Origin: Eggerthella timonensis
Lineage (GTDB): Bacteria > Actinomycetota > Coriobacteriia > Coriobacteriales > Eggerthellaceae
DNA length: 64,000 bases
Reading direction: 5' to 3'
Assembly (NCBI RefSeq): GCF_900184265.1
Contig: NZ_FXXA01000002.1
Coordinates: 1,970,539 to 2,034,538, forward strand
Part shown: positions 1 through 64,000 of the stretch, one piece after another
Layout: each line of letters starts with the position of its first letter
How positions within the stretch are numbered: position 1 is the stretch's first letter
Translations under genes and position numbers: made by a program
Notes under the pieces: model-generated
Seen by the model: only the letters and a program-made list of their open reading frames with translations
The model's database searches: none
What the model was told of the DNA's origin: nothing

Positions 1-2
1 TG

Positions 3-401
3 TGCTCGTTCATGAGCCTCCTCGCGCTGCGCACGCTCGATGCATTGCGTTCGCGGGACGGCGAGGCGATGCGCGCGCTCCTGGCAGCCCAGCGCGCGTT
101 CGTGGACGACCACATGGCGAACTGGCTGCCCGCGTATGCCGCAAACGCGTGTCATGTGCGGATCGCGCACCTGTATCCCCAGTTCGCACAAGGAATCGCC
201 GCATTCGCGCAGGTGGAATCCGCGTTTCTTCCTAAAGCGTTGGGCTGGGTGAACGATAATTCGGCCTGCGGTACGCTGTCTCCGGATGTCGTCGAATACG
301 ATTCCTCTGAGTACTTCAGCCAGGTTGAAGGGGCTCTTGGACGGCTTTCAGCGTTGGAGCTCAAAGGTATCGGGGACAACGAGGTGTCGCCGCTCGATTG
401 A
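3..401 (+). CDS. TorD/DmsD-family chaperone, C-terminal part (cut by window edge)
   Basis: The reading frame is open from the first bases of the window and ends with TGA at 399-401, so the N-terminus lies outside. About 130 residues are visible. The stretch around YPQFAQGIAAFAQVE closely parallels the C-terminal part of the complete TorD-like protein at 6421-7308 (YPQLIEALAAFARVD), including the preceding WL...A pattern. TorD-family proteins are cytoplasmic chaperones that bind molybdoenzyme precursors and their Tat signals before cofactor loading and export. A radical SAM gene follows after 36 bp on the same strand and is probably co-transcribed. The ATG at 12 is in frame but is unlikely to be the true start. 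The partner molybdoenzyme is probably upstream, outside the window. Confidence 0.7.
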   Translation, partial: CSFMSLLALRTLDALRSRDGEAMRALLAAQRAFVDDHMANWLPAYAANACHVRIAHLYPQFAQGIAAFAQVESAFLPKALGWVNDNSACGTLSPDVVEYDSSEYFSQVEGALGRLSALELKGIGDNEVSPLD

Positions 402-437
402 CGATGGGCGTGCGGTTCGTTACGGAAAGGGGAGGGT

Positions 438-1820
438 ATGATCGAACGCATCGACGAGACGAATCTTGGCGCTATCGTCAATCCGTCCTTTCGGGAGTAC
501 GCCGCCCGGTACGTGCGCATCGAGCGACGGTTTCGCGAAAGCGTCGCCGCGCTGGGGCTGCCGTTCGAGGATTCTGAGGATCGCGCCCCTCGCGAGGAGG
601 CGAGGAAATGCGGATGCGTGGGATGCCCTCGCGAAGCCGCGCCGGTGCTTCCCGAAGGCTTGGCCTCTTATAGAGGGCGAGGGCTGACCGTTGCGAACGA
701 TGGCAAGAGCCTTTTCGCTCGTTGGCGTTCCGATGCCTGCGCAAACTGCCGGCTCGGCGTTCATGCGAAGACGTTCCTCTTCTCAACGCAGTGCCCCCGT
801 CGGTGCTTCTTCTGCTTCAACCCGAACCAGGAGGGTCTCGAGGCGAACCTGCACGACGCGGTGCGCGAGCTTGAAGAGTGCGCCGAGCGCGGTGCGATCT
901 TCACGCACTTGGCTCTAACGGGCGGCGAGCCTCTGCTCCATGCAGAGGAGACCGTGCGCTTCTTCCGTCGAGCGCGCGAGCTGTACCCCGATGCCCATAC
1001 GCGCCTCTACACGAGCGGCCTGTTCCTCGATGAGCCGTTGATGGAGGCGTTGGGAGACGCGGGCCTGCGCGAGATCCGTTTCAGCGTCAAAACCGAGGAC
1101 GACTCCGCCGCCATCGAACGTGTTCTGGATACCATCGCCTGCTCGATGGCGTACCTGCCGGACGTGATGGTGGAAATGCCCGTAGTGCCGGGAGAGCTTG
1201 ATTTGATGAAACGGCTCTTAGTTCGACTCGACGGCATCGGGGCGAAAGGCATCAATTTGCTGGAATTGGGCTACCCTTTCGCGAATGCCGAAGCTTTTGC
1301 GCATCGAGGGCTCAAGATCAAAGCCGATCCGCTTCGGGTGTTGTACGACTATCAATACGCAGGCGGCTTGCCGGTGGCGGGCAGCGAAGAGGATTGCCTG
1401 CTCCTCCTGCGATTCGCGCTCGACGAGGGGCTGCGCATGGGCGTGCATTACTGCTCGATGGAGAACAAGTTCACCGGGCAGATTTATCAGCAAAACGCCC
1501 CGCATGACGCACGGTACCCATGGTGCGTCATGTCTCGGAAGGACCACTTTCTGAAAACAGCGCTGGTTTTCGGAGAAGATGCGTTTCGCGTACATGGGGT
1601 TTTCGCCGATCGCAAGGTCCCGAAGAAGCACTATCGCTACGAGAACGACCATCTTGAATTCGACCCTGAGCTCATCACGCTCCTGGCAGAAGCGCTCCCG
1701 CTCGTCGAGGTCGGCCTCGGCTATCGTGTGATAGAACGGCGCGAAGGCGAATGGGTGCAGCGGGAAGTGCGTCTCGATCACGTCGTTTTGGAGACGTTCG
1801 ACTTCGATAGCGATGTGTGA
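438..1820 (+). CDS. radical SAM protein
   Basis: A 460-residue protein with a CX3CX2C motif (C119, C123, C126 in CPRRCFFC) that binds the SAM-coordinating 4Fe-4S cluster, followed by the LTGGEP motif typical of radical SAM barrels. Extra cysteines lie upstream (KCGCVGC near residue 57 and CANC near 99) and could bind a further cluster or metal. The C-terminal third has no domain I recognise. The start is supported by a GGGGAGGG ribosome site just upstream. It follows a TorD-like gene by 36 bp, so it may serve a neighbouring molybdoenzyme system, but the substrate cannot be read from the sequence. The radical SAM assignment is firm; the function is unknown. Confidence 0.85.
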   Translation: MIERIDETNLGAIVNPSFREYAARYVRIERRFRESVAALGLPFEDSEDRAPREEARKCGCVGCPREAAPVLPEGLASYRGRGLTVANDGKSLFARWRSDACANCRLGVHAKTFLFSTQCPRRCFFCFNPNQEGLEANLHDAVRELEECAERGAIFTHLALTGGEPLLHAEETVRFFRRARELYPDAHTRLYTSGLFLDEPLMEALGDAGLREIRFSVKTEDDSAAIERVLDTIACSMAYLPDVMVEMPVVPGELDLMKRLLVRLDGIGAKGINLLELGYPFANAEAFAHRGLKIKADPLRVLYDYQYAGGLPVAGSEEDCLLLLRFALDEGLRMGVHYCSMENKFTGQIYQQNAPHDARYPWCVMSRKDHFLKTALVFGEDAFRVHGVFADRKVPKKHYRYENDHLEFDPELITLLAEALPLVEVGLGYRVIERREGEWVQREVRLDHVVLETFDFDSDV

Positions 1821-1843
1821 GGCGCCCTGGGCGCTCGACGCTC

Positions 1844-1857
1844 CCATGGTACCATGG
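1844..1857. promoter_or_regulatory. 14-bp perfect palindrome upstream of LysR gene
   Basis: CCATGGTACCATGG is its own reverse complement and sits in the short gap between the radical SAM stop and the LysR start. It could be an operator, but a chance NcoI-KpnI-NcoI-like palindrome is not excluded. Confidence 0.3.
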
Positions 1858-1894
1858 CGTCATCCTTCGTTCGGCTAGAGACGGGAGCATGCGC

Positions 1895-2785
1895 ATGGAG
1901 CTGCGAACCCTTCGGTATTTCTTGACCGTCGCTCGCGAGGGCAGCCTCACCCGGGCGGCGAACGTGCTGTACGTGACACAGCCTGCCCTTTCGCGTCAGC
2001 TCAAGTCGTTGGAGGAGGAGCTGGGGGCGAAACTGCTCGTGCGGGGAAGCCACAGCGTCACCCTCACCGAGCAGGGGAGCCTGCTCAAGCAGCGTTCCGA
2101 GGAGATAGTGCAGCTCGCCGACAAAACCGTTGCCGAGTTCGCCGCTCCCGCCGACGCGATAGCAGGCGACGTGCACATCGGGGTGGGCGAGTCCTACACG
2201 TCGCGGTTCCTCGCGCGCGTCGCTCGGGAGCTGCAGGATCGGCATCCCGGCATCCGCTATCGGCTCTACGACGGCAACGCGGACGATCTCGCGGATCGGC
2301 TCGACGGCGGGCTGCTCGACTTCTGCGTGCTCATCCAGCCCGCCGACCTCTCGAAGTACCACCACGTGCGCATCCCCGAGAAGGACTCGTGGGGCCTGCT
2401 GATGAGACGTGACAACCCTCTGGCGGAAAAGGCATCCGTCAGCCCCGGCGACCTCGCCCACGAGCCGCTCATCTGCTCCGACCAGACCATCGTGCGCACG
2501 CTGTCGCACAACACGTTCATCGATTGGTTCGGCGAGGGCTTCGAGAAGCTCAACATCGTGGCCACGTACAACCTCATCTTCAACGCCACCCTGTTCGCGG
2601 CCGAGGGGTTCGGGAGCGTTCTATCGCTTGAGAAGCAGGTGCGCGTCGACGAGGCCGGTGTGCTGTGCTTCCGCCCGTTGGAACCGAGGATGGAAGTTGA
2701 ATCGGACATCGTGTGGAAGAAGCACCGTATGTTCTCTCCGGCGGCGGAGGCCTTCCTGCACGCGCTCGACGACCATCTCGCGTAA
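1895..2785 (+). CDS. LysR-family transcriptional regulator
   Basis: A 296-residue protein starting MELRTLRYFLTVAREGS, the classic LysR winged helix-turn-helix opening, with the recognition segment around QPALSRQLKSLEEELGAKL. The remainder is a co-inducer-binding domain of normal length. I chose ATG 1895 because GGGAG at 1883-1887 is spaced 7 bases from it; ATG 1889 would be only 1 base away. The frame is open back to a GTG at 1817. It lies between the radical SAM gene and the DMSO-reductase-like operon on the same strand and is a plausible regulator of the latter. An AT-rich dyad (2854-2885) between them is a candidate target. The ligand is unknown. Confidence 0.9.
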   Translation: MELRTLRYFLTVAREGSLTRAANVLYVTQPALSRQLKSLEEELGAKLLVRGSHSVTLTEQGSLLKQRSEEIVQLADKTVAEFAAPADAIAGDVHIGVGESYTSRFLARVARELQDRHPGIRYRLYDGNADDLADRLDGGLLDFCVLIQPADLSKYHHVRIPEKDSWGLLMRRDNPLAEKASVSPGDLAHEPLICSDQTIVRTLSHNTFIDWFGEGFEKLNIVATYNLIFNATLFAAEGFGSVLSLEKQVRVDEAGVLCFRPLEPRMEVESDIVWKKHRMFSPAAEAFLHALDDHLA

Positions 2786-2853
2786 GGGCCTCTCGCCCGC
2801 CCGAAGTTTCTCGACGCGGGTTTCCGTCGGAGCCGGTCGATCACTTATGGATG

Positions 2854-2885
2854 CCTATAAAGCATACTCAACTACTCATTATAGG
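2854..2885. promoter_or_regulatory. AT-rich dyad in the dmsA-like leader
   Basis: CCTATAA (2854-2860) and TTATAGG (2879-2885) form an inverted repeat in an AT-rich patch unlike the surrounding GC-rich DNA, within the 183-bp gap before the molybdoenzyme gene. It is a candidate regulator site or promoter core. No clear -35/-10 pair could be fixed. Confidence 0.3.
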
Positions 2886-2968
2886 TATTAGCTTTGTCCT
2901 TTTCCCGGACGCACAATGGAGGCACCGGATCGGCACGAGGTGCCGGCAGGGGGAAAGGAGAGACGAAG

Positions 2969-5842
2969 ATGAGTTTGTTGCACAGCACCATGAGCCGCCG
3001 CAGCTTTCTGCGAGCGAGTGCGGGGGCCACGGCCGCCGCGGCGGCGCTCGGCCTCGCCGGTTGCTCGGGCGCGGAGGCGCCGGCACGCCGAGCGGACGAC
3101 GACGGCGCGCTGGTCATCGCGTCGGATACGAGCGTCATCGGCGGGGAGGGGGAATGGGTCCCCATCCACTGCCATCAGAACTGCAACCAGATGTGCCTGA
3201 ACATGGGCTACGTGGTGGATGGCGTGGTGGTTCGCCAGAAGACGGACGACGCTCGCGAGGACCGCTTCGACTGCCCGCAGCAGCGCGGATGCCTGCGCGG
3301 CCGCAGCCTGCGCCAGCAGGTGTACAACGCTGATCGCATCAAGTATCCCATGAAGCGCAAGCATTGGCAGCCCGGCGGCGGCGAGGGCGCCCACGGCGAG
3401 CTGCGCGGCAAGGACGAGTGGGAGCGCATCGGCTGGGACGAGGCGCTCGACTACGTGACCGACGAGCTCAAGCGCGTGTATGCGGAATACGGCCAGGACG
3501 CCGTCATCTGCAACGGCTGGCGCTGGGCCCCCGCTTCGGCCATGTTCCCCGTCATCGGCGGGGCGGTGTACAACACCGAGACCGAGTCGTTCGGCTGCTG
3601 GGCGTTTCAAACCGAGGCGCTGGGCCTGTACTCGCACGGCGACCATCCCGACCTCATGATGGGCCCCGACAAGTACGACCTGCCGAACGCCGACACCATC
3701 GTGCTGTACGGCTGCAACCCCGCGTGGGCGCAGCACTCCAGCATGTACTGGCTGAACAACGCCAAAGAAGCGGGCACCGAGTTCGTGTACGTGGGCCCCA
3801 GCTACAACGTGAGCGCCGCGCAGCTGGGCGCGCGCTGGATCCGCGTGCGCCCCGGCACCGACACGGCGTTTTTGTTGGCCGTGATCTACGAGATGATCCG
3901 CTTGGACGACGAGCGCGGCGACGTCATCGACTGGGACTTCGTGAACGAGCGCACGGTGGGCTTCACGCCCGAGACCATGCCCGACGATGCGGCCGACGAC
4001 GAGAACTTCCGCGACTACGTTCTGGGCGCCTACGACGGCCAGCCGAAGACGCCGGAGTGGGCGAGCGAGATATGCGGCACGCCGGTGGAGGACATCGCGT
4101 GGTACGCGGAGCTGGCCGGCAAGAACAACAAGGTGGTCTTCTTCCACAGCTATGCGGCGTCGCGCTACCTGGGTGCGGAGAACCTGCCGCAGGCGTTCAT
4201 GACCGTGTCGGCCCTGGGCGGCCACTACGGCAAGTCGGGGCACGGCTCGGCCGCCATCTACACGTGGGACGCAGGCGATTCGGGTTACCGTCTCATCCAG
4301 CATGCGGGCGGCGACTACGGCTATATCGACAACCTCGTGGGCTCGCCGGGCGCCACCGGGCCGAACCGCTGCATCGAGGGCAACTCGTGGTGGAGCTCGC
4401 TTGCGGAAGGCCGTTACCTCTCCACGTCGGCCGGGCCCTACGATCTGGGATCGGGCGACGATCCCGCCAAGCTGCGCGCTAACACGCCCACCTACCACGA
4501 GGCGCGCGAGATGCCCGTCAACCCGCGTCTCTTGTTCCAGACGAACTCCAACTTCATGCAGACGCGCGGCAACCTGCCCACGGCCATCGAGGTGATGCGC
4601 GCTGCGGACACGTGCATCTCGCTCGAGATCAAGTTCTCGCTGACCGCGCAGTTCGCCGACATCATTCTGCCGGTGGCCACGCACTGGGAGGGCAACGACG
4701 ACGAGGCCTGGGGCGAGCTGTGCTGGCCGAGCCCCTTCGGCGACGGCAACGGTCAGAAGCAGCGCAAGGACGCGCTTCTGGCGTGGCGCCCGCTCGTGAA
4801 GCCGATGTACGAAGCGCGTGAGGAGAAGCGCATCTGCCGCGACATCATCGAGCGCATGGGTTTCGACCCCGACGAGGCGTATCCCAAGAGCAACTACGAC
4901 CAGTGGCTCGGCTACTTCCTGGGGATGCGCGAGCTCTCGAGCGACCTGTCGCGCTGGGAACCGGTGATCGCCTGGACGGCCGCCGACAACGAGAAACACG
5001 GGGCAAACTACCCGGAGCAGGAGGGCAAGGTGGGCTTCGACGAGTTCATGGCGCAAGGCTCCTACGTGGTCGAGCGCTCCGCCGACGACCGGCGCAACTA
5101 CGTGGGCTACCGCGACGACAAGCTGGGCATCGGCGGGGACGGCACGTCGGTGACGGTTGCCGACCCCGCATGGCCGCGTCCGTCCCGCTCGGGCAAGCTG
5201 GAAATATACTGCCAGTTCAAAGCCGACAACGTGAACCGAGTGGGCCTCAACCCCGAGCCCATCAAGCCCTATGCGAACTACTTCGTGCCGAACCGCGGCT
5301 ACCAGGAGACGTTTTCCGACTGGGGCGCCAAGGCGAAGGGCCCCTATCCGCTGCAGGCGTACACGCCCCACTATATGCGCCGTGCGCACACATGCTATGA
5401 CAACATGACGTGGACGCAGGAAGCGTTCGCCAACCCGGTGTTCATGAACGCCCAGGATGCCGAGGAACGCGGCATCGCGGCCGGCGACACGGTGGCATGC
5501 TACAACGAGTTCGGCCGCATGCTTCGCCGTGCCCAGCCCTTGCACGGCATGATGCCGGGCACGGTGGCTATCCCTCACGGCGTTCGGACGCTGCTCGACG
5601 AGAGCGATCCCGAACGCATCGTCGATCGCGGCGGAAGCGAGCAGATGCTCTCCGACGGGCAGCAATCGAACTACTTCCCCCAAGTGGACGGGTACAACAG
5701 CCTGCTCATCGAAATCGAGAAATACGACGGCGAGCCCCTGCCTGCTGACTGCGATCGCGGCCCGTTCCTGGCGCCCGGCATCGATGCCGAGGACACGTCC
5801 GCGTACACCGTCCGGGGCATCTACGAGAACGAGGAGGCGTAA
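2969..5842 (+). CDS. Tat-exported molybdopterin oxidoreductase, DMSO reductase family catalytic subunit
   Basis: A 957-residue protein. The N-terminus has a twin-arginine signal (SRRSFL at 9-14), a hydrophobic stretch, and LAGC with Cys32, so it may be lipid-anchored. A cysteine cluster CHQNCNQMC with a later Cys in QQRGC fits the N-terminal 4Fe-4S site of the family, followed by molybdopterin-guanine-dinucleotide-binding regions over the usual 800-900 residues. The start is ATG 2969, with GGAAAGGAG upstream; the frame runs further up but carries no signal. It is followed after 3 bp by the four-cluster ferredoxin subunit, then a TorD chaperone and a membrane anchor: a full Dms-like respiratory reductase. 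Coriobacteria carry many such paralogues with different substrates, so dimethyl sulfoxide is only one possibility. Confidence 0.9.
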   Translation: MSLLHSTMSRRSFLRASAGATAAAAALGLAGCSGAEAPARRADDDGALVIASDTSVIGGEGEWVPIHCHQNCNQMCLNMGYVVDGVVVRQKTDDAREDRFDCPQQRGCLRGRSLRQQVYNADRIKYPMKRKHWQPGGGEGAHGELRGKDEWERIGWDEALDYVTDELKRVYAEYGQDAVICNGWRWAPASAMFPVIGGAVYNTETESFGCWAFQTEALGLYSHGDHPDLMMGPDKYDLPNADTIVLYGCNPAWAQHSSMYWLNNAKEAGTEFVYVGPSYNVSAAQLGARWIRVRPGTDTAFLLAVIYEMIRLDDERGDVIDWDFVNERTVGFTPETMPDDAADDENFRDYVLGAYDGQPKTPEWASEICGTPVEDIAWYAELAGKNNKVVFFHSYAASRYLGAENLPQAFMTVSALGGHYGKSGHGSAAIYTWDAGDSGYRLIQHAGGDYGYIDNLVGSPGATGPNRCIEGNSWWSSLAEGRYLSTSAGPYDLGSGDDPAKLRANTPTYHEAREMPVNPRLLFQTNSNFMQTRGNLPTAIEVMRAADTCISLEIKFSLTAQFADIILPVATHWEGNDDEAWGELCWPSPFGDGNGQKQRKDALLAWRPLVKPMYEAREEKRICRDIIERMGFDPDEAYPKSNYDQWLGYFLGMRELSSDLSRWEPVIAWTAADNEKHGANYPEQEGKVGFDEFMAQGSYVVERSADDRRNYVGYRDDKLGIGGDGTSVTVADPAWPRPSRSGKLEIYCQFKADNVNRVGLNPEPIKPYANYFVPNRGYQETFSDWGAKAKGPYPLQAYTPHYMRRAHTCYDNMTWTQEAFANPVFMNAQDAEERGIAAGDTVACYNEFGRMLRRAQPLHGMMPGTVAIPHGVRTLLDESDPERIVDRGGSEQMLSDGQQSNYFPQVDGYNSLLIEIEKYDGEPLPADCDRGPFLAPGIDAEDTSAYTVRGIYENEEA

Positions 5843-5845
5843 ACC

Positions 5846-6424
5846 ATGAGCTTGGGATTCTACGTTGACCTGCAACGCTGCATCGGCTGCCGCACCTGTC
5901 AGGTGGCGTGCAAGGACCGTCGCGACCTGCAATCGGCCGGCCCGCGCCCGCGCAGGGTGGACTCGTTCGAGTGCGGGACGTATCCGGACGTGAGCCTGTT
6001 CCACCTCGCGCTGTCGTGCAACCACTGCGACGAGCCGGCGTGCGTGGCGGGCTGCCCCACGGCCGCCCTGCATAAGGCCGACGACGGCACCGTGCAATAC
6101 GATGCCGATCGCTGCGTGGTCTGCCGCAACTGCATGACGGTGTGCCCCTACGGCGCGCCGCAGCACGACGAGGACGCGAACCTCATCGCGAAGTGCGACG
6201 CCTGCAAGGCGCTGCGCGACGCGGGCCGCAACCCCGTATGCGTGGACGCGTGCCCCATGCGGGCCATCGAGTTCGGCGAGCTGGACGAGCTGCGCGCTGC
6301 GCACGGGGACGATCTGACGAGCGAACTGCCCGTGCTGCCGAGCGCCGACGTCACGCGCCCGAACCTGCTGCTGCGCCCGAGCGCGGGAGCGCTGCGCGAG
6401 GATTTCCGCGAGGTGACCCTGTGA
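5846..6424 (+). CDS. DmsB-like 4Fe-4S electron-transfer subunit
   Basis: A 192-residue ferredoxin-type subunit. Four cysteine groups are visible: CIGCRTCQVAC near the start, CNHCDEPACVAGC, CVVCRNCMTVC, and CDAC...CVDAC, matching the four-cluster arrangement of DmsB/NrfC-type proteins. It relays electrons from the membrane anchor to the catalytic subunit encoded 3 bp upstream. It has no signal sequence and is presumably exported with the catalytic subunit. Its last codons overlap the next gene (GTGA at 6421-6424), showing translational coupling with the TorD chaperone. The family and role are firm; the partner substrate is not. Confidence 0.92.
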   Translation: MSLGFYVDLQRCIGCRTCQVACKDRRDLQSAGPRPRRVDSFECGTYPDVSLFHLALSCNHCDEPACVAGCPTAALHKADDGTVQYDADRCVVCRNCMTVCPYGAPQHDEDANLIAKCDACKALRDAGRNPVCVDACPMRAIEFGELDELRAAHGDDLTSELPVLPSADVTRPNLLLRPSAGALREDFREVTL

Positions 6425-7308
6425 GCGCGGCCGAGGCGGCGACGGCGGCCGGGACCGCGGAGGAGGCGTTCGCGCTCGAGGAGCTGCTGCTGTTCCGCGC
6501 CTATCTGTACACGCTGTTCCACAAGCTGCTCGGCGCCGCGCCGGACGCGGCGGCGCTCGACGCGCTGCTGGGGCGGGAGACCGCCGAGGTGGTGGGCGCC
6601 TACGCTGAAGACGACGCGACGATGCGCGGGTTCGCACGCTTCCTGGAGGGCCTTGCCGCGCGCGAGGACCGCGCGGCCCTGCTCGACGAGGCGCGCGACG
6701 AGCACGTGCGGCTGTTCGTCGGCCCCGGGCCGCTGCCGGCGTTCTCCTGGGAGTCGCCCTACCGCTCGCACGAGCCGTCGCTGTTCCAGGAGAGCACGCT
6801 GGCCGTGCGCGCCGCCTACCGTGCGCACGGGCTCGAGCCGAAGCGGCTTGCGCGCGTGCCCGACGACCATGCGGCCCTGCTGTGCGCGTTCCTGGCACGG
6901 CGTTCGGGTGTGGCGCTGGCGGCGCTGTGTTCGGGCGACGCGAACGGGCTCGCCGTCGAGCTGCGCGACGAGGAGGCGTTCGCGGCGGCGCATCTGACGA
7001 GCTGGCTGGACGCGTTCGCGAAAGCGGCGCGGCGGTCGAAGACGGCGGTGCTGTACCCGCAGCTGATCGAGGCGCTTGCGGCGTTCGCTCGGGTGGATGC
7101 CGTGTTCCTGGCCGAGGCGGCGTACTGGGCCGAGGGCCTGGCCGCCGAAGGGGCGCCCGTCGGTGCGCCGGGCGTGCGGCGGGGGAGCGTCGAGGCCCGC
7201 GCGCTCGAGGCTGCGCGCGAGGCGCTTGCGGCGCTCGAAGCGCTGCGCCCGTACGGCATCGAGGATTACGAGCTTGTTCCCGCGCGTTCGTGCGCGGGAA
7301 CGCGATGA
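6421..7308 (+). CDS. TorD/DmsD-family molybdoenzyme chaperone
   Basis: A 295-residue helical protein beginning at GTG 6421, overlapping the dmsB-like stop by 4 bases. It contains the chaperone-family segment ESPYRSHEP and an FxGP-like stretch (RLFVGPGPLPAFSWESPY), which in TorD proteins contributes to signal-peptide and nucleotide binding. It is Ala/Glu-rich and much longer than TorD (about 200 residues), with a C-terminal extension after residue 230. It is expected to bind the Tat signal of the molybdoenzyme encoded upstream and hold it until the cofactor is inserted. The next gene overlaps its stop (ATGA), so this is one tightly coupled operon. Confidence 0.85.
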   Translation: MSAAEAATAAGTAEEAFALEELLLFRAYLYTLFHKLLGAAPDAAALDALLGRETAEVVGAYAEDDATMRGFARFLEGLAAREDRAALLDEARDEHVRLFVGPGPLPAFSWESPYRSHEPSLFQESTLAVRAAYRAHGLEPKRLARVPDDHAALLCAFLARRSGVALAALCSGDANGLAVELRDEEAFAAAHLTSWLDAFAKAARRSKTAVLYPQLIEALAAFARVDAVFLAEAAYWAEGLAAEGAPVGAPGVRRGSVEARALEAAREALAALEALRPYGIEDYELVPARSCAGTR

Positions 7309-8087
7309 GGATGGTGATGGCATTGATTACCGAATTCCCCCTGTTCGCGTTCACGATCCTGGGCGGCATGGCTGCCGGGGCGTACGCGGCCGCCGCGTGC
7401 TTTGCGGACGACGGGCGAGAGGCGAAGCGCCCCTGGTTGTTCCCGCTCGTGTGCCTCGCGCTGTTGGGCGTCGGGCTCTTGGGCGTGCTCGGGCACCTCG
7501 GGCGCCCCGAGCGGTTCCTGCTGGCGATGAGCAACCCCGCGTCGATGATCGCGGAGGAGGCGTACTGGTCCATCGCGTTCGGGGTGCTGGTGCTGGTCGA
7601 TTTCGTGCTGCTTCTGCGCCGTGGCGCGAGCCCGCGCGCCGTGCGCGTCGCGGCCGCGGTGGCCGCGCTCGGGCTCATGGGCGTCATGGGGTGGGCCTAC
7701 TTCACGAGCTACGGCAACCCTGCCTGGGCGATGTGGCAGACGCTGCCGCTGTTCGTGGCGGGCGACCTGGCCATGGGCGCGGCGCTGTGGGCGCTGTTCC
7801 GGGGCGAGGGCGCGTACCGCTCGGGCGCGTTCGCCGCGGCCTTCACGGTCGTCGGTGCGCTCTCGATCGCTTCGATCGCGCTGACAGCCGCGCACTTCGC
7901 CTCGCTCGGCTACGACGCGCTGCCGTTCGCCGCGGCCGTCGTACTGGTGGCGGCGGGCGTCGCGTTCGGCCTGCTTGCCTGGAAGGGCAAGCTCCCGGCC
8001 GCAGTCGGCCAGGCGGCGGCGTTCGCCCTCGTGCTGGCCGGCGTGGCAACCGCCCGCTACGCCTTCTACGCCGCCAGCATATTGTAG
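7305..8087 (+). CDS. DmsC-like membrane anchor subunit
   Basis: A 260-residue hydrophobic protein with about eight predicted membrane helices (first from ITEFPLFAFTILGGMAAGAYAA-like residues, last near the C-terminus). It has conserved DmsC features such as HLGRPERFLLA and the EAYWS segment. DmsC anchors the DmsAB pair and oxidises menaquinol. The start is uncertain between ATG 7305 (overlapping the torD stop), 7311 and 7317. It is the last gene of the operon: a strong perfect palindrome (8092-8124) follows the stop by 4 bases and probably ends the transcript. Confidence 0.87.
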   Translation: MRMVMALITEFPLFAFTILGGMAAGAYAAAACFADDGREAKRPWLFPLVCLALLGVGLLGVLGHLGRPERFLLAMSNPASMIAEEAYWSIAFGVLVLVDFVLLLRRGASPRAVRVAAAVAALGLMGVMGWAYFTSYGNPAWAMWQTLPLFVAGDLAMGAALWALFRGEGAYRSGAFAAAFTVVGALSIASIALTAAHFASLGYDALPFAAAVVLVAAGVAFGLLAWKGKLPAAVGQAAAFALVLAGVATARYAFYAASIL

Positions 8088-8091
8088 CGGG

Positions 8092-8124
8092 TGTCCCAAA
8101 TGGGGGCAGCCCCCATTTGGGACA
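8092..8124. repeat. perfect 16-bp-arm palindrome after dmsC-like gene
   Basis: TGTCCCAAATGGGGGC is followed by a single A and its exact reverse complement. A closely related palindrome lies at 19610-19650 (TGTCCC..ATGGGG pattern). There is no T-tract. It may act as a terminator for the dms-like operon or be a dispersed REP-like unit. Confidence 0.8.
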
Positions 8125-8133
8125 TGGTTCCGC

Positions 8134-8164
8134 TTGACCTGAAGTGCGCTCCAGCCGCTATGGT
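8134..8164 (+). promoter_or_regulatory. MerR-type promoter, copy A (DUF362 gene)
   Basis: TTGACC (8134-8139), 19 bp, TATGGT (8159-8164). The spacer holds an imperfect dyad CTGAAG-TGCG-CTCCAG. The long spacer with a central dyad is the hallmark of promoters activated by MerR-family proteins. Six further copies occur in the window. Confidence 0.65.
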
Positions 8165-8194
8165 GGCGGGAAGCCGACGACGAAAGGGGTCGCG

Positions 8195-9637
8195 ATGAAC
8201 GAGACGAAGAGTGCCTGCAAGGCCGCCTGCATGGATCGGCGCACGTTCGTCATGGGCGCGGCTGCGCTCGGGGCGGCGGCGCTTTCGGGCGGGGCGCTGG
8301 TCGGCTGCGCAAACGGAGCTAAGGAGTCGGCGGCGACGCCCGAACCAGCCGCCCCCGAAACGCCGGCGTCCGCACCCGATGCGCCGCGCGCCGCGCAGCT
8401 TCCCTACGATTCGGCGTTCCCGCCGCACGAGCCCCTCGGGCGCGGCGTGGGCGCCCTGCCGGGGCGCGTCGCCTGGGTGCGCGACGCGGCGGCCGTGACC
8501 TGGGACGGGTCGGGCTACTGGTGGCAGCGCGAGCACTTCGACGAGGACGCGGTGCGGCGCATGGTGGACGACGGGATCGCCGCCACGGCGGGTGCGGACG
8601 ACGCGGCGTCCGGGTGGCGGGCGCTGTTCGAGGCGCACAACGCCCGGGTCGGGCGCAACGGCGGCTACCGGGCGGGTCAGAAGATCGCCGTCAAGGCAAA
8701 CATGAACGGCGCGGGCACGAACGGCTCGGACGTCGACAGCGCCATGAGCTATACGACGCCCGTGCTGCTGAGGGCGCTGCTGCTCTCGCTCGTGGAGGAT
8801 GCGGGCGCGGCGGCGTCCGACATCACAGTGTACGACGTGTGCCGCATCGTCCCCGAGCACGTGCGCGCGCTGTGCTCGGAGGGCGCGCTCGCCGGCGTGC
8901 GCTTCCGCTACAACGACGAGGGCGGGCCGAACGACGCCGTCGGCGACGAGGGCGCGCCGATCAGGTGGTCCGCTGACGTGGCCGGCGACGCCAACGTCGC
9001 GCCCGCGTGCGTTTCGGAAGCCGACTACCTCATCAGCCTCGCCAGCCTCAAGGGCCATTCCTACGGGCTCACGCTCAGCGCGAAGAACCACTTCGGCTCG
9101 CTCGTCAATTCCAGCCGCCTGCGCCCGCCCGAGGCCGCGGGCATCCATCGCTACGTGTCCGGCCAGGCCATGGGCATGTACACGGTGCTCGTCGACCTGC
9201 TGGCGAACGCGAGCCTCGGCGGCAAGACGGTGCTGTGGATGCTCGACGGCCTCGTGCCCGCCACGTCCGAGGGCGCATCGGTCACGGCCGAAGCCGCCCG
9301 ATGGGAGGGCGAGCCCTTCGACGGCGGCTTCGCTGCCAGCCTGCTGCTGTCCCAGGATCCGGTGGCGCTCGACTCGGTGGGCGCCGACTTCCTCATCAAC
9401 CAGCCGGCGGTCACGTCGCGCAACGCCGCGCTCGACGGCAACCTGGGCGTGGAGAACTACCTGCACGAGGCCGCCCTCGTCGCCGCGCCGCCGTCGGGCG
9501 CGGCTTACCGCGACGGCGTGGACGGCCCGGTGGGAAACCTCGGCGTGCACGAGCATTGGAACAACGCGGTCGAGCGTCTCTACAGCCGCGACCGTGGCGA
9601 AGCGGAGGGCATCGAGCTCGTCCGCATACTGCGATGA
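8195..9637 (+). CDS. DUF362 domain Tat lipoprotein
   Basis: A 480-residue protein with a twin-arginine motif (DRRTFV), a hydrophobic run and a lipobox-like LVGC, then a Pro/Ala/Glu-rich linker, so it is probably tethered outside the membrane. The body matches DUF362: it has the KANMNGAGTNGSD segment, a DIT-VYD block and LASLKGHSYGLTLSAKNHFGS. No ferredoxin cysteine motif is present, although some DUF362 proteins have one. The start is ATG 8195 after GAAAGGGG. It is preceded by MerR-type promoter copy A and followed by a flavodoxin-like lipoprotein with its own copy, so both likely belong to one redox-responsive regulon. The biochemical activity of DUF362 is unknown. Confidence 0.85.
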   Translation: MNETKSACKAACMDRRTFVMGAAALGAAALSGGALVGCANGAKESAATPEPAAPETPASAPDAPRAAQLPYDSAFPPHEPLGRGVGALPGRVAWVRDAAAVTWDGSGYWWQREHFDEDAVRRMVDDGIAATAGADDAASGWRALFEAHNARVGRNGGYRAGQKIAVKANMNGAGTNGSDVDSAMSYTTPVLLRALLLSLVEDAGAAASDITVYDVCRIVPEHVRALCSEGALAGVRFRYNDEGGPNDAVGDEGAPIRWSADVAGDANVAPACVSEADYLISLASLKGHSYGLTLSAKNHFGSLVNSSRLRPPEAAGIHRYVSGQAMGMYTVLVDLLANASLGGKTVLWMLDGLVPATSEGASVTAEAARWEGEPFDGGFAASLLLSQDPVALDSVGADFLINQPAVTSRNAALDGNLGVENYLHEAALVAAPPSGAAYRDGVDGPVGNLGVHEHWNNAVERLYSRDRGEAEGIELVRILR

Positions 9638-9660
9638 GCCTGCGCACATGCAATCTCCAT

Positions 9661-9691
9661 TTGACCTGGAGCCAGCTCCAAGGCGTAGAGT
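9661..9691 (+). promoter_or_regulatory. MerR-type promoter, copy B (flavodoxin lipoprotein)
   Basis: TTGACC (9661-9666), 19-bp spacer, TAGAGT (9686-9691). The spacer carries the perfect dyad TGGAGC-CA-GCTCCA. Confidence 0.7.
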
Positions 9692-9731
9692 TCAAGGCGA
9701 ATCAGACGATCGCAAGCGATGGGAGACACGT

Positions 9732-10400
9732 ATGAAGAAGCGAGACATGGATCGGCGGACCTTCGTGATGGGGTCGTTCGGTTTCGGCATGGCAGTGCTC
9801 GGCGGCGGGATGCTGGCCGGGTGCGCGGCGGGCGACGAGTCCGCGGCACCCGAAGCGCCCGAACCCGTAGCGGCACCTGAAACGCCCGAGCCTGCGGCGG
9901 CCCCCGAGCCGAAAGCCGGCGGCGGACGCGCCCTCGTGGCGGTGTTCTCGTACTCGGGCACCACGCTCACGGTGGCCGAGCGCATCGCCGAGGCGACGGG
10001 GGCCGATCTCTTCCGCATCGAGACGACCGACGCGTGGCCCGACGACTACGACGCCATGACGGCGCAGGTGCAGCGCGAGCAGGACGAGGGTTATCTGCCG
10101 CCGTTGGCCGCCGCCGTAGAGGACTGGGATGCTTACGATACCGTATACCTGGGCCATCCCATCTGGTGGGGGCAGCTGCCGCACGTCGTGCGGTCGTTCC
10201 TCGCGCAGCACGACCTGGCGGGCAAGACGGCGGCCCCGTTCTCCACGAGCAGCTCGAGCGGCAACGCAGCCGCCCTCGACGCCCTGCGCGAGCTGTGCCC
10301 CGAAGCCGATGTGCGCGAAGCCCTGCATCTCACGCGCGGCAGCCTTCCCGGCGCGCTTGACGAGGTGGAGCCGTGGATCGGGGGGCTGGCGCGCGCCTAG
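9732..10400 (+). CDS. flavodoxin-like Tat lipoprotein
   Basis: A 222-residue protein with a twin-arginine signal (DRRTFVMG), a lipobox-like LAGC and a repetitive Ala/Pro/Glu linker. A flavodoxin fold follows: the FMN phosphate loop VFSYSGTTLTVAERIA, then HPIWWGQLPHVVRSF and the STSSSSG loop. It is probably an extracytoplasmic FMN electron carrier or quinone/electrophile reductase. The start is ATG 9732, with GGGAGAC upstream. It has its own MerR-type promoter (copy B) despite lying 94 bp after the DUF362 gene. Its stop overlaps the stop of the convergent metalloprotease gene by 4 bases. Export of a flavodoxin is unusual, but the signal is clear. Confidence 0.85.
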   Translation: MKKRDMDRRTFVMGSFGFGMAVLGGGMLAGCAAGDESAAPEAPEPVAAPETPEPAAAPEPKAGGGRALVAVFSYSGTTLTVAERIAEATGADLFRIETTDAWPDDYDAMTAQVQREQDEGYLPPLAAAVEDWDAYDTVYLGHPIWWGQLPHVVRSFLAQHDLAGKTAAPFSTSSSSGNAAALDALRELCPEADVREALHLTRGSLPGALDEVEPWIGGLARA

Positions 10401-12418
10401 CGTTCCGCAGGCTTTCCGGCGCGTGTGATACGGCGTCGGGAGGCGACGGCGAATGCGGCGGCAGCGAAACAGGCGAGGGCGGCGGTGTCGGCGACCGCAG
10501 AGGCCGCCGCATCGCCGGTAGGGGCGAGCTTGCCGGGTGCTGGGAGCGCTGCGGTCTCGGTGGGCGCGCCCTCGCTCGTGGGAGGGGCGGTCGGCTCCCC
10601 GGGCGTGTCTTCGCTCTGATCGCGAGCCGTCACCGTGAACGTGCGGCTGGCGAACGACAGGGTGGAGCCTGCCGTGCAGCGGTACGCCCCTACCACTTCA
10701 TGCAGGTCGGTCTTCGCCGATAGCGGCCCTTCGTAGGGCACGAATCTGAGAGGGTCGACGTAGCTATCGTCGGTCGCCTCGAAGCAGAACAGCTGCCCGC
10801 CGGGCGCGTCGTGTGCGAAGGACAGCACGATGGGATCGCCTTCGCTCAGCTCCCCGCCGTCGGGGTCCGCCTGCACGCGAACGGCCACCGGCAACGGCGC
10901 GTCGCCGCTTGCATAGGCGATGCGCGGATCGGCTTGGGCGTCGACCGCGAATGAGCCGCCTTCAACGTCGACGGCCGTGAACGAGCCGCCGCCCGGTATG
11001 GCCGCTGCAGGTTCGGCGATGTAGAGGAGCGGCACGTCGGAGCCGAACACGGTGGATCGTGCGGCCGGGTCATTGGACAGGCTGCGCGGCCCCGTCTTCT
11101 CGCGCAGCAAGACGGCCATCCCGAAGTTCTCCACGAGTTCGTCGAAGGTGCGCACAACGCAGTCTTGCCCCTCGCCCAGGTACCCGATCTTTTCCAGCGC
11201 TGCGGTCAGCGCGTCGCGCGTGCAGGTCTCGTACGTTCCCTCGTCGTCGGTCGCGCTCTGCGCTTCCATCACGGCGCGGTAGATGCCCTCGCCTCCGCGC
11301 ATCGTGCCGTCGGCGCTCGCGAGCCCTTCGGTCTGCGAGGCCAGATAGAGTCCGAACAGGAACCACGCGCCGTACGACGAGGCGGATTCGGGACGGTCGA
11401 CGCCGGGCACGTAGTCTTCCTCGTAAACGAACGGCGGCAGGTAGCCCTGATTGCCCGTAATCATAGCGAGCGCCGTGGGGTCGTCCGTCTCGATGCCCAT
11501 GAGGCCGATGGCCGCCTGAGAGAACGCCTCGTTCAACCAGGAGTCGCTGTATCCTCCGGTACGGGCGTAGTTGATGAGGTGCTGAAACTCGTGGACGAGC
11601 GTCGAGAGGGCCAGGTCGGCGTCGAAGGCGTCGGATGCGGGGGAGCCTTCGTAGAGGCTGGCCGCGTTCACGTGCAGCGCATCCATGACGTTCCCTGTCG
11701 CGTAGTCGTCTGCGCCTGCTTCGAACAGATCACCGCCCTGGAAGAAGCCCATCACGTTCTCGTATCCCTCGAGGAAAGGGTAGAACACGAACGCGGCGCG
11801 CCCGTCGCCGTCGACGTCGGCTCCGCCTTCGTCGCGCCAGTCCCCGAACAGCTTCACCTCGCGATCGATGAACTCGTGCAGGTTCTCCGCCAGCAGGTCG
11901 AGGTCTTGCGGCAGGACGGCGTCCGGATGCTCGGTATCCATCCAGAACGTATAGTTCTCGCCGACGGCCACGCATTCGATGGCGAAGTCGGCCTTCCCGG
12001 CGCGGTAGTCGCTGTAGAACGCGCGCGTGTCGCCCACCTGCGGCTCCGAGGCGGCAAGGGTGCGCGATCGGGCAGAATTGCTTGCAAGCGCGTGTCCTTT
12101 CGACGGTGTTTGCAGATAGGGCGCGGCGCAGACGGGGGATGCGGCTGCTCCGTCGGCAAGTTCGGCGGCTGCGGCGCCATCCTCGGCAACCGATGCCGCC
12201 TCGTCGGTTGGAAGGAGGCAGGTCGGCGTGCGCGCTTCGAGCTCCTCGTCGCTTCCGATGGGCATCGGGTCGATCGCCGCAACCGTCGATCCGGCGAGAG
12301 CGTCGTCGTGGGCGGGCGCCTCGGCGGCGTGCGCGGCGGGGACGGTGCCGCATGCGAGCGCCGCCGCCAATCCGACGGCGGCGGCGCGCTGAGTGAACGA
12401 GAGGGCATGAGGGCGCAT
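10397..12418 (-). CDS. secreted zinc metalloprotease with cell-wall sorting signal
   Basis: A 673-residue protein with a Sec signal peptide (FTQRAAAVGLAAALACG, cleavage near AHAAEA). It contains the zinc motif HEFQH in STLVHEFQHLINYA followed by WLNEAFSQAA, resembling the hyicolysin-type (M30) metallopeptidases. The C-terminus has LAPTGD, a hydrophobic helix and a basic tail (SRRRITRAGK), a variant LPXTG-type sortase signal. It is therefore expected to be covalently attached to the wall and to degrade extracellular proteins or peptides. No sortase gene is in the window. The zinc site is visible; the peptidase family assignment is inferred from the HEFQH context. It overlaps the convergent flavodoxin gene at the 3' end. 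Confidence 0.8.
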   Translation of the reverse strand: MRPHALSFTQRAAAVGLAAALACGTVPAAHAAEAPAHDDALAGSTVAAIDPMPIGSDEELEARTPTCLLPTDEAASVAEDGAAAAELADGAAASPVCAAPYLQTPSKGHALASNSARSRTLAASEPQVGDTRAFYSDYRAGKADFAIECVAVGENYTFWMDTEHPDAVLPQDLDLLAENLHEFIDREVKLFGDWRDEGGADVDGDGRAAFVFYPFLEGYENVMGFFQGGDLFEAGADDYATGNVMDALHVNAASLYEGSPASDAFDADLALSTLVHEFQHLINYARTGGYSDSWLNEAFSQAAIGLMGIETDDPTALAMITGNQGYLPPFVYEEDYVPGVDRPESASSYGAWFLFGLYLASQTEGLASADGTMRGGEGIYRAVMEAQSATDDEGTYETCTRDALTAALEKIGYLGEGQDCVVRTFDELVENFGMAVLLREKTGPRSLSNDPAARSTVFGSDVPLLYIAEPAAAIPGGGSFTAVDVEGGSFAVDAQADPRIAYASGDAPLPVAVRVQADPDGGELSEGDPIVLSFAHDAPGGQLFCFEATDDSYVDPLRFVPYEGPLSAKTDLHEVVGAYRCTAGSTLSFASRTFTVTARDQSEDTPGEPTAPPTSEGAPTETAALPAPGKLAPTGDAAASAVADTAALACFAAAAFAVASRRRITRAGKPAER

Positions 12419-12479
12419 GGGTCTCTTTCGGAGGATGAGGGCCTTGTCGAACCCAGTATAGCGCGTCTCCTTTCCGGCG

Positions 12480-13331
12480 CTACATCACGCGCTGGCCGAA
12501 GTCGGCCATGGACTCGACGAACTCAGGGTCGTAATGGCTGAAGAAGAGGCTTTCCCCCGTATCGAGCGCGCGCAGGGCGTCCATGTCCTCGCCGTCCAGC
12601 TTGAAGTCGAATACCTCGAGGTTCTCCTGCATGCGCTCCTTGCGCGACGACTTGGGAATGGCTGCCACGCCGCTTTGCACGAGGAAGCGCAGCGCCGTCT
12701 GCGCAACCGTCTTGCCGTGCTTCGCGCCCACGGCCGCGAGCACCGGGTTTGAGAAGAAGCCGTTGCGCCCCTCGGCGAAGGGTCCCCAGGATTCGTGTGC
12801 CACGCCGTAGCGGTCCATAACCTCGCGTGCGGTGCGCTGTTGCTGGAACACGTGCGTCTCCACCTGGTTCACCATGGGCTTGATCTCGCTGAATCGACAG
12901 AGGTCGACCAGACGGTCCGGGTAGAAGTTCGACACGCCGATGGCGCGCGCCTTGCCGGAGCGGTAGGCGGCCTCCAGGGCCCTCCATGTTCCGTAGTAAT
13001 CGCCGAAGGGCTGGTGGATCAACAGCAGGTCGACGTAGTCGCACCCCAACTTGCGCAGGGAGCCGTCGATGGAGGCCGCCGCGTTCTCCTCGCCGGCGTG
13101 GTAGATCCACACCTTGGTGGTGAGGAACAGCTCGTCGCGCGCCACGCCGCTTTTCGCGACGGCGCGCCCGACGCCTTCCTCGTTGTAATACGTCTGGGCG
13201 GTGTCGATGTGACGGTAGCCGACCTCCAGGGCGTCGCTCACGCAGCGTTCTGCATCGTTTGCGTCCACCTGGTACACGCCATAGCCCAAAAAGGGCATTT
13301 GCACACCATTGCTCAAAGTGAGGTATTCCAT
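12480..13331 (-). CDS. aldo/keto reductase (2,5-diketo-gluconate reductase-like)
   Basis: A 283-residue NADPH-dependent aldo/keto reductase of the short, single-domain type. The catalytic tetrad is visible: Asp in [11 protein letters not shown], the following Tyr, Lys in TTKVW and His in LLLIHQP. The C-terminal cofactor region [13 protein letters not shown] is intact. I placed the start at ATG 13331 because AGGAAGCGAC precedes it; the open frame extends much further upstream into the divergent regulator and is not coding there. It is divergent from a LysR gene across a 115-bp AT-rich gap with palindromic sequence, so that regulator probably controls it. The physiological carbonyl substrate is unknown. 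Confidence 0.9.
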
Positions 13332-13446
13332 GTCGCTTCCTTTCGTCGTGATATATCCTCTATGCATAGTATGCAGAGCGAAATGAAAGAAGTACAATGC
13401 AAATAGCAGATATTGAATGCATGAAACGCATACTGGAGGTTGAGCG
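13332..13446. promoter_or_regulatory. divergent AKR/lysR control region
   Basis: This AT-rich gap contains the palindrome TATGCATA and repeated ATGC/GCAT half-sites (CTATGCATAGTATGCAG; ATGCATGAAACGCAT), typical of LysR-type T-N11-A operators. The ribosome site of the LysR gene (TGGAGG) lies at its right end. Confidence 0.5.
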
Positions 13447-14301
13447 ATGGAATTGGAGCAGCTGAGGCAGCTCGATGCGGTGGCATCGTGCGGGACGTTT
13501 TCGGCTGCTGCGGAACGCACGAACATCTCGCAGCCGGCGCTGAGCCGCTCGATGCGCCGCCTCGAGGCGGAGCTGGGCGCGAGCCTGTTCGAGCGCACCA
13601 GGAACAGCGCGGAGCTCAACGAGGCCGGCCGGCTGGCGCTCGAGCATGCCCAGGGCATCCTGCGCGACGTCGCCCGCATGCAGGAGGACCTCGACGGCCT
13701 GCATGCTCGCCGCAGCATGCTGCGCGTCGGCACGTGCGCGCCCGCGCCGCTGTGGCGGCTCATGCCCGCCATCGCCGAGCGCCGCCCCGAGCTTGTGGCC
13801 AACCCCGAGACGATGCCTGTGGCCGAGCTCGAACGCAGGCTGCTGGACGGCAGCCTCGATTTCGCCATACTGCCGCATCGCCCGGAGGGGGAGGGCGTGC
13901 GGGTGGCACCCATCATGCGCGAGGACCTGTGTGCGTTCCTGCCGCGCTCGCATCCGCTGGCGGGCCGCTCCTCCCTCTCGCTTGCGGAGCTGGACGGCGA
14001 GACGTTCCTGCTGTACGCCGGGGTCGGGTTCTGGCGCGGCATCTGCGAGCGCCTCATGCCGCGCGCCCACTATGTCACGCAGGGTGACTACCTGGTGTTC
14101 AGCCAGCTGGCGCGCACCTCGCCGCTGCCGAGCTTCGTCACCAACGAGTCCGAGCTGAAGCGTGCCGGCCTCGACCGCGTGTCCGTTCCGCTCGAAGACG
14201 CCGACGTGCACGTGACGTTTTACCTGGCCATGCGCGATCGGTCGGACCATTCGCTGGGCGAGCTCATGGATTGGCTGGAGCGCCGGCTGGCCTTGAGCTG
14301 A
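13447..14301 (+). CDS. LysR-family transcriptional regulator
   Basis: A 284-residue regulator beginning [23 protein letters not shown], with the helix-turn-helix region around [22 protein letters not shown] and a substrate-binding domain of normal length ([13 protein letters not shown] and [10 protein letters not shown] in the effector half). It is divergently transcribed from the aldo/keto reductase, the usual arrangement for a LysR protein and its target. The start at ATG 13447 has TGGAGGTTGAGCG upstream. Downstream lies a 323-bp gap with two MerR-type promoters, so the following flavodoxin is controlled separately. Confidence 0.9.
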
Positions 14302-14319
14302 TGCCGACGGATTCCTCTC

Positions 14320-14350
14320 TTGACTTCAAGTTCGCTTCAGGTACTACGAG
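14320..14350 (+). promoter_or_regulatory. MerR-type promoter, copy C (orphan)
   Basis: TTGACT (14320-14325), 19-bp spacer, TACGAG (14345-14350). The sequence through TACTACGA closely matches copy D 237 bp downstream. No convincing gene follows before copy D. This site and copy D, with about 200 bp of apparently non-coding DNA between them, fill the 14302-14624 gap. Confidence 0.55.
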
Positions 14351-14556
14351 AGCCTTGGGTTTGAGCGCGGGCGGGGCTTGCGTGTGGATTCATGCAGGCC
14401 CCGCCTTGCCCGAAGCGCTACGACGCCTCCGGTGCGAGGCCGTCGAGGTAGGTCGATTTCGCGAAAAATCAAGCGCGAATTTTCGAGCAGCCGCGCCGTT
14501 CCGGATGAGGGAGCGCGTGCCGGTGGGGCCTTTCTGCGCTTCCGTGAAATACCCCG

Positions 14557-14587
14557 TTGACTTCGAGTTCGCTCCAGGTACTACGAT
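14557..14587 (+). promoter_or_regulatory. MerR-type promoter, copy D (flavodoxin)
   Basis: TTGACT (14557-14562), 19-bp spacer containing CGAGTTCGCTCCAG, TACGAT (14582-14587). It lies 37 bp before the flavodoxin ATG. Confidence 0.7.
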
Positions 14588-14624
14588 GGGATCGCAACCG
14601 ATTCGAGCAAAAGGAGACCCTCTC

Positions 14625-15116
14625 ATGACGAACGACAAGAAAATCCTCGTGGCGTACTTTTCCGCAAGCGGCGAGACGGAGCGGCTCGCGCGGACGATCG
14701 CGCAGACGACGGGCGGCGACCTGCACGAAATCGAGCCCGCCGTGCGCTACACGGCGGCCGACCTCGATTGGAACGACAAGCGCAGCCGCAGCAGCGTCGA
14801 GATGAACGATCCCTCCTCGCGCCCAGCCGTCGCAGGCCGCGTAGGCAACATGGACGCCTATGACGTCGTGTTCGTCGGCTTCCCCATCTGGTGGTACGTG
14901 GCGCCGACGATCGTCAGCACGTTTCTGGAAGCCTACGACTTCTCGGGCAAGACGGTCGTGCCCTTCGCCACGTCAGGCGGAAGCGGCTTGGGCGGCACCG
15001 AGTCCATCCTACGCGCCTGCTGCTCGCCGGCGACGACGTGGAAGCCCGGCAAGCGCCTCTCGAGCCATGCAAGCGAAGCCGAGGTGGCCCGCTGGGTGGA
15101 GGGCCTCGGGCTGTAG
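14625..15116 (+). CDS. flavodoxin
   Basis: A 163-residue cytoplasmic flavodoxin. It has the FMN phosphate-binding loop AYFSASGETERLARTIA near the N-terminus, GFPIWWYVAPTIVSTFLE in the middle and the ATSGGSGLGG loop. Its length and motifs match flavodoxins that act as low-potential carriers or nitroreductase-like reductases. The start ATG 14625 follows AAGGAG (14611-14616). It is transcribed from MerR-type promoter D. A related exported flavodoxin (9732-10400) has the same promoter class, suggesting parallel cytoplasmic and extracytoplasmic arms of one response. Confidence 0.92.
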   Translation: MTNDKKILVAYFSASGETERLARTIAQTTGGDLHEIEPAVRYTAADLDWNDKRSRSSVEMNDPSSRPAVAGRVGNMDAYDVVFVGFPIWWYVAPTIVSTFLEAYDFSGKTVVPFATSGGSGLGGTESILRACCSPATTWKPGKRLSSHASEAEVARWVEGLGL

Positions 15117-15153
15117 CGTCCGGTCGCGCGCAGGTTGCGGTAGCCCCGTGAGG

Positions 15154-16566
15154 CTAGCCCAGCTCCTCGAGGAACGCGTCCCAGCCTGCGGTGCCGGTTT
15201 CGTCGCGTTTGAAGACGCCGGTTGACTCGAGGACGGCGGCGAACACCCGGGCGACCTCCTCGCGCACGACGGGGCCGGGCGCGCCGCCCTCGGCGCCGGC
15301 GTGCGGGCCGTCCGCGCCATCCGCAGCGAGCTCCGCGCCTCGCCGGGCCAGCACGTCGGCCGCCCAGGGGGCGTGGGGCGCGGTGTCCGCGCAGGTCAAC
15401 AGGCGCGCCTCCAGCTCGCGCGGGGAGCGTCCTTCGCGCGCAGCCGCGATCAGCTCGCGCTGCACGATCGGCAGCTCGCGGGCGAGGCGGGGCGGCAGCA
15501 CGGCAAGCCCCATGATCTCGATGAGGCCGATGTTCTCCTTCTTGATGTGGTGCAGCTCCTCGCCGGGATGGAAGACGCCCCATGGGCGCGCGCCGTCGGT
15601 TCGGTTGTTGCGCAGCACGAGGTCCATGACGTAGGCGGGGCCGACGCGCCGCACGATGGGGTTGAGCGTGTTGTGGCGCACGGTCGCGCCGTCGGCGCTG
15701 CGGCTGCATGCGCGCACGCCGGCCGGCTCGAACGAGAAGTCCCGCCACGCGTCCAGCACGCGCGCCGCCGCCCGCACGAGGGCGGCGCGGTCGCGCGAGG
15801 CGAGGCGCAGCACCGACGCGGGCCACGTCACGACGCCGACGCGCACCTCCGGCAGCCCCGGCAGCTCGACGGCGCGCTCGACGGGCGCGTTCATGAGGGG
15901 GAACGTATGGCGCCCGCCCTGGAAGTGGTCGTGGGAGAGGATGGAGCCGCCCACGATGGGCAGGTCGGCGTTCGAGCCGACGAAGTAGAACGGGAACAGG
16001 TCGATGAAGTCGAGCAGCCGCTCGAAGCCTGCCTCGTCGATCTTCATGGGCCGATGCTCCGCGGACAGCGCTATGCAGTGCTCGTCGAAGTACGCGTACG
16101 GCGAGAACTGCAGCCCCCAGCGCTCGCCGCCCAGCTCGATGGCGGCGATGCGCAGGCCCGGCTTGGCGGGGTGCTCGGGCGTGCCGGGGAACCCCTCGTT
16201 CTCCCAGCAGAGGTCGCACTGCGGTACGCCGACGCCGCCGCCGGCCGCCGGGCGGGACGCCGTCCCTGCGCCACCCGCCGCCGGGCGGGATGCCGCGCCC
16301 GCGCCCCCTGCGCCACCCGCCGCGCTCGCCGCCGCCGCGATGGCGCGCGGGTCCTTTTCGGGTTTTGCGAGGTTGATCGTGCATTCGAGCGGCCCGTACG
16401 CGCTTTCGCTCGTCCAGCGGATGGATCGCGCGCCGGCCGCGCTCGCGAGGTAGCCGGACGAAACGCCCAGGTCGTGCAGGTATGCAACCGCCTGTTCGGC
16501 ATCGCGCCCGAGCAGGCGGCCGAAGGCGGCGCGCACTTCGCTCGGCGGCGGCAGCGGCGCGCTCAT
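15154..16566 (-). CDS. galT: galactose-1-phosphate uridylyltransferase, GalT2 type
   Basis: A 470-residue enzyme of the Gram-positive GalT family (class II), which exchanges UMP between UDP-glucose and galactose-1-phosphate in the Leloir pathway. Family blocks are visible: CDLCWENEGFPG, SPYAYFDEHCIALS, and GGSILSHDHFQGG with the catalytic-type HDHFQ. A Gly/Ala-rich insert with the repeat ASRPAAGG (encoded around 16240-16330) sits just before the CDLC motif and looks like recent slippage. The start ATG 16566 overlaps the galK stop (ATGA). It is last in the MFS-GH2-galK-galT unit. No galE or galM is in the window. Confidence 0.93.
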   Translation of the reverse strand: MSAPLPPPSEVRAAFGRLLGRDAEQAVAYLHDLGVSSGYLASAAGARSIRWTSESAYGPLECTINLAKPEKDPRAIAAAASAAGGAGGAGAASRPAAGGAGTASRPAAGGGVGVPQCDLCWENEGFPGTPEHPAKPGLRIAAIELGGERWGLQFSPYAYFDEHCIALSAEHRPMKIDEAGFERLLDFIDLFPFYFVGSNADLPIVGGSILSHDHFQGGRHTFPLMNAPVERAVELPGLPEVRVGVVTWPASVLRLASRDRAALVRAAARVLDAWRDFSFEPAGVRACSRSADGATVRHNTLNPIVRRVGPAYVMDLVLRNNRTDGARPWGVFHPGEELHHIKKENIGLIEIMGLAVLPPRLARELPIVQRELIAAAREGRSPRELEARLLTCADTAPHAPWAADVLARRGAELAADGADGPHAGAEGGAPGPVVREEVARVFAAVLESTGVFKRDETGTAGWDAFLEELG

Positions 16567-17729
16567 CGGTCGATCCTCTCGGCACGCGCTCCCGGCGCCC
16601 CGACCGTCACGGGAAGGCAGGCCTCGTAGCCCAGCAGCGCGTCCATCGACGCGCGAAACGCGTCCGCCTCGTCGGACGGCACGAAGGCCAGCACGCTTCC
16701 GCCGAACCCGCCGCCGTGGATGCGCCACGCTCCGCGCCCGCCCAGCAAGTGTTCGCACAGCGCGAGGATCACCATGGCCGGCTGCTCGTCGCCCGAGCCG
16801 TCGCCGCGGGGCGACACGTTCTGCAGGAACTGGGCCGACGACGCGCCCGAGCGCCGCACGCCCTCGAGGAACGCCTCGACGTCGCCGGCCGCGAGCGCCT
16901 CGCGCTGTGCGCGCACGCGCCGGGTCTCCTCGAAGTAGTGGAGCGCGCGCAGCGCCGCGCGATCGCCCAGCCGGCCGCGCACGTCTCCGAGCCCGTCGAG
17001 GAAGGCGGGATAGGGGACGTCCTCCAGCCGGTCGTGCCCGAATCGCTCGGCGACGGCGCGCATGTCGGCGGGGACGGCGGCGTACTCGTCCGCGTAGGCG
17101 GCATGGTCGCAGCGGCTGTCCACGAGGCACAGCGCGTATCCGGAGTCCTCCCAGTTGAAGTCGATGGGATCGACGCGCGGCACGTCGCCCGAGAAGTCGA
17201 GCGCCGCGATGCCGCCGCACGCGCTCGCCAGCTGGTCCTGCACGCCGCAGGGCTTTCCGAAGTAGGCGCGCTCGGCCTGCGCGCCCTCGAGCGCGAGGGC
17301 GACGGGATCGGGCGGCGCGGCGTCGGCGGGGCCGCCGAGCGCGCGCAGCAGCACGCCGAACAGCATCTCGAACGCGGCCGACGACGAGAGCCCGCCTCCG
17401 GAGGGGAGGTCGGAGCGCACGGTCGCGTCGAACCCGACGAGCGTTCCGCCCGCGCGCGTGTACGCGGCGGCCATGCCGCGCACGAGCGCGAGCGACGTGC
17501 CGCGCTCGGCGTCGCGCGGGTCCAGCTCGTCGCAGCGCATCGCCGCGTCGCCGAAGCCCTCCATGCTCACGCGGATCTCGTCGGTGCCATTCGGCGTCGC
17601 GAACGCGTGGATGCGCCGGTCGATGGCGGCCGAGATCGTGCATCCTCCCTGATGGTCGGTGTGGTTGCCCGCCAGCTCCACCCGCCCGGGGGCCGAAGCG
17701 CGCACCGCCGCCGCGCACACGCCCGTCAT
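16563..17729 (-). CDS. galK: galactokinase
   Basis: A 388-residue GHMP-family kinase that phosphorylates galactose at C1. The signature PGRVELAGNHTDHQGG is near the N-terminus (the usual form has GEHTDYNGG). The ATP-binding loop PSGGGLSSSAAFE, GVQDQLAS with the catalytic Asp, and the C-terminal GGGFGGSVLAF are present. ATG 17729 overlaps the GH2 stop and its own stop overlaps galT, so translation is coupled across the three genes. Substitutions in the sugar-binding signature (Asn for Glu, His for Tyr) leave room for a related hexose or pentose substrate. Confidence 0.93.
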   Translation of the reverse strand: MTGVCAAAVRASAPGRVELAGNHTDHQGGCTISAAIDRRIHAFATPNGTDEIRVSMEGFGDAAMRCDELDPRDAERGTSLALVRGMAAAYTRAGGTLVGFDATVRSDLPSGGGLSSSAAFEMLFGVLLRALGGPADAAPPDPVALALEGAQAERAYFGKPCGVQDQLASACGGIAALDFSGDVPRVDPIDFNWEDSGYALCLVDSRCDHAAYADEYAAVPADMRAVAERFGHDRLEDVPYPAFLDGLGDVRGRLGDRAALRALHYFEETRRVRAQREALAAGDVEAFLEGVRRSGASSAQFLQNVSPRGDGSGDEQPAMVILALCEHLLGGRGAWRIHGGGFGGSVLAFVPSDEADAFRASMDALLGYEACLPVTVGAPGARAERIDR

Positions 17730-19591
17730 CGAGCGCCCCCTTCCGCCAGCTTGTTCACGCGCCTGTCGTAGGTCAACAGGCCGTTCGTCTCCTCCTCGAC
17801 GTCGGACAGCTGCGTGTACACGTAGCCCGCGAGGCCCTCCTTCTCCAGCGCGTCGGCCTGCGCGAGCGCCTCGCGCACCTCCGAGCGCAACGACGCGAGG
17901 TCGGGGCAGGCCGCGTAGCCGTAGGACGAGGCCAGCGAGCTGTGCGCGGCCAGGTGGCACGACAGCCCGCCGAACTCCGAGATCACGAACGCGCGCCGCG
18001 GCCGCGCCGCATCGTTGTACACCTCGAGCGGGCGGAAGTAGTTGTGCACGCTCAGGAAGTCCCCGCAAGCCTGGTCGTACCAGCCGCTGACGGCGTCGAT
18101 GGGACGCGTCGGGTCGAGCCCGCGCACCAGCTCCACCGCCGCGCGCGCGTCGAACTGCCCCCAGGCCTCGTTGAACAGCACCCAGGTCACGATGGACGGG
18201 TGGTTCCCCAGATGGCGCACCGTGGCGGCGCACGCGTCGGTCCACTCGGCGCGGAACGCCGCGCTGTCGGACGCGAGCCCGGGGTAGTGGCGCGGATCGT
18301 CGTCGGCGTAACGGCCCCACGACCCGCGGAAGAACGTGGGCTTGTAGCTGGAGTGCCACGGATCGGGCGCCGCGCCGCCGCTCACCATGTCCTGCCACAC
18401 CAGCATCCCCAGCTTGTCGCAGTGGTAGTACCAGCGGTCGCTCTCCACCTTGATGTGCTTGCGCAGCAGGTTGAAGCCGGCCTCGCGCATCGCGCGCGCG
18501 TCGAAGGCCAGCGCCTCGTCCGACGGCGCGGTCATGAGGCCGTCGGGCCAATACCCCTGGTCGAGCACGCCGCGCAGGAAGACGGGCTCGTGGTTGAGGC
18601 AGAAGCGGGGGATGCCGTGCTCGTCGGGCTCCACGGTCACGGTGCGAAACGCGCAGTAGCTGTCCACCCGGTCGCTGCCGTACGATACTTCGAGGTCGTA
18701 GAGGTGCGGGTCGTCGGGACTCCACCGGTGCGGGTCGGCGACGTCGATGGCGATCGTGCAGGCGCCGTCCTCCGGCGCCGCGGACGCGCGCCCGACCTCC
18801 GCGCCGCCGTCCAGCAGCCGCACGCTCACCGCCGGCGCCGTCCCGGCCGCCGCATCCGCGCCGCCGTCCGCGCGCACGTTCGCCCGCAGCACGAGCTTCC
18901 CCTCGTCGGCTCGCGCGTCGATGGCGAGCGACTCCAGGTGCGCGTTCGGCACCGCCTCCAGCCATACGCTCTGCCAGATGCCGCTCTGCGCGGTGTACCA
19001 GATGCCCCCGCGCGCAAGCCGCTGCTTGCCGCGCAGCTGCACGCCGGCGTCGCTCGGGTCGTGCACGCATACGACCAGCTCGTTGTCGTCGCCCGTCAGC
19101 GCGTCGGTGACGTCGAAGGCGAACGGCAGGTACCCGCCCGCATGCGCGCCCACGCGCGCGCCGTTCACGGAGCACGAGCACGCGTAGTCCACGGCCTCGA
19201 AGTGCAGGATGCAGCGCTGGCGGGATGCGTCGAACCCTTCCGGCGCGCCGAAGCGCCGCCGGTACCACAGGAGCTCGCCCGGCTGCAGCTGTCGCCCGAC
19301 GCCCGACAGGGGCGCTTCCGGCGAGAACGGCACGAGGATGTCCCCCTCCCATGCGGCGGGCGGCTCGGCGTCGCGCCACGCGCTCGCCGCGTCGGCGACG
19401 GGCGCGATCGCATAATCCCAGCGCCCGTCGAGCACCTCGAAGGCCGCCCGCGCGAACTGCGGTCGCGGGTGGTGCGCCGCGCGGTCGCCGCCCGCTGCGG
19501 CGAGGTCGCTCCACGGCGTGGTTAGCGGTCGCAGCGCGGCGTGCTCCGGCTTGCGCGGCGCGCTCGCGATGACGCGCTTGAGGTCGAGCAT
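17726..19591 (-). CDS. glycoside hydrolase family 2 (beta-galactosidase/glucuronidase-like)
   Basis: A 621-residue cytoplasmic GH2 enzyme with no signal peptide. An N-terminal jelly-roll domain (GRWDYAIAP...LWYRRRF...HFEAVDYACSCSVNG) is followed by an immunoglobulin-like domain and a TIM barrel. The acid/base Glu is in LFNEAWGQ and the nucleophile Glu in ISEFGG. It is shorter than LacZ (about 1,020), as is common for GH2 enzymes acting on small galactosides or glucuronides. It sits between an MFS transporter and galK, so release of galactose from an imported beta-galactoside is the likely role. The start at 19591 follows an AAGGAG-type site. Confidence 0.88.
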   Translation of the reverse strand: MLDLKRVIASAPRKPEHAALRPLTTPWSDLAAAGGDRAAHHPRPQFARAAFEVLDGRWDYAIAPVADAASAWRDAEPPAAWEGDILVPFSPEAPLSGVGRQLQPGELLWYRRRFGAPEGFDASRQRCILHFEAVDYACSCSVNGARVGAHAGGYLPFAFDVTDALTGDDNELVVCVHDPSDAGVQLRGKQRLARGGIWYTAQSGIWQSVWLEAVPNAHLESLAIDARADEGKLVLRANVRADGGADAAAGTAPAVSVRLLDGGAEVGRASAAPEDGACTIAIDVADPHRWSPDDPHLYDLEVSYGSDRVDSYCAFRTVTVEPDEHGIPRFCLNHEPVFLRGVLDQGYWPDGLMTAPSDEALAFDARAMREAGFNLLRKHIKVESDRWYYHCDKLGMLVWQDMVSGGAAPDPWHSSYKPTFFRGSWGRYADDDPRHYPGLASDSAAFRAEWTDACAATVRHLGNHPSIVTWVLFNEAWGQFDARAAVELVRGLDPTRPIDAVSGWYDQACGDFLSVHNYFRPLEVYNDAARPRRAFVISEFGGLSCHLAAHSSLASSYGYAACPDLASLRSEVREALAQADALEKEGLAGYVYTQLSDVEEETNGLLTYDRRVNKLAEGGAR

Positions 19592-19609
19592 GGCTGGCTC
19601 CTTTTCGTT

Positions 19610-19650
19610 AGAATGTCCCCATTGGGGACAGGCCCCAATGGGGACATTCT
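19610..19650. repeat. perfect 18-bp-arm palindrome between MFS and GH2 genes
   Basis: The arm AGAATGTCCCCATTGGGG, a 5-base loop and its exact complement fill most of the 64-bp gap inside the galactoside operon. It is related to 8092-8124. In RNA it would form a very stable hairpin that could reduce downstream transcription or protect mRNA ends. Confidence 0.8.
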
Positions 19651-19655
19651 CGTCC

Positions 19656-20987
19656 CTAGTCGTTGCGTCGCCGCTGCGCGCGGATGAACGGCAGCACGGC
19701 GAACGTTAACAGCGCCACGACGGCGCCTCCTAAAAAGATCAGCGACGACGGCGTGAACCCGTCTCCCACCACGCCGAACCCGATGGCGCCCGACGTGGCG
19801 CTCAGGGTCGAGCCGATCCACGGCCCCACGAGCATGGGGATGAGCACCGCCATGAAGATGCGGACGCCCTGGAAGGCCCCCACGTAGCCGGCGGGCGTGT
19901 TGTTGCGCACCTCGGCGCCGAAGCACGCCACCGCGCCCAGGTACCCGCACAGCATGAGCGCCGAGCCGACGAACACGCCCGCCGCGCTCGTGAGCAGGGT
20001 GAGCACGAGGCATCCCGCCACGAACAGCGCGAGCGGAACGACGACCGCGCGCAGGAAGCCGCGGCGATCGACCCGCTTGCCGTACAGGATGGTGAACACG
20101 GCTGCGATGACGATGCCCGGGGCCATCACGAACACGTAGTTCTCGCCCAGGATGTAGGGAAGCCGCAGGTACAGCACGTAGTAGGGCATGAACACCTGCA
20201 GCGCGGTGGCGAACACGAGGTAGGCCAGCAGCACGAGGTAGAGCATCCGGTGCTCGGACACCGCGCGCGGGCGGAAGCCGTAGCGCACGTTGTCCAGGTA
20301 GCCGCCCGCCTGCGCGCGCTCGGGCCGGGAGTCCTGCATGAGCAGTACCACCACGATGCCGAGCGCCACCACGGCGACGCCCACGATGGTGAAGAACAGC
20401 GGGTAGTCGTAGGTCACCGTGCCGTCGGGCCGCACGATCATGAGGAACATCGCGCCGCCGAACACGGCCAGCATCGCCAGCAGCGGCATGGCCGAGTTCA
20501 CGCCCTCCACCTTGCCGCGGTTCTTCTCGGTGGTGATGTCGGTGACCCATGCGTTGAAGCACGAGTCGTTCGCCAGGCTGCCGAAGAACGTCATGACGCA
20601 GTCGAACACGATGGTCAGCGTCACGCCGAACGCCATGGCCGCCGCCGCGGTGCCGGCCAGCGCGAGCGAGATGGTCTGCAGATACGCGAACACGATGATG
20701 GACGCGCCCCAGAGGATGGTGCCTGCGCCGATGAACGCCTTGCGCCTGCCCACGCGGTCCGACCACGCGCCCACGAACAGCGTGGTGGCCGCCGCGGTCA
20801 GCGCCGAGGCCGACACCATGAGCGCCACGTCGGCGAGCGACGCATTGAACACGTCCTGGATGAACAGGTTGAAGAAGTTGTTCTCGAGCGCCCAGGCCAC
20901 CTGCCCGAAGAACGACAGCAGGATGATGAGCGTCCATGTTCTCCTCGTCAGGCCGGGGCGGGGCGAGGAGGTCTTTTCTGCATGCAT
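19656..20987 (-). CDS. MFS transporter (putative sugar uptake)
   Basis: A 443-residue major facilitator with about 12 membrane helices. The loop 2-3 signature GAWSDRVGRRKAF is intact and the second half has GKRVDRRGFLR. The arrangement resembles glycoside-cation symporter and related sugar MFS proteins, but I cannot assign the substrate from sequence. It is first in the unit followed by GH2, galK and galT, so import of a galactoside is a reasonable inference. The start ATG 20987 is preceded by weak ribosome-binding sequence (GAGAG 15 bases away), so the true start could be slightly different. A perfect palindrome (21081-21140) lies upstream. Confidence 0.85.
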   Translation of the reverse strand: MHAEKTSSPRPGLTRRTWTLIILLSFFGQVAWALENNFFNLFIQDVFNASLADVALMVSASALTAAATTLFVGAWSDRVGRRKAFIGAGTILWGASIIVFAYLQTISLALAGTAAAAMAFGVTLTIVFDCVMTFFGSLANDSCFNAWVTDITTEKNRGKVEGVNSAMPLLAMLAVFGGAMFLMIVRPDGTVTYDYPLFFTIVGVAVVALGIVVVLLMQDSRPERAQAGGYLDNVRYGFRPRAVSEHRMLYLVLLAYLVFATALQVFMPYYVLYLRLPYILGENYVFVMAPGIVIAAVFTILYGKRVDRRGFLRAVVVPLALFVAGCLVLTLLTSAAGVFVGSALMLCGYLGAVACFGAEVRNNTPAGYVGAFQGVRIFMAVLIPMLVGPWIGSTLSATSGAIGFGVVGDGFTPSSLIFLGGAVVALLTFAVLPFIRAQRRRND

Positions 20988-21080
20988 GGCGGCGTCGATT
21001 CTCTCGAGGAAAACAACCTGGTGCCATCCTACCGGATTCCCGCACGCCGCGCACGCTTCGCGTTCAGCCCGTCGGCAAGC

Positions 21081-21140
21081 GCATTGTCGCCCGAAAAGTA
21101 CGGTTTTGGCTGCGATTCCGTACTTTTCGGGCGACAATGC
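21081..21140. repeat. perfect 23-bp-arm palindrome with 14-nt loop
   Basis: Arms 21081-21103 and 21118-21140 are exact reverse complements (GCATTGTCGCCCGAAAAG...). It lies between the Fe-S aldo/keto reductase and the MFS gene, both on the minus strand, and may end the former transcript. It is another member of the scattered palindrome set. Confidence 0.85.
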
Positions 21141-21178
21141 TCCCGTTCGCGACGTGCCGCGTCGGAGGCGCGCCGCCG

Positions 21179-22285
21179 CTACTTCCCGAAGTACGTCGCG
21201 ATCTCCTGCATGCGGTCGCGTTGCGCCACACCGAAGGGGCAGCGGTCGTCGCAGCGGCCGCACGCTATGCAGTCGCCGGCGCTTAGCGCGAGCTTGCGGT
21301 AGTGGCCGGCGGCCATCTCGTCGCCGACGCGCGCCAGGTCGTAGTACTTGTTCACCATGCCGATGTCGATGCCGACGGGGCAGGGCTGGCAGTGGTGGCA
21401 GTACACGCAGCGCCCTTCGGCCTCCTGCGGCGCGAACGTGCCGATCGCGCTGTAATCGCGCTCCTCCTCGGATGCATCGCAGAATGCGAGCACCGCGGCC
21501 ACGTCGTCGGGCGTGCGGAAGCCCGGCAGCACGCAGATCACGCCCGGCTTGTCCAGCGCGTAAGCGATGCACTGCGCCTTCGTGAGCGCGCGGCCGAACG
21601 GCGACGCCTTCGCATCGAGCAGCTGGCCGCCGGCGAACGCCTTCATGACGGCGATCCCCACGCCGTCGCGCTCGCAGGCACGGTACAGGTCCATGCGCTC
21701 GTTGGCCCTGCCCAAACCGTAAGAGCCTTTCGAGTAGTCGTAGGCCGGGTTGATGCTGAACATGCATTCGTCCACGAGGCCCGTGTCCAGGAAGCGCCGC
21801 GCGATGGCGGGGTTGTGCGACGAGAAGCCCAGATGGCGGATCACGCCCTGCTCCTTCAATGACAGCGCAAAGTCCCAGTTGCCGTTTTCTCGCATGGCGT
21901 CGAAGTCCTCGTCCTCGTCCATGCAGTGGATGATGCCGAAGTCGGTGTAACCGGTTTGCAGCGTGTCCAGCACGCGTGCGAACTGACGCTTGATGACGTC
22001 GAGGTCGCGGCTCCATCCGTACTGGCCGTTCGCGCCGTACACCGCGCCCAGGTGCATCTGCGTCAGGACGTCCGCACGCCGTGGAGCCAGCGCGCGCCCG
22101 TACGACGCGTAGGGCGACGCTTCGGAGGGCGCCAGATCGAAGAAGTTCACGCCTGCGTCGAGCGCCAACGCGAGCGCGGATTCGATCTCGCGGTCGTCGG
22201 CGGCCTCGTGGATCGATCCCATCCCGAAGCCGATGACGCTCGCGCGCTCGCCCCCGCGCGGGAAGGTGCGGTATTCCATGGCCAT
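21179..22285 (-). CDS. aldo/keto reductase with C-terminal ferredoxin domain
   Basis: A 368-residue protein: an aldo/keto reductase barrel (residues about 1-280) followed by a ferredoxin-like tail with CVYCHHCQPC (near 310) and CIACGRCDDRCPFG (near 340) for two 4Fe-4S clusters. Asp50 and His120 of the catalytic tetrad are in place, but the usual Lys position reads Gln76 (VLTQMHLG), so the chemistry may not be standard. Start ATG 22285; an alternative ATG is at 22279. It is driven by MerR-type promoter copy E. Such Fe-S aldo/keto reductases are common in anaerobes and presumably take electrons from ferredoxin-like partners. Confidence 0.88.
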   Translation of the reverse strand: MAMEYRTFPRGGERASVIGFGMGSIHEAADDREIESALALALDAGVNFFDLAPSEASPYASYGRALAPRRADVLTQMHLGAVYGANGQYGWSRDLDVIKRQFARVLDTLQTGYTDFGIIHCMDEDEDFDAMRENGNWDFALSLKEQGVIRHLGFSSHNPAIARRFLDTGLVDECMFSINPAYDYSKGSYGLGRANERMDLYRACERDGVGIAVMKAFAGGQLLDAKASPFGRALTKAQCIAYALDKPGVICVLPGFRTPDDVAAVLAFCDASEEERDYSAIGTFAPQEAEGRCVYCHHCQPCPVGIDIGMVNKYYDLARVGDEMAAGHYRKLALSAGDCIACGRCDDRCPFGVAQRDRMQEIATYFGK

Positions 22286-22319
22286 GCTCTGCCTTTCGTC
22301 GATTGCTGGTCTGCCGGAC

Positions 22320-22350
22320 ATCGTAGCCCTTGGAGTCCGCTCTAAGTCAA
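22320..22350 (-). promoter_or_regulatory. MerR-type promoter, copy E (Fe-S aldo/keto reductase)
   Basis: On the minus strand TTGACT (22345-22350), 19 bp, TACGAT (22320-22325). The spacer holds TAGAGC-GG-ACTCCA, an imperfect dyad. Confidence 0.7.
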
Positions 22351-22390
22351 GCGCATGATCGGGAAAACGCCGGTGCGGCATGCCTCGCCT

Positions 22391-22542
22391 GGGCGCAAAA
22401 CGGCACCCGTGACATTTTTGCATGCGGATTCGACCGGTTCCCCGAAGAGGAGAATTCTCGCCACCTGGGATTTCTTTTGTGGGAATTTCCTTATGGGGGA
22501 GAAGAACGGCCTTTCGATTGCCATGGCTCCCGTTTTGCGCCC
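22391..22542. repeat. long-arm inverted-repeat element 1
   Basis: GGGCGCAAAACGG (22391-22403) is repeated in inverse at 22530-22542. The interior contains, on the minus strand, AAATCCCAGGT (22463-22473), about 69 bp from the right end. It shares this core and layout with the elements at 35904, 41555, 56216 and 63542. It fills most of the 416-bp divergent gap before the tetR gene; the rest is promoters. Confidence 0.6.
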
Positions 22543-22633
22543 GAACGCTTTCGTGTACCTCCGCATAGCGGCCGCAGCGCAACCCTCCTCGATGCGTCGT
22601 TCCTTCGAGCAGGCGCTTCATATCAGCCCTTCC

Positions 22634-22682
22634 TTGACATCGCGCCATAGGGGGCGTATTTTATGAATGAGAAAATATTCAT
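22634..22682 (+). promoter_or_regulatory. tetR promoter with overlapping operator
   Basis: TTGACA (22634-22639), 17 bp, TATTTT (22657-22662). Immediately downstream is the inverted repeat ATGAAT-N8-ATTCAT (22663-22682), covering the expected transcription start. This fits autorepression by the TetR protein and argues that translation starts at 22702, not 22663. Confidence 0.65.
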
Positions 22683-22701
22683 CCAAAAGAACGGGAAACC
22701 T

Positions 22702-23304
22702 ATGCCGAAATCGGCGGAGCAATGCGCGGCCATGCGCGACGAGATGCGGGAGCGGATACTGCGGGAGTCGCTGCGCTACTTCGCGCGCAACGGCTTCGCG
22801 GGAACGAAGATCGCCGATTTGGCGCGCGGCATCGGCATCGCGCAGGGGACGATCTACCGTTACTTCGACTCGAAGGAGGACCTGTTCAGCGCGCTGCGCA
22901 CGCTGGTGGCGAACGACGAGGACGTCCGCGAGCTCAAGCTGCTCGCGCGGCTGCCGTTGACGGCTAAGGCGAAGATCCGCCGCCTCGCCGCCTCCGTCCT
23001 CGACCGTCTCGCCGACGACGAGCTGTTCGCGGCCTCCGTGGTGCTGAACACGCAGCTCATGCTCGAGGAGGGCCTGCGGGACGGACTTCCGGCACCGTAC
23101 CGCTCCGAGCTGTACGCGCACACGGCGCGCATCGTCGAGCAGGGCCAGCGCGAGGGCAGCGTTGCGGCGGGCGACCCGCTCAAGCTGGCCGACTTCTTCT
23201 GGGGCGTCGCGTACCTGTACGCGTTGAAGCGGCTGTTCGCCACGGGCTTCGACATGATCGACGCGGCCGACATGGAGCGCACGCTGCTGAAGGGCGGGCG
23301 CTAG
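22702..23304 (+). CDS. TetR-family transcriptional regulator
   Basis: A 200-residue regulator. The N-terminal helix-turn-helix is clear (RYFARNGFAGTKIADLARGIGIAQGTIYRYFDSKEDLF pattern, including GTIYRYF). The C-terminal ligand domain has no recognisable specificity. An upstream in-frame ATG at 22663 lies directly after the -10 box and inside a 20-bp operator-like palindrome, so I prefer ATG 22702. It is followed after 1 base by a short-chain dehydrogenase, forming an autoregulated two-gene operon. The inducer is unknown. Confidence 0.88.
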   Translation: MPKSAEQCAAMRDEMRERILRESLRYFARNGFAGTKIADLARGIGIAQGTIYRYFDSKEDLFSALRTLVANDEDVRELKLLARLPLTAKAKIRRLAASVLDRLADDELFAASVVLNTQLMLEEGLRDGLPAPYRSELYAHTARIVEQGQREGSVAAGDPLKLADFFWGVAYLYALKRLFATGFDMIDAADMERTLLKGGR

Positions 23305-23305
23305 C

Positions 23306-24076
23306 ATGGGCGCGCGCATCGCGTTGGTGACGGGCGCGACCGGCGGCCTCGGGCGCGCGTTCGCGGAGCAGCTGCTCGAGGAAGGGGATCTCGACGAGCT
23401 GTGGGCGGTGGCTCGCACCGAGCGGAAGCTCGAGCGCTTGCGCGACGAGCTGGGCGCGCGCGTGGTGCCGTTGGCGGCCGATTTGGCGGATGCATCGGGG
23501 CTGCGGGTCGTCGAGCGCGCGCTCGAAGAGGCGCATCCCTCGGTGGCCTACCTGGTGAACAACGCGGGGACGGCCAAGATGGGCGCCTGGGACGACTTCT
23601 CCGTCGGCGAGATCGAGCGCACGATCGCCCTGAACTGCTCTGCCCTCGCCGCGCTCTGCCGGATCTGCCTGCCCAGCATGCAACGGGGAAGCCGCATCCT
23701 GAACGTGTCGTCCGCGTCGGCGTTCCAGCCCACGCCCTACCTCGGCCTGTACGCGGCGACGAAGGCGTTCGAGCTCAGCTATTCGCGAGCGCTCAACGCC
23801 GAGCTGGCGGGCACCGGAATAACGGCATGCGCGGTATGCCCGAGCTGGGTGGACACCGATCTGCTCCTGCGCGAGGTCAACGGGCGGCGCGTCGCCTTTC
23901 CCGGGCTCGTGCCTCCCGGCAAGGTGGTCGCCCGCGCGCTGCGCGACGCACGGCGGGGACGGGAGCTCTCGGTGTTCCCGCTGTACGCGAAGTACCTGCA
24001 CGTAGCCGCGAAGGCGGTGCCGCAGCGCCTCGTCATGGCCACGTGGCTGCGCATGTTGAAGCGCTACGAGGGCTGA
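23306..24076 (+). CDS. short-chain dehydrogenase/reductase (SDR)
   Basis: A 256-residue classical SDR. Present are the cofactor glycine motif TGATGGLG, NNAG, the catalytic Ser in VSSASAF and YAATK (YxxxK). The C-terminal part after residue 200 resembles SDRs acting on long-chain acyl or lipid ketones (LPPGKVVARAL...LSVFPLYAKYLH type), but this is weak evidence. It begins 1 base after the tetR stop, so it is co-transcribed and is probably the target of that regulator. Confidence 0.9.
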   Translation: MGARIALVTGATGGLGRAFAEQLLEEGDLDELWAVARTERKLERLRDELGARVVPLAADLADASGLRVVERALEEAHPSVAYLVNNAGTAKMGAWDDFSVGEIERTIALNCSALAALCRICLPSMQRGSRILNVSSASAFQPTPYLGLYAATKAFELSYSRALNAELAGTGITACAVCPSWVDTDLLLREVNGRRVAFPGLVPPGKVVARALRDARRGRELSVFPLYAKYLHVAAKAVPQRLVMATWLRMLKRYEG

Positions 24077-24192
24077 GGGCGGGAGAGCGCCCTTCGGCGG
24101 CGTTTCGAGAGAAAGGCAACGAGCGATTCCGCGAGCCAGCATGAAGACGCAGAGCCGAAGACGCGCAAACATGATAAGCAAGGGGAACGAGC

Positions 24193-24840
24193 ATGGGGAT
24201 TATCGATAACAAGTCATTGGGAAACGCAAGCGCCTTGCTGATCGGCGTGCTGTATATCGCGACAACCGCCTGGGGATATTATTCTGCTATCCCGAATGAG
24301 GAATATGTGCATTTGAGTGAATGGTGCTGTGTTTCCGGAGTCGTTGGAGGGGTTCTCTACATTTTTTCGTATTTCCATCGACGGCTGAACGGGAAAGGGA
24401 TGCATCCGGTTGTCTTTTTGGACAGCACCCTGGCGCTCGACTTGATATTGATCGCCACGATAGCGATGCAACTTAACCTTGACGGCGCATACTGGTTTCT
24501 TCATGTGATAAACCCAGTCTTGGTGACGGTGCATTTTCTTCTGTTTTGCGATTGCAGGGAGATCGCGAACCGGAAACTCCTGCTTACCAGCATCGTTTTC
24601 CCTGTTTGCTATATCGCTTTTACAGCAGTTGTCTATGCGGGTATCGGAGTGGCGCCATTTCCGGCAAGCATGATTTTGATACAAGCCCGAGTCGAGGTAT
24701 CGATGGTGCTCATTGCAGGGTTATGCGGTTCGATTGTGCTCATGGCATTTCTTCTTAATGGAATGAACAAGTGGGTACGCAATACGTTCGAGAAAGGCGG
24801 AATGTGCGAAGTCAGGCCTTCCTCGTCGATCAAAGAGTGA
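24193..24840 (+). CDS. membrane protein, possibly Pr6Pr family
   Basis: A 215-residue protein with about six hydrophobic helices (LLIGVLYIATTAWGYYSA near the start, LDLILIATIAMQL and INPVLVTVHFLLF in the middle). The HVINPVLVTVHFLLF segment recalls Pr6Pr/FAR-17a-type proteins, but I am not sure. Start ATG 24193 follows CAAGGGG. The gene is clearly more AT-rich and uses more A/T-ending codons than its neighbours, a sign of recent acquisition. It stands alone between the SDR gene and the RNHCP-rsgA pair. Function unknown. Confidence 0.6.
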   Translation: MGIIDNKSLGNASALLIGVLYIATTAWGYYSAIPNEEYVHLSEWCCVSGVVGGVLYIFSYFHRRLNGKGMHPVVFLDSTLALDLILIATIAMQLNLDGAYWFLHVINPVLVTVHFLLFCDCREIANRKLLLTSIVFPVCYIAFTAVVYAGIGVAPFPASMILIQARVEVSMVLIAGLCGSIVLMAFLLNGMNKWVRNTFEKGGMCEVRPSSSIKE

Positions 24841-24876
24841 GAAGCGGTGAGAAGCTGCCGCAAAGAGGTCGGCTGT

Positions 24877-25054
24877 TTGCAAAACCCGACGCTCCTGTGG
24901 TATAAACGACGGCGTCAACACTACTTGAGGAGCATGACTTTTGTCACAAGGATGTAGCGTGGAGATTGTCGCAAGCCGGGAGGTTTGCGAGCGCTAGTCT
25001 CCGCTGGAACCTCCCAAACAGGGCAACGACCATCAACGTTTTGGGAGAACCACC
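24877..25054 (+). promoter_or_regulatory. promoter and structured leader of RNHCP-rsgA
   Basis: TTGCAA (24877-24882), 18 bp, TATAAA (24901-24906), then a leader of about 140 nt. The leader includes GGGAGGTT...AACCTCCC (about 24979-25016), an 8-bp closing stem around a GC-rich hairpin region. The leader length and stem suggest an RNA control element. No known class was recognised. Confidence 0.5.
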
Positions 25055-25471
25055 GTGGAAAAAATCAAGAGAGGCACCGCCTTCTACCAGGCGCATGCCT
25101 GCATGGACAGCTTCATCTGCAAACAGTGCGGCCAGCTCGTCACGCCCGACGAGGCGGGGAGCCGCCATCGCAACCACTGTCCTCAATGCCTGCACAGCCT
25201 GCACGTTGACGAGCGGCCCGGCGACCGGGCGTCCGTGTGCGAAAGCATCATGGAGCCCATCAGCGTGTGGGTGCGCAAAGGCGGGGAATGGGCCATCGTG
25301 CACCGCTGCAAGCGCTGCGGTCACCTGAGCTCGAACCGCATCGCCGCCGACGACAACCCCGTCAAGCTCATGTCCATCGCCGTGAAGCCGCTGGCAGAGC
25401 CGCCGTTTCCCCTCGAGAGCCTGCGGGCGGACGCGCCCGGCGCGCAGGCGCGCGAGGGAGGCGAGGCGTGA
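25055..25471 (+). CDS. RNHCP domain protein
   Basis: A 138-residue protein starting at GTG 25055 after TGGGAG. It has paired zinc-ribbon-like motifs CKQCGQLV and CKRCGHLSSNRIAADDNP, with the family-defining RHRNHCPQC between them. RNHCP proteins are small cytoplasmic zinc proteins of unproven function, often near ribosome-related genes. Here it overlaps rsgA by one base (TGATG), so a ribosome-associated role is plausible. It is preceded by a structured leader. Confidence 0.85.
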   Translation: MEKIKRGTAFYQAHACMDSFICKQCGQLVTPDEAGSRHRNHCPQCLHSLHVDERPGDRASVCESIMEPISVWVRKGGEWAIVHRCKRCGHLSSNRIAADDNPVKLMSIAVKPLAEPPFPLESLRADAPGAQAREGGEA

Positions 25472-26541
25472 TGGCGGCCGTCGACCTGCGCGCCTACGGC
25501 GTGACCGACGCGATCATGCAGCGGGCGCGCGAGGCGTCCGGCTTGGAGGACCCCGTCGTGGGGCGCGTCCTGTCCCAGGCCCACGAGCTGTACCGCGTCG
25601 TCGGCGAGCAGGGCGAGCTCTTCGCCGAAACGGCGGGCAAGCTGCGCCATGCCGCCCGTTCGGCCGCCGACTTTCCGGCGGTTGGCGATTTCGTCCTGTT
25701 GGACCGTGCGGACGACGCGGGCGGGCGCGCCATCGTCTCGCAGGTGCTTCCGCGCACGAGCGCCTTCATGCGCAAGGCGGCCGGCGCGTCGTTCGAGCAG
25801 CAGGTGGTGGCGGCCAATATCGACACCGCGTTTCTGTGCATGTCGCTCGTCGGGGACTTCAACCTGCGGCGGCTCGAGCGCTACCTCGCGCTCGCGTGGG
25901 AGGGCGGGGCGGTGCCCGTCGTGGTGCTGACGAAGGCCGATGCGTGCGACAGCCTGGAGCGACGGCTGCGCGCCGTGCAGTCGGTGGCCTTCGGCGTCGA
26001 CGTGCTGGCCGTGTCGTCGATGGAGGAGGGCGGCTTCGAGGCCGTGCGCCCCTACCTGCAGCCCGGCAGGACCGTCGCGCTTCTGGGTTCGTCGGGCGTG
26101 GGCAAGTCGACGCTGGTCAACCGCTTGCTGGGGGAGGACGTCCTCGAAACGCGCGACGTGCGCGCCGACGGCCGCGGCCGTCATGCCACCACGCGCCGCC
26201 AGCTCGTGCTGCTACCGGGAGGCGGCCTCGTGATGGACACGCCCGGCATGCGGGAGCTGGGGCTGAGGGACGTTGCCGAGGGCCTCGAGCAGGGGTTCGC
26301 CGACGTGGAGCGCCTGTTCGCCTCGTGCCGGTTCTCGAACTGCACCCACACCTCCGAGCCGGGGTGCGCCGTCTACGAGGCCATCGCGGACGGCGAGCTG
26401 TCCGAGCGCCGCTGGCAGGCGTACCGCAAGCTGAAGGCCGAGGCCGCGTTCGCCGAGGACAAGGCCGGCTACCTCGCCCAAAAGGAACGCAGGTACAAGG
26501 ACATATCGAAGGCCGTGAGGCGCCTGCCCGCGAAGCGCTGA
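25471..26541 (+). CDS. rsgA: ribosome small subunit-dependent GTPase A
   Basis: A 356-residue circularly permuted GTPase. An OB-fold comes first (PAVGDFVLLDR), then the G motifs in permuted order: TKAD (G4), GSSGVGKSTLVN (G1), a switch region RGRHATTRRQL, and DTPGMRELGL (G3). The zinc motif follows as C-x4-C-x-H-x5-C (CRFSNCTHTSEPGC). RsgA assists late 30S maturation. I use ATG 25471, overlapping the RNHCP stop. The protein is full length. Confidence 0.95.
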   Translation: MAAVDLRAYGVTDAIMQRAREASGLEDPVVGRVLSQAHELYRVVGEQGELFAETAGKLRHAARSAADFPAVGDFVLLDRADDAGGRAIVSQVLPRTSAFMRKAAGASFEQQVVAANIDTAFLCMSLVGDFNLRRLERYLALAWEGGAVPVVVLTKADACDSLERRLRAVQSVAFGVDVLAVSSMEEGGFEAVRPYLQPGRTVALLGSSGVGKSTLVNRLLGEDVLETRDVRADGRGRHATTRRQLVLLPGGGLVMDTPGMRELGLRDVAEGLEQGFADVERLFASCRFSNCTHTSEPGCAVYEAIADGELSERRWQAYRKLKAEAAFAEDKAGYLAQKERRYKDISKAVRRLPAKR

Positions 26542-26583
26542 CGTGCGGGCAGCGCCGCCGCCCAGCTGTTCCCCTCCTCGTTT

Positions 26584-26618
26584 GCAACCAGATGATATCG
26601 ATGATATCATCTGGTTGC
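26584..26618. promoter_or_regulatory. 35-bp near-perfect palindromic operator of the toxin-antitoxin pair
   Basis: The arm GCAACCAGATGATATC, a 3-base centre and its exact complement lie 22 bp before the antitoxin start. This fits an autoregulatory operator for a ribbon-helix-helix antitoxin. Confidence 0.75.
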
Positions 26619-26639
26619 TCCTCAAGAGGAAGGATCGTC

Positions 26640-26882
26640 ATGACGGACCTGCTCATTCGAAATCTCGATCGTCGCGCCAAAGATGCGCTTGTCGCGCGCG
26701 CGGCGAAGAACGGTCGCTCCCAGCAAGCTGAAGCGCGGGCGATCCTCGAATCCGCTCTGCAGTCCGAACCGCGCGACTGGGTGTTGATGCTCCGGAGGGC
26801 CGCTGCGTCGGCGGACGGCATCGAGATCGAAGCTCCCGAGCGCCATCCCGCTCGCCCGTTCGACGGGGCGGGCTGGCTATGA
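26640..26882 (+). CDS. FitA/VapB-like ribbon-helix-helix antitoxin
   Basis: An 80-residue protein beginning MTDLLIRNLDRRAKDAL, with a ribbon-helix-helix DNA-binding opening followed by AKNGRSQQAEARAILE, typical of FitA-type antitoxins. The C-terminal tail (ERHPARPFDGAGWL) would wrap the toxin. Start ATG 26640 follows AGAGGAAGG. It overlaps the toxin start by 4 bases (ATGA). The 35-bp palindrome upstream is the probable binding site of the antitoxin or toxin-antitoxin complex. Confidence 0.85.
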   Translation: MTDLLIRNLDRRAKDALVARAAKNGRSQQAEARAILESALQSEPRDWVLMLRRAAASADGIEIEAPERHPARPFDGAGWL

Positions 26883-27298
26883 GATACGTTGTCGACACGA
26901 ACGTGGTTTCGGAGCTGATGAAACCCCTCCCTTCGCCCGACGTCATCGACTGGTTCTTCGATCATGAGGGAGAGGTGTACCTGACTTCGGTAACCGTCAA
27001 GGAGCTGTACTTCGGCATGCTGCGCCTGCCTGAAGGAAAGCGCCGTCGGCTCTTGGAGGAGGCGATCTCGGCAATCGTTATGGATTGTTCCGACAAGACG
27101 TTCCCATTCGACGCGTTCAGTGCGTTTCTCTGCGCGCGCCTGCACGACCGTGCCCTTTCGAGCGGTCGTGTGCCCACCATCGAAGACTTGATGATCGCTG
27201 CGATATGCCAACGCAACGAGGCGATCCTCGCAACGCGCAACGTACATGATTTCGATTACCTCGGCATCGAGATGGAGAACCCTTTCGAGCCTCGATAG
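26879..27298 (+). CDS. PIN-domain toxin (FitB/VapC type)
   Basis: A 139-residue PIN-domain ribonuclease. The acidic residues of the metal site are visible: the N-terminal Asp in VVDTNVVSE, Glu in TVKELYFG, Asp in TIEDLMIAA and the terminal Asp in VHDFDYL. PIN toxins cut RNA, often tRNA or rRNA, when released from the antitoxin. The length and all catalytic positions look intact, so it is probably active. Its start overlaps the antitoxin stop. It is convergent with the alcohol dehydrogenase gene, with a shared inverted repeat at 27299-27336. Confidence 0.88.
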   Translation: MRYVVDTNVVSELMKPLPSPDVIDWFFDHEGEVYLTSVTVKELYFGMLRLPEGKRRRLLEEAISAIVMDCSDKTFPFDAFSAFLCARLHDRALSSGRVPTIEDLMIAAICQRNEAILATRNVHDFDYLGIEMENPFEPR

Positions 27299-27336
27299 GC
27301 GAACGGGCGGCGCGAATGCTTGCGGCGCCCGTTCGC
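27299..27336. terminator. bidirectional hairpin between toxin and alcohol dehydrogenase genes
   Basis: GCGAACGGGCG (27299-27309) and its exact complement (27326-27336) lie between two convergent stops. Confidence 0.55.
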
Positions 27337-27350
27337 GCACGTTGCCCCTG

Positions 27351-28517
27351 TTACTTGCTGGCTTCGAGCACGGCCACGATCTCGTCGCGGTCGAGCACGT
27401 GGTAGCCGCCGTCCATGACGAAGGAGCCGTCGGCGATGCCGTCGATCATATCGTCGGTCACGCCCAGCTCGGAGATGCTCATCACGAGCCCCAGCTCGCG
27501 CATCCAGTCCTCCATGCGCTCGAGGCCCTCGGCGGCCGTCTCTTCGTCGGTCTTGCCGGAGGCGTCCACGTCCCACACCGCGGTGGCGAACCGGGCGAAC
27601 TTCGGCAGGCCGTAGGGCATGACGAGTCGGTAGTACGCCGGCGAGATCGCCGACAGCGTCATGCCGTGCGTGGCGTCGGTGTACGCGCCGATGGACTGGC
27701 CGATCATGTGCACCATCCAGTCGGTGGACTTGCCCTTCGCGATGAGCGTGTTCAGCGCCCAGGCGGACGTCCACATGATGTTGCTGCGCGCCTCGTAGTC
27801 CTGCGGGTCGACCGCGGCGATGCGCGACGAGTGCACGAGCGAGCGCATGAGGCCCTCGGCAAGGTAATCCGACGTGTTGTCGTCGTCGCCTGAGAAGTAC
27901 TGCTCCAGGATGTGCGACATCACGTCGAAGATGCCGGCGACCATCTGGTAGCGCGGCACGGTGAACGTGAGGCGCGGGTTCAGGATGGCGAACTTCGGGA
28001 ACACCTCCTCGCCGAACACGTGGCCGATTTTCTGCTTCGTCGCGCGGTTCGTGATCACCGAGCCGCCGTTCATCTCGGAACCGGTCCCCACCATAGTCAG
28101 CACGCTGCCTACGGGGATGATGCGGTTGTCCGGCTCCTCGAGGCGCGCGAAGTACTTCTCCCACGGGTCCTCGTCGCACCAGGCCGACACGCTCACGGCC
28201 TTCGCGTAGTCCACCACCGAGCCGCCGCCCACGGCCAGGATCAGGTCGACGTCGTTGTCGCGCGCGACCGCGCAGCCCTCGTAGAGCTTCTCCACGGTGG
28301 GGTTCGGCATGACGCCCGGCACCTCGAACACCTCCTTGCCGGCGGCTTCGAGGATGCCGCGCACCTCGTCGTAGAGGCCGGTCTTCTTGATGGAGCCGCC
28401 GCCGTACGCCAGCAGCACGCGGTCGCCGTAGCGGGCCAGCTCCCCGGGCAGGGAGTCGAGCGCGTCCTCGCCGAAGTACAGCTTGGTGGGGTTCGCATAA
28501 CTGAACGTTCCTAACAT
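27351..28517 (-). CDS. iron-containing alcohol dehydrogenase (BDH/YqhD-like)
   Basis: A 388-residue group III alcohol dehydrogenase. The cofactor region YGGGSIKKTGLYDEV and AVGGGSVVDYAKAVS, then VPTVGTGSEMN-like LTMVGTGSEMNGGSVI, and metal ligands in the later Asp/His segments (TDWMVHMIGQSIGAYTDATHGMTL) are present. This matches butanol dehydrogenase/YqhD-type NADPH aldehyde reductases, which detoxify reactive aldehydes. I chose ATG 28517 because AGGAG lies 6 bases upstream; ATG 28523 would abut it. It is driven by MerR-type promoter copy F, consistent with an electrophile response. Confidence 0.92.
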   Translation of the reverse strand: MLGTFSYANPTKLYFGEDALDSLPGELARYGDRVLLAYGGGSIKKTGLYDEVRGILEAAGKEVFEVPGVMPNPTVEKLYEGCAVARDNDVDLILAVGGGSVVDYAKAVSVSAWCDEDPWEKYFARLEEPDNRIIPVGSVLTMVGTGSEMNGGSVITNRATKQKIGHVFGEEVFPKFAILNPRLTFTVPRYQMVAGIFDVMSHILEQYFSGDDDNTSDYLAEGLMRSLVHSSRIAAVDPQDYEARSNIMWTSAWALNTLIAKGKSTDWMVHMIGQSIGAYTDATHGMTLSAISPAYYRLVMPYGLPKFARFATAVWDVDASGKTDEETAAEGLERMEDWMRELGLVMSISELGVTDDMIDGIADGSFVMDGGYHVLDRDEIVAVLEASK

Positions 28518-28566
28518 GTGCATCTCCTATCGCGAATCACGATCGTTCGTCGTTGCTTCGACGCCT

Positions 28567-28597
28567 ATCATGAACCCTGGAGCGCGCTCCAAGTCAA
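28567..28597 (-). promoter_or_regulatory. MerR-type promoter, copy F (alcohol dehydrogenase)
   Basis: On the minus strand TTGACT (28592-28597), 19 bp, CATGAT (28567-28572). The spacer begins with the dyad TGGAGCGCGCTCCA. Confidence 0.72.
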
Positions 28598-28616
28598 GGG
28601 GAAAGTTCTTCGGCGC

Positions 28617-28650
28617 GAAAAAAGCCCGGCGCTGCGAGCGGCCGGGCTTG
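28617..28650 (-). terminator. intrinsic terminator of ahcY
   Basis: A GC-rich stem (AAGCCCGGC with its partner GCCGGGCTT) is followed on the minus strand by a T-run (28617-28622). It lies 33 bases after the ahcY stop. Confidence 0.75.
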
Positions 28651-28682
28651 GGATCGAGCGGAACGAGTTCGAGGCGAAAAGC

Positions 28683-29942
28683 CTACAGCGTCTCGAAGTT
28701 CCAGGAGTTCATGTACGCGATCTGCTCCTCGGTGAGCTCGTCGATCTCGATGCCGAGGGTCGCGAGCTTCACGCGGGCCACGCCGTCGTCGATGGCGGAC
28801 GGCACGTCGTACACCTTGTTCTCCAACTCGCTCGCGTGCTGGAACAGGTACTCGGCGGCCAGCGCCTGGTTCGCGAAGCTCATGTCCATGACGGATGCGG
28901 GGTGCCCCTCGGCGCACGACAGGTTCACGAGGCGTCCTTGCGCCAGCACGATGACCGTGCGGCCGTCGGCGAGCGTGTACTCCTCGACGAGCGGCTTGAT
29001 CTCCTCTTTCTTCACGGCGTTGGCCTCGAGCCACTCGAGGTTGATCTCGGAGTCGAAGTGCCCCGAGTTGCAGATGATCGCGCCGTCCTTCATGTTCTCG
29101 AAGGCCGGGCCGTCCACCACCTTGCAGTTGCCCGTCACGGTCACCCACACGTCGGCGAGACGCGCCGCCTCGGCCGCGGGCATCACCTCGTAGCCCTCCA
29201 TGTGCGCCTCGAGCGCCTTGAGCGGGTCGACCTCGCACACGACGACGCGCATGCCCATGCCCTTCGCGCGCAGGGCCAATCCGCTGCCGCAGTAGCCGTA
29301 GCCCGAGATCACGATGGTGCGGCCGCACAGCAGGCGGTTCGTGGCGCGCACGATGCCGTCGAGGGTGGACTGGCCGGTGCCGTAGTGGTTGTCGAAGCAG
29401 TGCTTCGTGTTGGCATCGTTGATGTTGAATACGGGGTAGGCGAGCGTCCCCTCGGCCGCCATGGACATGAGGCGCACGACGCCCGTCGTGGTCTCCTCGG
29501 TGCCGCCCACCACGTGCGCCAGCTTGTCGGTGAACTTCGTGTGCAGCGCCGTGTCGAGGTCGGCGCCGTCGTCCATGATGATCTGCGGGTCGGTGGCGAT
29601 GACGGCCTCGATGTGGCGGTTGTAGGTGTCGGCGTCCTCGCCGGCGACGGCGAACACGTCGATGCCGAAGTCGCGCACGAGCGAGGCGGCGGTGTCGTCC
29701 TGGGTGGACAGCGGGTTCGAAGCGCACAGCGTGACGTGCGCGCCGGAGGCCGTGAGCGCGCGCATGAGGTTCGCCGTCTCGGTGGTCACGTGCATGCAGG
29801 CGCCGATGCGCACGCCCTCGAGGGGCTTCTCGCGCTCGAAGCGCTCGCGGATGGACGCGAGCACGGGCATGTCGCGGTCGGCCCACTCGATGCGGGCGAG
29901 GCCCTCGTCGGCCAGCGCGATGTCTTTGATGTCGTAGTTCAA
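28683..29942 (-). CDS. ahcY: adenosylhomocysteinase
   Basis: A 419-residue enzyme that splits S-adenosylhomocysteine to adenosine and homocysteine. It has MHVTTETANLMRAL, the NAD loop SGYGYCGSGLALRAKGMG, and the C-terminal EGHPASVMDMSFANQAL stretch. Length and motifs match the shorter archaeal/Thermotoga-like branch, some members of which prefer S-inosylhomocysteine; that choice cannot be settled here. Start ATG 29942. It is transcribed alone, with a terminator just after its stop. It is needed to recycle methyl-donor by-product in a cell with several radical SAM and methyltransferase proteins. Confidence 0.93.
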   Translation of the reverse strand: MNYDIKDIALADEGLARIEWADRDMPVLASIRERFEREKPLEGVRIGACMHVTTETANLMRALTASGAHVTLCASNPLSTQDDTAASLVRDFGIDVFAVAGEDADTYNRHIEAVIATDPQIIMDDGADLDTALHTKFTDKLAHVVGGTEETTTGVVRLMSMAAEGTLAYPVFNINDANTKHCFDNHYGTGQSTLDGIVRATNRLLCGRTIVISGYGYCGSGLALRAKGMGMRVVVCEVDPLKALEAHMEGYEVMPAAEAARLADVWVTVTGNCKVVDGPAFENMKDGAIICNSGHFDSEINLEWLEANAVKKEEIKPLVEEYTLADGRTVIVLAQGRLVNLSCAEGHPASVMDMSFANQALAAEYLFQHASELENKVYDVPSAIDDGVARVKLATLGIEIDELTEEQIAYMNSWNFETL

Positions 29943-30101
29943 GGGTTTGCCTCCGTTGACATAAGGGGACGTGGGATTCTCGATCTCTCAGATTATCATA
30001 GCCGAGCCGACCCATTTATGAAGTTCGTATGCAGAACCTTTGTGAATACCGGTGTTTTATCGCCTCAAATTCGGAAGAAACGGTAACGAACGGACTCGTT
30101 G

Positions 30102-30306
30102 TTGCCCCGAACGGCCGCCCACCCGCTATAATCTGTCCAGCTTGGAACGCATAAGCAGCCTGCGCGTCATCGGCCGGGCTCGTCGGCGTTCCGCACAACC
30201 CTCAGACGAAACCGAACAACACCAAGGGGGCGGAGCGCGACCCGTGCAAGACGGGTGCGCGATGGCACGGTCGCAGGAAGGTTCGCGGCCCGACAAAGGA
30301 GCAAAG
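30102..30306 (+). promoter_or_regulatory. promoter and long structured leader of the glycosyltransferase gene
   Basis: TTGCCC (30102-30107), 19 bp, TATAAT (30127-30132). A leader of about 170 nt follows. GGAACGC (30145-) can pair with GCGTTCC near 30187, and GCGC-G-ACCCGT / ACGGGTGCGC (about 30236-30262) forms a 10-bp bulged hairpin. AAAGGAG precedes the GTG start. With the featureless stretch 29943-30101 this covers the 364-bp gap. Confidence 0.5.
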
Positions 30307-31641
30307 GTGCTGGACCAGTTTTTTTCGCAGATCTCGTTCGTTGATATATTCAACTTCTGCGTGTTTCTCACGTTCACGATCTGCTACACGTATCAGCTGT
30401 ACTACGTGTTCGTGGTGCTGACGCGCAAGCCCAAGGTTCTCACGGCGAAGAAGAACCACAAGTTCGCCGCGGTCATCTCCGCGCGAAACGAGAGCGCCGT
30501 CATCGGCGACCTCATCCATTCCATCAAGGTGCAGAACTACCCCTCCGAGCTCATCGACGTGTTCGTCATCGCCGACAACTGCACGGACGACACCGCCGAA
30601 GTGGCCCGCGAGGCCGGCGCCATCGTGTTCCCCCGCACGAACGACAAGGAAGTGGGCAAGGGCTACGCGCTCGATTACGGCTTCCAGTGCATCCGCGAGC
30701 GCTACGCCGACAAGGGCTACGAGGCGTTCTTCGTGTTCGACGCCGACAACGTGCTCGACGTGAACTACTTCCGCGAGATGAACAAGACCTTCGACAACGG
30801 CGCGAAGGCCTCCACCAGCTACCGCAACTCCAAGAACTACGACTCCAACTGGATCTCCGCCGGATACGCCGTGTGGTTTCTGCGCGAGGCCAAGTTCCTG
30901 AACCAGGCGCGCCTCACGCTCAACACGAGCTGCGCCGTATCGGGCACGGGCTTCTTCATCGCCGCCGACATCATCGAGAGGAACGGCGGCTGGAAGTGGC
31001 ATCTGCTCACCGAGGACATCGAGTTCTCGGCGAACAGCATCCTCGAGGGCACGCGCATCAGCTACACGCCCACGGCCATCCTCTACGACGAGCAGCCCAT
31101 CACGTTCCGCGACTCGTGGAACCAGCGCTTCCGCTGGGCCAAGGGCTTCTACCAGGTGTTCTGGCACTACGGCGCCCGCCTGGCGAAGGGCATCGCCGTG
31201 AACCCGAAGGGCGCGCGCTTCGCCTGCTACGACATGCTCATGACCATCGCGCCGGGCATGCTGCTGACCATCGTGTCGGTGCTGTTCAACGCCATCATCG
31301 TGTTCCTCAGCCTCACCGGCGCCATGTCCACGGGCATCATGGTGGCCTCGTCGCTGTCGTCCATCCTGTTCTGCCTGATGAACTACTTCATCTTCATGTT
31401 CATGTTCGGCGTGCTCACCACGTTCGTGGAATGGGATTCCATCCGTTCCACCACGGGCAAAAAGGTGCTGTACATGTTCACGTTCCCCGTGTTCATGATG
31501 ACCTACATCCCCATCGCGCTCGTCGCCCTCGTGAAGAAGTGCAACTGGAAGCCCATCAAGCACAGCATCTCGGTGGACGTGGCCGAGCTCTCCGACGCCG
31601 CCAGCGCCGCCCCCCAGAAGCAGCGCGAGCGCATCATCTAG
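30307..31641 (+). CDS. membrane glycosyltransferase, family 2
   Basis: A 444-residue protein starting at GTG 30307 (AAAGGAG upstream). One N-terminal membrane helix (VDIFNFCVFLTFTICYTYQL region) is followed by a GT2 domain with IADNCTDDT, FDADN (DxD), the acceptor-site TEDIE and QRFRWAKG (Q/RxxRW). Four or more C-terminal helices come after it. This is the processive-type layout of NodC/BcsA-like synthases, so it probably makes or extends a surface polysaccharide from nucleotide sugars at the membrane. It is monocistronic, with a structured leader and a strong terminator. No partner polysaccharide genes are adjacent. Confidence 0.9.
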   Translation: MLDQFFSQISFVDIFNFCVFLTFTICYTYQLYYVFVVLTRKPKVLTAKKNHKFAAVISARNESAVIGDLIHSIKVQNYPSELIDVFVIADNCTDDTAEVAREAGAIVFPRTNDKEVGKGYALDYGFQCIRERYADKGYEAFFVFDADNVLDVNYFREMNKTFDNGAKASTSYRNSKNYDSNWISAGYAVWFLREAKFLNQARLTLNTSCAVSGTGFFIAADIIERNGGWKWHLLTEDIEFSANSILEGTRISYTPTAILYDEQPITFRDSWNQRFRWAKGFYQVFWHYGARLAKGIAVNPKGARFACYDMLMTIAPGMLLTIVSVLFNAIIVFLSLTGAMSTGIMVASSLSSILFCLMNYFIFMFMFGVLTTFVEWDSIRSTTGKKVLYMFTFPVFMMTYIPIALVALVKKCNWKPIKHSISVDVAELSDAASAAPQKQRERII

Positions 31642-31667
31642 CGCCTCCGACCTGCGATCGGCATGCG

Positions 31668-31698
31668 AAAGCGGCGGGCCTCGGCTCGCCGCTTTTTT
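31668..31698 (+). terminator. intrinsic terminator of glycosyltransferase gene
   Basis: The stem AAAGCGGCG...CGCCGCTTT is followed by TTTT. Confidence 0.8.
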
Positions 31699-31703
31699 GT
31701 TGC

Positions 31704-31758
31704 ATCTTCGCTCCCAAAACACGCTACAGCGCGTGAGGCGTGTTTTGGGAGCGAAGAT
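31704..31758. repeat. perfect 21-bp-arm palindrome with 13-nt loop
   Basis: Arms 31704-31724 (ATCTTCGCTCCCAAAACACG...) and 31738-31758 are exact reverse complements. It lies downstream of the glycosyltransferase terminator in a 315-bp gap that otherwise shows nothing recognisable (31759-31956). Confidence 0.8.
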
Positions 31759-31956
31759 CGTTTGGTTTCGGCGCCGTGGGTGCTGCTCGCTTGCCAGAAG
31801 CGCCTTGCCGAAGAAGTCCGACGTGCGTATCCTGCGGCTCGAACGCGCGATCGGGGGAGGCGGGAAGAGGCAGCGGCCGTGCAGTCGTCGTGCGGCGATG
31901 GACGGCGGCGCACGACCCGTAGGATGCGCGACGCTCCCCTCGGAGCGTCGGGCCCC

Positions 31957-32781
31957 TTACCAGACGCGGGCGAAGGTGAGGCAGCGGACGGTTCGGGCTC
32001 CGGCCGCGCGGACGGCGTCGGCAGCGGCGAACAGGGTGGCGCCGGTAGTGTACACGTCGTCGATCACGATCGCCGAAGGCGGCGCGCTCGCGCCCGGCAG
32101 GGGGATGAAGCGGCCCTCCATGTTCGCCAAGCGGCCGCGACGGGCGAGGGCGCGCTGGTCGCGGGCGCGCGGCGGGGCCAGCAGGGGCGCCGCATCGAGG
32201 CCGAGGCAGGAGGCCACGGCGGCCGCCAGCTCCGCCCCGTGGTCGAAGCCGCGCCGCCGCACGGCGGCGGCGGTGGCGGGCACGGGCACGACGACGGGTT
32301 GCTCGGCCCGCCACGACGGCAGCACCATCGGGGCCATGAGCGCGGCCATGGCCCCGGCGAGCCGCCTTTCCCCGGCATCCTTCCAGGTGCGCACGATGCG
32401 CGCAGCGGCGTCGTCGAAGGCGACCGCGCTCGCGCAGGCGTCGAAGGGCGGCTCTTCGCGCCCGGAGGAGGCCAGCATCACGTCGTTGCACTCGCTGCAC
32501 TGCACACGACCGAAAGGAGCGCCGCAGCGCGGGCAGGCGCGCCACCAGTCGATATGCTGGAGGTTGAGGCTGCACGGCGCGCACAGCACCTCGCCGGGCG
32601 TGTCGCACGCGGCGCAGCGGGTGGGCCACAGCGTCTCGGCGATGGCCTCGGCTGCGCCCCTCCCGTATCGGCGCGTGGCCTGGGCCATGCGGCTTCGGCG
32701 CGGGGCGGGCGGGCGCGCGGCGCCGCCGCCGCGGGAGCGTGGCGCGGATGCGAGGGCGGTTGCTGCGTCTGCGTTCTTCAT
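31957..32781 (-). CDS. comF: ComF-family phosphoribosyltransferase-like protein
   Basis: A 274-residue protein. The N-terminal zinc-ribbon-like cysteines (CAACDTPGEVLCAPC and CPRCGAPFGRVQCSEC) and the C-terminal PRPP-binding motif AIVIDDVYTTGAT are those of ComF/GntX. ComF works with ComFA in DNA uptake or recombination at the inner membrane; many bacteria carry it without known competence. Start at 32781; ATG 32688 is an alternative that would remove a basic Ala-rich extension. No other competence gene is nearby. Confidence 0.85.
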   Translation of the reverse strand: MKNADAATALASAPRSRGGGAARPPAPRRSRMAQATRRYGRGAAEAIAETLWPTRCAACDTPGEVLCAPCSLNLQHIDWWRACPRCGAPFGRVQCSECNDVMLASSGREEPPFDACASAVAFDDAAARIVRTWKDAGERRLAGAMAALMAPMVLPSWRAEQPVVVPVPATAAAVRRRGFDHGAELAAAVASCLGLDAAPLLAPPRARDQRALARRGRLANMEGRFIPLPGASAPPSAIVIDDVYTTGATLFAAADAVRAAGARTVRCLTFARVW

Positions 32782-32858
32782 CCTTCGAGGATAGCACGGG
32801 GCGTTCCACGCGCCGCACACCGCGCTCTTGCGTTTCGCACCCGCCGATCCAGCGCGGA

Positions 32859-32965
32859 TTCCACGCGCATCCTACGCGGATTCCACGTTCCCTGCCGCCG
32901 GTTCCCACGCGCATCTTGCGCCGCTTCCGCGCGCATCTCGCGAGCATCCCGCGAGCATCCCACGC
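32859..32965. repeat. degenerate short direct repeats
   Basis: TTCCACGCGCATC-like units recur at about 32859, 32902 and 32925 and run into CGCGAGCATCC doublets at 32940-32960. No gene is seen. This is the upstream part of the 538-bp gap 32782-33319. Confidence 0.5.
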
Positions 32966-33050
32966 CCCGGCACCGTCGTCGCGCGGTCGGCGCGACGACG
33001 GTCCGCCGCGATGGCGGCGTTGCGCTATTCCGCAGATTCTGCCGGTGCGC

Positions 33051-33319
33051 TTCCGACCCAATTCATCATCTGATACACTAGCGATGCTTCTTTCGAGTCT
33101 GTAGTTGCGGGTTTTTCAACCTCAGTCCACGGCAGATGCGGTCGAAAGGACCCACGTAAGCCGCGCGGTTTCCGCGCGACGATCATGGCGTATCCTAGAG
33201 GTAAGCCGCACCGCCCGCGTATCGCGACATCCGGTCGCGACGGGCGAGAGGGCAAGGCGCAAGCTGAGCTCCAGTGCGCGAGTGTGGGGGCAAAGACTAG
33301 GTCAGTCGGAAGAGGCAGC
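33051..33319 (+). promoter_or_regulatory. promoter and structured leader of solute-binding lipoprotein gene
   Basis: A weak TTCCGA, 17 bp, TACACT (33074-33079), then about 235 nt of leader. Stems CGCGCGG-TTT-CCGCGCG (near 33160) and a two-part stem CGCCCG...TCGCGAC / GTCGCGA-CGGGCG (about 33212-33248) suggest a folded RNA. No known riboswitch class was recognised. Confidence 0.45.
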
Positions 33320-34387
33320 ATGAAGATCAAGCTAGATGGAGGCTCACCGGTTATGAAGCGTTATAAAACGCTCGCGTCCTGCTGCATGGCGGTCGCGTGC
33401 ATGGCGGCCCTGCTCGCTGTTTTGACGGGCTGCTCATCGCAGCAGAGCTACACTCCCCCCGAGAAAACGCCCACCCTGTCGTCGCCGACCATCGGCAAGG
33501 ACGGCACGTTGCGCGTGGGCGTGAACACCAACAACCAGCCCTTGGCGGGACAGCCTTCCCCCTCGTCCAAGATCGTCGGCATCGACGTGGACGTGGCGGC
33601 GGCCCTGGCCGACAGCTTCGGGCTGAAGCTCGAGGTCGTCGACGTGGGCTCCGATGCCGAATCGGCGCTCAAGGAAGGTACCGTCGACATCGTGATGGGC
33701 ATCGACAAGTCCGACACCAGCACCTCGTTCTGGAAGTCGGACGCCTACCTGCCCACGGCCGTGGCGCTGTTCTCCACGCCGTCCAACTCGCAGGTTCCCA
33801 CGAACGCCGTCGAGACGAAGATCGCCGCGCAGGTGTCGTCGAAGAGCGCGTGGGCGGTGACGAACGAGTTCGACAAGGCCACCTTCTCCACGACCGACGA
33901 CCTCAAGAGCGCCTTCTCCGAGCTGTCTTCGGGCCAGGTGCAGTACGTGGCGGCCGACGCCATCATCGGGACGTACGCGGCGCACAGCGCGGACATCGAC
34001 GTGCACATCGTGGCGCTCATGCAGCAGGCGGGCGGCTACGGCGTGGGCGTGTCCGACGCGAACACCGATCTCAAGCAGGCCGTTTCCGAGGCGCTCGCCA
34101 CGCTGACCAGCAACGGCACCATCGGCGTCATCGAGACGAAGTGGCTGGGCACCGCGCTCGACCTGTCTTCCACGCCGCTTACGGAAGGGGCCACGAAGTC
34201 GACGGACGCGAGCACTGCGGACAAGACGGACGAGCCCCAGGTTGAGGAAGGCGAAGGCGAGAACGCCGACGACAACGCCGCGCCCGCCGACGAGGGCAAC
34301 GCCGCTCCCGCCGACGAGGGCGCGGGCACCGGCGACGAGGTCGACGCCGGCGGCAACGCCGTGCAGCCCGAGGACATCGCCGCCTAG
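33320..34387 (+). CDS. solute-binding lipoprotein, family 3 (amino-acid type)
   Basis: A 355-residue protein with a lipoprotein signal (hydrophobic run then LTGC) and a family 3 periplasmic-binding domain: GTLRVGVNTNNQPL, GIDVDVAAALADSFGLKLEVVDV and the C-terminal GTIGVIETKWLG. The last 60 residues are acidic and repetitive (APADEGN twice). Start ATG 33320 has GGAAGAGG 4 bases upstream; ATG 33353 is equally possible and gives a tidier signal peptide. No ABC permease or ATPase lies beside it, so it either serves a distant transporter or acts as a sensor. A terminator follows at 34412-34447. Confidence 0.85.
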   Translation: MKIKLDGGSPVMKRYKTLASCCMAVACMAALLAVLTGCSSQQSYTPPEKTPTLSSPTIGKDGTLRVGVNTNNQPLAGQPSPSSKIVGIDVDVAAALADSFGLKLEVVDVGSDAESALKEGTVDIVMGIDKSDTSTSFWKSDAYLPTAVALFSTPSNSQVPTNAVETKIAAQVSSKSAWAVTNEFDKATFSTTDDLKSAFSELSSGQVQYVAADAIIGTYAAHSADIDVHIVALMQQAGGYGVGVSDANTDLKQAVSEALATLTSNGTIGVIETKWLGTALDLSSTPLTEGATKSTDASTADKTDEPQVEEGEGENADDNAAPADEGNAAPADEGAGTGDEVDAGGNAVQPEDIAA

Positions 34388-34411
34388 CGACGGCGTTGCG
34401 TCGAACGTGCG

Positions 34412-34447
34412 AAAGCCCTGGATCGCGGAACCCGCATCCGGGGCTTT
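34412..34447 (+). terminator. intrinsic terminator after solute-binding protein
   Basis: The outer stem AAAGCCC/GGGCTTT has an inner GGAT/ATCC pairing, then TTTCTT. Confidence 0.75.
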
Positions 34448-34471
34448 CTTCATGAGGGGTCGATGAAACGC

Positions 34472-34502
34472 TTGACTTGGAGTGCGCTCCAAGTGGTTCA
34501 AT
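34472..34502 (+). promoter_or_regulatory. MerR-type promoter, copy G (larB)
   Basis: TTGACT (34472-34477), 19 bp, TTCAAT (34497-34502). The spacer carries the perfect dyad TTGGAG-TGCG-CTCCAA. Confidence 0.75.
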
Positions 34503-34537
34503 GGTCGGCGAGCGACGAGACGACGGAAAGGCTGGAC

Positions 34538-35317
34538 ATGGAGCAACGAGACCTGCGCGCGCTGCTCGAGCGCGTCGCGGCGGGGGAGACCGCCATCGAC
34601 GAGGCCGAGCGGATGCTGCGCATCGCCCCGTTCACGGAGCTGGGCTACGCGACGGTGGACAACCATCGCGGCATGCGCCAGGGCGTGTCGGAAGTGGTGT
34701 ACGGCGCGGGCAAGACGGCCGAGCAGATCGCGGGCGTGTGCCGGGCGCTTGTGGAGAACGGGCAGGAGCGCGTGCTGGTCACGCGGCTCGACGCCGACAA
34801 GGCCGCTGCGGTCGAACGCGGCTTGGAGGGCGCATGTACGCTGCCGTTCGCGTACCGCGAGATGCCGCGCCTCGGCATCGTGGGCGAGCCCCCTGCGCCC
34901 GACGGCAACGGCCCCATCGTGGTCGCCGCCGCGGGCACGAGTGACCTGCCCGTTGCCGAGGAAGCCGCCGTGACGGCCGAGATGCTGGGAAACGACGTGG
35001 CGCGGCTCTACGACGTGGGCGTGGCCGGCATCCACCGTCTGCTCGCGCACGCCGACGACATCGCACGGGCGAGCGTCGTGGTGGCGGTGGCGGGCATGGA
35101 GGGCGCGCTGGCCAGCGTGGTGGGCGGCCTCGCGTCGTGCCCGGTGATCGCGGTGCCCACGAGCGTGGGCTACGGCGCCAGCTTCGGCGGCGTGGCGGCG
35201 CTGCTGGCCATGCTGAACTCGTGCGCGTCGGGCGTGTCCGTCGTGAACATCGACAACGGCTTCGGCGCGGGCTACCAGGCCCATATGATCAACCACGTGA
35301 AAGCGAGGACGGCATGA
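34538..35317 (+). CDS. larB: LarB: nickel-pincer cofactor biosynthesis carboxylase/hydrolase
   Basis: A 259-residue PurE-like protein. The LarB opening FTELGYATVDNHRGMRQGVSEVVYGAGKT is present, followed by AAGTSDLPVAEEA and the C-terminal PTSVGYGASFGG. LarB carboxylates nicotinic acid adenine dinucleotide at the start of nickel-pincer nucleotide synthesis. Start ATG 34538 after GGAAAGG. It overlaps the short larC-like gene by 4 bases and is transcribed from MerR-type promoter G. No larE (sulfur insertion) or larA (racemase) lies in the window, so the rest of the pathway must be elsewhere or absent. Confidence 0.9.
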   Translation: MEQRDLRALLERVAAGETAIDEAERMLRIAPFTELGYATVDNHRGMRQGVSEVVYGAGKTAEQIAGVCRALVENGQERVLVTRLDADKAAAVERGLEGACTLPFAYREMPRLGIVGEPPAPDGNGPIVVAAAGTSDLPVAEEAAVTAEMLGNDVARLYDVGVAGIHRLLAHADDIARASVVVAVAGMEGALASVVGGLASCPVIAVPTSVGYGASFGGVAALLAMLNSCASGVSVVNIDNGFGAGYQAHMINHVKARTA

Positions 35318-35868
35318 CGACGTTGGTTTGGAACCTGGAGGAGAACGCCACCCGGCGCCACCTGCTGGCGGAGGCGCTGCTGCAGCTGCCCGAGGATCGA
35401 CGGGCGCAGGTGCGCACGGCTGCGGCGAACGCCGGCGTGCCCGAGGGGCATCACCACGACCTGGGCGCGGTGAACGCCACTATCGACGCGCTCGACATGA
35501 GCGAGCGCGCGAAGGGCGACATGCGCGCGATCTACCGCATCCTGGCCGAGGCCGAGGCGACGGCGCACGGCTGCACGGTTGAGGAGACGCACTTCCACGA
35601 GGTGGGCAACGGCGAGGCGCTGCGCAACGTGGCTGCCATCTGCCTGGCCGTGGAGGCCCTCGATCCCGACGAGATCGTCGCCACTCCCGTGCAGACGGGC
35701 CGCGGCACCGTCGTGTGCGCGCATGGCGAGCTGCCCATCCCCGCGCCGGCAACCGCCGCCATCATCGCCCGCGGCATCCCCACCTGCGAGCGCCTTTTGG
35801 AGGGCGAGCGCTGCACTCCGACGAGCGCCGCGGTCATCCTGCACTTCGTGGAGCGCTTCGAGGGGTAA
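35314..35868 (+). CDS. short LarC1-like protein
   Basis: A 184-residue protein whose residues from HHHDLGAVNATID onward match the middle of LarC, the nickel-inserting protein: ETHFHEVGNGEALRNVAAICLAVEALDPDEI, GRGTVVCAHGELPIPAPATAAI and the end GERCTPTSAAVI. The usual LarC N-terminus (CFSGISGDM-type) is replaced by an unrelated stretch of about 45 residues, and the C-terminal LarC2 domain is absent in all frames downstream. It may be a reduced but functional variant or a decaying gene; intact conserved motifs and coupling to larB favour function. Confidence 0.75.
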   Translation: MTTLVWNLEENATRRHLLAEALLQLPEDRRAQVRTAAANAGVPEGHHHDLGAVNATIDALDMSERAKGDMRAIYRILAEAEATAHGCTVEETHFHEVGNGEALRNVAAICLAVEALDPDEIVATPVQTGRGTVVCAHGELPIPAPATAAIIARGIPTCERLLEGERCTPTSAAVILHFVERFEG

Positions 35869-35903
35869 CGCCTGATCGCGAATGCCGTCCCCGTCGCCCG
35901 TTT

Positions 35904-36047
35904 CCGGCAGGAATTTCCCTTGTTGGAAGCCCTGGCGCCCCGCAGCGACGTCCACGGCTTCGGCTGCCGGAAGAAAGCCCAGGTGGCCGTAAGCCGTTCG
36001 CAAGCCCATCGGCCGAGCGCTTTCCAATAGGGGAGATTGCTGCCCGG
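35904..36047. repeat. long-arm inverted-repeat element 2
   Basis: Imperfect arms of about 28 nt (35904-35930 and 36019-36047, e.g. TCCCTTGTTGGAAGC against GCTTTCCAATAGGGGA) flank an interior with AAAGCCCAGGT (35974-35984), about 70 bp from the left end. It lies between convergent larC-like and smsB genes. Confidence 0.6.
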
Positions 36048-36098
36048 CGAGCCCGTACGGGACGCGAAACGGCCGTCGCATGCCCGGCGCCCGCCCAA

Positions 36099-36126
36099 AG
36101 AGAAAGGGCCTCGCGGCCCTTTCTCT
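36099..36126 (-). terminator. hairpin after smsB
   Basis: AGAGAAAGGGCC (36099-36110), TCGC loop and its exact complement, 25 bases after the smsB stop on the minus strand. Confidence 0.65.
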
Positions 36127-36150
36127 CATCTCGCTCGTACCGAACCGGCG

Positions 36151-37080
36151 CTAGTTCAGGAAGTCCTCGAGGATCTCCTGCTCGGCTTCCTCCTCGGTCA
36201 GTCCCAGCGTCATGAGCTTCGTGATCTGGTCGCCGGCGATCTTGCCGATGGCGGCCTCGTGCACCAGAAGCGCGTCTTCGCTGGCCGCCTCGATGCCGGG
36301 GATGGCGGTCACCTTCGCCTTGCCCATGATGATGGCGTCGCACTGCACGTGCCCGCGGCACTGCGCCTCGCCGATTACCAGCGGGTTGAAGATCTGCTTG
36401 GAGTTGTCCTGCGCCACCGAGCGCGAGATCACCTGCACGCTGGAGTCGTCGCCCTTGAGCTCCACCTTCATGTTCGAGGTGGCCACCTGGTCGTCGTGCG
36501 TCAGCAGCTTCTCGGTCAGCACGAGCTTCGCGCCCGCGCCCAGCTCGGCGTTCGTGTCGCGCACGGTGGACGACACGCCGCGCAGCTGCGTGAGCTCCAT
36601 CTCGCAGCTCGCGTTCTCCTCCATCACCACGTTCGTCACGGGGTTGAGGATGCGCTCGCCGGTGCCCGTGCCCTCGCCGTAGTGCTTCTCCACGTACTTC
36701 ACGTGGCTGTTCTTGCCGCAGTAGAACGTGTGGATGCCGTCGTGCTCGGAGGCCTGGTGGCTCTCGTTGTGGATGCCGCAGCCGGCGATGATGGTCACGT
36801 CGCAGTCGTCTTCGATGTAGAACGTGTTGTACACGACGTCCTTGAGGCCCGCTTGCGTCACGATGACGGGGATGTACACCGTCTCGCCCTTCGTGCCGGC
36901 CTTGATGCGGATGTCGATGCCGGGGTTGTCCGTCTTCGTGGCGATCTCGATGTTCGCCGACGAATGGCGCTCGACGAGCTGCCCGTCCTTGCGGATGTTG
37001 AACGCGCCTTTCGGCATGCCGTGTATGTTCGCGATCTCGGCGAGCAGGCTCTCGTCGATGGGGGACAAATCAACTGCCAT
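36151..37080 (-). CDS. SufB/SufD-family Fe-S scaffold, minimal (SmsB-like)
   Basis: A 309-residue protein of the SufBD family. It has a reduced N-terminus and the beta-helix core; HVKYVEKHYGEGTGTGERILNPVT, a late EAAIGKIAGDQITKLMTLGLTEEEAE and the final residues resemble the SufB/D C-terminus. It is far shorter than SufB (about 470). It pairs with the sufC-like ATPase upstream. Two-gene sufC-sufB systems of this kind (SUF-like minimal system) are known from archaea and anaerobic bacteria and build 4Fe-4S clusters. No sufS, sufU or sufD is adjacent. Start ATG 37080 follows AAGGAG 7 bases away. Confidence 0.88.
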   Translation of the reverse strand: MAVDLSPIDESLLAEIANIHGMPKGAFNIRKDGQLVERHSSANIEIATKTDNPGIDIRIKAGTKGETVYIPVIVTQAGLKDVVYNTFYIEDDCDVTIIAGCGIHNESHQASEHDGIHTFYCGKNSHVKYVEKHYGEGTGTGERILNPVTNVVMEENASCEMELTQLRGVSSTVRDTNAELGAGAKLVLTEKLLTHDDQVATSNMKVELKGDDSSVQVISRSVAQDNSKQIFNPLVIGEAQCRGHVQCDAIIMGKAKVTAIPGIEAASEDALLVHEAAIGKIAGDQITKLMTLGLTEEEAEQEILEDFLN

Positions 37081-37139
37081 GGTCAATCTCCTTCATGGGG
37101 TCGTCGTCGCATCGCGCTCCTCGGTTGCATGCGAACGGA

Positions 37140-37155
37140 TGTTTCACGTGAAACA
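37140..37155. other. parS site 1
   Basis: TGTTTCACGTGAAACA is a perfect 16-bp palindrome identical to the consensus ParB-binding site. It lies between sufC and smsB. Such sites cluster near the chromosome origin. Confidence 0.9.
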
Positions 37156-37187
37156 TCCGGCGCGGCGGGCGCGGTGCGGCCTCGGGG

Positions 37188-37964
37188 TTAGCAGGTGGTG
37201 GGGATCTCGGTGATGTGCAGCTCGGTGGGGGTGCTCAGCTGGCAGCCGGGGATGCCCTTCGCCACGAAGCCCAGCTTCGGCATGAGCTCGTCGGGCGTGC
37301 CCGTCTCGGCAACCTTGCCGTCGCGCAAAAGCACGATCTCGTCGGCCAGCTGGATGATGCGCTCCTGGTGCGAGATGATCACGATGGAGCGGCCGTCGCG
37401 CGCCTCGTGGATGTCGCGGAACGTCTCGGTGAGGCGGTCGAAGCTCCACAGGTCGATGCCGGCCTCGGGCTCGTCGTAGATGGCCAGCTTCGGGTCGCGC
37501 GCGAGGATCGTGGCGATCTCGATGCGCTTCACCTCGCCGCCGGACAGGTTCTTGTCCACCTCGCGCGTGAGGTAGCTCGCCGAGCACAGGCCCACCTTGG
37601 CCAGGTACTCGTTGCAGGCGAGCATCGGCAGCTTCTTGCCGGCCGCGATGTCGAGCAGCTTCTTCACCTTCATGCCTTTGAAGCGCGCGGGCTGCTGGAA
37701 GCCGTAGCCGATGCCCTTCTTGGCGCGCTCGGAAATGGAAAGGCCGGTGATGTCCTCGCCGTCGAACAGGATCTGGCCGCTCGTCGCGCGCTCGACGCCC
37801 ATGATGAGCTTGGCCAGGGTCGACTTGCCGCCGCCGTTGGGGCCCGTGATGACCGTGAAGCGTCCGTCGGGGATGGTGAGGGACAAATCGTCGATGATGC
37901 GCTTCGTGTCCTTCGATCCGTCCGCGAGCGGCACCTCGAAGGTGAGGTTCTTCAGTTCCAGCAT
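37188..37964 (-). CDS. sufC: SufC-like Fe-S assembly ATPase
   Basis: A 258-residue ABC ATPase. Walker A is GPNGGGKSTLAKL, the Q-loop is FQQPARFKG, the signature is LSGGEVKRIEIATILA and Walker B is LAIYDEPEAGID; the His switch (IISHQERI) is intact. SufC powers Fe-S cluster assembly on its SufB-type partner, encoded 107 bp downstream with a parS site between. The promoter region holds TTGACT with an AT-rich stretch containing TGATA...TATCA inverted half-sites, so an Rrf2/IscR-like repressor is possible, though none is adjacent. Confidence 0.92.
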   Translation of the reverse strand: MLELKNLTFEVPLADGSKDTKRIIDDLSLTIPDGRFTVITGPNGGGKSTLAKLIMGVERATSGQILFDGEDITGLSISERAKKGIGYGFQQPARFKGMKVKKLLDIAAGKKLPMLACNEYLAKVGLCSASYLTREVDKNLSGGEVKRIEIATILARDPKLAIYDEPEAGIDLWSFDRLTETFRDIHEARDGRSIVIISHQERIIQLADEIVLLRDGKVAETGTPDELMPKLGFVAKGIPGCQLSTPTELHITEIPTTC

Positions 37965-37981
37965 GATGCGCCTTCTCCGTC

Positions 37982-38030
37982 TCTTCTCGTCTAATTGATA
38001 CTATATAACTATCATTAGTGCGGCGCTCAG
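37982..38030 (-). promoter_or_regulatory. suf promoter with AT-rich dyad
   Basis: On the minus strand TTGACT precedes TAGTTA/TATAGT at about 17 bp, overlaid by TGATA-N9-TATCA. The AT-rich tract stands out in GC-rich DNA. Together with parS site 2 this covers the 383-bp gap 37965-38347. Confidence 0.5.
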
Positions 38031-38225
38031 TCAAGCGCGGCCGCGCGCTCGGCGGGAGGCGCGTCCGCCTCGGCCGTCAACGGCTGGGGCGTCCCCCGGT
38101 TCCACCCTCCGAGCACGCACTCGGTTCCAACCGCTTATTCTAGCTCAACCGTGCGCGGATGCGTCCCGAAAGTGCGCTTTCGTCCCGATCCCGCCCCGAT
38201 CCGCGGCGAAAAGGGGGCGAACGAA

Positions 38226-38241
38226 TGTTTCACGTGAAACA
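38226..38241. other. parS site 2
   Basis: A second perfect TGTTTCACGTGAAACA, 1,086 bp from site 1, in the gap between sufC and the M16 protease. Confidence 0.9.
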
Positions 38242-38347
38242 GCGCGATCCGTCTGGAGGGGAGGGCGAGCGCATGCACGGCCCCGAACGCGCCGCGGCCC
38301 CGGCGCAGGAGCGCTCGGGGCCGCGGCATCGACGGGAAGCGTCGGGC

Positions 38348-41344
38348 TTATTCGTTCAGCAGGTCCACCACGGTGAGGCCGGCGTCGGAGGATTCGATGA
38401 TGTCGCGGTTGCCGAACACGCACACGGCGTTCAGCGCGACGGCTTTGGCGATGGGCTCGGCGAGCGCGCGCAGCGCAGGCGCGTCCGCGTCGATCATCTG
38501 GGCGCGCGTCTGCAGGCGGCTCTCGGGCGTGCGCCCCCCGAAGAAGTCGCCGTCCTGGCGCCGCACCAGGGCGCGCGCCTTGAGCGGCGTGTCGAATCCG
38601 GCCACGGTGCTCACCACGTAGCCCTCCATCGCGTCGGCGGCGGGGTCGAACGCGGCGAGCCACGCCGACGCCCCGGCGAAGCGGGCCAGCGTGTCGTCGA
38701 GGTGCGGGTCGCGGTAGGAGTAGAAGCGCAGGTTGCCGGTGCGCGCCGCCTGGAAGCCCGCGCCGTACGCGCCGCCCTTCACGCGCACCTCGTTCCACAG
38801 GTAGTCGTAGGACAGCGCGCGCGCCGCCACCTGCCAGGCGCCCGTGTAGCCCGCGTCGAAGGCGCGGCGGTCGAAGCCCTGCGCTGCGTAGCACACGTCG
38901 GTGGGCACGATGAACGCCTCGTTGAGCACGACGGGGTCGGGCGCGATGAGGCGCGCGCCGCCCTCGCGGTTGCGGCCGAGCGTCGCGCCCGCGGCCGCGA
39001 AGCGCGCGTAGTCGTCGTCGGAGCCGGTGAAGCTCAGCACCATGGCGTTGTCTGCGAACAGGCGCGAGGCGAGGTCGGCGAGGCGCGCGGAAACGTCTTC
39101 GGCGCGCTCGTCGAACGAGGCCAGCAGCTCTTTGAGGAAGCGGTAGAACCCGACGCCGCCCAGCTGCTCGCGCACCACGCCGGCGGGCAGGTAGTACGAG
39201 GCCAGATGCGCCATGGCGCTGGCATGGCCCGCGTTCGCGAAGCCCTGCTCCATGCCGATGCGGCGCTGCTGCAGCACGTCTTTGATCTTGCCCGTGTCGG
39301 AGAAGTCCGTCTCCAGCATGATCTCGCGCGGCAGCTCCGCCAGCTCCTGCACGTTCTCGGTCAGCGCGCTCGAGCTCACGACGAACTTCGGCGCGAGCGC
39401 GGAGGGGTCGGTCTCGTCCTCGTAGATCTCGGCGAAGAACGAGAGGTTGCCCAGCTTGCCGTTGATGAGGGTGTCCAGCTCGGAGGCCGTGTGGCGCGCG
39501 GTTCCCAGTTTGCCCAGCACGAGCCCCAGCACGGCCACGTAGGGCAGCTCGTCGAACGCCACGCTGTCGAGGTCGAAGTAGCGGTAGGCGTAGGCGATGC
39601 CGCGCGTGGGAACGTCGTGGCGCAGCGTAGGGACGTCCGCGCCGTCCACGAGGCCGTACGCGGGCTCCACGGGAGCTTCCCCGATGTCGGACACCGACAG
39701 GCGCGGCAGCGTGGCCAGCGCCTCGGGCGCGTCGGGCTCCTCCTGCAGGCGGCGCAGCGCCGCCTCCTCGTCGGCCACGCGCACGAAGTCCTCCGGTTCC
39801 ATGGCGGCCTCGGCGGCGGCGAGGCGCGCTTCCTCGTAGGCGTCCTCGTCGCCGTCCACCGGGACGATCTCGACTTCGGCCATATGGTCGTTGTCCAGGA
39901 AAACCTCGCGGATGAGCTGCTCGAAGTAGCCCTCGTCGAGCGCCTTGCGCAGAAACGCGAAGTCGTCCTCGTACTTGAGGTAGGATGTGGCCTCTCCGTC
40001 ATCGTAGAGCCAGCCGGCAAGCGCGCTCATGGACAGCGCCACCCCGTCGGCCATACCGAAGTCGCGCTCGCGCATGACGAACTCGGCGCGCGACAGCGAG
40101 GCCTCCACGAGCGTGCGGTCGAGCCCGCCGTCGGCCAAGCCGCGCAGCGTTTCCTCCACCTGCGCGCGGAAGCGCTCGGCGCCGCCTTCCTCGAGCCCGC
40201 GCAGCTGGATGACGGCGAAGGGCTGCAGCAACGAGTCGGCGAAGAACGCCAGCGCGTCGGCCGCCAGCCCCGCATCGAGCAGGGCGCGCTTGAGCGGCGC
40301 CTCGTTCGAGCCCGCGATGGCGTCGATGAGGATGTCCACGGCCACCATGCGCGTGCGCTCGCGGGCGTTGCCGATGACGTAGCCCAGCCCCGCGCACGCG
40401 TTCTCGGGCGCGGTCGCCATGTTCCTCTTCACGCCGAGCGCGCGCACGGGCGCCTGCTCGCGCAGCTCGTGGGGGCCGATCGGCGCGCCCTCCGCGCCGA
40501 TGCCTGCCGCGGCCGCCTGCTCGTCGGCGACGGGGGACAGGTAGCGATCGTCGAGGAAGGCCAGCATGGCGTCCAGGTCGAGGTCGCCGTACAGCGTGAG
40601 GTAGCTGTTGTCCAGGCGGTAGTGGCGGCGGTGCTCTTCGAGGAACTGCTCGTAGGTGAGGTCGGGGATGGCGCGCGGGGTGCCGCCCGACTCGAAGCGG
40701 TAGGCCGTGTCGGGGAAGAGCGCCGCCTGCAGCTCGTCGTACAGCACCGAGTTCGGGTCGGACAGCGCGCCCTTCATCTCGTTGTACACCACGCCGTTCA
40801 GCACGAGGCGCGCCGATCCGTCCGCCGCCTCGGTTGCGGCCACGGCGTCGCCGACCACGGAGTCGCCCGCTTCGGCCTCCACGTCGCCGGCAAGCTCGTA
40901 GTGCCAGCCCTCCTGCTCGAAGATGGCGCGCTTCTTGTAGATGGCCGGATGCAGCACCGCGTCGAGGTACACGTCGGTGAGGTTGAGCAGGTCCTGGTCG
41001 TTCGTGCTGGCAACGGGGTACATGGTCTTGTCGGGGAACGTCATGGCGTTCAGGAACGTCTGCATCGAGCTTTTCAGCAGATCGACGAACGGCTCCTTGA
41101 CGGGGAACTTGTCCGAGCCGCACAGCACCGAGTGCTCGAGGATGTGGAACACGCCCGTGTCGTCGGCGGGCGGCGTCTTGAACGCGATGGAGAACGCCTT
41201 GTTGCTGTCGTCGTTTTGCAGGTACAGCAGCTGCGCGCCGCTCTTGTCGTGGTCGAGCACGTAGGCCGTGCCGTCGATCTCGGGCAGATCTTCGCGCGTG
41301 CGCACGGTGAACCCGTGCAGCTGGGAACCGGGGGTCAGATCCAT
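38348..41344 (-). CDS. M16 family metallopeptidase (presequence-protease type)
   Basis: A 998-residue single-chain M16C-type protease. The inverted zinc motif HILEHSVLCGS lies near residue 68, with the downstream Glu in the EMKGALSDP segment (NGVVYNEMKGAL). Four M16 domains over about 1,000 residues form a closed chamber that degrades peptides in the cytoplasm, as no signal is present. The C-terminal FGNRDIIESSDAG is intact. Start ATG 41344; a GTG at 41353 is possible. It is transcribed alone. It may take part in peptide use together with the Opp transporter next door. Confidence 0.9.
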   Translation of the reverse strand: MDLTPGSQLHGFTVRTREDLPEIDGTAYVLDHDKSGAQLLYLQNDDSNKAFSIAFKTPPADDTGVFHILEHSVLCGSDKFPVKEPFVDLLKSSMQTFLNAMTFPDKTMYPVASTNDQDLLNLTDVYLDAVLHPAIYKKRAIFEQEGWHYELAGDVEAEAGDSVVGDAVAATEAADGSARLVLNGVVYNEMKGALSDPNSVLYDELQAALFPDTAYRFESGGTPRAIPDLTYEQFLEEHRRHYRLDNSYLTLYGDLDLDAMLAFLDDRYLSPVADEQAAAAGIGAEGAPIGPHELREQAPVRALGVKRNMATAPENACAGLGYVIGNARERTRMVAVDILIDAIAGSNEAPLKRALLDAGLAADALAFFADSLLQPFAVIQLRGLEEGGAERFRAQVEETLRGLADGGLDRTLVEASLSRAEFVMRERDFGMADGVALSMSALAGWLYDDGEATSYLKYEDDFAFLRKALDEGYFEQLIREVFLDNDHMAEVEIVPVDGDEDAYEEARLAAAEAAMEPEDFVRVADEEAALRRLQEEPDAPEALATLPRLSVSDIGEAPVEPAYGLVDGADVPTLRHDVPTRGIAYAYRYFDLDSVAFDELPYVAVLGLVLGKLGTARHTASELDTLINGKLGNLSFFAEIYEDETDPSALAPKFVVSSSALTENVQELAELPREIMLETDFSDTGKIKDVLQQRRIGMEQGFANAGHASAMAHLASYYLPAGVVREQLGGVGFYRFLKELLASFDERAEDVSARLADLASRLFADNAMVLSFTGSDDDYARFAAAGATLGRNREGGARLIAPDPVVLNEAFIVPTDVCYAAQGFDRRAFDAGYTGAWQVAARALSYDYLWNEVRVKGGAYGAGFQAARTGNLRFYSYRDPHLDDTLARFAGASAWLAAFDPAADAMEGYVVSTVAGFDTPLKARALVRRQDGDFFGGRTPESRLQTRAQMIDADAPALRALAEPIAKAVALNAVCVFGNRDIIESSDAGLTVVDLLNE

Positions 41345-41554
41345 GTGATTCACGCCTTTCGTATGTGCAGGTCGCTTATGCTTTCCCCCATTGTCTCACA
41401 ACGCCGCCGCCCGCACGCCCGTGCGCGGGCCGCATCACCTCATCCGCAAACTACCGTTGCCTCGCCGTTCCCGCTCGCCGCCTCGCTCTCGGCGCACCCT
41501 TCCGCGCGCTATTCCACCTCCTGCTATTCCCCTCGCTTCCGAGCATCCGTCGAT

Positions 41555-41672
41555 GGCACAAATCGCACGATATGAACGATTTTGAGCCCCCTGTTCGTCT
41601 GCTTTTTGGAGAAAGCCCAGGTCGTGAATTTCCGACGCGCTCTAAAATCGTTCATATCGTGCGATTTGTGCC
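41555..41672. repeat. long-arm inverted-repeat element 3
   Basis: The perfect 29-bp arms are 41555-41583 and 41644-41672 (GGCACAAATCGCACGATATG...). The 60-nt interior contains AAAGCCCAGGTCG (41612-41624), 57 bp from the left end. It dominates the 472-bp gap between the M16 protease and oppF. Confidence 0.8.
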
Positions 41673-41746
41673 AAAGATGCAGCAGCGGACGCGCACGCGG
41701 CGAGGACGTCCGCCGAAGTTGCTCGCGCGCGGCGAAGACGGCCTCG

Positions 41747-41782
41747 ACGAGCGAAGGCCCCTCGACGGGGGCCTTCGCTCGT
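41747..41782 (-). terminator. terminator hairpin of the opp operon
   Basis: ACGAGCGAAGGCCCC (41747-41761) pairs exactly with 41768-41782, 35 bases after the oppF stop. Confidence 0.7.
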
Positions 41783-41816
41783 TGCAGAAGCTATGGTGCT
41801 GTCAGCTGAGGTGCTT

Positions 41817-42862
41817 CTAGACGACAGCCGTTCCGGGGCCGCCTTCGTCGTAGCGGTGGCAGGCCACGCAATGGTCGGGCTTGACCTCCACGAGGTCGGG
41901 CATGATCTCGTCGCACCCGTCCACCTTCGCGAAGCAGCGGCTGGCGAAGCGGCAGCCCGGCGGCGGGTCGATGGGCGAGGGCACGTCGCCCTCGAGGATG
42001 ATGCGGTCCTTCTTGGCGGCGGGGTCGACCGACGGGATGGCCGACAGCAGCGCCTGCGTGTACGGCGACAGCGGGTCGGCGTACAGCGCCTTCTTCGGGG
42101 CGATCTCCATCATCTTGCCCAGGTACATGACGCCCACGCGGTCGGACACGTGCTTCACCACGTTCAGGCCGTGCGCGATGAACAGGTACGTCAGGCCGAA
42201 CTGCTCCTTGAGCTCGTCCAGCAGGTTCAGCACCTGCGCCTGGATCGACACGTCCAAGGCGGAAACCGGCTCGTCGCACACGATGAGCTTCGGGTTCACG
42301 GCCAGGGCGCGCGCGATGCCCACGCGCTGGCGCTGGCCGCCCGAGAACTCGTGGGGGTAGCGGTTGCGCATGTAGTTCGCCAGGCCCACGCGTTCCAGCA
42401 GCTCGTTCACGCGATCCTCGACCTGGTCCTTCGGCAGGATGTTGTTCGTGATGATGGGCTCGGCGATGATGTCGCCGATGCGCATGCGCGGGTTGAGCGA
42501 CGCGTAGGGATCCTGGAAGATCAGCTGGATGTCCTTGCAGTACTGCTTGCGCTCGGCCGCTTTCATGGCCGTCAGCTCTTTGCCGTCGAAGAAGATCTTG
42601 CCGGACGTGGGCCTCAAAAGGTTCACGAGCATCTTGCCCACGGTGGTCTTGCCGCAGCCCGACTCGCCGACGAGGCCGAACGCCTCGCCCCTGCGGATCT
42701 GGAAGCTCACGTCGTCCACGGCCTGCACGTAGGAAGTCGCCTTCCCGAAGAAGTTCGTGTCGGCGGCGAAGCGCTTCGTGAGGTGCTGGACGTCGAGCAG
42801 GATATCCTGCTCGGGAGCGTCCGCTTGCGCGGACGCTCCCGCGTTGCTCGCGGTGTTCTCGC

Positions 42863-42866
<4 letters not shown>
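41817..42866 (-). CDS. oppF: oligopeptide ABC transporter ATP-binding protein OppF-like
   Basis: A 349-residue ABC ATPase. Walker [15 protein letters not shown], signature [15 protein letters not shown], Walker [13 protein letters not shown] and the OppDF C-terminal extension with [19 protein letters not shown]...CVACHRY are present. The extension cysteines (C-x5-C type) resemble those that bind a cluster or zinc in related Opp/Dpp ATPases. It energises peptide import with OppD. Its start overlaps the oppD stop by 4 bases. It is the last gene of oppA-B-C-D-F. Confidence 0.92.
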
Positions 42867-43990
<1,124 letters not shown>

Positions 43991-43994
43991 GGGA

Positions 43995-44927
43995 TCACCT
44001 CTTCCTTGCTTTGGGGTCGAGACCGTCGCGCACGCCGTCACCCAGCAGGTTGAACGCGAGCACGGTCAGCGTGATGGCCAGGCCGGGGAAGATCATGAGC
44101 CACGGGGCGCGGAACAGCTCGTTGCGGCCGCGGCCGAGCATGTCGCCCCACTCGGCGGCAGGCGGCTGGACGCCGAGGCCCAAGAAGCCGAGGGCGGCCG
44201 CGTCGAGGATGGCCGTGGAGATGCCGAGCGTCGCGCGGACGATGATGGACGGCAGCACGTTGGGAAGCACGTGCTTGAACACGATCTTGAAGTTCGAGTC
44301 GCCGATGACGCGCGCGGCGGCCACGTAGTCGTTCTCCTTGATGGAGAGGATCTCCGAGCGTACGATGCGCGCGTACTCGGGGATGGCCACGAGGCCGATG
44401 GCCACGACGGCCTTCTCGATGCCGGGCCCGAGCGCCGCCATGATGGCGATGGCCAGCAGGATGGAGGGGATGGCCAGCATCATGTCCATGACGCGCATGA
44501 TGACAGTGTCCCACTTGCCGCCCTTGTAGCCGGCGATGGAGCCGAGGATCACGCCCACGGTGAGCGAGATGGCCACGGCGGCCAAGCCCACGGTCAGCGT
44601 GATCTGGGTGCCCACGAGCACGCGGCAGAAGATGTCGCGGCCCTGGATGTCGGTGCCGAACCAGTGCTGCGCCGACGGGGCGAGCAGCGATTCGCTGAGG
44701 TTCTGCGCGTACGGGTCGTAGGGCAGGATGCCGGGCGCCACCTTCGTCACGATGGCGATGGTGGCGAGGATGAGGATGAAGATGCCGCTGACGAGCGATG
44801 CCTTGTTGGACACGATGCCCGCGAACACGTCCTTCCAGATGCTCTCGTGCTTCTCCTTGGCCGGCTGGCCGTTCAGCAGGGTTGCCTCGCCGGCCGGCTC
44901 GGTAGCGAGCGCTTTGTTCTTCGCCAT
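43995..44927 (-). CDS. oppC: oligopeptide ABC transporter permease OppC-like
   Basis: A 310-residue permease with an N-terminal OppC domain, about six membrane helices and the EAA-type loop ([24 protein letters not shown]). [17 protein letters not shown] is the characteristic OppC/DppC motif. Start ATG 44927 has AGAGGGG 8 bases upstream; an in-frame GTG at 44936 lacks spacing. It forms the membrane channel with OppB and follows it by 5 bp. Confidence 0.92.
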
Positions 44928-44932
44928 GCGGA

Positions 44933-45952
44933 TCACCCCTCTTCCTTCGCGCCGTACTTGATGCGGGGGTCAAGGTAGGCGTAGACGATGTCGACGACGA
45001 GGTTCATGATGACGAAGATGACCGCCACCAACAGCACGATGCCCTGGACGACGGGGAAGTCGCTCTTCAGCACGCAGTCGACGGCGAACTTGCCGATGCC
45101 CGGCCACGCGAACACCGTCTCGGTGAGCAGCGCGCCGCCCAGGAGGCTGCCGAACTGCAGGCCGATGACCGTGGACACGGGCAGCATGGCGTTGCGCAGC
45201 GCGTGCTTGATGTTCACGGAGCCCTTGGACAGGCCCTTGGCGCGCGCGGTGCGGATGTAGTCGGCGTTGAGCGTCTCGAGCATGCTCGAGCGCGTCATGC
45301 GCGTGATGATGGCCATCGAGTACAGCGACAGCGCCAACGTGGGAAGGATGAGGTGGACGAGCACGTCGCCGAGCGCCACCCAGTTACCCTGCACGATGGT
45401 GTCGATGATGAAGAATCCGGTTCCTCCCGACGGTTGGAGCAGAGGCGATATCCGGCCGCTCGACGGCAGCCAGTGCAGGATGCCCGAGAACAGCAGGATG
45501 AGCAGGATGCCCGACCAAAAGATCGGCATCGACACGCCGATGAGCGCGACGAACATGCTTATGTTGTCCGCAGCCTTGTTCTTCTTGACGGCGGCCAGCA
45601 CGCCCAACGCCACGCCCACGATGGACGCCACGATGATGGCACAGATGGCAAGCTCGGCGGTGGCGGGGAAGCGCGCCGCGATCTCGGCCGTGACCGGCTG
45701 GTGGGTGTAGTACGAGGTGCCCAGGTTGCCCTGGACGGCGCCGACGATGAAGTTGACGTACTGAAGCCAGATGGGATTGTCCAACCCGTTGTCGGCGCGC
45801 CATTGCACCATCGCCTCGGCCGTTGCGTGCTCGCCCAGAACCACCGGAGCCGGGTCCGGGGCCAACACGCGGGTGATGAGGAAGATGATGACGGTCACAC
45901 CCAGCAAAACGGGAATCACCATGAGGATTCGTTTGAGGATGTATTTGAGCAA
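44933..45952 (-). CDS. oppB: oligopeptide ABC transporter permease OppB-like
   Basis: A 339-residue permease of the OppB/DppB type. The N-terminal ILKRILMVIPVLLGVTVIIF helix, the DYIRTARAKGLSKGSVNIKHALRNA EAA loop and six helices are present. The start is TTG 45952 with AGGAG 6 bases upstream. It is separated from oppA by 259 bp containing an intrinsic terminator, so oppBCDF is read at a lower level than oppA or from an extra promoter. Confidence 0.92.
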   Translation of the reverse strand: MLKYILKRILMVIPVLLGVTVIIFLITRVLAPDPAPVVLGEHATAEAMVQWRADNGLDNPIWLQYVNFIVGAVQGNLGTSYYTHQPVTAEIAARFPATAELAICAIIVASIVGVALGVLAAVKKNKAADNISMFVALIGVSMPIFWSGILLILLFSGILHWLPSSGRISPLLQPSGGTGFFIIDTIVQGNWVALGDVLVHLILPTLALSLYSMAIITRMTRSSMLETLNADYIRTARAKGLSKGSVNIKHALRNAMLPVSTVIGLQFGSLLGGALLTETVFAWPGIGKFAVDCVLKSDFPVVQGIVLLVAVIFVIMNLVVDIVYAYLDPRIKYGAKEEG

Positions 45953-46164
45953 CTGCTGCTCCTTTCTTAGCTGGACCCGTCCAAGAGGCCGTCTTTACCG
46001 CTTGAACAGGAATGAAGCCGGAGGCGATGCCTTCGGCTTCGAGCGCGCGCCAAAACTCGTCTCTGCGCGCAGTCATCGGATCGAAAAAGATCGCATGACA
46101 GTGTAGCGCACTTGCTATCGTTTAGCGGCAAGAATGCAACGCCAAACGGTAATGGAACCAAAAA

Positions 46165-46193
46165 ACGGGGCCGTTCGAGATGAACGGCCCCGT
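46165..46193 (-). terminator. terminator between oppA and oppB
   Basis: ACGGGGCCGTTC pairs with GAACGGCCCCGT, followed on the minus strand by a T-run (46159-46165). Partial read-through would favour excess binding protein. Confidence 0.85.
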
Positions 46194-46211
46194 CCGAACC
46201 CGGTGGGAGCC

Positions 46212-47846
46212 TTACGCCTCCTTGGACACGCCCTTGAAGAAGGCGACGCCCGTCGGATGGTAGTAGAAGTCCTTGACCTTCGGGTTGATGCCGAGCAGGT
46301 TCTTGGAGTGGGAGATGAGCACCCACGGCTGCTTCTCGGCGACCATTTCCTCGCACTTGAGGTAGATGGCGTCGCGCTCGTCGCCATCAGGCGTGGTCAG
46401 ACCCTCGGCGATGAGCTTCTTGTACTCCTCGTCCTGGAAGTGGGCCACGTTCATGGACCAGTTCGTGTCGGCCAGGAGGTTCATGAAGTTGTCCGGGTCG
46501 CCGTTGTCGCCCGTCCAGCCATAGAAGCAGATGTCGTAGGGATCGGTCTGCACCTTGGTCTTGTAGGTGGTCCAGTCGTACTCGGTGATGCTCACGTCCA
46601 CGCCCACCTCGGACAGGTAGCCCTGGATCATGTTGGCCAGCTGGCTGCCGCCCTTCTGGTTGTAGGGGCGCGCGGTGGTGTAGGTGATGCACTGCAGCGA
46701 GGTGATGCCCTTTTCCTGCAGCGTCTTCTTGGCGGCCTCGGGGTCGTACGCCGTCTGCTTGACGTCCTTGGTGTAGGGCGCCATCCAGGTGGGCATGACC
46801 GAGTTCGCCACGGTGGCGTAGTCGCCGAAGATGGCCTGCACCATTTCCTCGACGTTGATGGCCTGGGCGACGGCCTTGCGCACTTCTTGGTCGGTGCACT
46901 GGCCGGTCTCGGTGTTGAACGCCATGTAGTTGATGGTCATGCCGTCTTCGGAGAACAGCTCGAAGCCGTTGCTGGTCACCTGGTCGGCCGACGAGGGGTC
47001 GACGCTCGAGATGATGTCGCACTCGCCGTTCATGAGCGAGGTCAGGCGCGTGTTGCCCTCGGCGATGATCTTGAACACGAGGTTCTTGACCTTGGGAGCG
47101 TCGCCCCAGTACTCGTCGTTGGCGACGAGCGTGACCGAGGCGCCCTTCGTCCAGTCGACGTACTTGAAGGGGCCGGTGCCGCTGGGCTTGTCGATGGGCT
47201 GGCCGGGGGTCGCCGCATCGGCGGCCGTGGGCGAGACGATGGGGGACGCCAGCGCCATGGCCAGGTTCTTCACGAACGGGGCGGATGCCGCGCGCATGGT
47301 GATCTTGACGGTGGTCGGATCGACGGCCTCGACGCTCTCCACGCCGTTGCCCGCTTCCTTCTCGCCGAACACGAACGACGCGTAGGGCATGTCGGAGTTG
47401 CGGTTGGGCTCGAGCTGGCGCTCGATGGACTTCTTCACGGCCTCGGCGTTGAACTCGGCGCCGTCGTGGAACTTGATGCCCTCGCGCAGCTTGATGGTGT
47501 ACACCAGGCCGTCGTCGGAGATCTCGGGCAGGTCGGTGGCCAGGCACGGGGCGACCTTCGCGTCCTTCGCGCCGTACTGGTACAGGCCTTCGTAGATGTT
47601 GCAGGCGACGACCGCGGACTCGCCGTCGTCGAAGTACGCCGGGTCGAGCGCGCGCGGATCGGCGGTCAGGCTGTACGTGATGGCATCGGCCGCGCCGCCG
47701 CCCGCCGTGTCGCCGCCGGTTGCGGCCGGCGTGCTCGTGTCGCCGCCGCCACTGCAGCCCGCCATGCTGACCAGGCCGAAGCCTGCAGCAGACACGCCGA
47801 GCAGCTCGACGAACTGGCGCCTGCTGAATGTGCTCTTGCTTTCCAT
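46212..47846 (-). CDS. oppA: peptide-binding lipoprotein, family 5 (OppA-like)
   Basis: A 544-residue extracytoplasmic binding protein. The N-terminus has a twin-arginine motif (SRRQFVELLG) and lipobox MAGC, so it appears to be a Tat lipoprotein, unusual for OppA but in line with other lipoproteins here. The body has family 5 features: DPAYFDDGESAVVACNIYEGLYQYG, the IKLREGIKFHDGAEFNAEAV block and DICFYGWTGDNGDPDNFMNLL. Start ATG 47846 after AAGGAG. It captures oligopeptides for OppBCDF, a sensible carbon and nitrogen source for an amino-acid-fermenting anaerobe. Confidence 0.92.
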   Translation of the reverse strand: MESKSTFSRRQFVELLGVSAAGFGLVSMAGCSGGGDTSTPAATGGDTAGGGAADAITYSLTADPRALDPAYFDDGESAVVACNIYEGLYQYGAKDAKVAPCLATDLPEISDDGLVYTIKLREGIKFHDGAEFNAEAVKKSIERQLEPNRNSDMPYASFVFGEKEAGNGVESVEAVDPTTVKITMRAASAPFVKNLAMALASPIVSPTAADAATPGQPIDKPSGTGPFKYVDWTKGASVTLVANDEYWGDAPKVKNLVFKIIAEGNTRLTSLMNGECDIISSVDPSSADQVTSNGFELFSEDGMTINYMAFNTETGQCTDQEVRKAVAQAINVEEMVQAIFGDYATVANSVMPTWMAPYTKDVKQTAYDPEAAKKTLQEKGITSLQCITYTTARPYNQKGGSQLANMIQGYLSEVGVDVSITEYDWTTYKTKVQTDPYDICFYGWTGDNGDPDNFMNLLADTNWSMNVAHFQDEEYKKLIAEGLTTPDGDERDAIYLKCEEMVAEKQPWVLISHSKNLLGINPKVKDFYYHPTGVAFFKGVSKEA

Positions 47847-48099
47847 AGGTCGGTCTCCTTCCCTCGCACCCCGCCTTGTGCGGGGCCCTCCAGCGAGTCA
47901 TGCGACTTTGCTGACGCTTTTGCGCATCGTTGCGGTACTAAGCGTATCAGCATACTTTAGTGCAATAAAGCACGTCGTGACGAAAATTTAACATTCGAGC
48001 GTTGGTTTCCTTCCGCGAGCGCGCCCGAATGGCCCCTGAAAGGTAGGTTCCGCCGAGGGAGGCCCGGCCCTGCGCAGCCGTTTTCGCTGCGTCGACGGC

Positions 48100-48129
48100 C
48101 GTTTTCGCCGTGAAAGGACGGCGAAAACG
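48100..48129. repeat. compact palindrome upstream of the trp leader
   Basis: CGTTTTCGCCGT, loop GAAAGG, ACGGCGAAAACG: a perfect 12-bp stem just before the trpB2 promoter. Confidence 0.65.
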
Positions 48130-48143
48130 CCGAAAAAAGGGCT

Positions 48144-48172
48144 TTGCATCCGACGGAGGGAAGGGCTATACT
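48144..48172 (+). promoter_or_regulatory. promoter of the trp leader
   Basis: TTGCAT (48144-48149), 17 bp, TATACT (48167-48172), about 40 nt before the leader-peptide start. Confidence 0.65.
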
Positions 48173-48211
48173 GGCGGGCGTACCCGGAAACCCGAGCGTG
48201 AAAGGCTCCCT

Positions 48212-48298
48212 TTGCGAACTGCCGCCAACATCGTTCTCGTCGACAACGTCCTCGCGACGCCGTCCGTCGGCGCATGGTGGTGGAACAGAACGCATTAA
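48212..48298 (+). CDS. trpL: tryptophan leader peptide
   Basis: A 28-codon reading frame starting at TTG 48212 (AAAGG six bases upstream) and ending GAWWWNRTH then TAA at 48296-48298. Three consecutive Trp codons occupy 48275-48283. About 45 nt after the stop comes an intrinsic terminator (48342-48370) before trpB2. This is the classic layout of ribosome-mediated trp attenuation: with little charged Trp-tRNA the ribosome stalls on WWW and an antiterminator forms. The start codon is inferred; the Trp run and terminator are plain. Confidence 0.8.
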   Translation: MRTAANIVLVDNVLATPSVGAWWWNRTH

Positions 48299-48341
48299 TC
48301 CCGGGTCCCCTGGCTTCTGTCCACGCATACATACTTATCAG

Positions 48342-48370
48342 AAGAGCCCTCGGAGATCCGGGGGCTCTTT
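48342..48370 (+). terminator. trp attenuator terminator
   Basis: AAGAGCCC (48342-48349) pairs with GGGCTCTT (48362-48369), with an inner CGG-AGAT-CCG extension, then TTTTC. It is 86 bp before the trpB2 ATG. Confidence 0.85.
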
Positions 48371-48455
48371 TCGTGCGTGCCGTGCGTGCGCGAGGCCGAT
48401 CACGATGATCCGCGGCGGGAAGCCGCGGAACCGACTGCAAGGAAAGGAAACGACC

Positions 48456-49841
48456 ATGACCGAACAAGCACCGCATCGTCTGTACCTGCGCGAAGACCAG
48501 ATCCCGACGCAGTGGTACAACCTGCGGGCCGACATGCCGGAGAAGCCGGAGCCCATCCGGCTGCCGAACGGCCAGGTCGCGCGACCTGAGGATCTGGCAC
48601 CCGTGTTCTGCGACGAGCTCGTGCGCCAGGAGCTCGACGACGACACGGCCTACGTCGACATCCCCGAGCCCGTGCTGGAGATGTACCGCATCTACCGTCC
48701 GTCGCCCTTGTGCCGCGCGTACAACCTGGAGAAGGCCCTCGGCACGCCCGCGAAGATCTACTACAAGTTCGAGGGCAACAACACGTCCGGCTCGCACAAG
48801 CTGAACTCGGCCATCGCCCAGGCGTACTACGCGAAGGCCCAGGACTTGAGCGGCATCACCACCGAGACGGGCGCGGGCCAGTGGGGCACGGCGCTGGCCG
48901 AGGCGTCGGCGCACTTCGGGCTCAACCTCGACGTGTTCATGGTGAAGTGCTCCTACGAGCAGAAGCCGTTCCGCCGCAACATCATGGAGACGTTCGACGC
49001 GCACGTGACGCCCTCGCCGTCCGACACCACCGAGATCGGCCGCAAGATGCTCAGCCAGCACCCCGACTCCACGGGCTCGCTGGGCACGGCCATCTCCGAG
49101 GCGGTGGAGCGCGCGCTCAACATCCCCGGGAACAAGGGCCGCTACACGCTGGGCTCGGTGCTCAACCAGGTGGTGCTGCACCAGTCGGTCATCGGCATGG
49201 AGAGCTACGCCGCCTTCGAGGAGCTGGGGGAGTACCCCGACGTCGTCATCGGATGCGCGGGCGGCGGCTCGAACCTCGGCGGCCTCATCGCGCCGTTCAT
49301 GCGCGACAAGATCAAAGGCGACCGTCCCGACACGCGCTTCATCGCCGTCGAGCCGGCCAGCTGCCCCTCGCTCACGCGCGGGCGCTACGCCTACGACTTC
49401 GCCGATACGGGCCGCACCTGCCCGCTCGCGAAGATGTACACGCTGGGCAACGGCTTCCTTCCCAGCCCCGACCACGCCGGCGGCCTGCGCTACCACGGCA
49501 TGAGCCCCATCGTGTCGAAGCTCAAGCACGACGGCTACATGGACGCCGTGGCCGTGAAGCAGACGGACGTGTTCGCGGCGGCCGTGGAGTTCGCGCGCCT
49601 CGAGACCATCCTGCCGGCGCCCGAGAGCGCCCACGCCATCTTCCAGGCCATGGAGGAGGCCAAGCGCTGCGCCGAGACGGGAGAGGAGAAGACGATCCTG
49701 TTCGGCCTCACGGGCACGGGCTACTTCGACATGAAGGCCTACGACGCCTACAACCGCGGCGAGATGAGCGACCATATCCCCACCGACGAGGAGCTCGAGG
49801 CGGGCTTCGCCAGCATCCCGCACATCGAGGGCGTGCAGTAG
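48456..49841 (+). CDS. trpB: TrpB2-type tryptophan synthase beta chain
   Basis: A 461-residue PLP enzyme of the long TrpB2 class. The PLP lysine is in NNTSGSHKLNSAIAQAY, the phosphate-binding glycines in GCAGGGSNLGGL, and TETGAGQWGTAL and the late GLTGTGYFD are intact. It makes tryptophan from indole and serine. No trpA or other trp gene is nearby, as is common for TrpB2, which often works alone on free indole. The leader peptide with three Trp codons and an attenuator show that the cell treats it as a tryptophan-producing enzyme. Start ATG 48456 after GGAAAGG. Confidence 0.93.
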   Translation: MTEQAPHRLYLREDQIPTQWYNLRADMPEKPEPIRLPNGQVARPEDLAPVFCDELVRQELDDDTAYVDIPEPVLEMYRIYRPSPLCRAYNLEKALGTPAKIYYKFEGNNTSGSHKLNSAIAQAYYAKAQDLSGITTETGAGQWGTALAEASAHFGLNLDVFMVKCSYEQKPFRRNIMETFDAHVTPSPSDTTEIGRKMLSQHPDSTGSLGTAISEAVERALNIPGNKGRYTLGSVLNQVVLHQSVIGMESYAAFEELGEYPDVVIGCAGGGSNLGGLIAPFMRDKIKGDRPDTRFIAVEPASCPSLTRGRYAYDFADTGRTCPLAKMYTLGNGFLPSPDHAGGLRYHGMSPIVSKLKHDGYMDAVAVKQTDVFAAAVEFARLETILPAPESAHAIFQAMEEAKRCAETGEEKTILFGLTGTGYFDMKAYDAYNRGEMSDHIPTDEELEAGFASIPHIEGVQ

Positions 49842-49873
49842 CGGGCGCGCCCCCGCGCGCATCGGGCCCGTCC

Positions 49874-49903
49874 GGCCCCCGCCGCCTGGCTGCGGCGGGG
49901 GCC
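49874..49903 (+). terminator. hairpin after trpB2
   Basis: GGCCCCCGCCGC (49874-49885) pairs exactly with 49892-49903. No T-run; termination may be partial. Confidence 0.6.
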
Positions 49904-49921
49904 TCGTGCTACCATGGCCCC

Positions 49922-50608
49922 ATGAGCCTTTTCCGCGCAGAGCATATCAGCGTGTCCTACCGTCGCGGCGGCGAAGCCGTGCCGCTCGTGCTCGACGCGT
50001 CGTTCGCGCTCGAGGCGGGATGCGTGTACGACCTCACGGGGCCGTCCGGCTCGGGCAAGTCGACGCTGCTGCGCACATGCGCCCTCATGCTGGCGCGCGA
50101 TGGGGGCGAGCTCTTCCTGGACGATCGCCCCTCGTCGGCGTTCAAGCCGGTCGAGTGGCGCAGGCGGGTGTGCCTCGTGCCGCAGCGGAGCACGCTCGTG
50201 GTCGGCACGGTTCGCGACAACCTCGTGCTGCCGTGGAAGCTCAAGGCGAACGCGGGGTCCGCGCCGCCCGGCGACGACGAGCTGGAGCGCCTGCTCGAGG
50301 CGGTCGAGCTCGACGACGTGGGCCTCTCCCGCGACGCCTCGCAGCTTTCCGGCGGCCAGGCCGCGCGCGTGGCGTTGCTGCGCGCGTTCGCCACGCGTCC
50401 CCGCGTGCTGCTGCTCGACGAGGTGGACGCCGCGCTCGACGACGGCTCCGCGTTGGCGGTGGGCCTGCTCACGCGCCGTCTCGCAGACGAGCGCACGACC
50501 TGCCTGCGCATCCGCCACCGCGCTTCGGACGGCTTCGCTTCGGGCGTGTTCGCGCTCGACGGCGGGACGCTGTCGTACTCCGCGGCAGGGAAGGGGGCGC
50601 GTCCGTGA
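49922..50608 (+). CDS. FetA-like ABC transporter ATP-binding protein
   Basis: A 228-residue ABC ATPase with Walker A GPSGSGKSTLLRTC, signature LSGGQAARVALLRAF and Walker B LLLDEVDAALD. The Q-loop region VPQRSTLVVGTVRDNL matches the FetA/YbbL subfamily, whose partner is a FetB-type permease; here the next gene is exactly that, overlapping by 4 bases (GTGA). FetAB in E. coli is linked to iron export and oxidative-stress resistance; related systems are named for other substrates. The final His of the switch reads IRHRAS. Confidence 0.88.
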   Translation: MSLFRAEHISVSYRRGGEAVPLVLDASFALEAGCVYDLTGPSGSGKSTLLRTCALMLARDGGELFLDDRPSSAFKPVEWRRRVCLVPQRSTLVVGTVRDNLVLPWKLKANAGSAPPGDDELERLLEAVELDDVGLSRDASQLSGGQAARVALLRAFATRPRVLLLDEVDAALDDGSALAVGLLTRRLADERTTCLRIRHRASDGFASGVFALDGGTLSYSAAGKGARP

Positions 50609-51411
50609 GCGAGGGCGTGGTGGACATCGGCTACCTGGAGCTGTTTGCGGCGAGCGCCCTCATGCTGGTGGCGGGCCTCGTGTCGTGGAAGCTCGAGCTG
50701 GGGCAGACCAGGCGCATCGCGGTTTCGTCGGTGCGCTGCTTCGTGCAGCTTCTGGCGGCGGGGTTTTTGCTGGGGTACTTGTTCGAGTACCAGACGTGGC
50801 AGCTCGTGCTGGTCGTGCTGGCGGTCATGGTGGCCGCTGCGACGCAGATCGCCACGTCGCGCGTGAAGAGCCGCATCCCCGGGCTCGCGCCCGCCGTGTT
50901 CGCGTCGCTTTTCGTGTCGTCAACCGCCATCGGGTTCATCGTGGTGGAGGGCGTCGTGCATGCCGAGCCTTGGTACAACGCGCGGCAGCTCGTGCCCATC
51001 GTGGGGATGATCATGGGAAACGCCATGGCGTCCGTGGCCGTGGCCATCGACCGGCTGTTCTCGGACATGGATGCGCGCGAGCCCGAGATGTTCTCGCTCA
51101 TCGCCCTGGGCGCGACGCCGGGCGAGGCGGCCGCCCCCTCGCTCAGGGCCGCCATCGGCGCGGGCATGACGCCCGTGCTCGCCAACATGTCGGCCGCCGG
51201 CATCGTCACGTTTCCCGGCATGATGACCGGCCAGCTGCTCGCGGGGGCCGACCCGTTGGCTGCGGCCAAGTACCAGATCGTGGTCATGCTCATGCTGTCG
51301 GCCGCCAACACCATCGCCATCGTCATGGCCTGCTACCTCACGTACCGCAAGCGCTTCGCCCCCGATGGATATTATTTGGACAGGGGAATCCGCGAAGATT
51401 ATCATCTATAA
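50605..51411 (+). CDS. FetB-like ABC transporter permease
   Basis: A 268-residue UPF0014/FetB-family membrane protein with about seven helices. The family segments VRCFVQLLAAGFLLGYLFE, PIVGMIMGNAMASVAVAIDRL, LIALGATPGEAAAPSLRAAI and GIVTFPGMMTGQLLAGADPL are clear. Start GTG 50605 overlaps the ATPase stop. With the FetA-like ATPase it forms a two-gene exporter, probably for iron or a related metal. A regulatory site was not identified. Confidence 0.9.
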   Translation: MSEGVVDIGYLELFAASALMLVAGLVSWKLELGQTRRIAVSSVRCFVQLLAAGFLLGYLFEYQTWQLVLVVLAVMVAAATQIATSRVKSRIPGLAPAVFASLFVSSTAIGFIVVEGVVHAEPWYNARQLVPIVGMIMGNAMASVAVAIDRLFSDMDAREPEMFSLIALGATPGEAAAPSLRAAIGAGMTPVLANMSAAGIVTFPGMMTGQLLAGADPLAAAKYQIVVMLMLSAANTIAIVMACYLTYRKRFAPDGYYLDRGIREDYHL

Positions 51412-51437
51412 TCGCATTGACGTGAAAGGATGATCCC

Positions 51438-51785
51438 GTGGCTGCAGGCGAACCCAAGTTTTCCCATATAACCGTGACGCCCGACGACGAGGACGACGTC
51501 GTCATCCAGGCGGGCGCGCGCCCCGCGCGAGCCGCCGCACCGGCTGCCGAGGAGGCTTTTGCCCCGGCGGCCCGGACCGTCGACGACGAGGCCGTCGAGC
51601 AGGCCGTCGAGGATGCTGCCGCGCCCGAGCCGGCTGACGAGGATTCCGCCGAAGACGCGGGCTTCCAGGAGACGACCCTGGACGATCTCGAGTCCGCTCC
51701 CATGCCCGTCGCCCAGAAGATCGTGATCGCCCTCGGCGTGGTGGGCGTGATCGCCGTCGTCGCGTGGTACCTGTTCTTGCGCTAG
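51438..51785 (+). CDS. small acidic tail-anchored membrane protein
   Basis: A 115-residue protein starting at GTG 51438 (GAAAGGA upstream). The first 90 residues are acidic and Ala/Glu-rich, probably disordered, and a single C-terminal helix (KIVIALGVVGVIAVVAWYLFL) would anchor it with the long tail in the cytoplasm. No known family was recognised. It sits 26 bp after the FetB-like permease and 33 bp before another single-helix protein with acidic/basic tail, so the two may form a membrane pair. Confidence 0.65.
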   Translation: MAAGEPKFSHITVTPDDEDDVVIQAGARPARAAAPAAEEAFAPAARTVDDEAVEQAVEDAAAPEPADEDSAEDAGFQETTLDDLESAPMPVAQKIVIALGVVGVIAVVAWYLFLR

Positions 51786-51818
51786 CACCTCCGTTCCACC
51801 TGTCAGGAAGGCTCAACG

Positions 51819-52958
51819 ATGCCCAAACATGCTCCCAACGTACCCAAAGGCACCCCCGCCGACCGCTCCGACGAGCGCATCGGCCTCACCGAGGCGTTCT
51901 CCCCGGTGGGAAACGGGTCGGAAGCGCCCGCTGACGGATCCGACGAGCGCATCGGCTTGACCGAGGCGTTCTCCCCGGTGGCCGACGGCGCGCACGCGGG
52001 CGGCTTCAGCTACCGCGGCGACAACGAGGACGAGTACCCCGACGCCATCGAGGCCCTCGAGCCGGTGGACGCGCCGCCGTTGCTGTTCGGCGACGAGACG
52101 CTGCCGGTCGAGCCCGAGGAGCCCCAGGGCCGCCACGGCAAGAAGCGGAAGGAAAAGAAGCAGAAGCAGCAGATCCCCGCCTACCAGCGCAAGTCGCGCC
52201 GCATGCGCCGCGTGCTCATCGCCATCGTCGTGCTGCTGATCGCGCTGATCGGCGCGCTGGGCTACTTCGCGTGGCAGTGGTTCGAGGAAAGCCAGCTGAT
52301 CGCTTCGCAGCAGACCCAGGAGCAGCAGAGCTCCCAAGAGGTAGGATCCATGCAGAAGGACGAGACGAAGGACGCCGCCACCGTCACCGCCAAGAAGACC
52401 GACGTGCCCGATCTGGCCGCCGTGCTCGGCATGACGAAGGACGACGCCATCACGGCGCTCAAGCACGGCGCGACCGAGACCGCCTCGAAGGAAGTGAACG
52501 AGGAGGGCAATCCCGTCAAGACGAACGTGACGGTGGCCCTCACCGACGAGCCGGCCGACACGCGCTCCGGCACGCCGACGGTGTACCTCGGCCTCGATGA
52601 GGACGGCGCGGTCGTGCAGGCCGGTTATTCCGCCGCCACCGCCTCGCTCGGCTACGGTTCGCTCAGCTTCGTCGACGCGGTGAAGAACGAGCACCTCATC
52701 GAGAAGACGCTGCAGGAAGCCGGCGTCGACGTGCCCGAGGGCTCCGCGGAGCTGCCCGCCGACAAGACCGCGTACTCCGAGTACGCGAGCGACGGCACGA
52801 CGCTCGTCAAGGAGTCGTACTCGTTCTCCGGAACGGTCGAGATGGACGGCGCCGCGCACGAGTGGTCGGCGGTGCTGCTGTACAACTACTCGACCGCGAA
52901 CACGTCCGGCAACCTCGCCGACACCATCCGCATCGTCTACGTCTACATCAACGCGTAA
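51819..52958 (+). CDS. single-helix membrane protein with duplicated N-terminal motif
   Basis: A 379-residue protein. The cytoplasmic region contains two identical 14-residue motifs, SDERIGLTEAFSPV, at 17-30 and 41-54, then an acidic stretch and a basic Lys/Gln cluster. One membrane helix (about 129-151) is followed by an extracytoplasmic domain of about 220 residues. The segment VPDLAAVLGMTKDDAITALKHGA is reminiscent of a PASTA-like opening but is not convincing. The duplicated motif looks like a docking peptide for a cytoplasmic partner. Function unknown. A stem-loop follows the stop. Confidence 0.7.
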   Translation: MPKHAPNVPKGTPADRSDERIGLTEAFSPVGNGSEAPADGSDERIGLTEAFSPVADGAHAGGFSYRGDNEDEYPDAIEALEPVDAPPLLFGDETLPVEPEEPQGRHGKKRKEKKQKQQIPAYQRKSRRMRRVLIAIVVLLIALIGALGYFAWQWFEESQLIASQQTQEQQSSQEVGSMQKDETKDAATVTAKKTDVPDLAAVLGMTKDDAITALKHGATETASKEVNEEGNPVKTNVTVALTDEPADTRSGTPTVYLGLDEDGAVVQAGYSAATASLGYGSLSFVDAVKNEHLIEKTLQEAGVDVPEGSAELPADKTAYSEYASDGTTLVKESYSFSGTVEMDGAAHEWSAVLLYNYSTANTSGNLADTIRIVYVYINA

Positions 52959-52962
52959 CAGG

Positions 52963-52992
52963 GTTCCGCCGGCCTGACGGCCGGCGGAACGC
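52963..52992 (+). terminator. hairpin after the SDERIGLTEAF-motif protein gene
   Basis: GTTCCGCCGGCC-TGAC-GGCCGGCGGAAC is a perfect 12-bp stem just after the stop; it lacks a T-run. Confidence 0.6.
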
Positions 52993-53011
52993 GCCGATGC
53001 TGCGGGCGGCC

Positions 53012-53096
53012 GTGGCACCCGATCTCGCGGCGAGGCCGAGGGCTCGCGTACCGAAGTACGCTTCGCCCTCGGCCTTCCCACGATCTCGGGCACCAC
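53012..53096. repeat. 85-nt imperfect palindrome upstream of dhaL
   Basis: GGCCGAGGGC...GCGTAC-CGAA-GTACGC...GCCCTCGGCC is the core of a long hairpin whose outer arms (GTGGCACCCGA / TCGGGCACCAC) also partly pair. It may be another member of the palindrome set or a small RNA. Confidence 0.5.
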
Positions 53097-53143
53097 GACC
53101 AGCCTCGCTGACTTACTGCGCCAACCTGCGCGCTTTTCGCCCA

Positions 53144-53172
53144 TTGACCTTCTCGAACGTTGCGGGTAGAGT
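53144..53172 (+). promoter_or_regulatory. dhaL promoter
   Basis: TTGACC (53144-53149), 17 bp, TAGAGT (53167-53172). A further GTTGACC follows just downstream. It is an ordinary spacing, unlike the MerR-type sites. Confidence 0.5.
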
Positions 53173-53210
53173 TGACCGCGAAGCGATAACCGAGAGGGAG
53201 AGGGGCACCT

Positions 53211-53843
53211 ATGATCGATCGGGGCACGTGCAAGGCCATGCTGCGCGAAGGCGCGCGGCTCATGCTGGAGCATGCCGAGCGCTTAAGCGACATCGACTCG
53301 AAGTTCGGCGACGGCGATCACGGCATCACCATCACGAAGATCGCCAAGCTCGTGAACGAGCGCGTCGAGCAGTGGGACGACGCCTCCGTCAAAGACTTCC
53401 TCGACGACTTGGGCATGGACGTGATGGCCGTGCGCGGCGGCTCCGCGGGCCCGCTGTACGGCACGCTCATCGGCGGCTTGGGCGCCCGGCTCGACGACGA
53501 CGAGAACGAGCTTTCCGCCGACGCCGCGCGCCGCATGTTCGCCGGCTGCCTGGCCGAGATGCAGGATATCACGAACGCGCAGGTGGGCGACAAGACCATG
53601 ATGGACGCCCTGATCCCCGCCGTGGAAGCCGCGCAGACGTGCCCCGCCGCGGACGACGATGCGGCGGCCGTGTTCGCCGCAGCGGCAGAGGCGGCCGAGG
53701 CGGGAGCGCGGGCCTCCGAAGGCTTCGCGTCGAAGTTCGGCCGCGCGCGCAGCTACGGCGATCAGACCATCGGCACGCCCGACGCGGGCGCCGTGTCCAC
53801 CTCGCTGTTCTTGCGGGGGCTGGCGCAGGGTGCCGCGCACTAG
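53211..53843 (+). CDS. dhaL: dihydroxyacetone kinase subunit L
   Basis: A 210-residue nucleotide-binding subunit of dihydroxyacetone kinase. The DhaL motif DIDSKFGDGDHGITI (aspartates for Mg-ADP) and VRGGSAGPLYGTLIGGLG are intact, as is the C-terminal DPGAVS-like TPDAGAVSTSLF. DhaL precedes dhaK here, whereas the usual order is K then L. A strong intrinsic terminator separates the two genes. Start ATG 53211. No PTS-type DhaM is in the window, so the phosphate donor cannot be settled. Confidence 0.9.
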   Translation: MIDRGTCKAMLREGARLMLEHAERLSDIDSKFGDGDHGITITKIAKLVNERVEQWDDASVKDFLDDLGMDVMAVRGGSAGPLYGTLIGGLGARLDDDENELSADAARRMFAGCLAEMQDITNAQVGDKTMMDALIPAVEAAQTCPAADDDAAAVFAAAAEAAEAGARASEGFASKFGRARSYGDQTIGTPDAGAVSTSLFLRGLAQGAAH

Positions 53844-53853
53844 AGGGGAACCC

Positions 53854-53886
53854 GGCCTGCCGCAGCGTGCGGCGGGCCTTTCTTTT
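53854..53886 (+). terminator. intrinsic terminator between dhaL and dhaK
   Basis: GGCCTGCCGC...GCGGCGGGCC (one G-T pair) is followed by TTTCTTTT, 11 bases after the dhaL stop and 31 before the dhaK start. Confidence 0.85.
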
Positions 53887-53916
53887 CCGGCTGTCAAACG
53901 ACTGAGGAGGAGCACC

Positions 53917-54915
53917 ATGCAGATGAAGAAGTTCATCAACGACCCCGACAACCTCACGACGGAGCTGCTCGAGGGCCTGGCCCTGGCGAACCCCGACATC
54001 CTCGAGCTCGGCGAGGACAACATGGTCATCAACAAGAAGCTGGCCGAGGCCGACCGCGTGACCATCGTGACGCAGGGCGGCAGCGGCCACGAGCCGGCCA
54101 TCGAGGGCTTCGTGGGCGAGGGCATGGTGGACATCGACGTGGTGGGCGACATCTTCGCCGCGCCCGGCCCGCAGGCCTGCGTCGACGCCATCAAGCTGGC
54201 CGACAAGGGCAAGGGCGTGCTCTACATCGTGCTCAACCACGCCGGCGACATGCTGACGGGCAACATGACCATGAAGCAGTGCAAGAAGCAGGGCCTCAAC
54301 GTGGTCAAGGTGGTCACGCAGGAGGACGTGTCGAACGCCTCGCGCGAGAACGCCGACGACCGCCGCGGCCTCGTGGGCTGCATCCCCACGTACAAGATCG
54401 CCGGCGCCGCGGCCGCCGAGGGCAGAAGCCTCGAGGAGGTGGCGGCCGTCGCGCAGCGCTTCGCCGACAACATGGCGACGCTGGCCGTGGCCGTGCGCGG
54501 CGCCACCCATCCGCAGACGGGCACGCTCTTGGCCGAGCTCGGCGACGACGAGATGGAAATCGGCATGGGCCAGCACGGCGAGGAGGGCGGCGGCCGCCAG
54601 CCCATGAAGTCCGCCGACGAGACGGCCGCCATCATGGTGAACGCGCTCGTGAAGGACATCGGCATCGAGCCGGGCGAGAAGGTCATGCTCATCGTCAACG
54701 GCTCGGGCGCCACCACGCTCATGGAGCAGCTCATCGTGTACCGCGCCGCGGTCAAGGAGCTGGCTAAGCAGGACATCGAAGTGGTGGCGAACTTCGTGGG
54801 CGAGATGCTGACCGTGCAGGAGCAGGCCGGATTCCAGATGTTCATGGCGCGCATGGACGACGAGCTGCTGCGTCTGTGGAACGCTCCCTGCACCACGCCG
54901 TACCTGAAGAAGTAG
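53917..54915 (+). CDS. dhaK: dihydroxyacetone kinase subunit K
   Basis: A 332-residue substrate-binding subunit. QGGSGHEPAIEGFVGEGMVDI near residue 55, and the covalent-binding His in EIGMGQHGEEGG, are in place; LIVNGSGATTLMEQLIVYR is typical of the C-terminal half. It binds dihydroxyacetone through the His and passes it phosphate from DhaL. Start ATG 53917 after GAGGAGG; ATG 53923 is an in-frame alternative. The next gene, an aldolase, begins 9 bp later. Confidence 0.92.
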   Translation: MQMKKFINDPDNLTTELLEGLALANPDILELGEDNMVINKKLAEADRVTIVTQGGSGHEPAIEGFVGEGMVDIDVVGDIFAAPGPQACVDAIKLADKGKGVLYIVLNHAGDMLTGNMTMKQCKKQGLNVVKVVTQEDVSNASRENADDRRGLVGCIPTYKIAGAAAAEGRSLEEVAAVAQRFADNMATLAVAVRGATHPQTGTLLAELGDDEMEIGMGQHGEEGGGRQPMKSADETAAIMVNALVKDIGIEPGEKVMLIVNGSGATTLMEQLIVYRAAVKELAKQDIEVVANFVGEMLTVQEQAGFQMFMARMDDELLRLWNAPCTTPYLKK

Positions 54916-54924
54916 GGGAGGCCC

Positions 54925-55767
54925 ATGCTCGTATCTTTGAGAACCGTCCTCGCCTGGGCGGAAGAGAACGGTTGCGCGGCCGCCGCCTTCGACACGCCGA
55001 ACCTCGAGCTGTTGCTCGCCGCCATCGGCGCGGCCGAGGAGCGCGACGAGCCGGTCATCATCCAGCACGCGCAGCTGCACGAAGAGGAGACGTCCATCGA
55101 CGTGATCGGCCCCATCATGGTGGCGCGCGCCGAGGCCTCGCGCGTTCCCGTGTGCGTGATGCTCGACCACGGCGAGGATGTGGGCTACGTGCGCCGCGCC
55201 CTCGAACTAGGGTTCTCGGCCGTCATGATCGACGGTTCGCAGCTGCCCTACGAGGAGAACGTGGCGCTGACGCTGGGAGCGGTGGAGCTGGCCCACGAGT
55301 ACGGCGCCGACGTGGAGGCCGAGATCGGCTTCACCACGGGCCACGAGGGGCTCGAGAACGCCGACGACGACCGGGAGAACGTGTACACCGACCCCGACGA
55401 GGCCGCGCGCTTCGTGGCCGACACGGGCATCGACGCGCTCGCGGCCAGCGTGGGCACGGTGCACGGCTTCTACAAGGCGGCGCCGAACCTCGATTTCAAG
55501 CTGATCGAGGAGCTGCGCATCCGCTGCGGCGTGCCGCTCGTCATGCACGGCGGCAGCGGCCTGTCGTGCGAGGACACGCGGGCGGCCATCCGCGCCGGCA
55601 TCCGCAAGATCAACTACTTCAGCTACATGAGCAACGCGGGCGTGCGCGCCGTCGAGGCGCTCATCGCCCAAGAGCATCCGAAGTACTTCCACGCGCTGGC
55701 CAACGCGGCGACCGCCGCCATGCAGGCCGACGCGGAAGCCGCCATGGACATGTTCTCGATGCGCTAG
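54925..55767 (+). CDS. class II (metal-dependent) aldolase, fructose/tagatose-bisphosphate type
   Basis: A 280-residue FbaA/GatY-family aldolase. The zinc ligands are visible in VMLDHGED, EAEIGF, SVGTVHGFYK and VMHGGSGL. Length matches GatY/KbaY and the shorter class II FBP aldolases. It condenses or splits a ketose phosphate with dihydroxyacetone phosphate as one half. Sitting directly after dhaK, it could channel the DHAP made by DhaKL, or act on a specific sugar phosphate that yields DHA or DHAP. The true substrate is not decidable from the sequence. Confidence 0.88.
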   Translation: MLVSLRTVLAWAEENGCAAAAFDTPNLELLLAAIGAAEERDEPVIIQHAQLHEEETSIDVIGPIMVARAEASRVPVCVMLDHGEDVGYVRRALELGFSAVMIDGSQLPYEENVALTLGAVELAHEYGADVEAEIGFTTGHEGLENADDDRENVYTDPDEAARFVADTGIDALAASVGTVHGFYKAAPNLDFKLIEELRIRCGVPLVMHGGSGLSCEDTRAAIRAGIRKINYFSYMSNAGVRAVEALIAQEHPKYFHALANAATAAMQADAEAAMDMFSMR

Positions 55768-55788
55768 CGTCGAGCGAGAGGAGCGCGT

Positions 55789-56112
55789 ATGACCGCAACC
55801 TATATGCACATCGGCATCCCCATCACGGAGAAGAAGCCGAACATGACCTACAACGAGGCCATGAAGTTCTGGGTGTCGAACGTCGACGACTACGACTACA
55901 AGGTGGAGTACCTCAAATTCGAGGAGGGCACGCCCTTCCCCGAGGAGCTGCACCGCCGCTGGCACGTGGCCTACGCGGTGGACGACCTCGACCGCTACGC
56001 CGACGATGCCGACCGCATCATCTGCGGCCCCCTGGACGCCGGCCCCGGCGTGCGCCTCGCCTTCGTCGAGAAGGACGGCGCCGTCATCGAGCTCTACGAG
56101 GACAAGAACTAG
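55789..56112 (+). CDS. VOC/glyoxalase-like small protein
   Basis: A 107-residue protein. The early HIGIPI strand and the final VRLAFVEKDGAVIELYED strand, with the Glu typical of the metal site, fit half of a vicinal oxygen chelate fold. It lies 21 bp after the aldolase and is probably last in the dha cluster; an isomerase or lyase role on a sugar or ketose intermediate is possible. Sequence similarity to characterised VOC enzymes is low, so the function is open. Confidence 0.7.
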   Translation: MTATYMHIGIPITEKKPNMTYNEAMKFWVSNVDDYDYKVEYLKFEEGTPFPEELHRRWHVAYAVDDLDRYADDADRIICGPLDAGPGVRLAFVEKDGAVIELYEDKN

Positions 56113-56215
56113 CGTTTCGATCCGATAGCCGTTGGAAGCGCGCACCCGGTATCGTCGGGTGCGCGCTTCATCGTGTCGGGGGCTCTCGCGCAGCGTCTCG
56201 CCTCGCGCGGATCGT

Positions 56216-56356
56216 GGCAAGTTCGAGCCGTTTTGGCTATCCTCAATCAGCTATAAAACGAAGTCGAGCGATGCTGACCAGGTGTTTTCCCGAAGCTATG
56301 ATGAAGCGGGGCGGCGTATGGGTGCCGAAAGGCTCGCAAAACGGCGCGAACTTGCC
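56216..56356. repeat. long-arm inverted-repeat element 4
   Basis: Arms 56216-56235 (GGCAAGTTCGAGCCGTTTTG) and 56337-56356 pair at 19 of 20 positions. The interior has CCAGGT at 56278-56283, about 62 bp from the left end. It lies between convergent VOC and DUF454 genes. Confidence 0.65.
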
Positions 56357-56407
56357 AGAATTCGCGCGCGGCGCCCATCCCGCTGGCGCTTGTGATCGCG
56401 GATGCCC

Positions 56408-56821
56408 CTAGCCTTCCTCTTCGGCGCGGCGGACGCGCTGGACGCGCTCGATGCCGATGGTAGGGATGCGGACGAACATGAGGTAGAGCAGAAACACGCC
56501 GACGCAGCCGAGGACGGCCCAGACGAGGGGCTTCTGCACGAACCATGCGGACAGCCCCATGAGCGTGAACGACACGGCCAGGATGCGCGCTTTCGTGCCG
56601 ATCGGGATGCCGCCGGCTTCCTTGAATGCGGCGACGTACGTGCGGTACACCCGCGTCGAGACGATCCAGGCATGGCAGCGCGGCGAGGACTTCGCGAACA
56701 AGAACGTCGCGAGCAGTAGCAGCGGGGTGGTGGGCAGCACCGGCACGAACACGCCGATGCAGCCGACGATGCAAGCCGTCCAGGCGCCGGCGAGCGTGAG
56801 GAGGCGGGTTAATCGATTCAT
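56408..56821 (-). CDS. DUF454 (YbaN-type) membrane protein
   Basis: A 137-residue protein with three or four helices and the YbaN family opening VGCIGVFVPVLPTTPLLLLATFLFAKSSPR, which is the strongest mark of DUF454. The C-terminal part has the usual VRIPT ending. Start ATG 56821 after GGAAGGACACC. It is monocistronic. The family has no established biochemical function. Confidence 0.88.
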   Translation of the reverse strand: MNRLTRLLTLAGAWTACIVGCIGVFVPVLPTTPLLLLATFLFAKSSPRCHAWIVSTRVYRTYVAAFKEAGGIPIGTKARILAVSFTLMGLSAWFVQKPLVWAVLGCVGVFLLYLMFVRIPTIGIERVQRVRRAEEEG

Positions 56822-56993
56822 GGTGTCCTTCCGTCGCGAAAGGCGGGCTTCGGGCATCTGATTCTTCGAGTATAACAAATCGGCATCGTGTCGAAAGGCG
56901 GCGCTCGCCGAATCGATGGTTTTACCCGCACGCGGGCCGGCGACTCCTTCGCGTATACTGCGGGAAACGGAATCGGACGGGCGAGGGGGCGCT

Positions 56994-57779
56994 ATGGGAT
57001 ACATCGAGGCGAACAAGGAAGCGTGGGAGGAGGCATTCGAGCATCGGCTTCCCGGCTGGGGCGAAGACGTCGCCGAGCGGTTGCAACGCGAGGAGCTGCC
57101 GTTCCTCAACCCCGACCTGGCGCGCGAGCTGCGTTCGATGGGCCTTGCGGGCAAGCATGTGGCGCAGTTCTGCTGCAACAACGGCCGCGAGCTTCTGTCG
57201 CTCATGCAGCTGGGCCCTGCGCGCGGCGTGGGGTTCGACATCGCCGAGAACGTCCTCGGGCAGGCTCGGGACGCCGCGCGGGGGGCCGGCGTCGAGCGCT
57301 GCTCCTTCGTCGCCGGCGACGTCCTCGCCATCCCTCCCGCCTACGACGGGGCGTTCGACCTCGTGCTGTTCACCATCGGGGCCGTCACCTGGATCGAGGA
57401 TCTGGACGCCCTGTTCGGCAAGGCGGCGACGTGCCTGAAGCCGGGCGGCGCGGTGGTCCTCCACGACTTCCACCCCGTCATGAACATGCTGCCGCTGCCC
57501 GGCGAGCCCGGCTTCGACGCGGAGCGGCCGAGCCTGGCGTACTCCTACTTCCGCAGCGAGCCGTGGATCGAGAACGAGGGCATGGGCTACATGTCCGGAT
57601 GCTACGAGTCCAAGACGTTCACGAGCTTCTCGCACACGATGTCGGCCATCGTGAACGCGGTGTGCCGCGCGGGCCTGCACGTGACCAAGCTCGACGAGTT
57701 CGACTACGACGTCGGCCTGACCGACGCCTACGATGGCCGGGGCCTTCCGCTCTCGTTCCTGCTGACGGCGCGCAAGTGA
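56994..57779 (+). CDS. class I SAM-dependent methyltransferase
   Basis: A 261-residue methyltransferase. The SAM motifs are degenerate but present: QFCCNNGRELL (motif I region), GVGFDIAENVLGQAR and GDVLAIPPAYDGAFDLVLFTIGAVTWIEDLDALF (motifs II-III), then KPGGAVVLHDFHP. The C-terminal half has a capping domain. Start ATG 56994 after GAGGGGG. The substrate is unknown; the Cys pair in the first motif is unusual. It is divergent from the DUF454 gene and precedes the infC operon. Confidence 0.85.
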   Translation: MGYIEANKEAWEEAFEHRLPGWGEDVAERLQREELPFLNPDLARELRSMGLAGKHVAQFCCNNGRELLSLMQLGPARGVGFDIAENVLGQARDAARGAGVERCSFVAGDVLAIPPAYDGAFDLVLFTIGAVTWIEDLDALFGKAATCLKPGGAVVLHDFHPVMNMLPLPGEPGFDAERPSLAYSYFRSEPWIENEGMGYMSGCYESKTFTSFSHTMSAIVNAVCRAGLHVTKLDEFDYDVGLTDAYDGRGLPLSFLLTARK

Positions 57780-57854
57780 AGCCCGGCGCGGCGTCGGGAG
57801 CGGCAGGAGGTTAAGAAGTTGGGCGAAAAAGCGGCGAAAAGCTGCGCAAAACGC

Positions 57855-58019
57855 TTGCATCTGCTCATCGGCGTGCTACAATAGGCAAGTTGTTTATTCA
57901 AGTGAGGGGAAACCCTCCACCTGATTCGGCGCTTTGGCTGCTGATGGGTCGCTCGAATACCGGCTGAAAAGCCCGAAACGAATGCGAAACCCGTACGCTG
58001 CCAAAGCTACGGGTTTTAT
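57855..58019 (+). promoter_or_regulatory. infC promoter and L20-type leader with attenuator
   Basis: TTGCAT (57855-57860), 16 bp, TACAAT (57877-57882), then a leader of about 100 nt ending in a terminator: AAACCCGTA (57987-57995) pairs with TACGGGTTT (58008-58016), then TATT. This matches the attenuation leaders found before infC-rpmI-rplT, where L20 or IF3 provides feedback. Confidence 0.7.
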
Positions 58020-58056
58020 TATGCGCGGAAGCGCGATGGATTGGGAGGTGAGCGCG

Positions 58057-58632
58057 ATAGCTGCTCAGGAGCCTCGGCTCAACGAAGAGATTACGGTTCG
58101 CGAGTGCCGTTTGATCGGCTTCGATGGCGAACAGATGGGCATTTACGTCACGGCGGAGGCTCAGCGCGTCGCCGATAACCAGGGGCTTGACCTCGTGGAG
58201 ATCGCGCCGAACGCGGAACCGCCCGTGTGCCGCATCATGGATTATGGCAAGTTCAAGTACGACCAGGCCATCAAGGCCAAGCAGGCCCGCAAGAACCAGA
58301 GCAAGGTCGAGACGAAGGAAATGAAGTTCCGGCCGAAGATCGACGTGGGCGACTACACGACGAAGAAGAAGCACGTCATGCGCTTCCTCGAAGCCGGCAA
58401 CAAGGTGAAGATCACCATCATGTTCCGCGGCCGCGAAATGGCGCACCCGGAGCTGGGCCTCACCATCCTGGAGCGTCTGGCCGACGACCTGAAGGACGAA
58501 GCGGTCATCGAGAACCAGCCCAAGATGGAAGGCCGCAACATGCACATGCTCATCGCCCCGCTGCCTGCGGCGGCTGCGGCGAAGAAAAAGAAAGAGAACG
58601 AGAAGAAAGAAGAAGGGAACGACCATGCCTAA
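58057..58632 (+). CDS. infC: translation initiation factor IF-3
   Basis: A 191-residue IF-3 when read from AUA 58057: [20 protein letters not shown] is the normal N-terminus, and [18 protein letters not shown], the conserved [17 protein letters not shown] and the C-terminal domain follow. I chose AUA because a perfect Shine-Dalgarno GGAGGTGA (58044-58051) is correctly spaced for it, while the in-frame ATG at 58036 and GTG at 58048 are not. infC genes commonly use rare starts so that IF-3 can repress its own translation. The gene overlaps rpmI by 8 bases. Confidence 0.88.
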
Positions 58633-58822
58633 GATGAAGACTCATCGCGGCACCGCGAAGCGATTCCGCGTTACCGGTTCCGGCAAGATCATGCGCTCGA
58701 AGGCCTACAAGAGCCACATCATGACGAAGAAGAGCCCCAAGCGCAAGCGCAACTTCCGCCATGAAACCGAAGTGGCCACGGCTGACCAGAAGGTCATCGC
58801 CCGCAACCTCGGCCTCCGCTAA
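58625..58822 (+). CDS. rpmI: 50S ribosomal protein L35
   Basis: The 65-residue L35, starting [20 protein letters not shown] and ending in the basic VIARNLGLR. Length and sequence are typical. It overlaps the end of infC and precedes rplT by 23 bp in the conserved infC-rpmI-rplT operon. Confidence 0.97.
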
Positions 58823-58845
58823 TCGTAAAGGAACAGTGATAGAAC

Positions 58846-59199
58846 ATGCCTCGTGTCAAGCGCGCAGTCAGCGCCCATAAGAAGCGTCGTACCGTCCTCA
58901 ACCGCGCCAAGGGCTACTACGGTGCGAAGTCCCGTTCCTACCGTGCCGCGAAGGAGCAGGTGCAGCATTCGCTCCAGTACATGTATCGCGATCGCCGCAA
59001 CAAGAAGCGCGAGATCCGTCGCCTCTGGATCACCCGCATCAACGCGGCCGCTCGCATCAACGGCATGAGCTACTCGGTGCTCATGAACGGCCTCAAGAAG
59101 GCCGGCGTGCAGCTGGACCGCAAGGTGCTGTCCGACATGGCCATCAACGACCCCGCGGCGTTCACCGCCATCACCGAGGTCGCCAAGAAGGCCCTGTAG
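58846..59199 (+). CDS. rplT: 50S ribosomal protein L20
   Basis: The 117-residue L20, starting [20 protein letters not shown], with the RNA-binding long helix and the C-terminal domain ([18 protein letters not shown]) complete. L20 binds 23S rRNA early in assembly and can act as the repressor of its own operon through the leader. It is followed by a strong terminator. Confidence 0.97.
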
Positions 59200-59244
59200 T
59201 TTCTCGTTTCGCGGCTTACGGCCTGCGAACCGCACGACGATATG

Positions 59245-59274
59245 ACGAAGGCCCCGCATCTGCGGGGCCTTCGT
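59245..59274. terminator. terminator after rplT
   Basis: ACGAAGGCCCCGCA and its exact complement with a 2-base loop. Lying between convergent rplT and the NifX-like gene, it may serve both. Confidence 0.75.
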
Positions 59275-59294
59275 GCGTTCGGGGGAGGGGCTTC

Positions 59295-59651
59295 TCACGC
59301 TTCGAGGGCGTTGAGCGTCTCCTCGTCGTTGTGCCATTCGTCGGCGCCGATGAGGGTGTGGGCCAGGTACGCTTCGGCCGCGCCGCGGGCGCTTCCCTTC
59401 TCGTTGGCCACCACTTCGATATCGGCCGCCTCCAGCGCTTCCACGGCATCGCGCTCGATGATGCCGGTGATGACCGCCGTCACGTCGAGCTCGCGCAGCA
59501 CGGCGGCGATGCGGGCGGGGCTTTGATGGGGGTTCGGCATGTTCTGGCATTCGACGATGATGCCCCGTTCGATCTTGTAGCAGGTGAAGCTCGCGCAATG
59601 CCCGAAATAGGGCGAGACCGCAAGCCCCTCGCTTGCCACCGCTATCCTCAT
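59295..59651 (-). CDS. NifX/NifB-associated cofactor-binding domain protein
   Basis: A 118-residue protein of the dinitrogenase iron-molybdenum cofactor-binding fold (NifX, MTH1175 type). It opens MRIAVASEGLAVSPYFGHC, the usual family opening, and contains the ITGIIERDAVEALEAADIEVV block. Such proteins bind or carry metal clusters; stand-alone members in non-nitrogen-fixing anaerobes have no known target. No nif gene is nearby. Start ATG 59651 after AAAGGAACC. It is divergent from the flavoprotein gene. Confidence 0.85.
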   Translation of the reverse strand: MRIAVASEGLAVSPYFGHCASFTCYKIERGIIVECQNMPNPHQSPARIAAVLRELDVTAVITGIIERDAVEALEAADIEVVANEKGSARGAAEAYLAHTLIGADEWHNDEETLNALEA

Positions 59652-59751
59652 AAGGTTCCTTTCATCGCTTCGTTGAAAAGTACGATACCGCGCTTGGCGG
59701 ATTGCGTGTCTGCCCTTTCGCTCAACGGGGATAAATAGTAAGCTGAACGAC

Positions 59752-62670
59752 ATGGATACCGAACCTCTACAGAGCGTCGACGTTGCGATCGTGGGAGCCG
59801 GCGTCGCCGGTGCGACGGCGGCGCGCGCATTGGCGCGATGGCGCCTGTCCGCCGTGGTGCTCGAAGCGGGCAACGACGTGGCGTGCGGGGCGACCCGCGC
59901 GAACTCCGGCATCGTGCACGCAGGGCACGACCCGCTGCCCGGAACGCTCAAGGCCCGCTTCAATGTGGAAGGCTCGCGGCTGTTCCCGCAATGGGCCGAC
60001 GAGCTGGGATTCTCCTACGTGCGCAACGGCTCGCTCGTGCTCGCGTTCTCCGACGAGGAGCGGGCCTCCGTGCGCCGGCTCGTGGCGCGTGCGGCCGAGA
60101 ACGGCGTGGAGGGCGTGCGCGAGCTGGACGCGGCCGACGTGCGGGCGCTCGAGCCGCAGGTGAGCCCGCTCGTGCGCGGCGGCCTCGTGGCTGAGACGGG
60201 CGCCATCTGCGACCCGTACGAGGTTGCGCTCTTCTCGGCCGAGCAGGCTGCGCTGCACGGCACGGCGTTCCGCTTCAACGAGCGCGTCGTGTCCGTCGAG
60301 CGGCTCTCGGCCGCATCGGCGACGTCCGCGCGCTACCTTTTGGTCACGTCTTCGGGCGCGCGCTACGCGGCGCGCGCGGTGGTGAACGCCGCCGGCGTGT
60401 TCGCCGACGAGCTGAACAACATGGTGAGCGCGCGCCGTCTGCACATCACGGCACGGCGCGGCGAGTACTGCCTGTACGATTCCGAGTACGGACCGCTGTT
60501 CTCCCATACGGTGTTCCAAGCGCCGTCGTCGGCGGGCAAGGGCGTGCTGGTGACGCCGACCGTGCACGGCAACCTGCTCGTGGGGCCGAACGCGGTGGAG
60601 CAGGCGAGCAAGACCGATCTGTCGACGAGCGCGGAGGGCCTGCGGTTCGTGCTGGAATCCGCGAGGAAGACATGGCCCGACGCCAGCGCGCGCGGCATGA
60701 TCGCGAACTTCGCAGGGCTGCGCGCTTCGAATGCCGACGGCGACGACTTCGTCATCGGCGAGCCGGACGACGCGCCCGGGTTCTTCAACATCGCCTGCTT
60801 CGATTCGCCGGGGCTCACCTCGGCGCCTGCCGTGGCCGAGCATGTGGCGCGCGCGGTGGCGGAGCAGCTGGGGGCCGAGCCCAACGGGGCGTTCCGGGCG
60901 CGCCGCGAGCGCTGCGCGCCGTTCGCCGATCTCGACGAGGCCGCCCGCGCCCGCGCCATCGAGGCCGATCCGCGCTGGGGGCACGTCGTGTGCCGCTGCT
61001 GCGAGGTGACCGAGGCCGAGCTTGCAGCCGCGCTGCACGGGCCGCTGCCGGTGCTGTCGCTCGACGCGCTCAAATGGCGCACGCGCGCGATGATGGGCCG
61101 CTGCCACGGCGGGTTCTGCTCGCCGGAGATCGCGCGCATCGTTGCGCGCGAGACGGGCGTCGCTCCCGACGCGCTGGACAAGCGCCTGGCGGGCTCGCCG
61201 GTGGTGGCGAAGGCGCGCCCCGACTACGCGCAGCTGGCCTGCGCCGACGCCCACGCCGCTGCGCGCGCACAGGCTTCGACGGGCGCGGGCGACACGTACG
61301 ACGTGGCGGTGGTGGGCGGCGGAGCCGCCGGCATCGCCGCAGCCCAGGCGGCCGCGAGCCGAGGCGCGCGCGTGCTTCTGCTCGACCGCGAGGAGAAGCT
61401 GGGCGGCATCCTCAAGCAGTGCGTGCACAACGGTTTCGGGCTGCACCGCTTCGGCGTGGAGCTGACGGGCCCGGAGTACGCGCAGCGCGAGATCGACGCG
61501 CTTGCAGCCGAAGGCGCGGTGGACGTGCTGGCGGGGGCCAGCGTGACGTCCGTCGATCCGGGACGCCCGGACGACGGCGCGGGCTCGCCGCTCACGGTGC
61601 ACGCGGTGGACGCGCGCGGCGCGCACGCGTATCGGGCGCGCTCCGTGGTGCTGGCCACCGGTTCGCGCGAACGCGGGCTCGGCGCGCTCAACATGGCGGG
61701 CTCCCGCCCGTCGGGCGTGTTCTCGGCGGGCAGCGCGCAGAACTTCATGAACCTCCAAGGATGCCTGCCGGGGTGCCGCGCGGTCATCCTCGGCTCCGGC
61801 GACATCGGGCTCATCATGGCGCGCCGTCTGGCGTCCCAAGGCGCCGAGGTCGTCGGCGTGCACGAGCTCATGCCGCATCCGTCGGGACTGCGCCGCAACG
61901 TGGTGCAGTGCCTCGACGACTTCGGCATCCCGCTGCACCTCAGCTCGACGGTGACGCGCCTGGAAGGGGAGGGGCGCCTGAGCGCGGTGTACGTGTCGCA
62001 GGTGGATCCCGAGACGATCCAGGTGATCCCCGGCACCGAGCAGCGCATCCCCTGCGACACGCTGCTGCTGTCGGTGGGCCTCGTGCCCGAAAACGAGGTG
62101 GCGAAGTCGGCCGGGGTGTCGCTCGACCCCGTCACGGGCGGCGCGCGCGTGGACAACCGTCTGGCCGCCGACGTGCCTGGCGTGTTCGCCTGCGGCAACG
62201 CGCTGCACGTGCACGACCTGGTGGACCATGCCTCGCAGGAGGGCGAGCGCGCCGGCGCCGCGGCGGCGGCCTACGCGAAGCGTCGGGTTGCGGGCTGCGA
62301 AGACGGCGCCGAGCCGGTCGATGCGTCCGGAGACGGCATCCCCGTGATGGCGGGCGACGGCGTGCGCTACGTGGTGCCGCAGGCCGTGGACGCTGCCATG
62401 CGGCCCGACGAGAAGCTCATGCTGTCGCTGCGCGTGACGCGCACCGTGAGCGAACCGCGCTTCATCGTGGAGGGCATCGACGCCGCAGGGCGCGTGCGCG
62501 AGCTCAAGCGCGCGAAGACGATGATCGCCGTGCCTGCCGAGATGGTGCTCGTCATCCTGCCCGCCGGCGCCGTGGCGGGCTGTTCGGCCGTGCGCGTGCG
62601 CGTGGAGGGCCGCGACGCGGCCGCGGCGCCCGCAAACGAGGCGCACATCGCAGGGGGAGGGGCCGACTGA
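59752..62670 (+). CDS. fused FAD-dependent oxidoreductase: GlpA-like, BFD-type 2Fe-2S and second pyridine-nucleotide flavoprotein
   Basis: A 972-residue fusion. Residues 1-400 are a GlpA-like FAD oxidoreductase ([17 protein letters not shown], then [24 protein letters not shown]). Residues 414-456 carry a BFD-like 2Fe-2S site (CRCC...CHGGFC). From about 516 there is a second Rossmann domain ([17 protein letters not shown]) with a mid NAD motif [17 protein letters not shown] and a final FACGN. In many Firmicutes these parts are separate genes followed by a DUF1667 gene; here the first two are one polypeptide and the DUF1667 gene overlaps the stop. A glycerol-3-phosphate or related 2-hydroxy-acid dehydrogenase role is likely. 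Start ATG 59752. Confidence 0.85.
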
Positions 62671-63041
62671 TGCAATTCGCCACCGACATCGTCGCCTTCA
62701 CGTGCATCTGCTGCCCGCTGGGCTGCCGCGTGGAGGTGGCGCTCGACGAGGACGGCCGGGTTGCCGACGTCTCGGGCTACACGTGCAAGCGCGGCGCGGA
62801 TTATGCGGCTCAGGAGGCCGTGGCGCCCGAGCGCATGGTGACGGCCGTGCTGTGCGTGTCCGGCTGCCTGGAGCCCGTCAGCGTGAAGACCGAGCGCCCG
62901 GTGCCGAAGGCCGCCATGCGCGACGTGCTGGCCGCCATCGCCGTGCTCGACCTCTCCGCGCCCGTCGCTGCCGGCGACGTGCTCATAGAGGACGTATGCG
63001 GCACCGGCGTGGCCGTCGTCGCCACGAAGAGCGTATGCTGA
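62670..63041 (+). CDS. DUF1667 protein
   Basis: A 123-residue protein with the family motif FTCICCPLGCRVEV near the N-terminus (C-x2-C-P-x-GC) and further cysteines in YTCKRG and CVSGCL, probable ligands for an iron-sulfur or other metal centre. DUF1667 proteins travel with glycerol-3-phosphate-type flavoproteins and are thought to be electron-transfer partners. Its ATG (62670) overlaps the last base of the flavoprotein stop (TGATG), so both are made together. Confidence 0.85.
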   Translation: MQFATDIVAFTCICCPLGCRVEVALDEDGRVADVSGYTCKRGADYAAQEAVAPERMVTAVLCVSGCLEPVSVKTERPVPKAAMRDVLAAIAVLDLSAPVAAGDVLIEDVCGTGVAVVATKSVC

Positions 63042-63090
63042 GGGAAAGCGACCCCGTCGGGCCGTTGTCGATGGAGGGAGGCTTTCGGAT

Positions 63091-63357
63091 ATGGGCGATG
63101 AACCTTTGAACGAAACGCAGGGATCCGGGCGCGCCGGAGGCGACCGGGCGCGCCTCGCGGCCACGGCTCTGGTGGCGCTCGGCACGCTCGCGCTGCTGTT
63201 CGCCGCCGCGGTGGCGGTGTTCCTGCTGATCGCGGAGCTGCTGCAGGGCGAATGGATGCTGGCCGGCAGCGCCGTCGTGGTGCTCGCGTTCTTGCTGTGG
63301 CTGGGCAACCGCCTCGTCCATGTCGCCGCCAACCAGAACAAGGACCCGCTGGGGTAA
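63091..63357 (+). CDS. small two-helix membrane protein
   Basis: An 88-residue protein with two hydrophobic segments (ALGTLALLFAAAVAVFLLI and AVVVLAFLLWLG) joined by a short loop. Both ends are polar. Start ATG 63091 with GGAGGGAGG upstream. No family was recognised. It lies 49 bp after the DUF1667 gene on the same strand and may be part of that operon, possibly as a membrane docking partner. Confidence 0.6.
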   Translation: MGDEPLNETQGSGRAGGDRARLAATALVALGTLALLFAAAVAVFLLIAELLQGEWMLAGSAVVVLAFLLWLGNRLVHVAANQNKDPLG

Positions 63358-63541
63358 GACGGACGACCTCGCCCCGACCTGGGAGCGTCGATGCGATTCC
63401 CCTTAGCGCGGAGGAAAGCGTGCGGTTTGTGACGTGCGTCCGCGTCGATTCGCGATAAGGGACGGCACGCGGTCGGCGCGGCGCCGCGGATCGAGCGACG
63501 GGGGAGGCGGAATTGGTTTCGGCACGCAAAACGGGCTATTC

Positions 63542-63691
63542 CAAGCAGTTTTTTCGTTTTGCGAACTTTTCTTCTCCCGAAAGGGGGAACCAGCTGCAGG
63601 ATGCGTGCAAAAGCCCAGGTCGAAGATTCGGAGTGTCTATCGAAACGCGATCCGAACGGCTTTGGGACACGCAAAACGAAAAAATTGCTTG
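63542..63691. repeat. long-arm inverted-repeat element 5
   Basis: Arms 63542-63563 and 63670-63691 (CAAGCAGTTTTTTCGTTTTG...) pair at 21 of 22 positions. The interior contains AAAGCCCAGGT (63610-63620), 68 bp from the left end. It occupies much of the 439-bp gap between convergent genes; 63358-63541 shows no gene. Confidence 0.75.
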
Positions 63692-63764
63692 CCGCGAGCG
63701 AGATCGCGTGCAGCGTTTCCGGCGCCGTTTCGGAATGCGCGCCACCTTCGCCCCGAACGTAAAA

Positions 63765-63792
63765 AAAGAGGGTCGCAACGGCGACCCTCTTT
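63765..63792 (-). terminator. terminator of the partial minus-strand gene
   Basis: AAAGAGGGTCGC-AACG-GCGACCCTCTTT, with a T-run on the minus strand (63761-63767). Confidence 0.85.
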
Positions 63793-63796
63793 CGTT

Positions 63797-64000
63797 CTAC
63801 CTGCTGCGCTTGCCCCTCTGCTGGGCGACGGCGGCGCGATGGGTGCGGCCGGGGCGCAGGTCCGAGCCGCCGCGCTTCTTCGGCGCGCCGCCCTGCGGGG
63901 CGTTCGGCTTCTTGCCCTGCGGGCCTTGCGGACGACCGCCCTGTCCGCCTTGGCCGCCCGACGGCTTCTTCTTCGCGAGCGGACGCTTGCCCGACCCGGC
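63797..64000 (-). CDS. C-terminal tail of a basic Gly/Pro/Lys-rich protein (cut by window edge)
   Basis: The minus strand is open from the window end to a TAG at 63797-63799, giving 67 residues rich in Gly, Pro, Lys, Gln and Arg (KRPLAKKKPSGGQGGQGG, then RTHRAAVAQQRGKRSR at the end). Such low-complexity basic tails are typical of DEAD-box RNA helicases and other RNA-binding proteins in high-GC bacteria, but the domain that would decide it lies outside the window. A terminator follows directly. Coding is likely because it ends at a terminator and shows strong codon bias; the identity is open. Confidence 0.5.
   Translation of the reverse strand, partial: AGSGKRPLAKKKPSGGQGGQGGRPQGPQGKKPNAPQGGAPKKRGGSDLRPGRTHRAAVAQQRGKRSR

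Follow-up and report, generated by a model that had tools for sequence, protein, structure and literature searches.

A ribosome-mediated transcription attenuator which senses charged tRNA-Trp very likely controls TrpB2, the only tryptophan synthase beta subunit visible in this genome. The reading is drawn from the sequence of one window (the whole analysed stretch of 64 kb) and from its comparison with related genomes. Beyond the window, leaders of the same type recur before trpB2 and before genes of tryptophan uptake, and T-boxes occupy the same place in relatives.

Leader peptide and alternative RNA structures

The region upstream of trpB2 contains a presumed leader peptide, a terminator and the strands of two competing structures. 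The features are listed by position in the window.

48143-48172 (+): sigma-70-like promoter, TTTGCA at 48143-48148 and TATACT at 48167-48172 (one found, shuffled mean 0.0)
48144-48149 (+): alternative box on the -35 side, TTGCAT, with a 17-nt spacer
48200-48205 (+): GAAAGG, Shine-Dalgarno-like, of the leader; kept in 4/4 genus members
48212-48298 (+): leader peptide ORF of 28 aa from a presumed TTG start to a TAA stop; frame kept in 4/4 genus members
48275-48283 (+): three consecutive Trp codons; unchanged in 4/4 genus members
48280-48290 (+): segment 1 of the 1:2 hairpin, GUGGAACAGAA; from the fold of 48270-48374
48300-48307 (+): 5' strand of the outer antiterminator helix, CCCGGGUC; separated from the stop codon by one nucleotide
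48312-48319 (+): 5' strand of the inner antiterminator helix, GGCUUCUG; from fold and covariation
48315-48324 (+): segment 2 of the 1:2 hairpin, UUCUGUCCAC; from the fold, with 5/10 pairs changed on both sides
48339-48348 (+): 3' strand of the inner antiterminator helix, CAGAAGAGCC (CAGAAG..CC); terminator 5' arm
48342-48371 (+): terminator hairpin (48342-48369) with a short U tract (48368-48371); from fold and covariation
48355-48362 (+): 3' strand of the outer antiterminator helix, GAUCCGGG; terminator loop and start of the 3' arm
48441-48447 (+): GGAAAGG, Shine-Dalgarno-like, of trpB2; from the sequence
48456-49841 (+): trpB2, TrpB-like PLP enzyme of 461 aa, starting with ATG at 48456

The leader ORF, presumably a short translated leader with tandem Trp codons, runs from TTG at 48212 to TAA at 48296-48298 and reads MRTAANIVLVDNVLATPSVGAWWWNRTH (28 aa), the TTG being our guess for the start codon. 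UGG-UGG-UGG at 48275-48283 lies in its frame, which survives a 3-nt indel among the four genus members. It is the single WWW-bearing ORF of 8-60 aa on both strands of the window. The Trp-codon run by itself is unremarkable since TGGTGGTGG occurs at 191 sites in the genome. An earlier note on this DNA had described a peptide of 28 codons, three Trp codons, a stop and a hairpin 5' of trpB2; all are confirmed, the hairpin spanning 48342-48369. The promoter sits at the start of the range which that note covered, and GCTATACT within it is unchanged in 4/4 genus members.

The terminator, AAGAGCCCUCGG-AGAU-CCGGGGGCUCUU, has 5 of its 12 pairs changed on both sides among 12 aligned leaders, and the stretch 48342-48374 folds at -22.3 kcal/mol. 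Its U tract consists of only four U in a row, two of them inside the stem, and a strict terminator scan requiring 5 T in 8 lists none in 48000-48500. T runs are longer in some relatives (L008, L012 and L013), and not in others of the genus.

The antiterminator and the terminator are mutually exclusive, the former using the latter's 5' arm and loop together with part of its 3' arm. Folding of 48284-48360, the stretch which would be accessible if a ribosome were stalled on WWW and the polymerase had only just cleared the terminator loop, gives one nested antiterminator hairpin at -18.0 kcal/mol, the last two pairs of the outer helix lying outside the folded stretch. The antiterminator is still favoured in 48299-48365 (-26.1), and two bases further on, in 48299-48367, the terminator is favoured (-28.2). 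The 1:2 hairpin is present in the fold of 48270-48374 and covaries, with several mismatches in L009, L010 and L049. It is absent from the minimum free energy structure of the full leader (48198-48374), in which the Trp-codon stretch pairs with upstream sequence and not with segment 2; the hairpin therefore rests on the shorter fold and on covariation.

These elements suggest the following course of events. With plentiful Trp-tRNA, the ribosome would read WWW and reach UAA. Since the second base past the stop already belongs to the antiterminator, a ribosome resting at the stop would cover the first antiterminator strand, CCCGGGUC, and the terminator would form before trpB2. With scarce Trp-tRNA, the ribosome would stall on WWW and mask segment 1, leaving the region behind the stop free. 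The nested antiterminator (CCCGGGUC/GAUCCGGG outer, GGCUUCUG/CAGAAG..CC inner) would then form first, drawing in the terminator's 5' arm and loop as well as some of its 3' arm, and transcription would continue into trpB2. If segment 1 is uncovered, the 1:2 hairpin (GUGGAACAGAA/UUCUGUCCAC) could take the inner strand, which would favour termination. The resulting TrpB2 could turn indole taken from neighbours into tryptophan.

Distribution, covariation and probable exchange with T-boxes

A first search found trpB2 above the TIGR01415 cut-off in 14 of 41 genomes. Nine of these 14 loci, counting that of the window, have an AWWW leader, four a T-box (70.6 to 94.6 bits, one above the gathering score of 93) and one neither. 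A covariance model, R1, was built from 12 leaders and run with strict filters on 395 genomes of the order. At E <= 0.01 it yielded 141 matches in 127 genomes. This genome contributes one match and holds no second copy detectable by R1 at E <= 0.1. Among 198 genomes sampled from the phylum, at least 14 of which belong to the order, no match was obtained outside the order at E <= 0.01 and one at 0.048.

One match (G033) is the L014 leader, seen as AWWW before trpB2; the other 140 were classified. Although R1 carries no information on the downstream gene, 137 of them precede tryptophan-acquisition genes: trpB2 in 69 cases, a TrpP-like ECF transporter S component in 62 and a symporter of the sodium:neurotransmitter family in 6, with 3 others. 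These labels were assigned by tblastn at 1e-4 with one query each. The Pfam model of TrpP, PF17099, scores above its cut-off for L154, finds nothing in L155 and gives 19.2 versus a cut-off of 27.2 for the G036 copy; most TrpP labels are based on an identity to L154 of about 30-40%, and on an ABC ATPase which adjoins the gene in L154 and L155. The protein called 'TrpP' in the accessible text of PMC11995493 is a different one, of the SdpI family. All six symporter genes with a WWW attenuator (L213, L226, L236, L241, L255 and L264) belong to genus g60; the SNF model PF00209 is confirmed for L213 and L255, and this symporter is likely a tryptophan importer.

Some attenuators remain before a trpB2 which is deleted, lost or partial. 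The 69 cases include partial, probably decayed copies in L169 and L200, and in L131 a transposase-like ORF (1657-2844, minus strand) lies between leader and trpB2. Of the three other matches, L248 stands before a trpB2 which has lost a large internal part, L252 lies at a locus lacking trpB2 and L257 at the end of a contig.

At least two in-frame UGG codons and a stop occur within 138 of the 140 matches (three UGG in 132, two in 6), a feature partly built in as R1 was trained on leaders with UGG runs. The leader which the earlier note proposed is recovered in relatives. That note had also named the loss of the Trp run from a persisting terminator as a sign against attenuation; the tandem run is missing from two of the 140 matches (L189 and L222, genus g94, both before trpB2), too few to refute it. 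Many trpP leaders are possibly as short as 14 codons, e.g. MNWWWRNFSSLGRW.

The antiterminator, 1:2 and terminator helices covary. For the outer antiterminator helix, 90.7% of cells in the 12 leaders are paired and 8 are double-changed, a count reached by 0/500 shuffles. The 1:2 helix and terminator together have 10 pairs and 21 cells double-changed, and 0/500 shuffles are as high; both cell counts also exceed those of all slid versions. Other statistics discriminate to different degrees: the number of pairs changed on both sides in the outer helix is matched by 7/500 shuffles and that of further pair types by 361/500, while further pair types in the 1:2 helix and terminator are matched by 8/500. 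Two of the 12 rows, L053 and L057, are apparently one column out of register and were kept. Conservation of the inner antiterminator helix is poor in some leaders (77% of cells). On 63 model-aligned matches the antiterminator shows 147 double-changed cells versus a shuffled mean of 46, in an alignment which was fitted to the same structure; the 62 loci behind this count were selected largely for their trpB2, and one of the matches is weak (19.5 bits) and antisense.

An energy test, in which the segment upstream of the terminator alone was shuffled, covered 137 of the 140 matches; the three dropped are trpB2 cases, two without a leader and one without a usable hairpin. Real leaders form about 16-18 pairs into the terminator versus about 6-7 in shuffled ones. 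The median z was -1.7 for 66 trpB2 leaders (71% below -1) and -1.6 for 6 symporter leaders. The effect is weak for 62 trpP leaders, with a median z of -0.9 and 45% below -1.

T-boxes precede trpB2 at many loci where R1 gives no match. From at least 80 such loci in the order, 58 upstream stretches were sampled: 40 hold a T-box, 4 a WW leader below the R1 cut-off and 14 neither. The 40 T-boxes, at 44 to 92 bits, all lie below the gathering score of 93, with a worst E-value of 5.7e-7. For one of the 14 'neither' loci just 168 nt were available, and a WW ORF in L320 and L329 was left uncounted. Loci where neither attenuator nor T-box was found upstream of trpB2 include L051 (Slackia sp. ZJ119), L313 and L314. 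An alignment of five T-boxes, one upstream of this genome's trpP and the other four upstream of trpB2, shows UGG at the specifier place in all of them, as judged by eye. Eight more distant loci were picked by hand, and a T-box scores above the gathering score in six, all from Bacillota.

When 34 TrpB2 proteins are placed on a tree, the attenuator label has to change 4 times, at least two of these changes being forced by well-supported branches; the T-box labels of L052, L054, L059 and L061 rest on the motif, none there reaching the gathering score. With at least two changes forced, more than one replacement between attenuators and T-boxes before trpB2 is probable.

Tryptophan supply and rival explanations

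TrpB2 scores above the cut-offs of NF009057 (E 1.6e-199) and TIGR01415 (E 3.8e-169). Its best relative among the 80 named loci listed, where very near records may be missing, is that of Paraeggerthella hongkongensis with 88% identity. The genome, that of a member of the Coriobacteriia and with an estimated completeness of 99.99%, gave no TrpA, IGPS, TrpE or second, canonical TrpB in searches; its other TIGR01415 match reaches only 21.9 bits. The method used for the second TrpB detects canonical TrpB in relatives and gave a signal in all 14 control genomes. The lone chorismate-binding enzyme scores above the isochorismate synthase cut-off and below those of TrpE. The outcome of these searches for TrpA, IGPS, TrpE and TrpB speaks against a trp pathway hidden elsewhere in the genome, and the lack of a match to the tryptophanase model TIGR02617 speaks against an own indole source. 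The genome thus seems unable to make tryptophan from scratch, and TrpB2 is its sole visible route from indole to tryptophan, a conversion which the enzyme can presumably carry out. TrpB2 is described as indole-scavenging in the accessible text of PMC2700814. Anatomy and comparison support what the earlier note had claimed, namely tryptophan-controlled attenuation of a lone trpB2.

Uptake appears alongside salvage. A TrpP S component above the Pfam cut-off lies on contig C2 of the source genome (3584663-3585169, minus strand, locus L301), followed by two ABC-ATPase-like ORFs. It is 63% identical to the TrpP behind a WWW attenuator in genome G019. Upstream of it, a T-box (RF00230) covers model positions 1 to 219 at 68.2 bits and E 4e-13, below the gathering score of 93; the alignment shows a UGG specifier, placed by eye, and the GGUGGCACCGC motif. 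Salvage through trpB2 would thus be under an attenuator and uptake through trpP under a T-box, both being expected to read Trp-tRNA charging. As far as the accessible text of PMC10234575 goes, E. lenta DSM 2243 did not grow at all once tryptophan was left out of the defined medium, and tryptophan auxotrophy is predicted to be conserved across the modelled E. lenta strains. This need fits a bacterium obliged to import tryptophan or to capture indole. The earlier note had suggested that TrpB2 is the main route to tryptophan from indole. It is the sole visible route from indole; to take it for the main source of tryptophan would overreach, given the TrpP importer with its UGG T-box and the failure of E. 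lenta to grow without tryptophan.

Three other explanations deserve consideration. We give next to no credence to a plain terminator between transcription units which happens to follow a chance ORF and regulates nothing. The 191 genomic occurrences of TGGTGGTGG and the empty strict terminator scan would suit such an arrangement. However, the leader and its gene context are conserved across the order, the helices covary and the window holds one such ORF; conservation, covariation and gene context rule out that the leader ORF arose by chance. It is also very improbable that the leader is translated and the stalling answers another signal, such as free tryptophan or indole in the exit tunnel, in the manner of TnaC, or ribosome-targeting drugs. 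Indole sensing could profit an indole enzyme, but the peptides vary widely outside AWWW, as judged by eye, and trpP leaders possibly shrink to 14 codons. Furthermore, the same genes stand elsewhere behind T-boxes, which sense tRNA-Trp charging and carry UGG specifiers in the five aligned, and the 1:2, antiterminator and terminator helices are all present.

The third explanation leaves the regulation as described and assigns to TrpB2 another beta-replacement reaction as its main role instead of tryptophan formation from indole. We regard it as unlikely, though it deserves some weight: the enzyme is not a TrpB1 (133.5 bits with TIGR00263, under the cut-off of 392), E. lenta is called a tryptophan auxotroph in the accessible text of PMC10234575, and an own indole-making gene was not found in the genome by the tryptophanase model. 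Against it, two kinds of tryptophan sensor before trpB2 and tryptophan importers fit best with tryptophan supply, and the closest solved relatives carry the names tryptophan synthase beta chain 1 or 2.

A probable tryptophan-acquisition regulon compared with known systems

Tryptophan-auxotrophic Coriobacteriia probably run a hitherto undescribed tryptophan-acquisition regulon, in which attenuators on trpB2, on the trpP ECF importer and on a sodium symporter have repeatedly been exchanged with UGG T-boxes and both sensor types occur in one genome. In the literature searched, including the accessible text of PMC9413887 and PMC8632094, neither a trp attenuator of Coriobacteriia nor any control of their trpB2 or trpP is described, which is weak evidence of absence as subscription journals were mostly outside the search. 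Discussions of ribosome-mediated attenuation usually concern biosynthesis, whereas in these gut bacteria, which seem to lack the pathway, it would control scavenging. The prediction is that under tryptophan shortage these commensals would switch on the capture of indole made by their neighbours. This would tie indole, a well-known signal molecule of the gut, to the nutrition of Eggerthella-like species. In addition, orthologous genes at which attenuators alternate with T-boxes would provide natural cases in which to follow the replacement of one RNA sensor by another.

The trp attenuator of E. coli combines a leader peptide with tandem UGG codons, alternative antiterminator and terminator structures and a downstream tryptophan gene. 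The accessible text of PMC1262725, whose named genomes include no Coriobacteriia, predicts trp attenuators in Corynebacterium and Streptomyces, which likewise have two or three tandem UGG, the same alternatives and a tryptophan gene downstream. The earlier note had stated that such attenuation is normally known from complete trp operons; this is too narrow, since the attenuators in that text include those of S. avermitilis trpS2 and of a C. diphtheriae operon named trpB2A. The C. diphtheriae operon resembles our case in that an attenuator precedes a gene called trpB2; unlike here, the gene adjoins trpA, and that bacterium has a second operon, trpB1EDGC (PMC1262725, accessible text). In contrast to the attenuators of Corynebacterium, Streptomyces and E. 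coli, the targets here are a lone trpB2 or importers, and this genome has no visible trp operon. The architecture differs as well from that of the textbook attenuator: a single nucleotide lies between the stop codon and the antiterminator, which takes up not only the terminator's 5' arm but also its loop and some of its 3' arm.

The amino-acid operon leaders of Rfam, i.e. Leu_leader (RF00512) and Trp_leader, would share the function of the window's leader, which matches none of their sequence models. A T-box (RF00230) or any other Rfam family over this leader is ruled out, as nothing was found there at E <= 1. Elsewhere in the window, a raiA RNA (RF03072) lies at 33088-33314 on the plus strand with 144.8 bits, and in a relative Leu_leader weakly matches the WWW leader of L009 (2905-3032, minus strand), at 27.9 bits versus a gathering score of 50 and with an E-value of 0.11. 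T-box leaders resemble the attenuator in that they are expected to sense Trp-tRNA charging and stand before the same genes in relatives, and before trpP in this genome; unlike the attenuator, they bind the tRNA directly and need no leader peptide. The mechanism proposed for trpB2 is thus a known one, whereas its target, its lineage and its exchange with T-boxes appear to be new.
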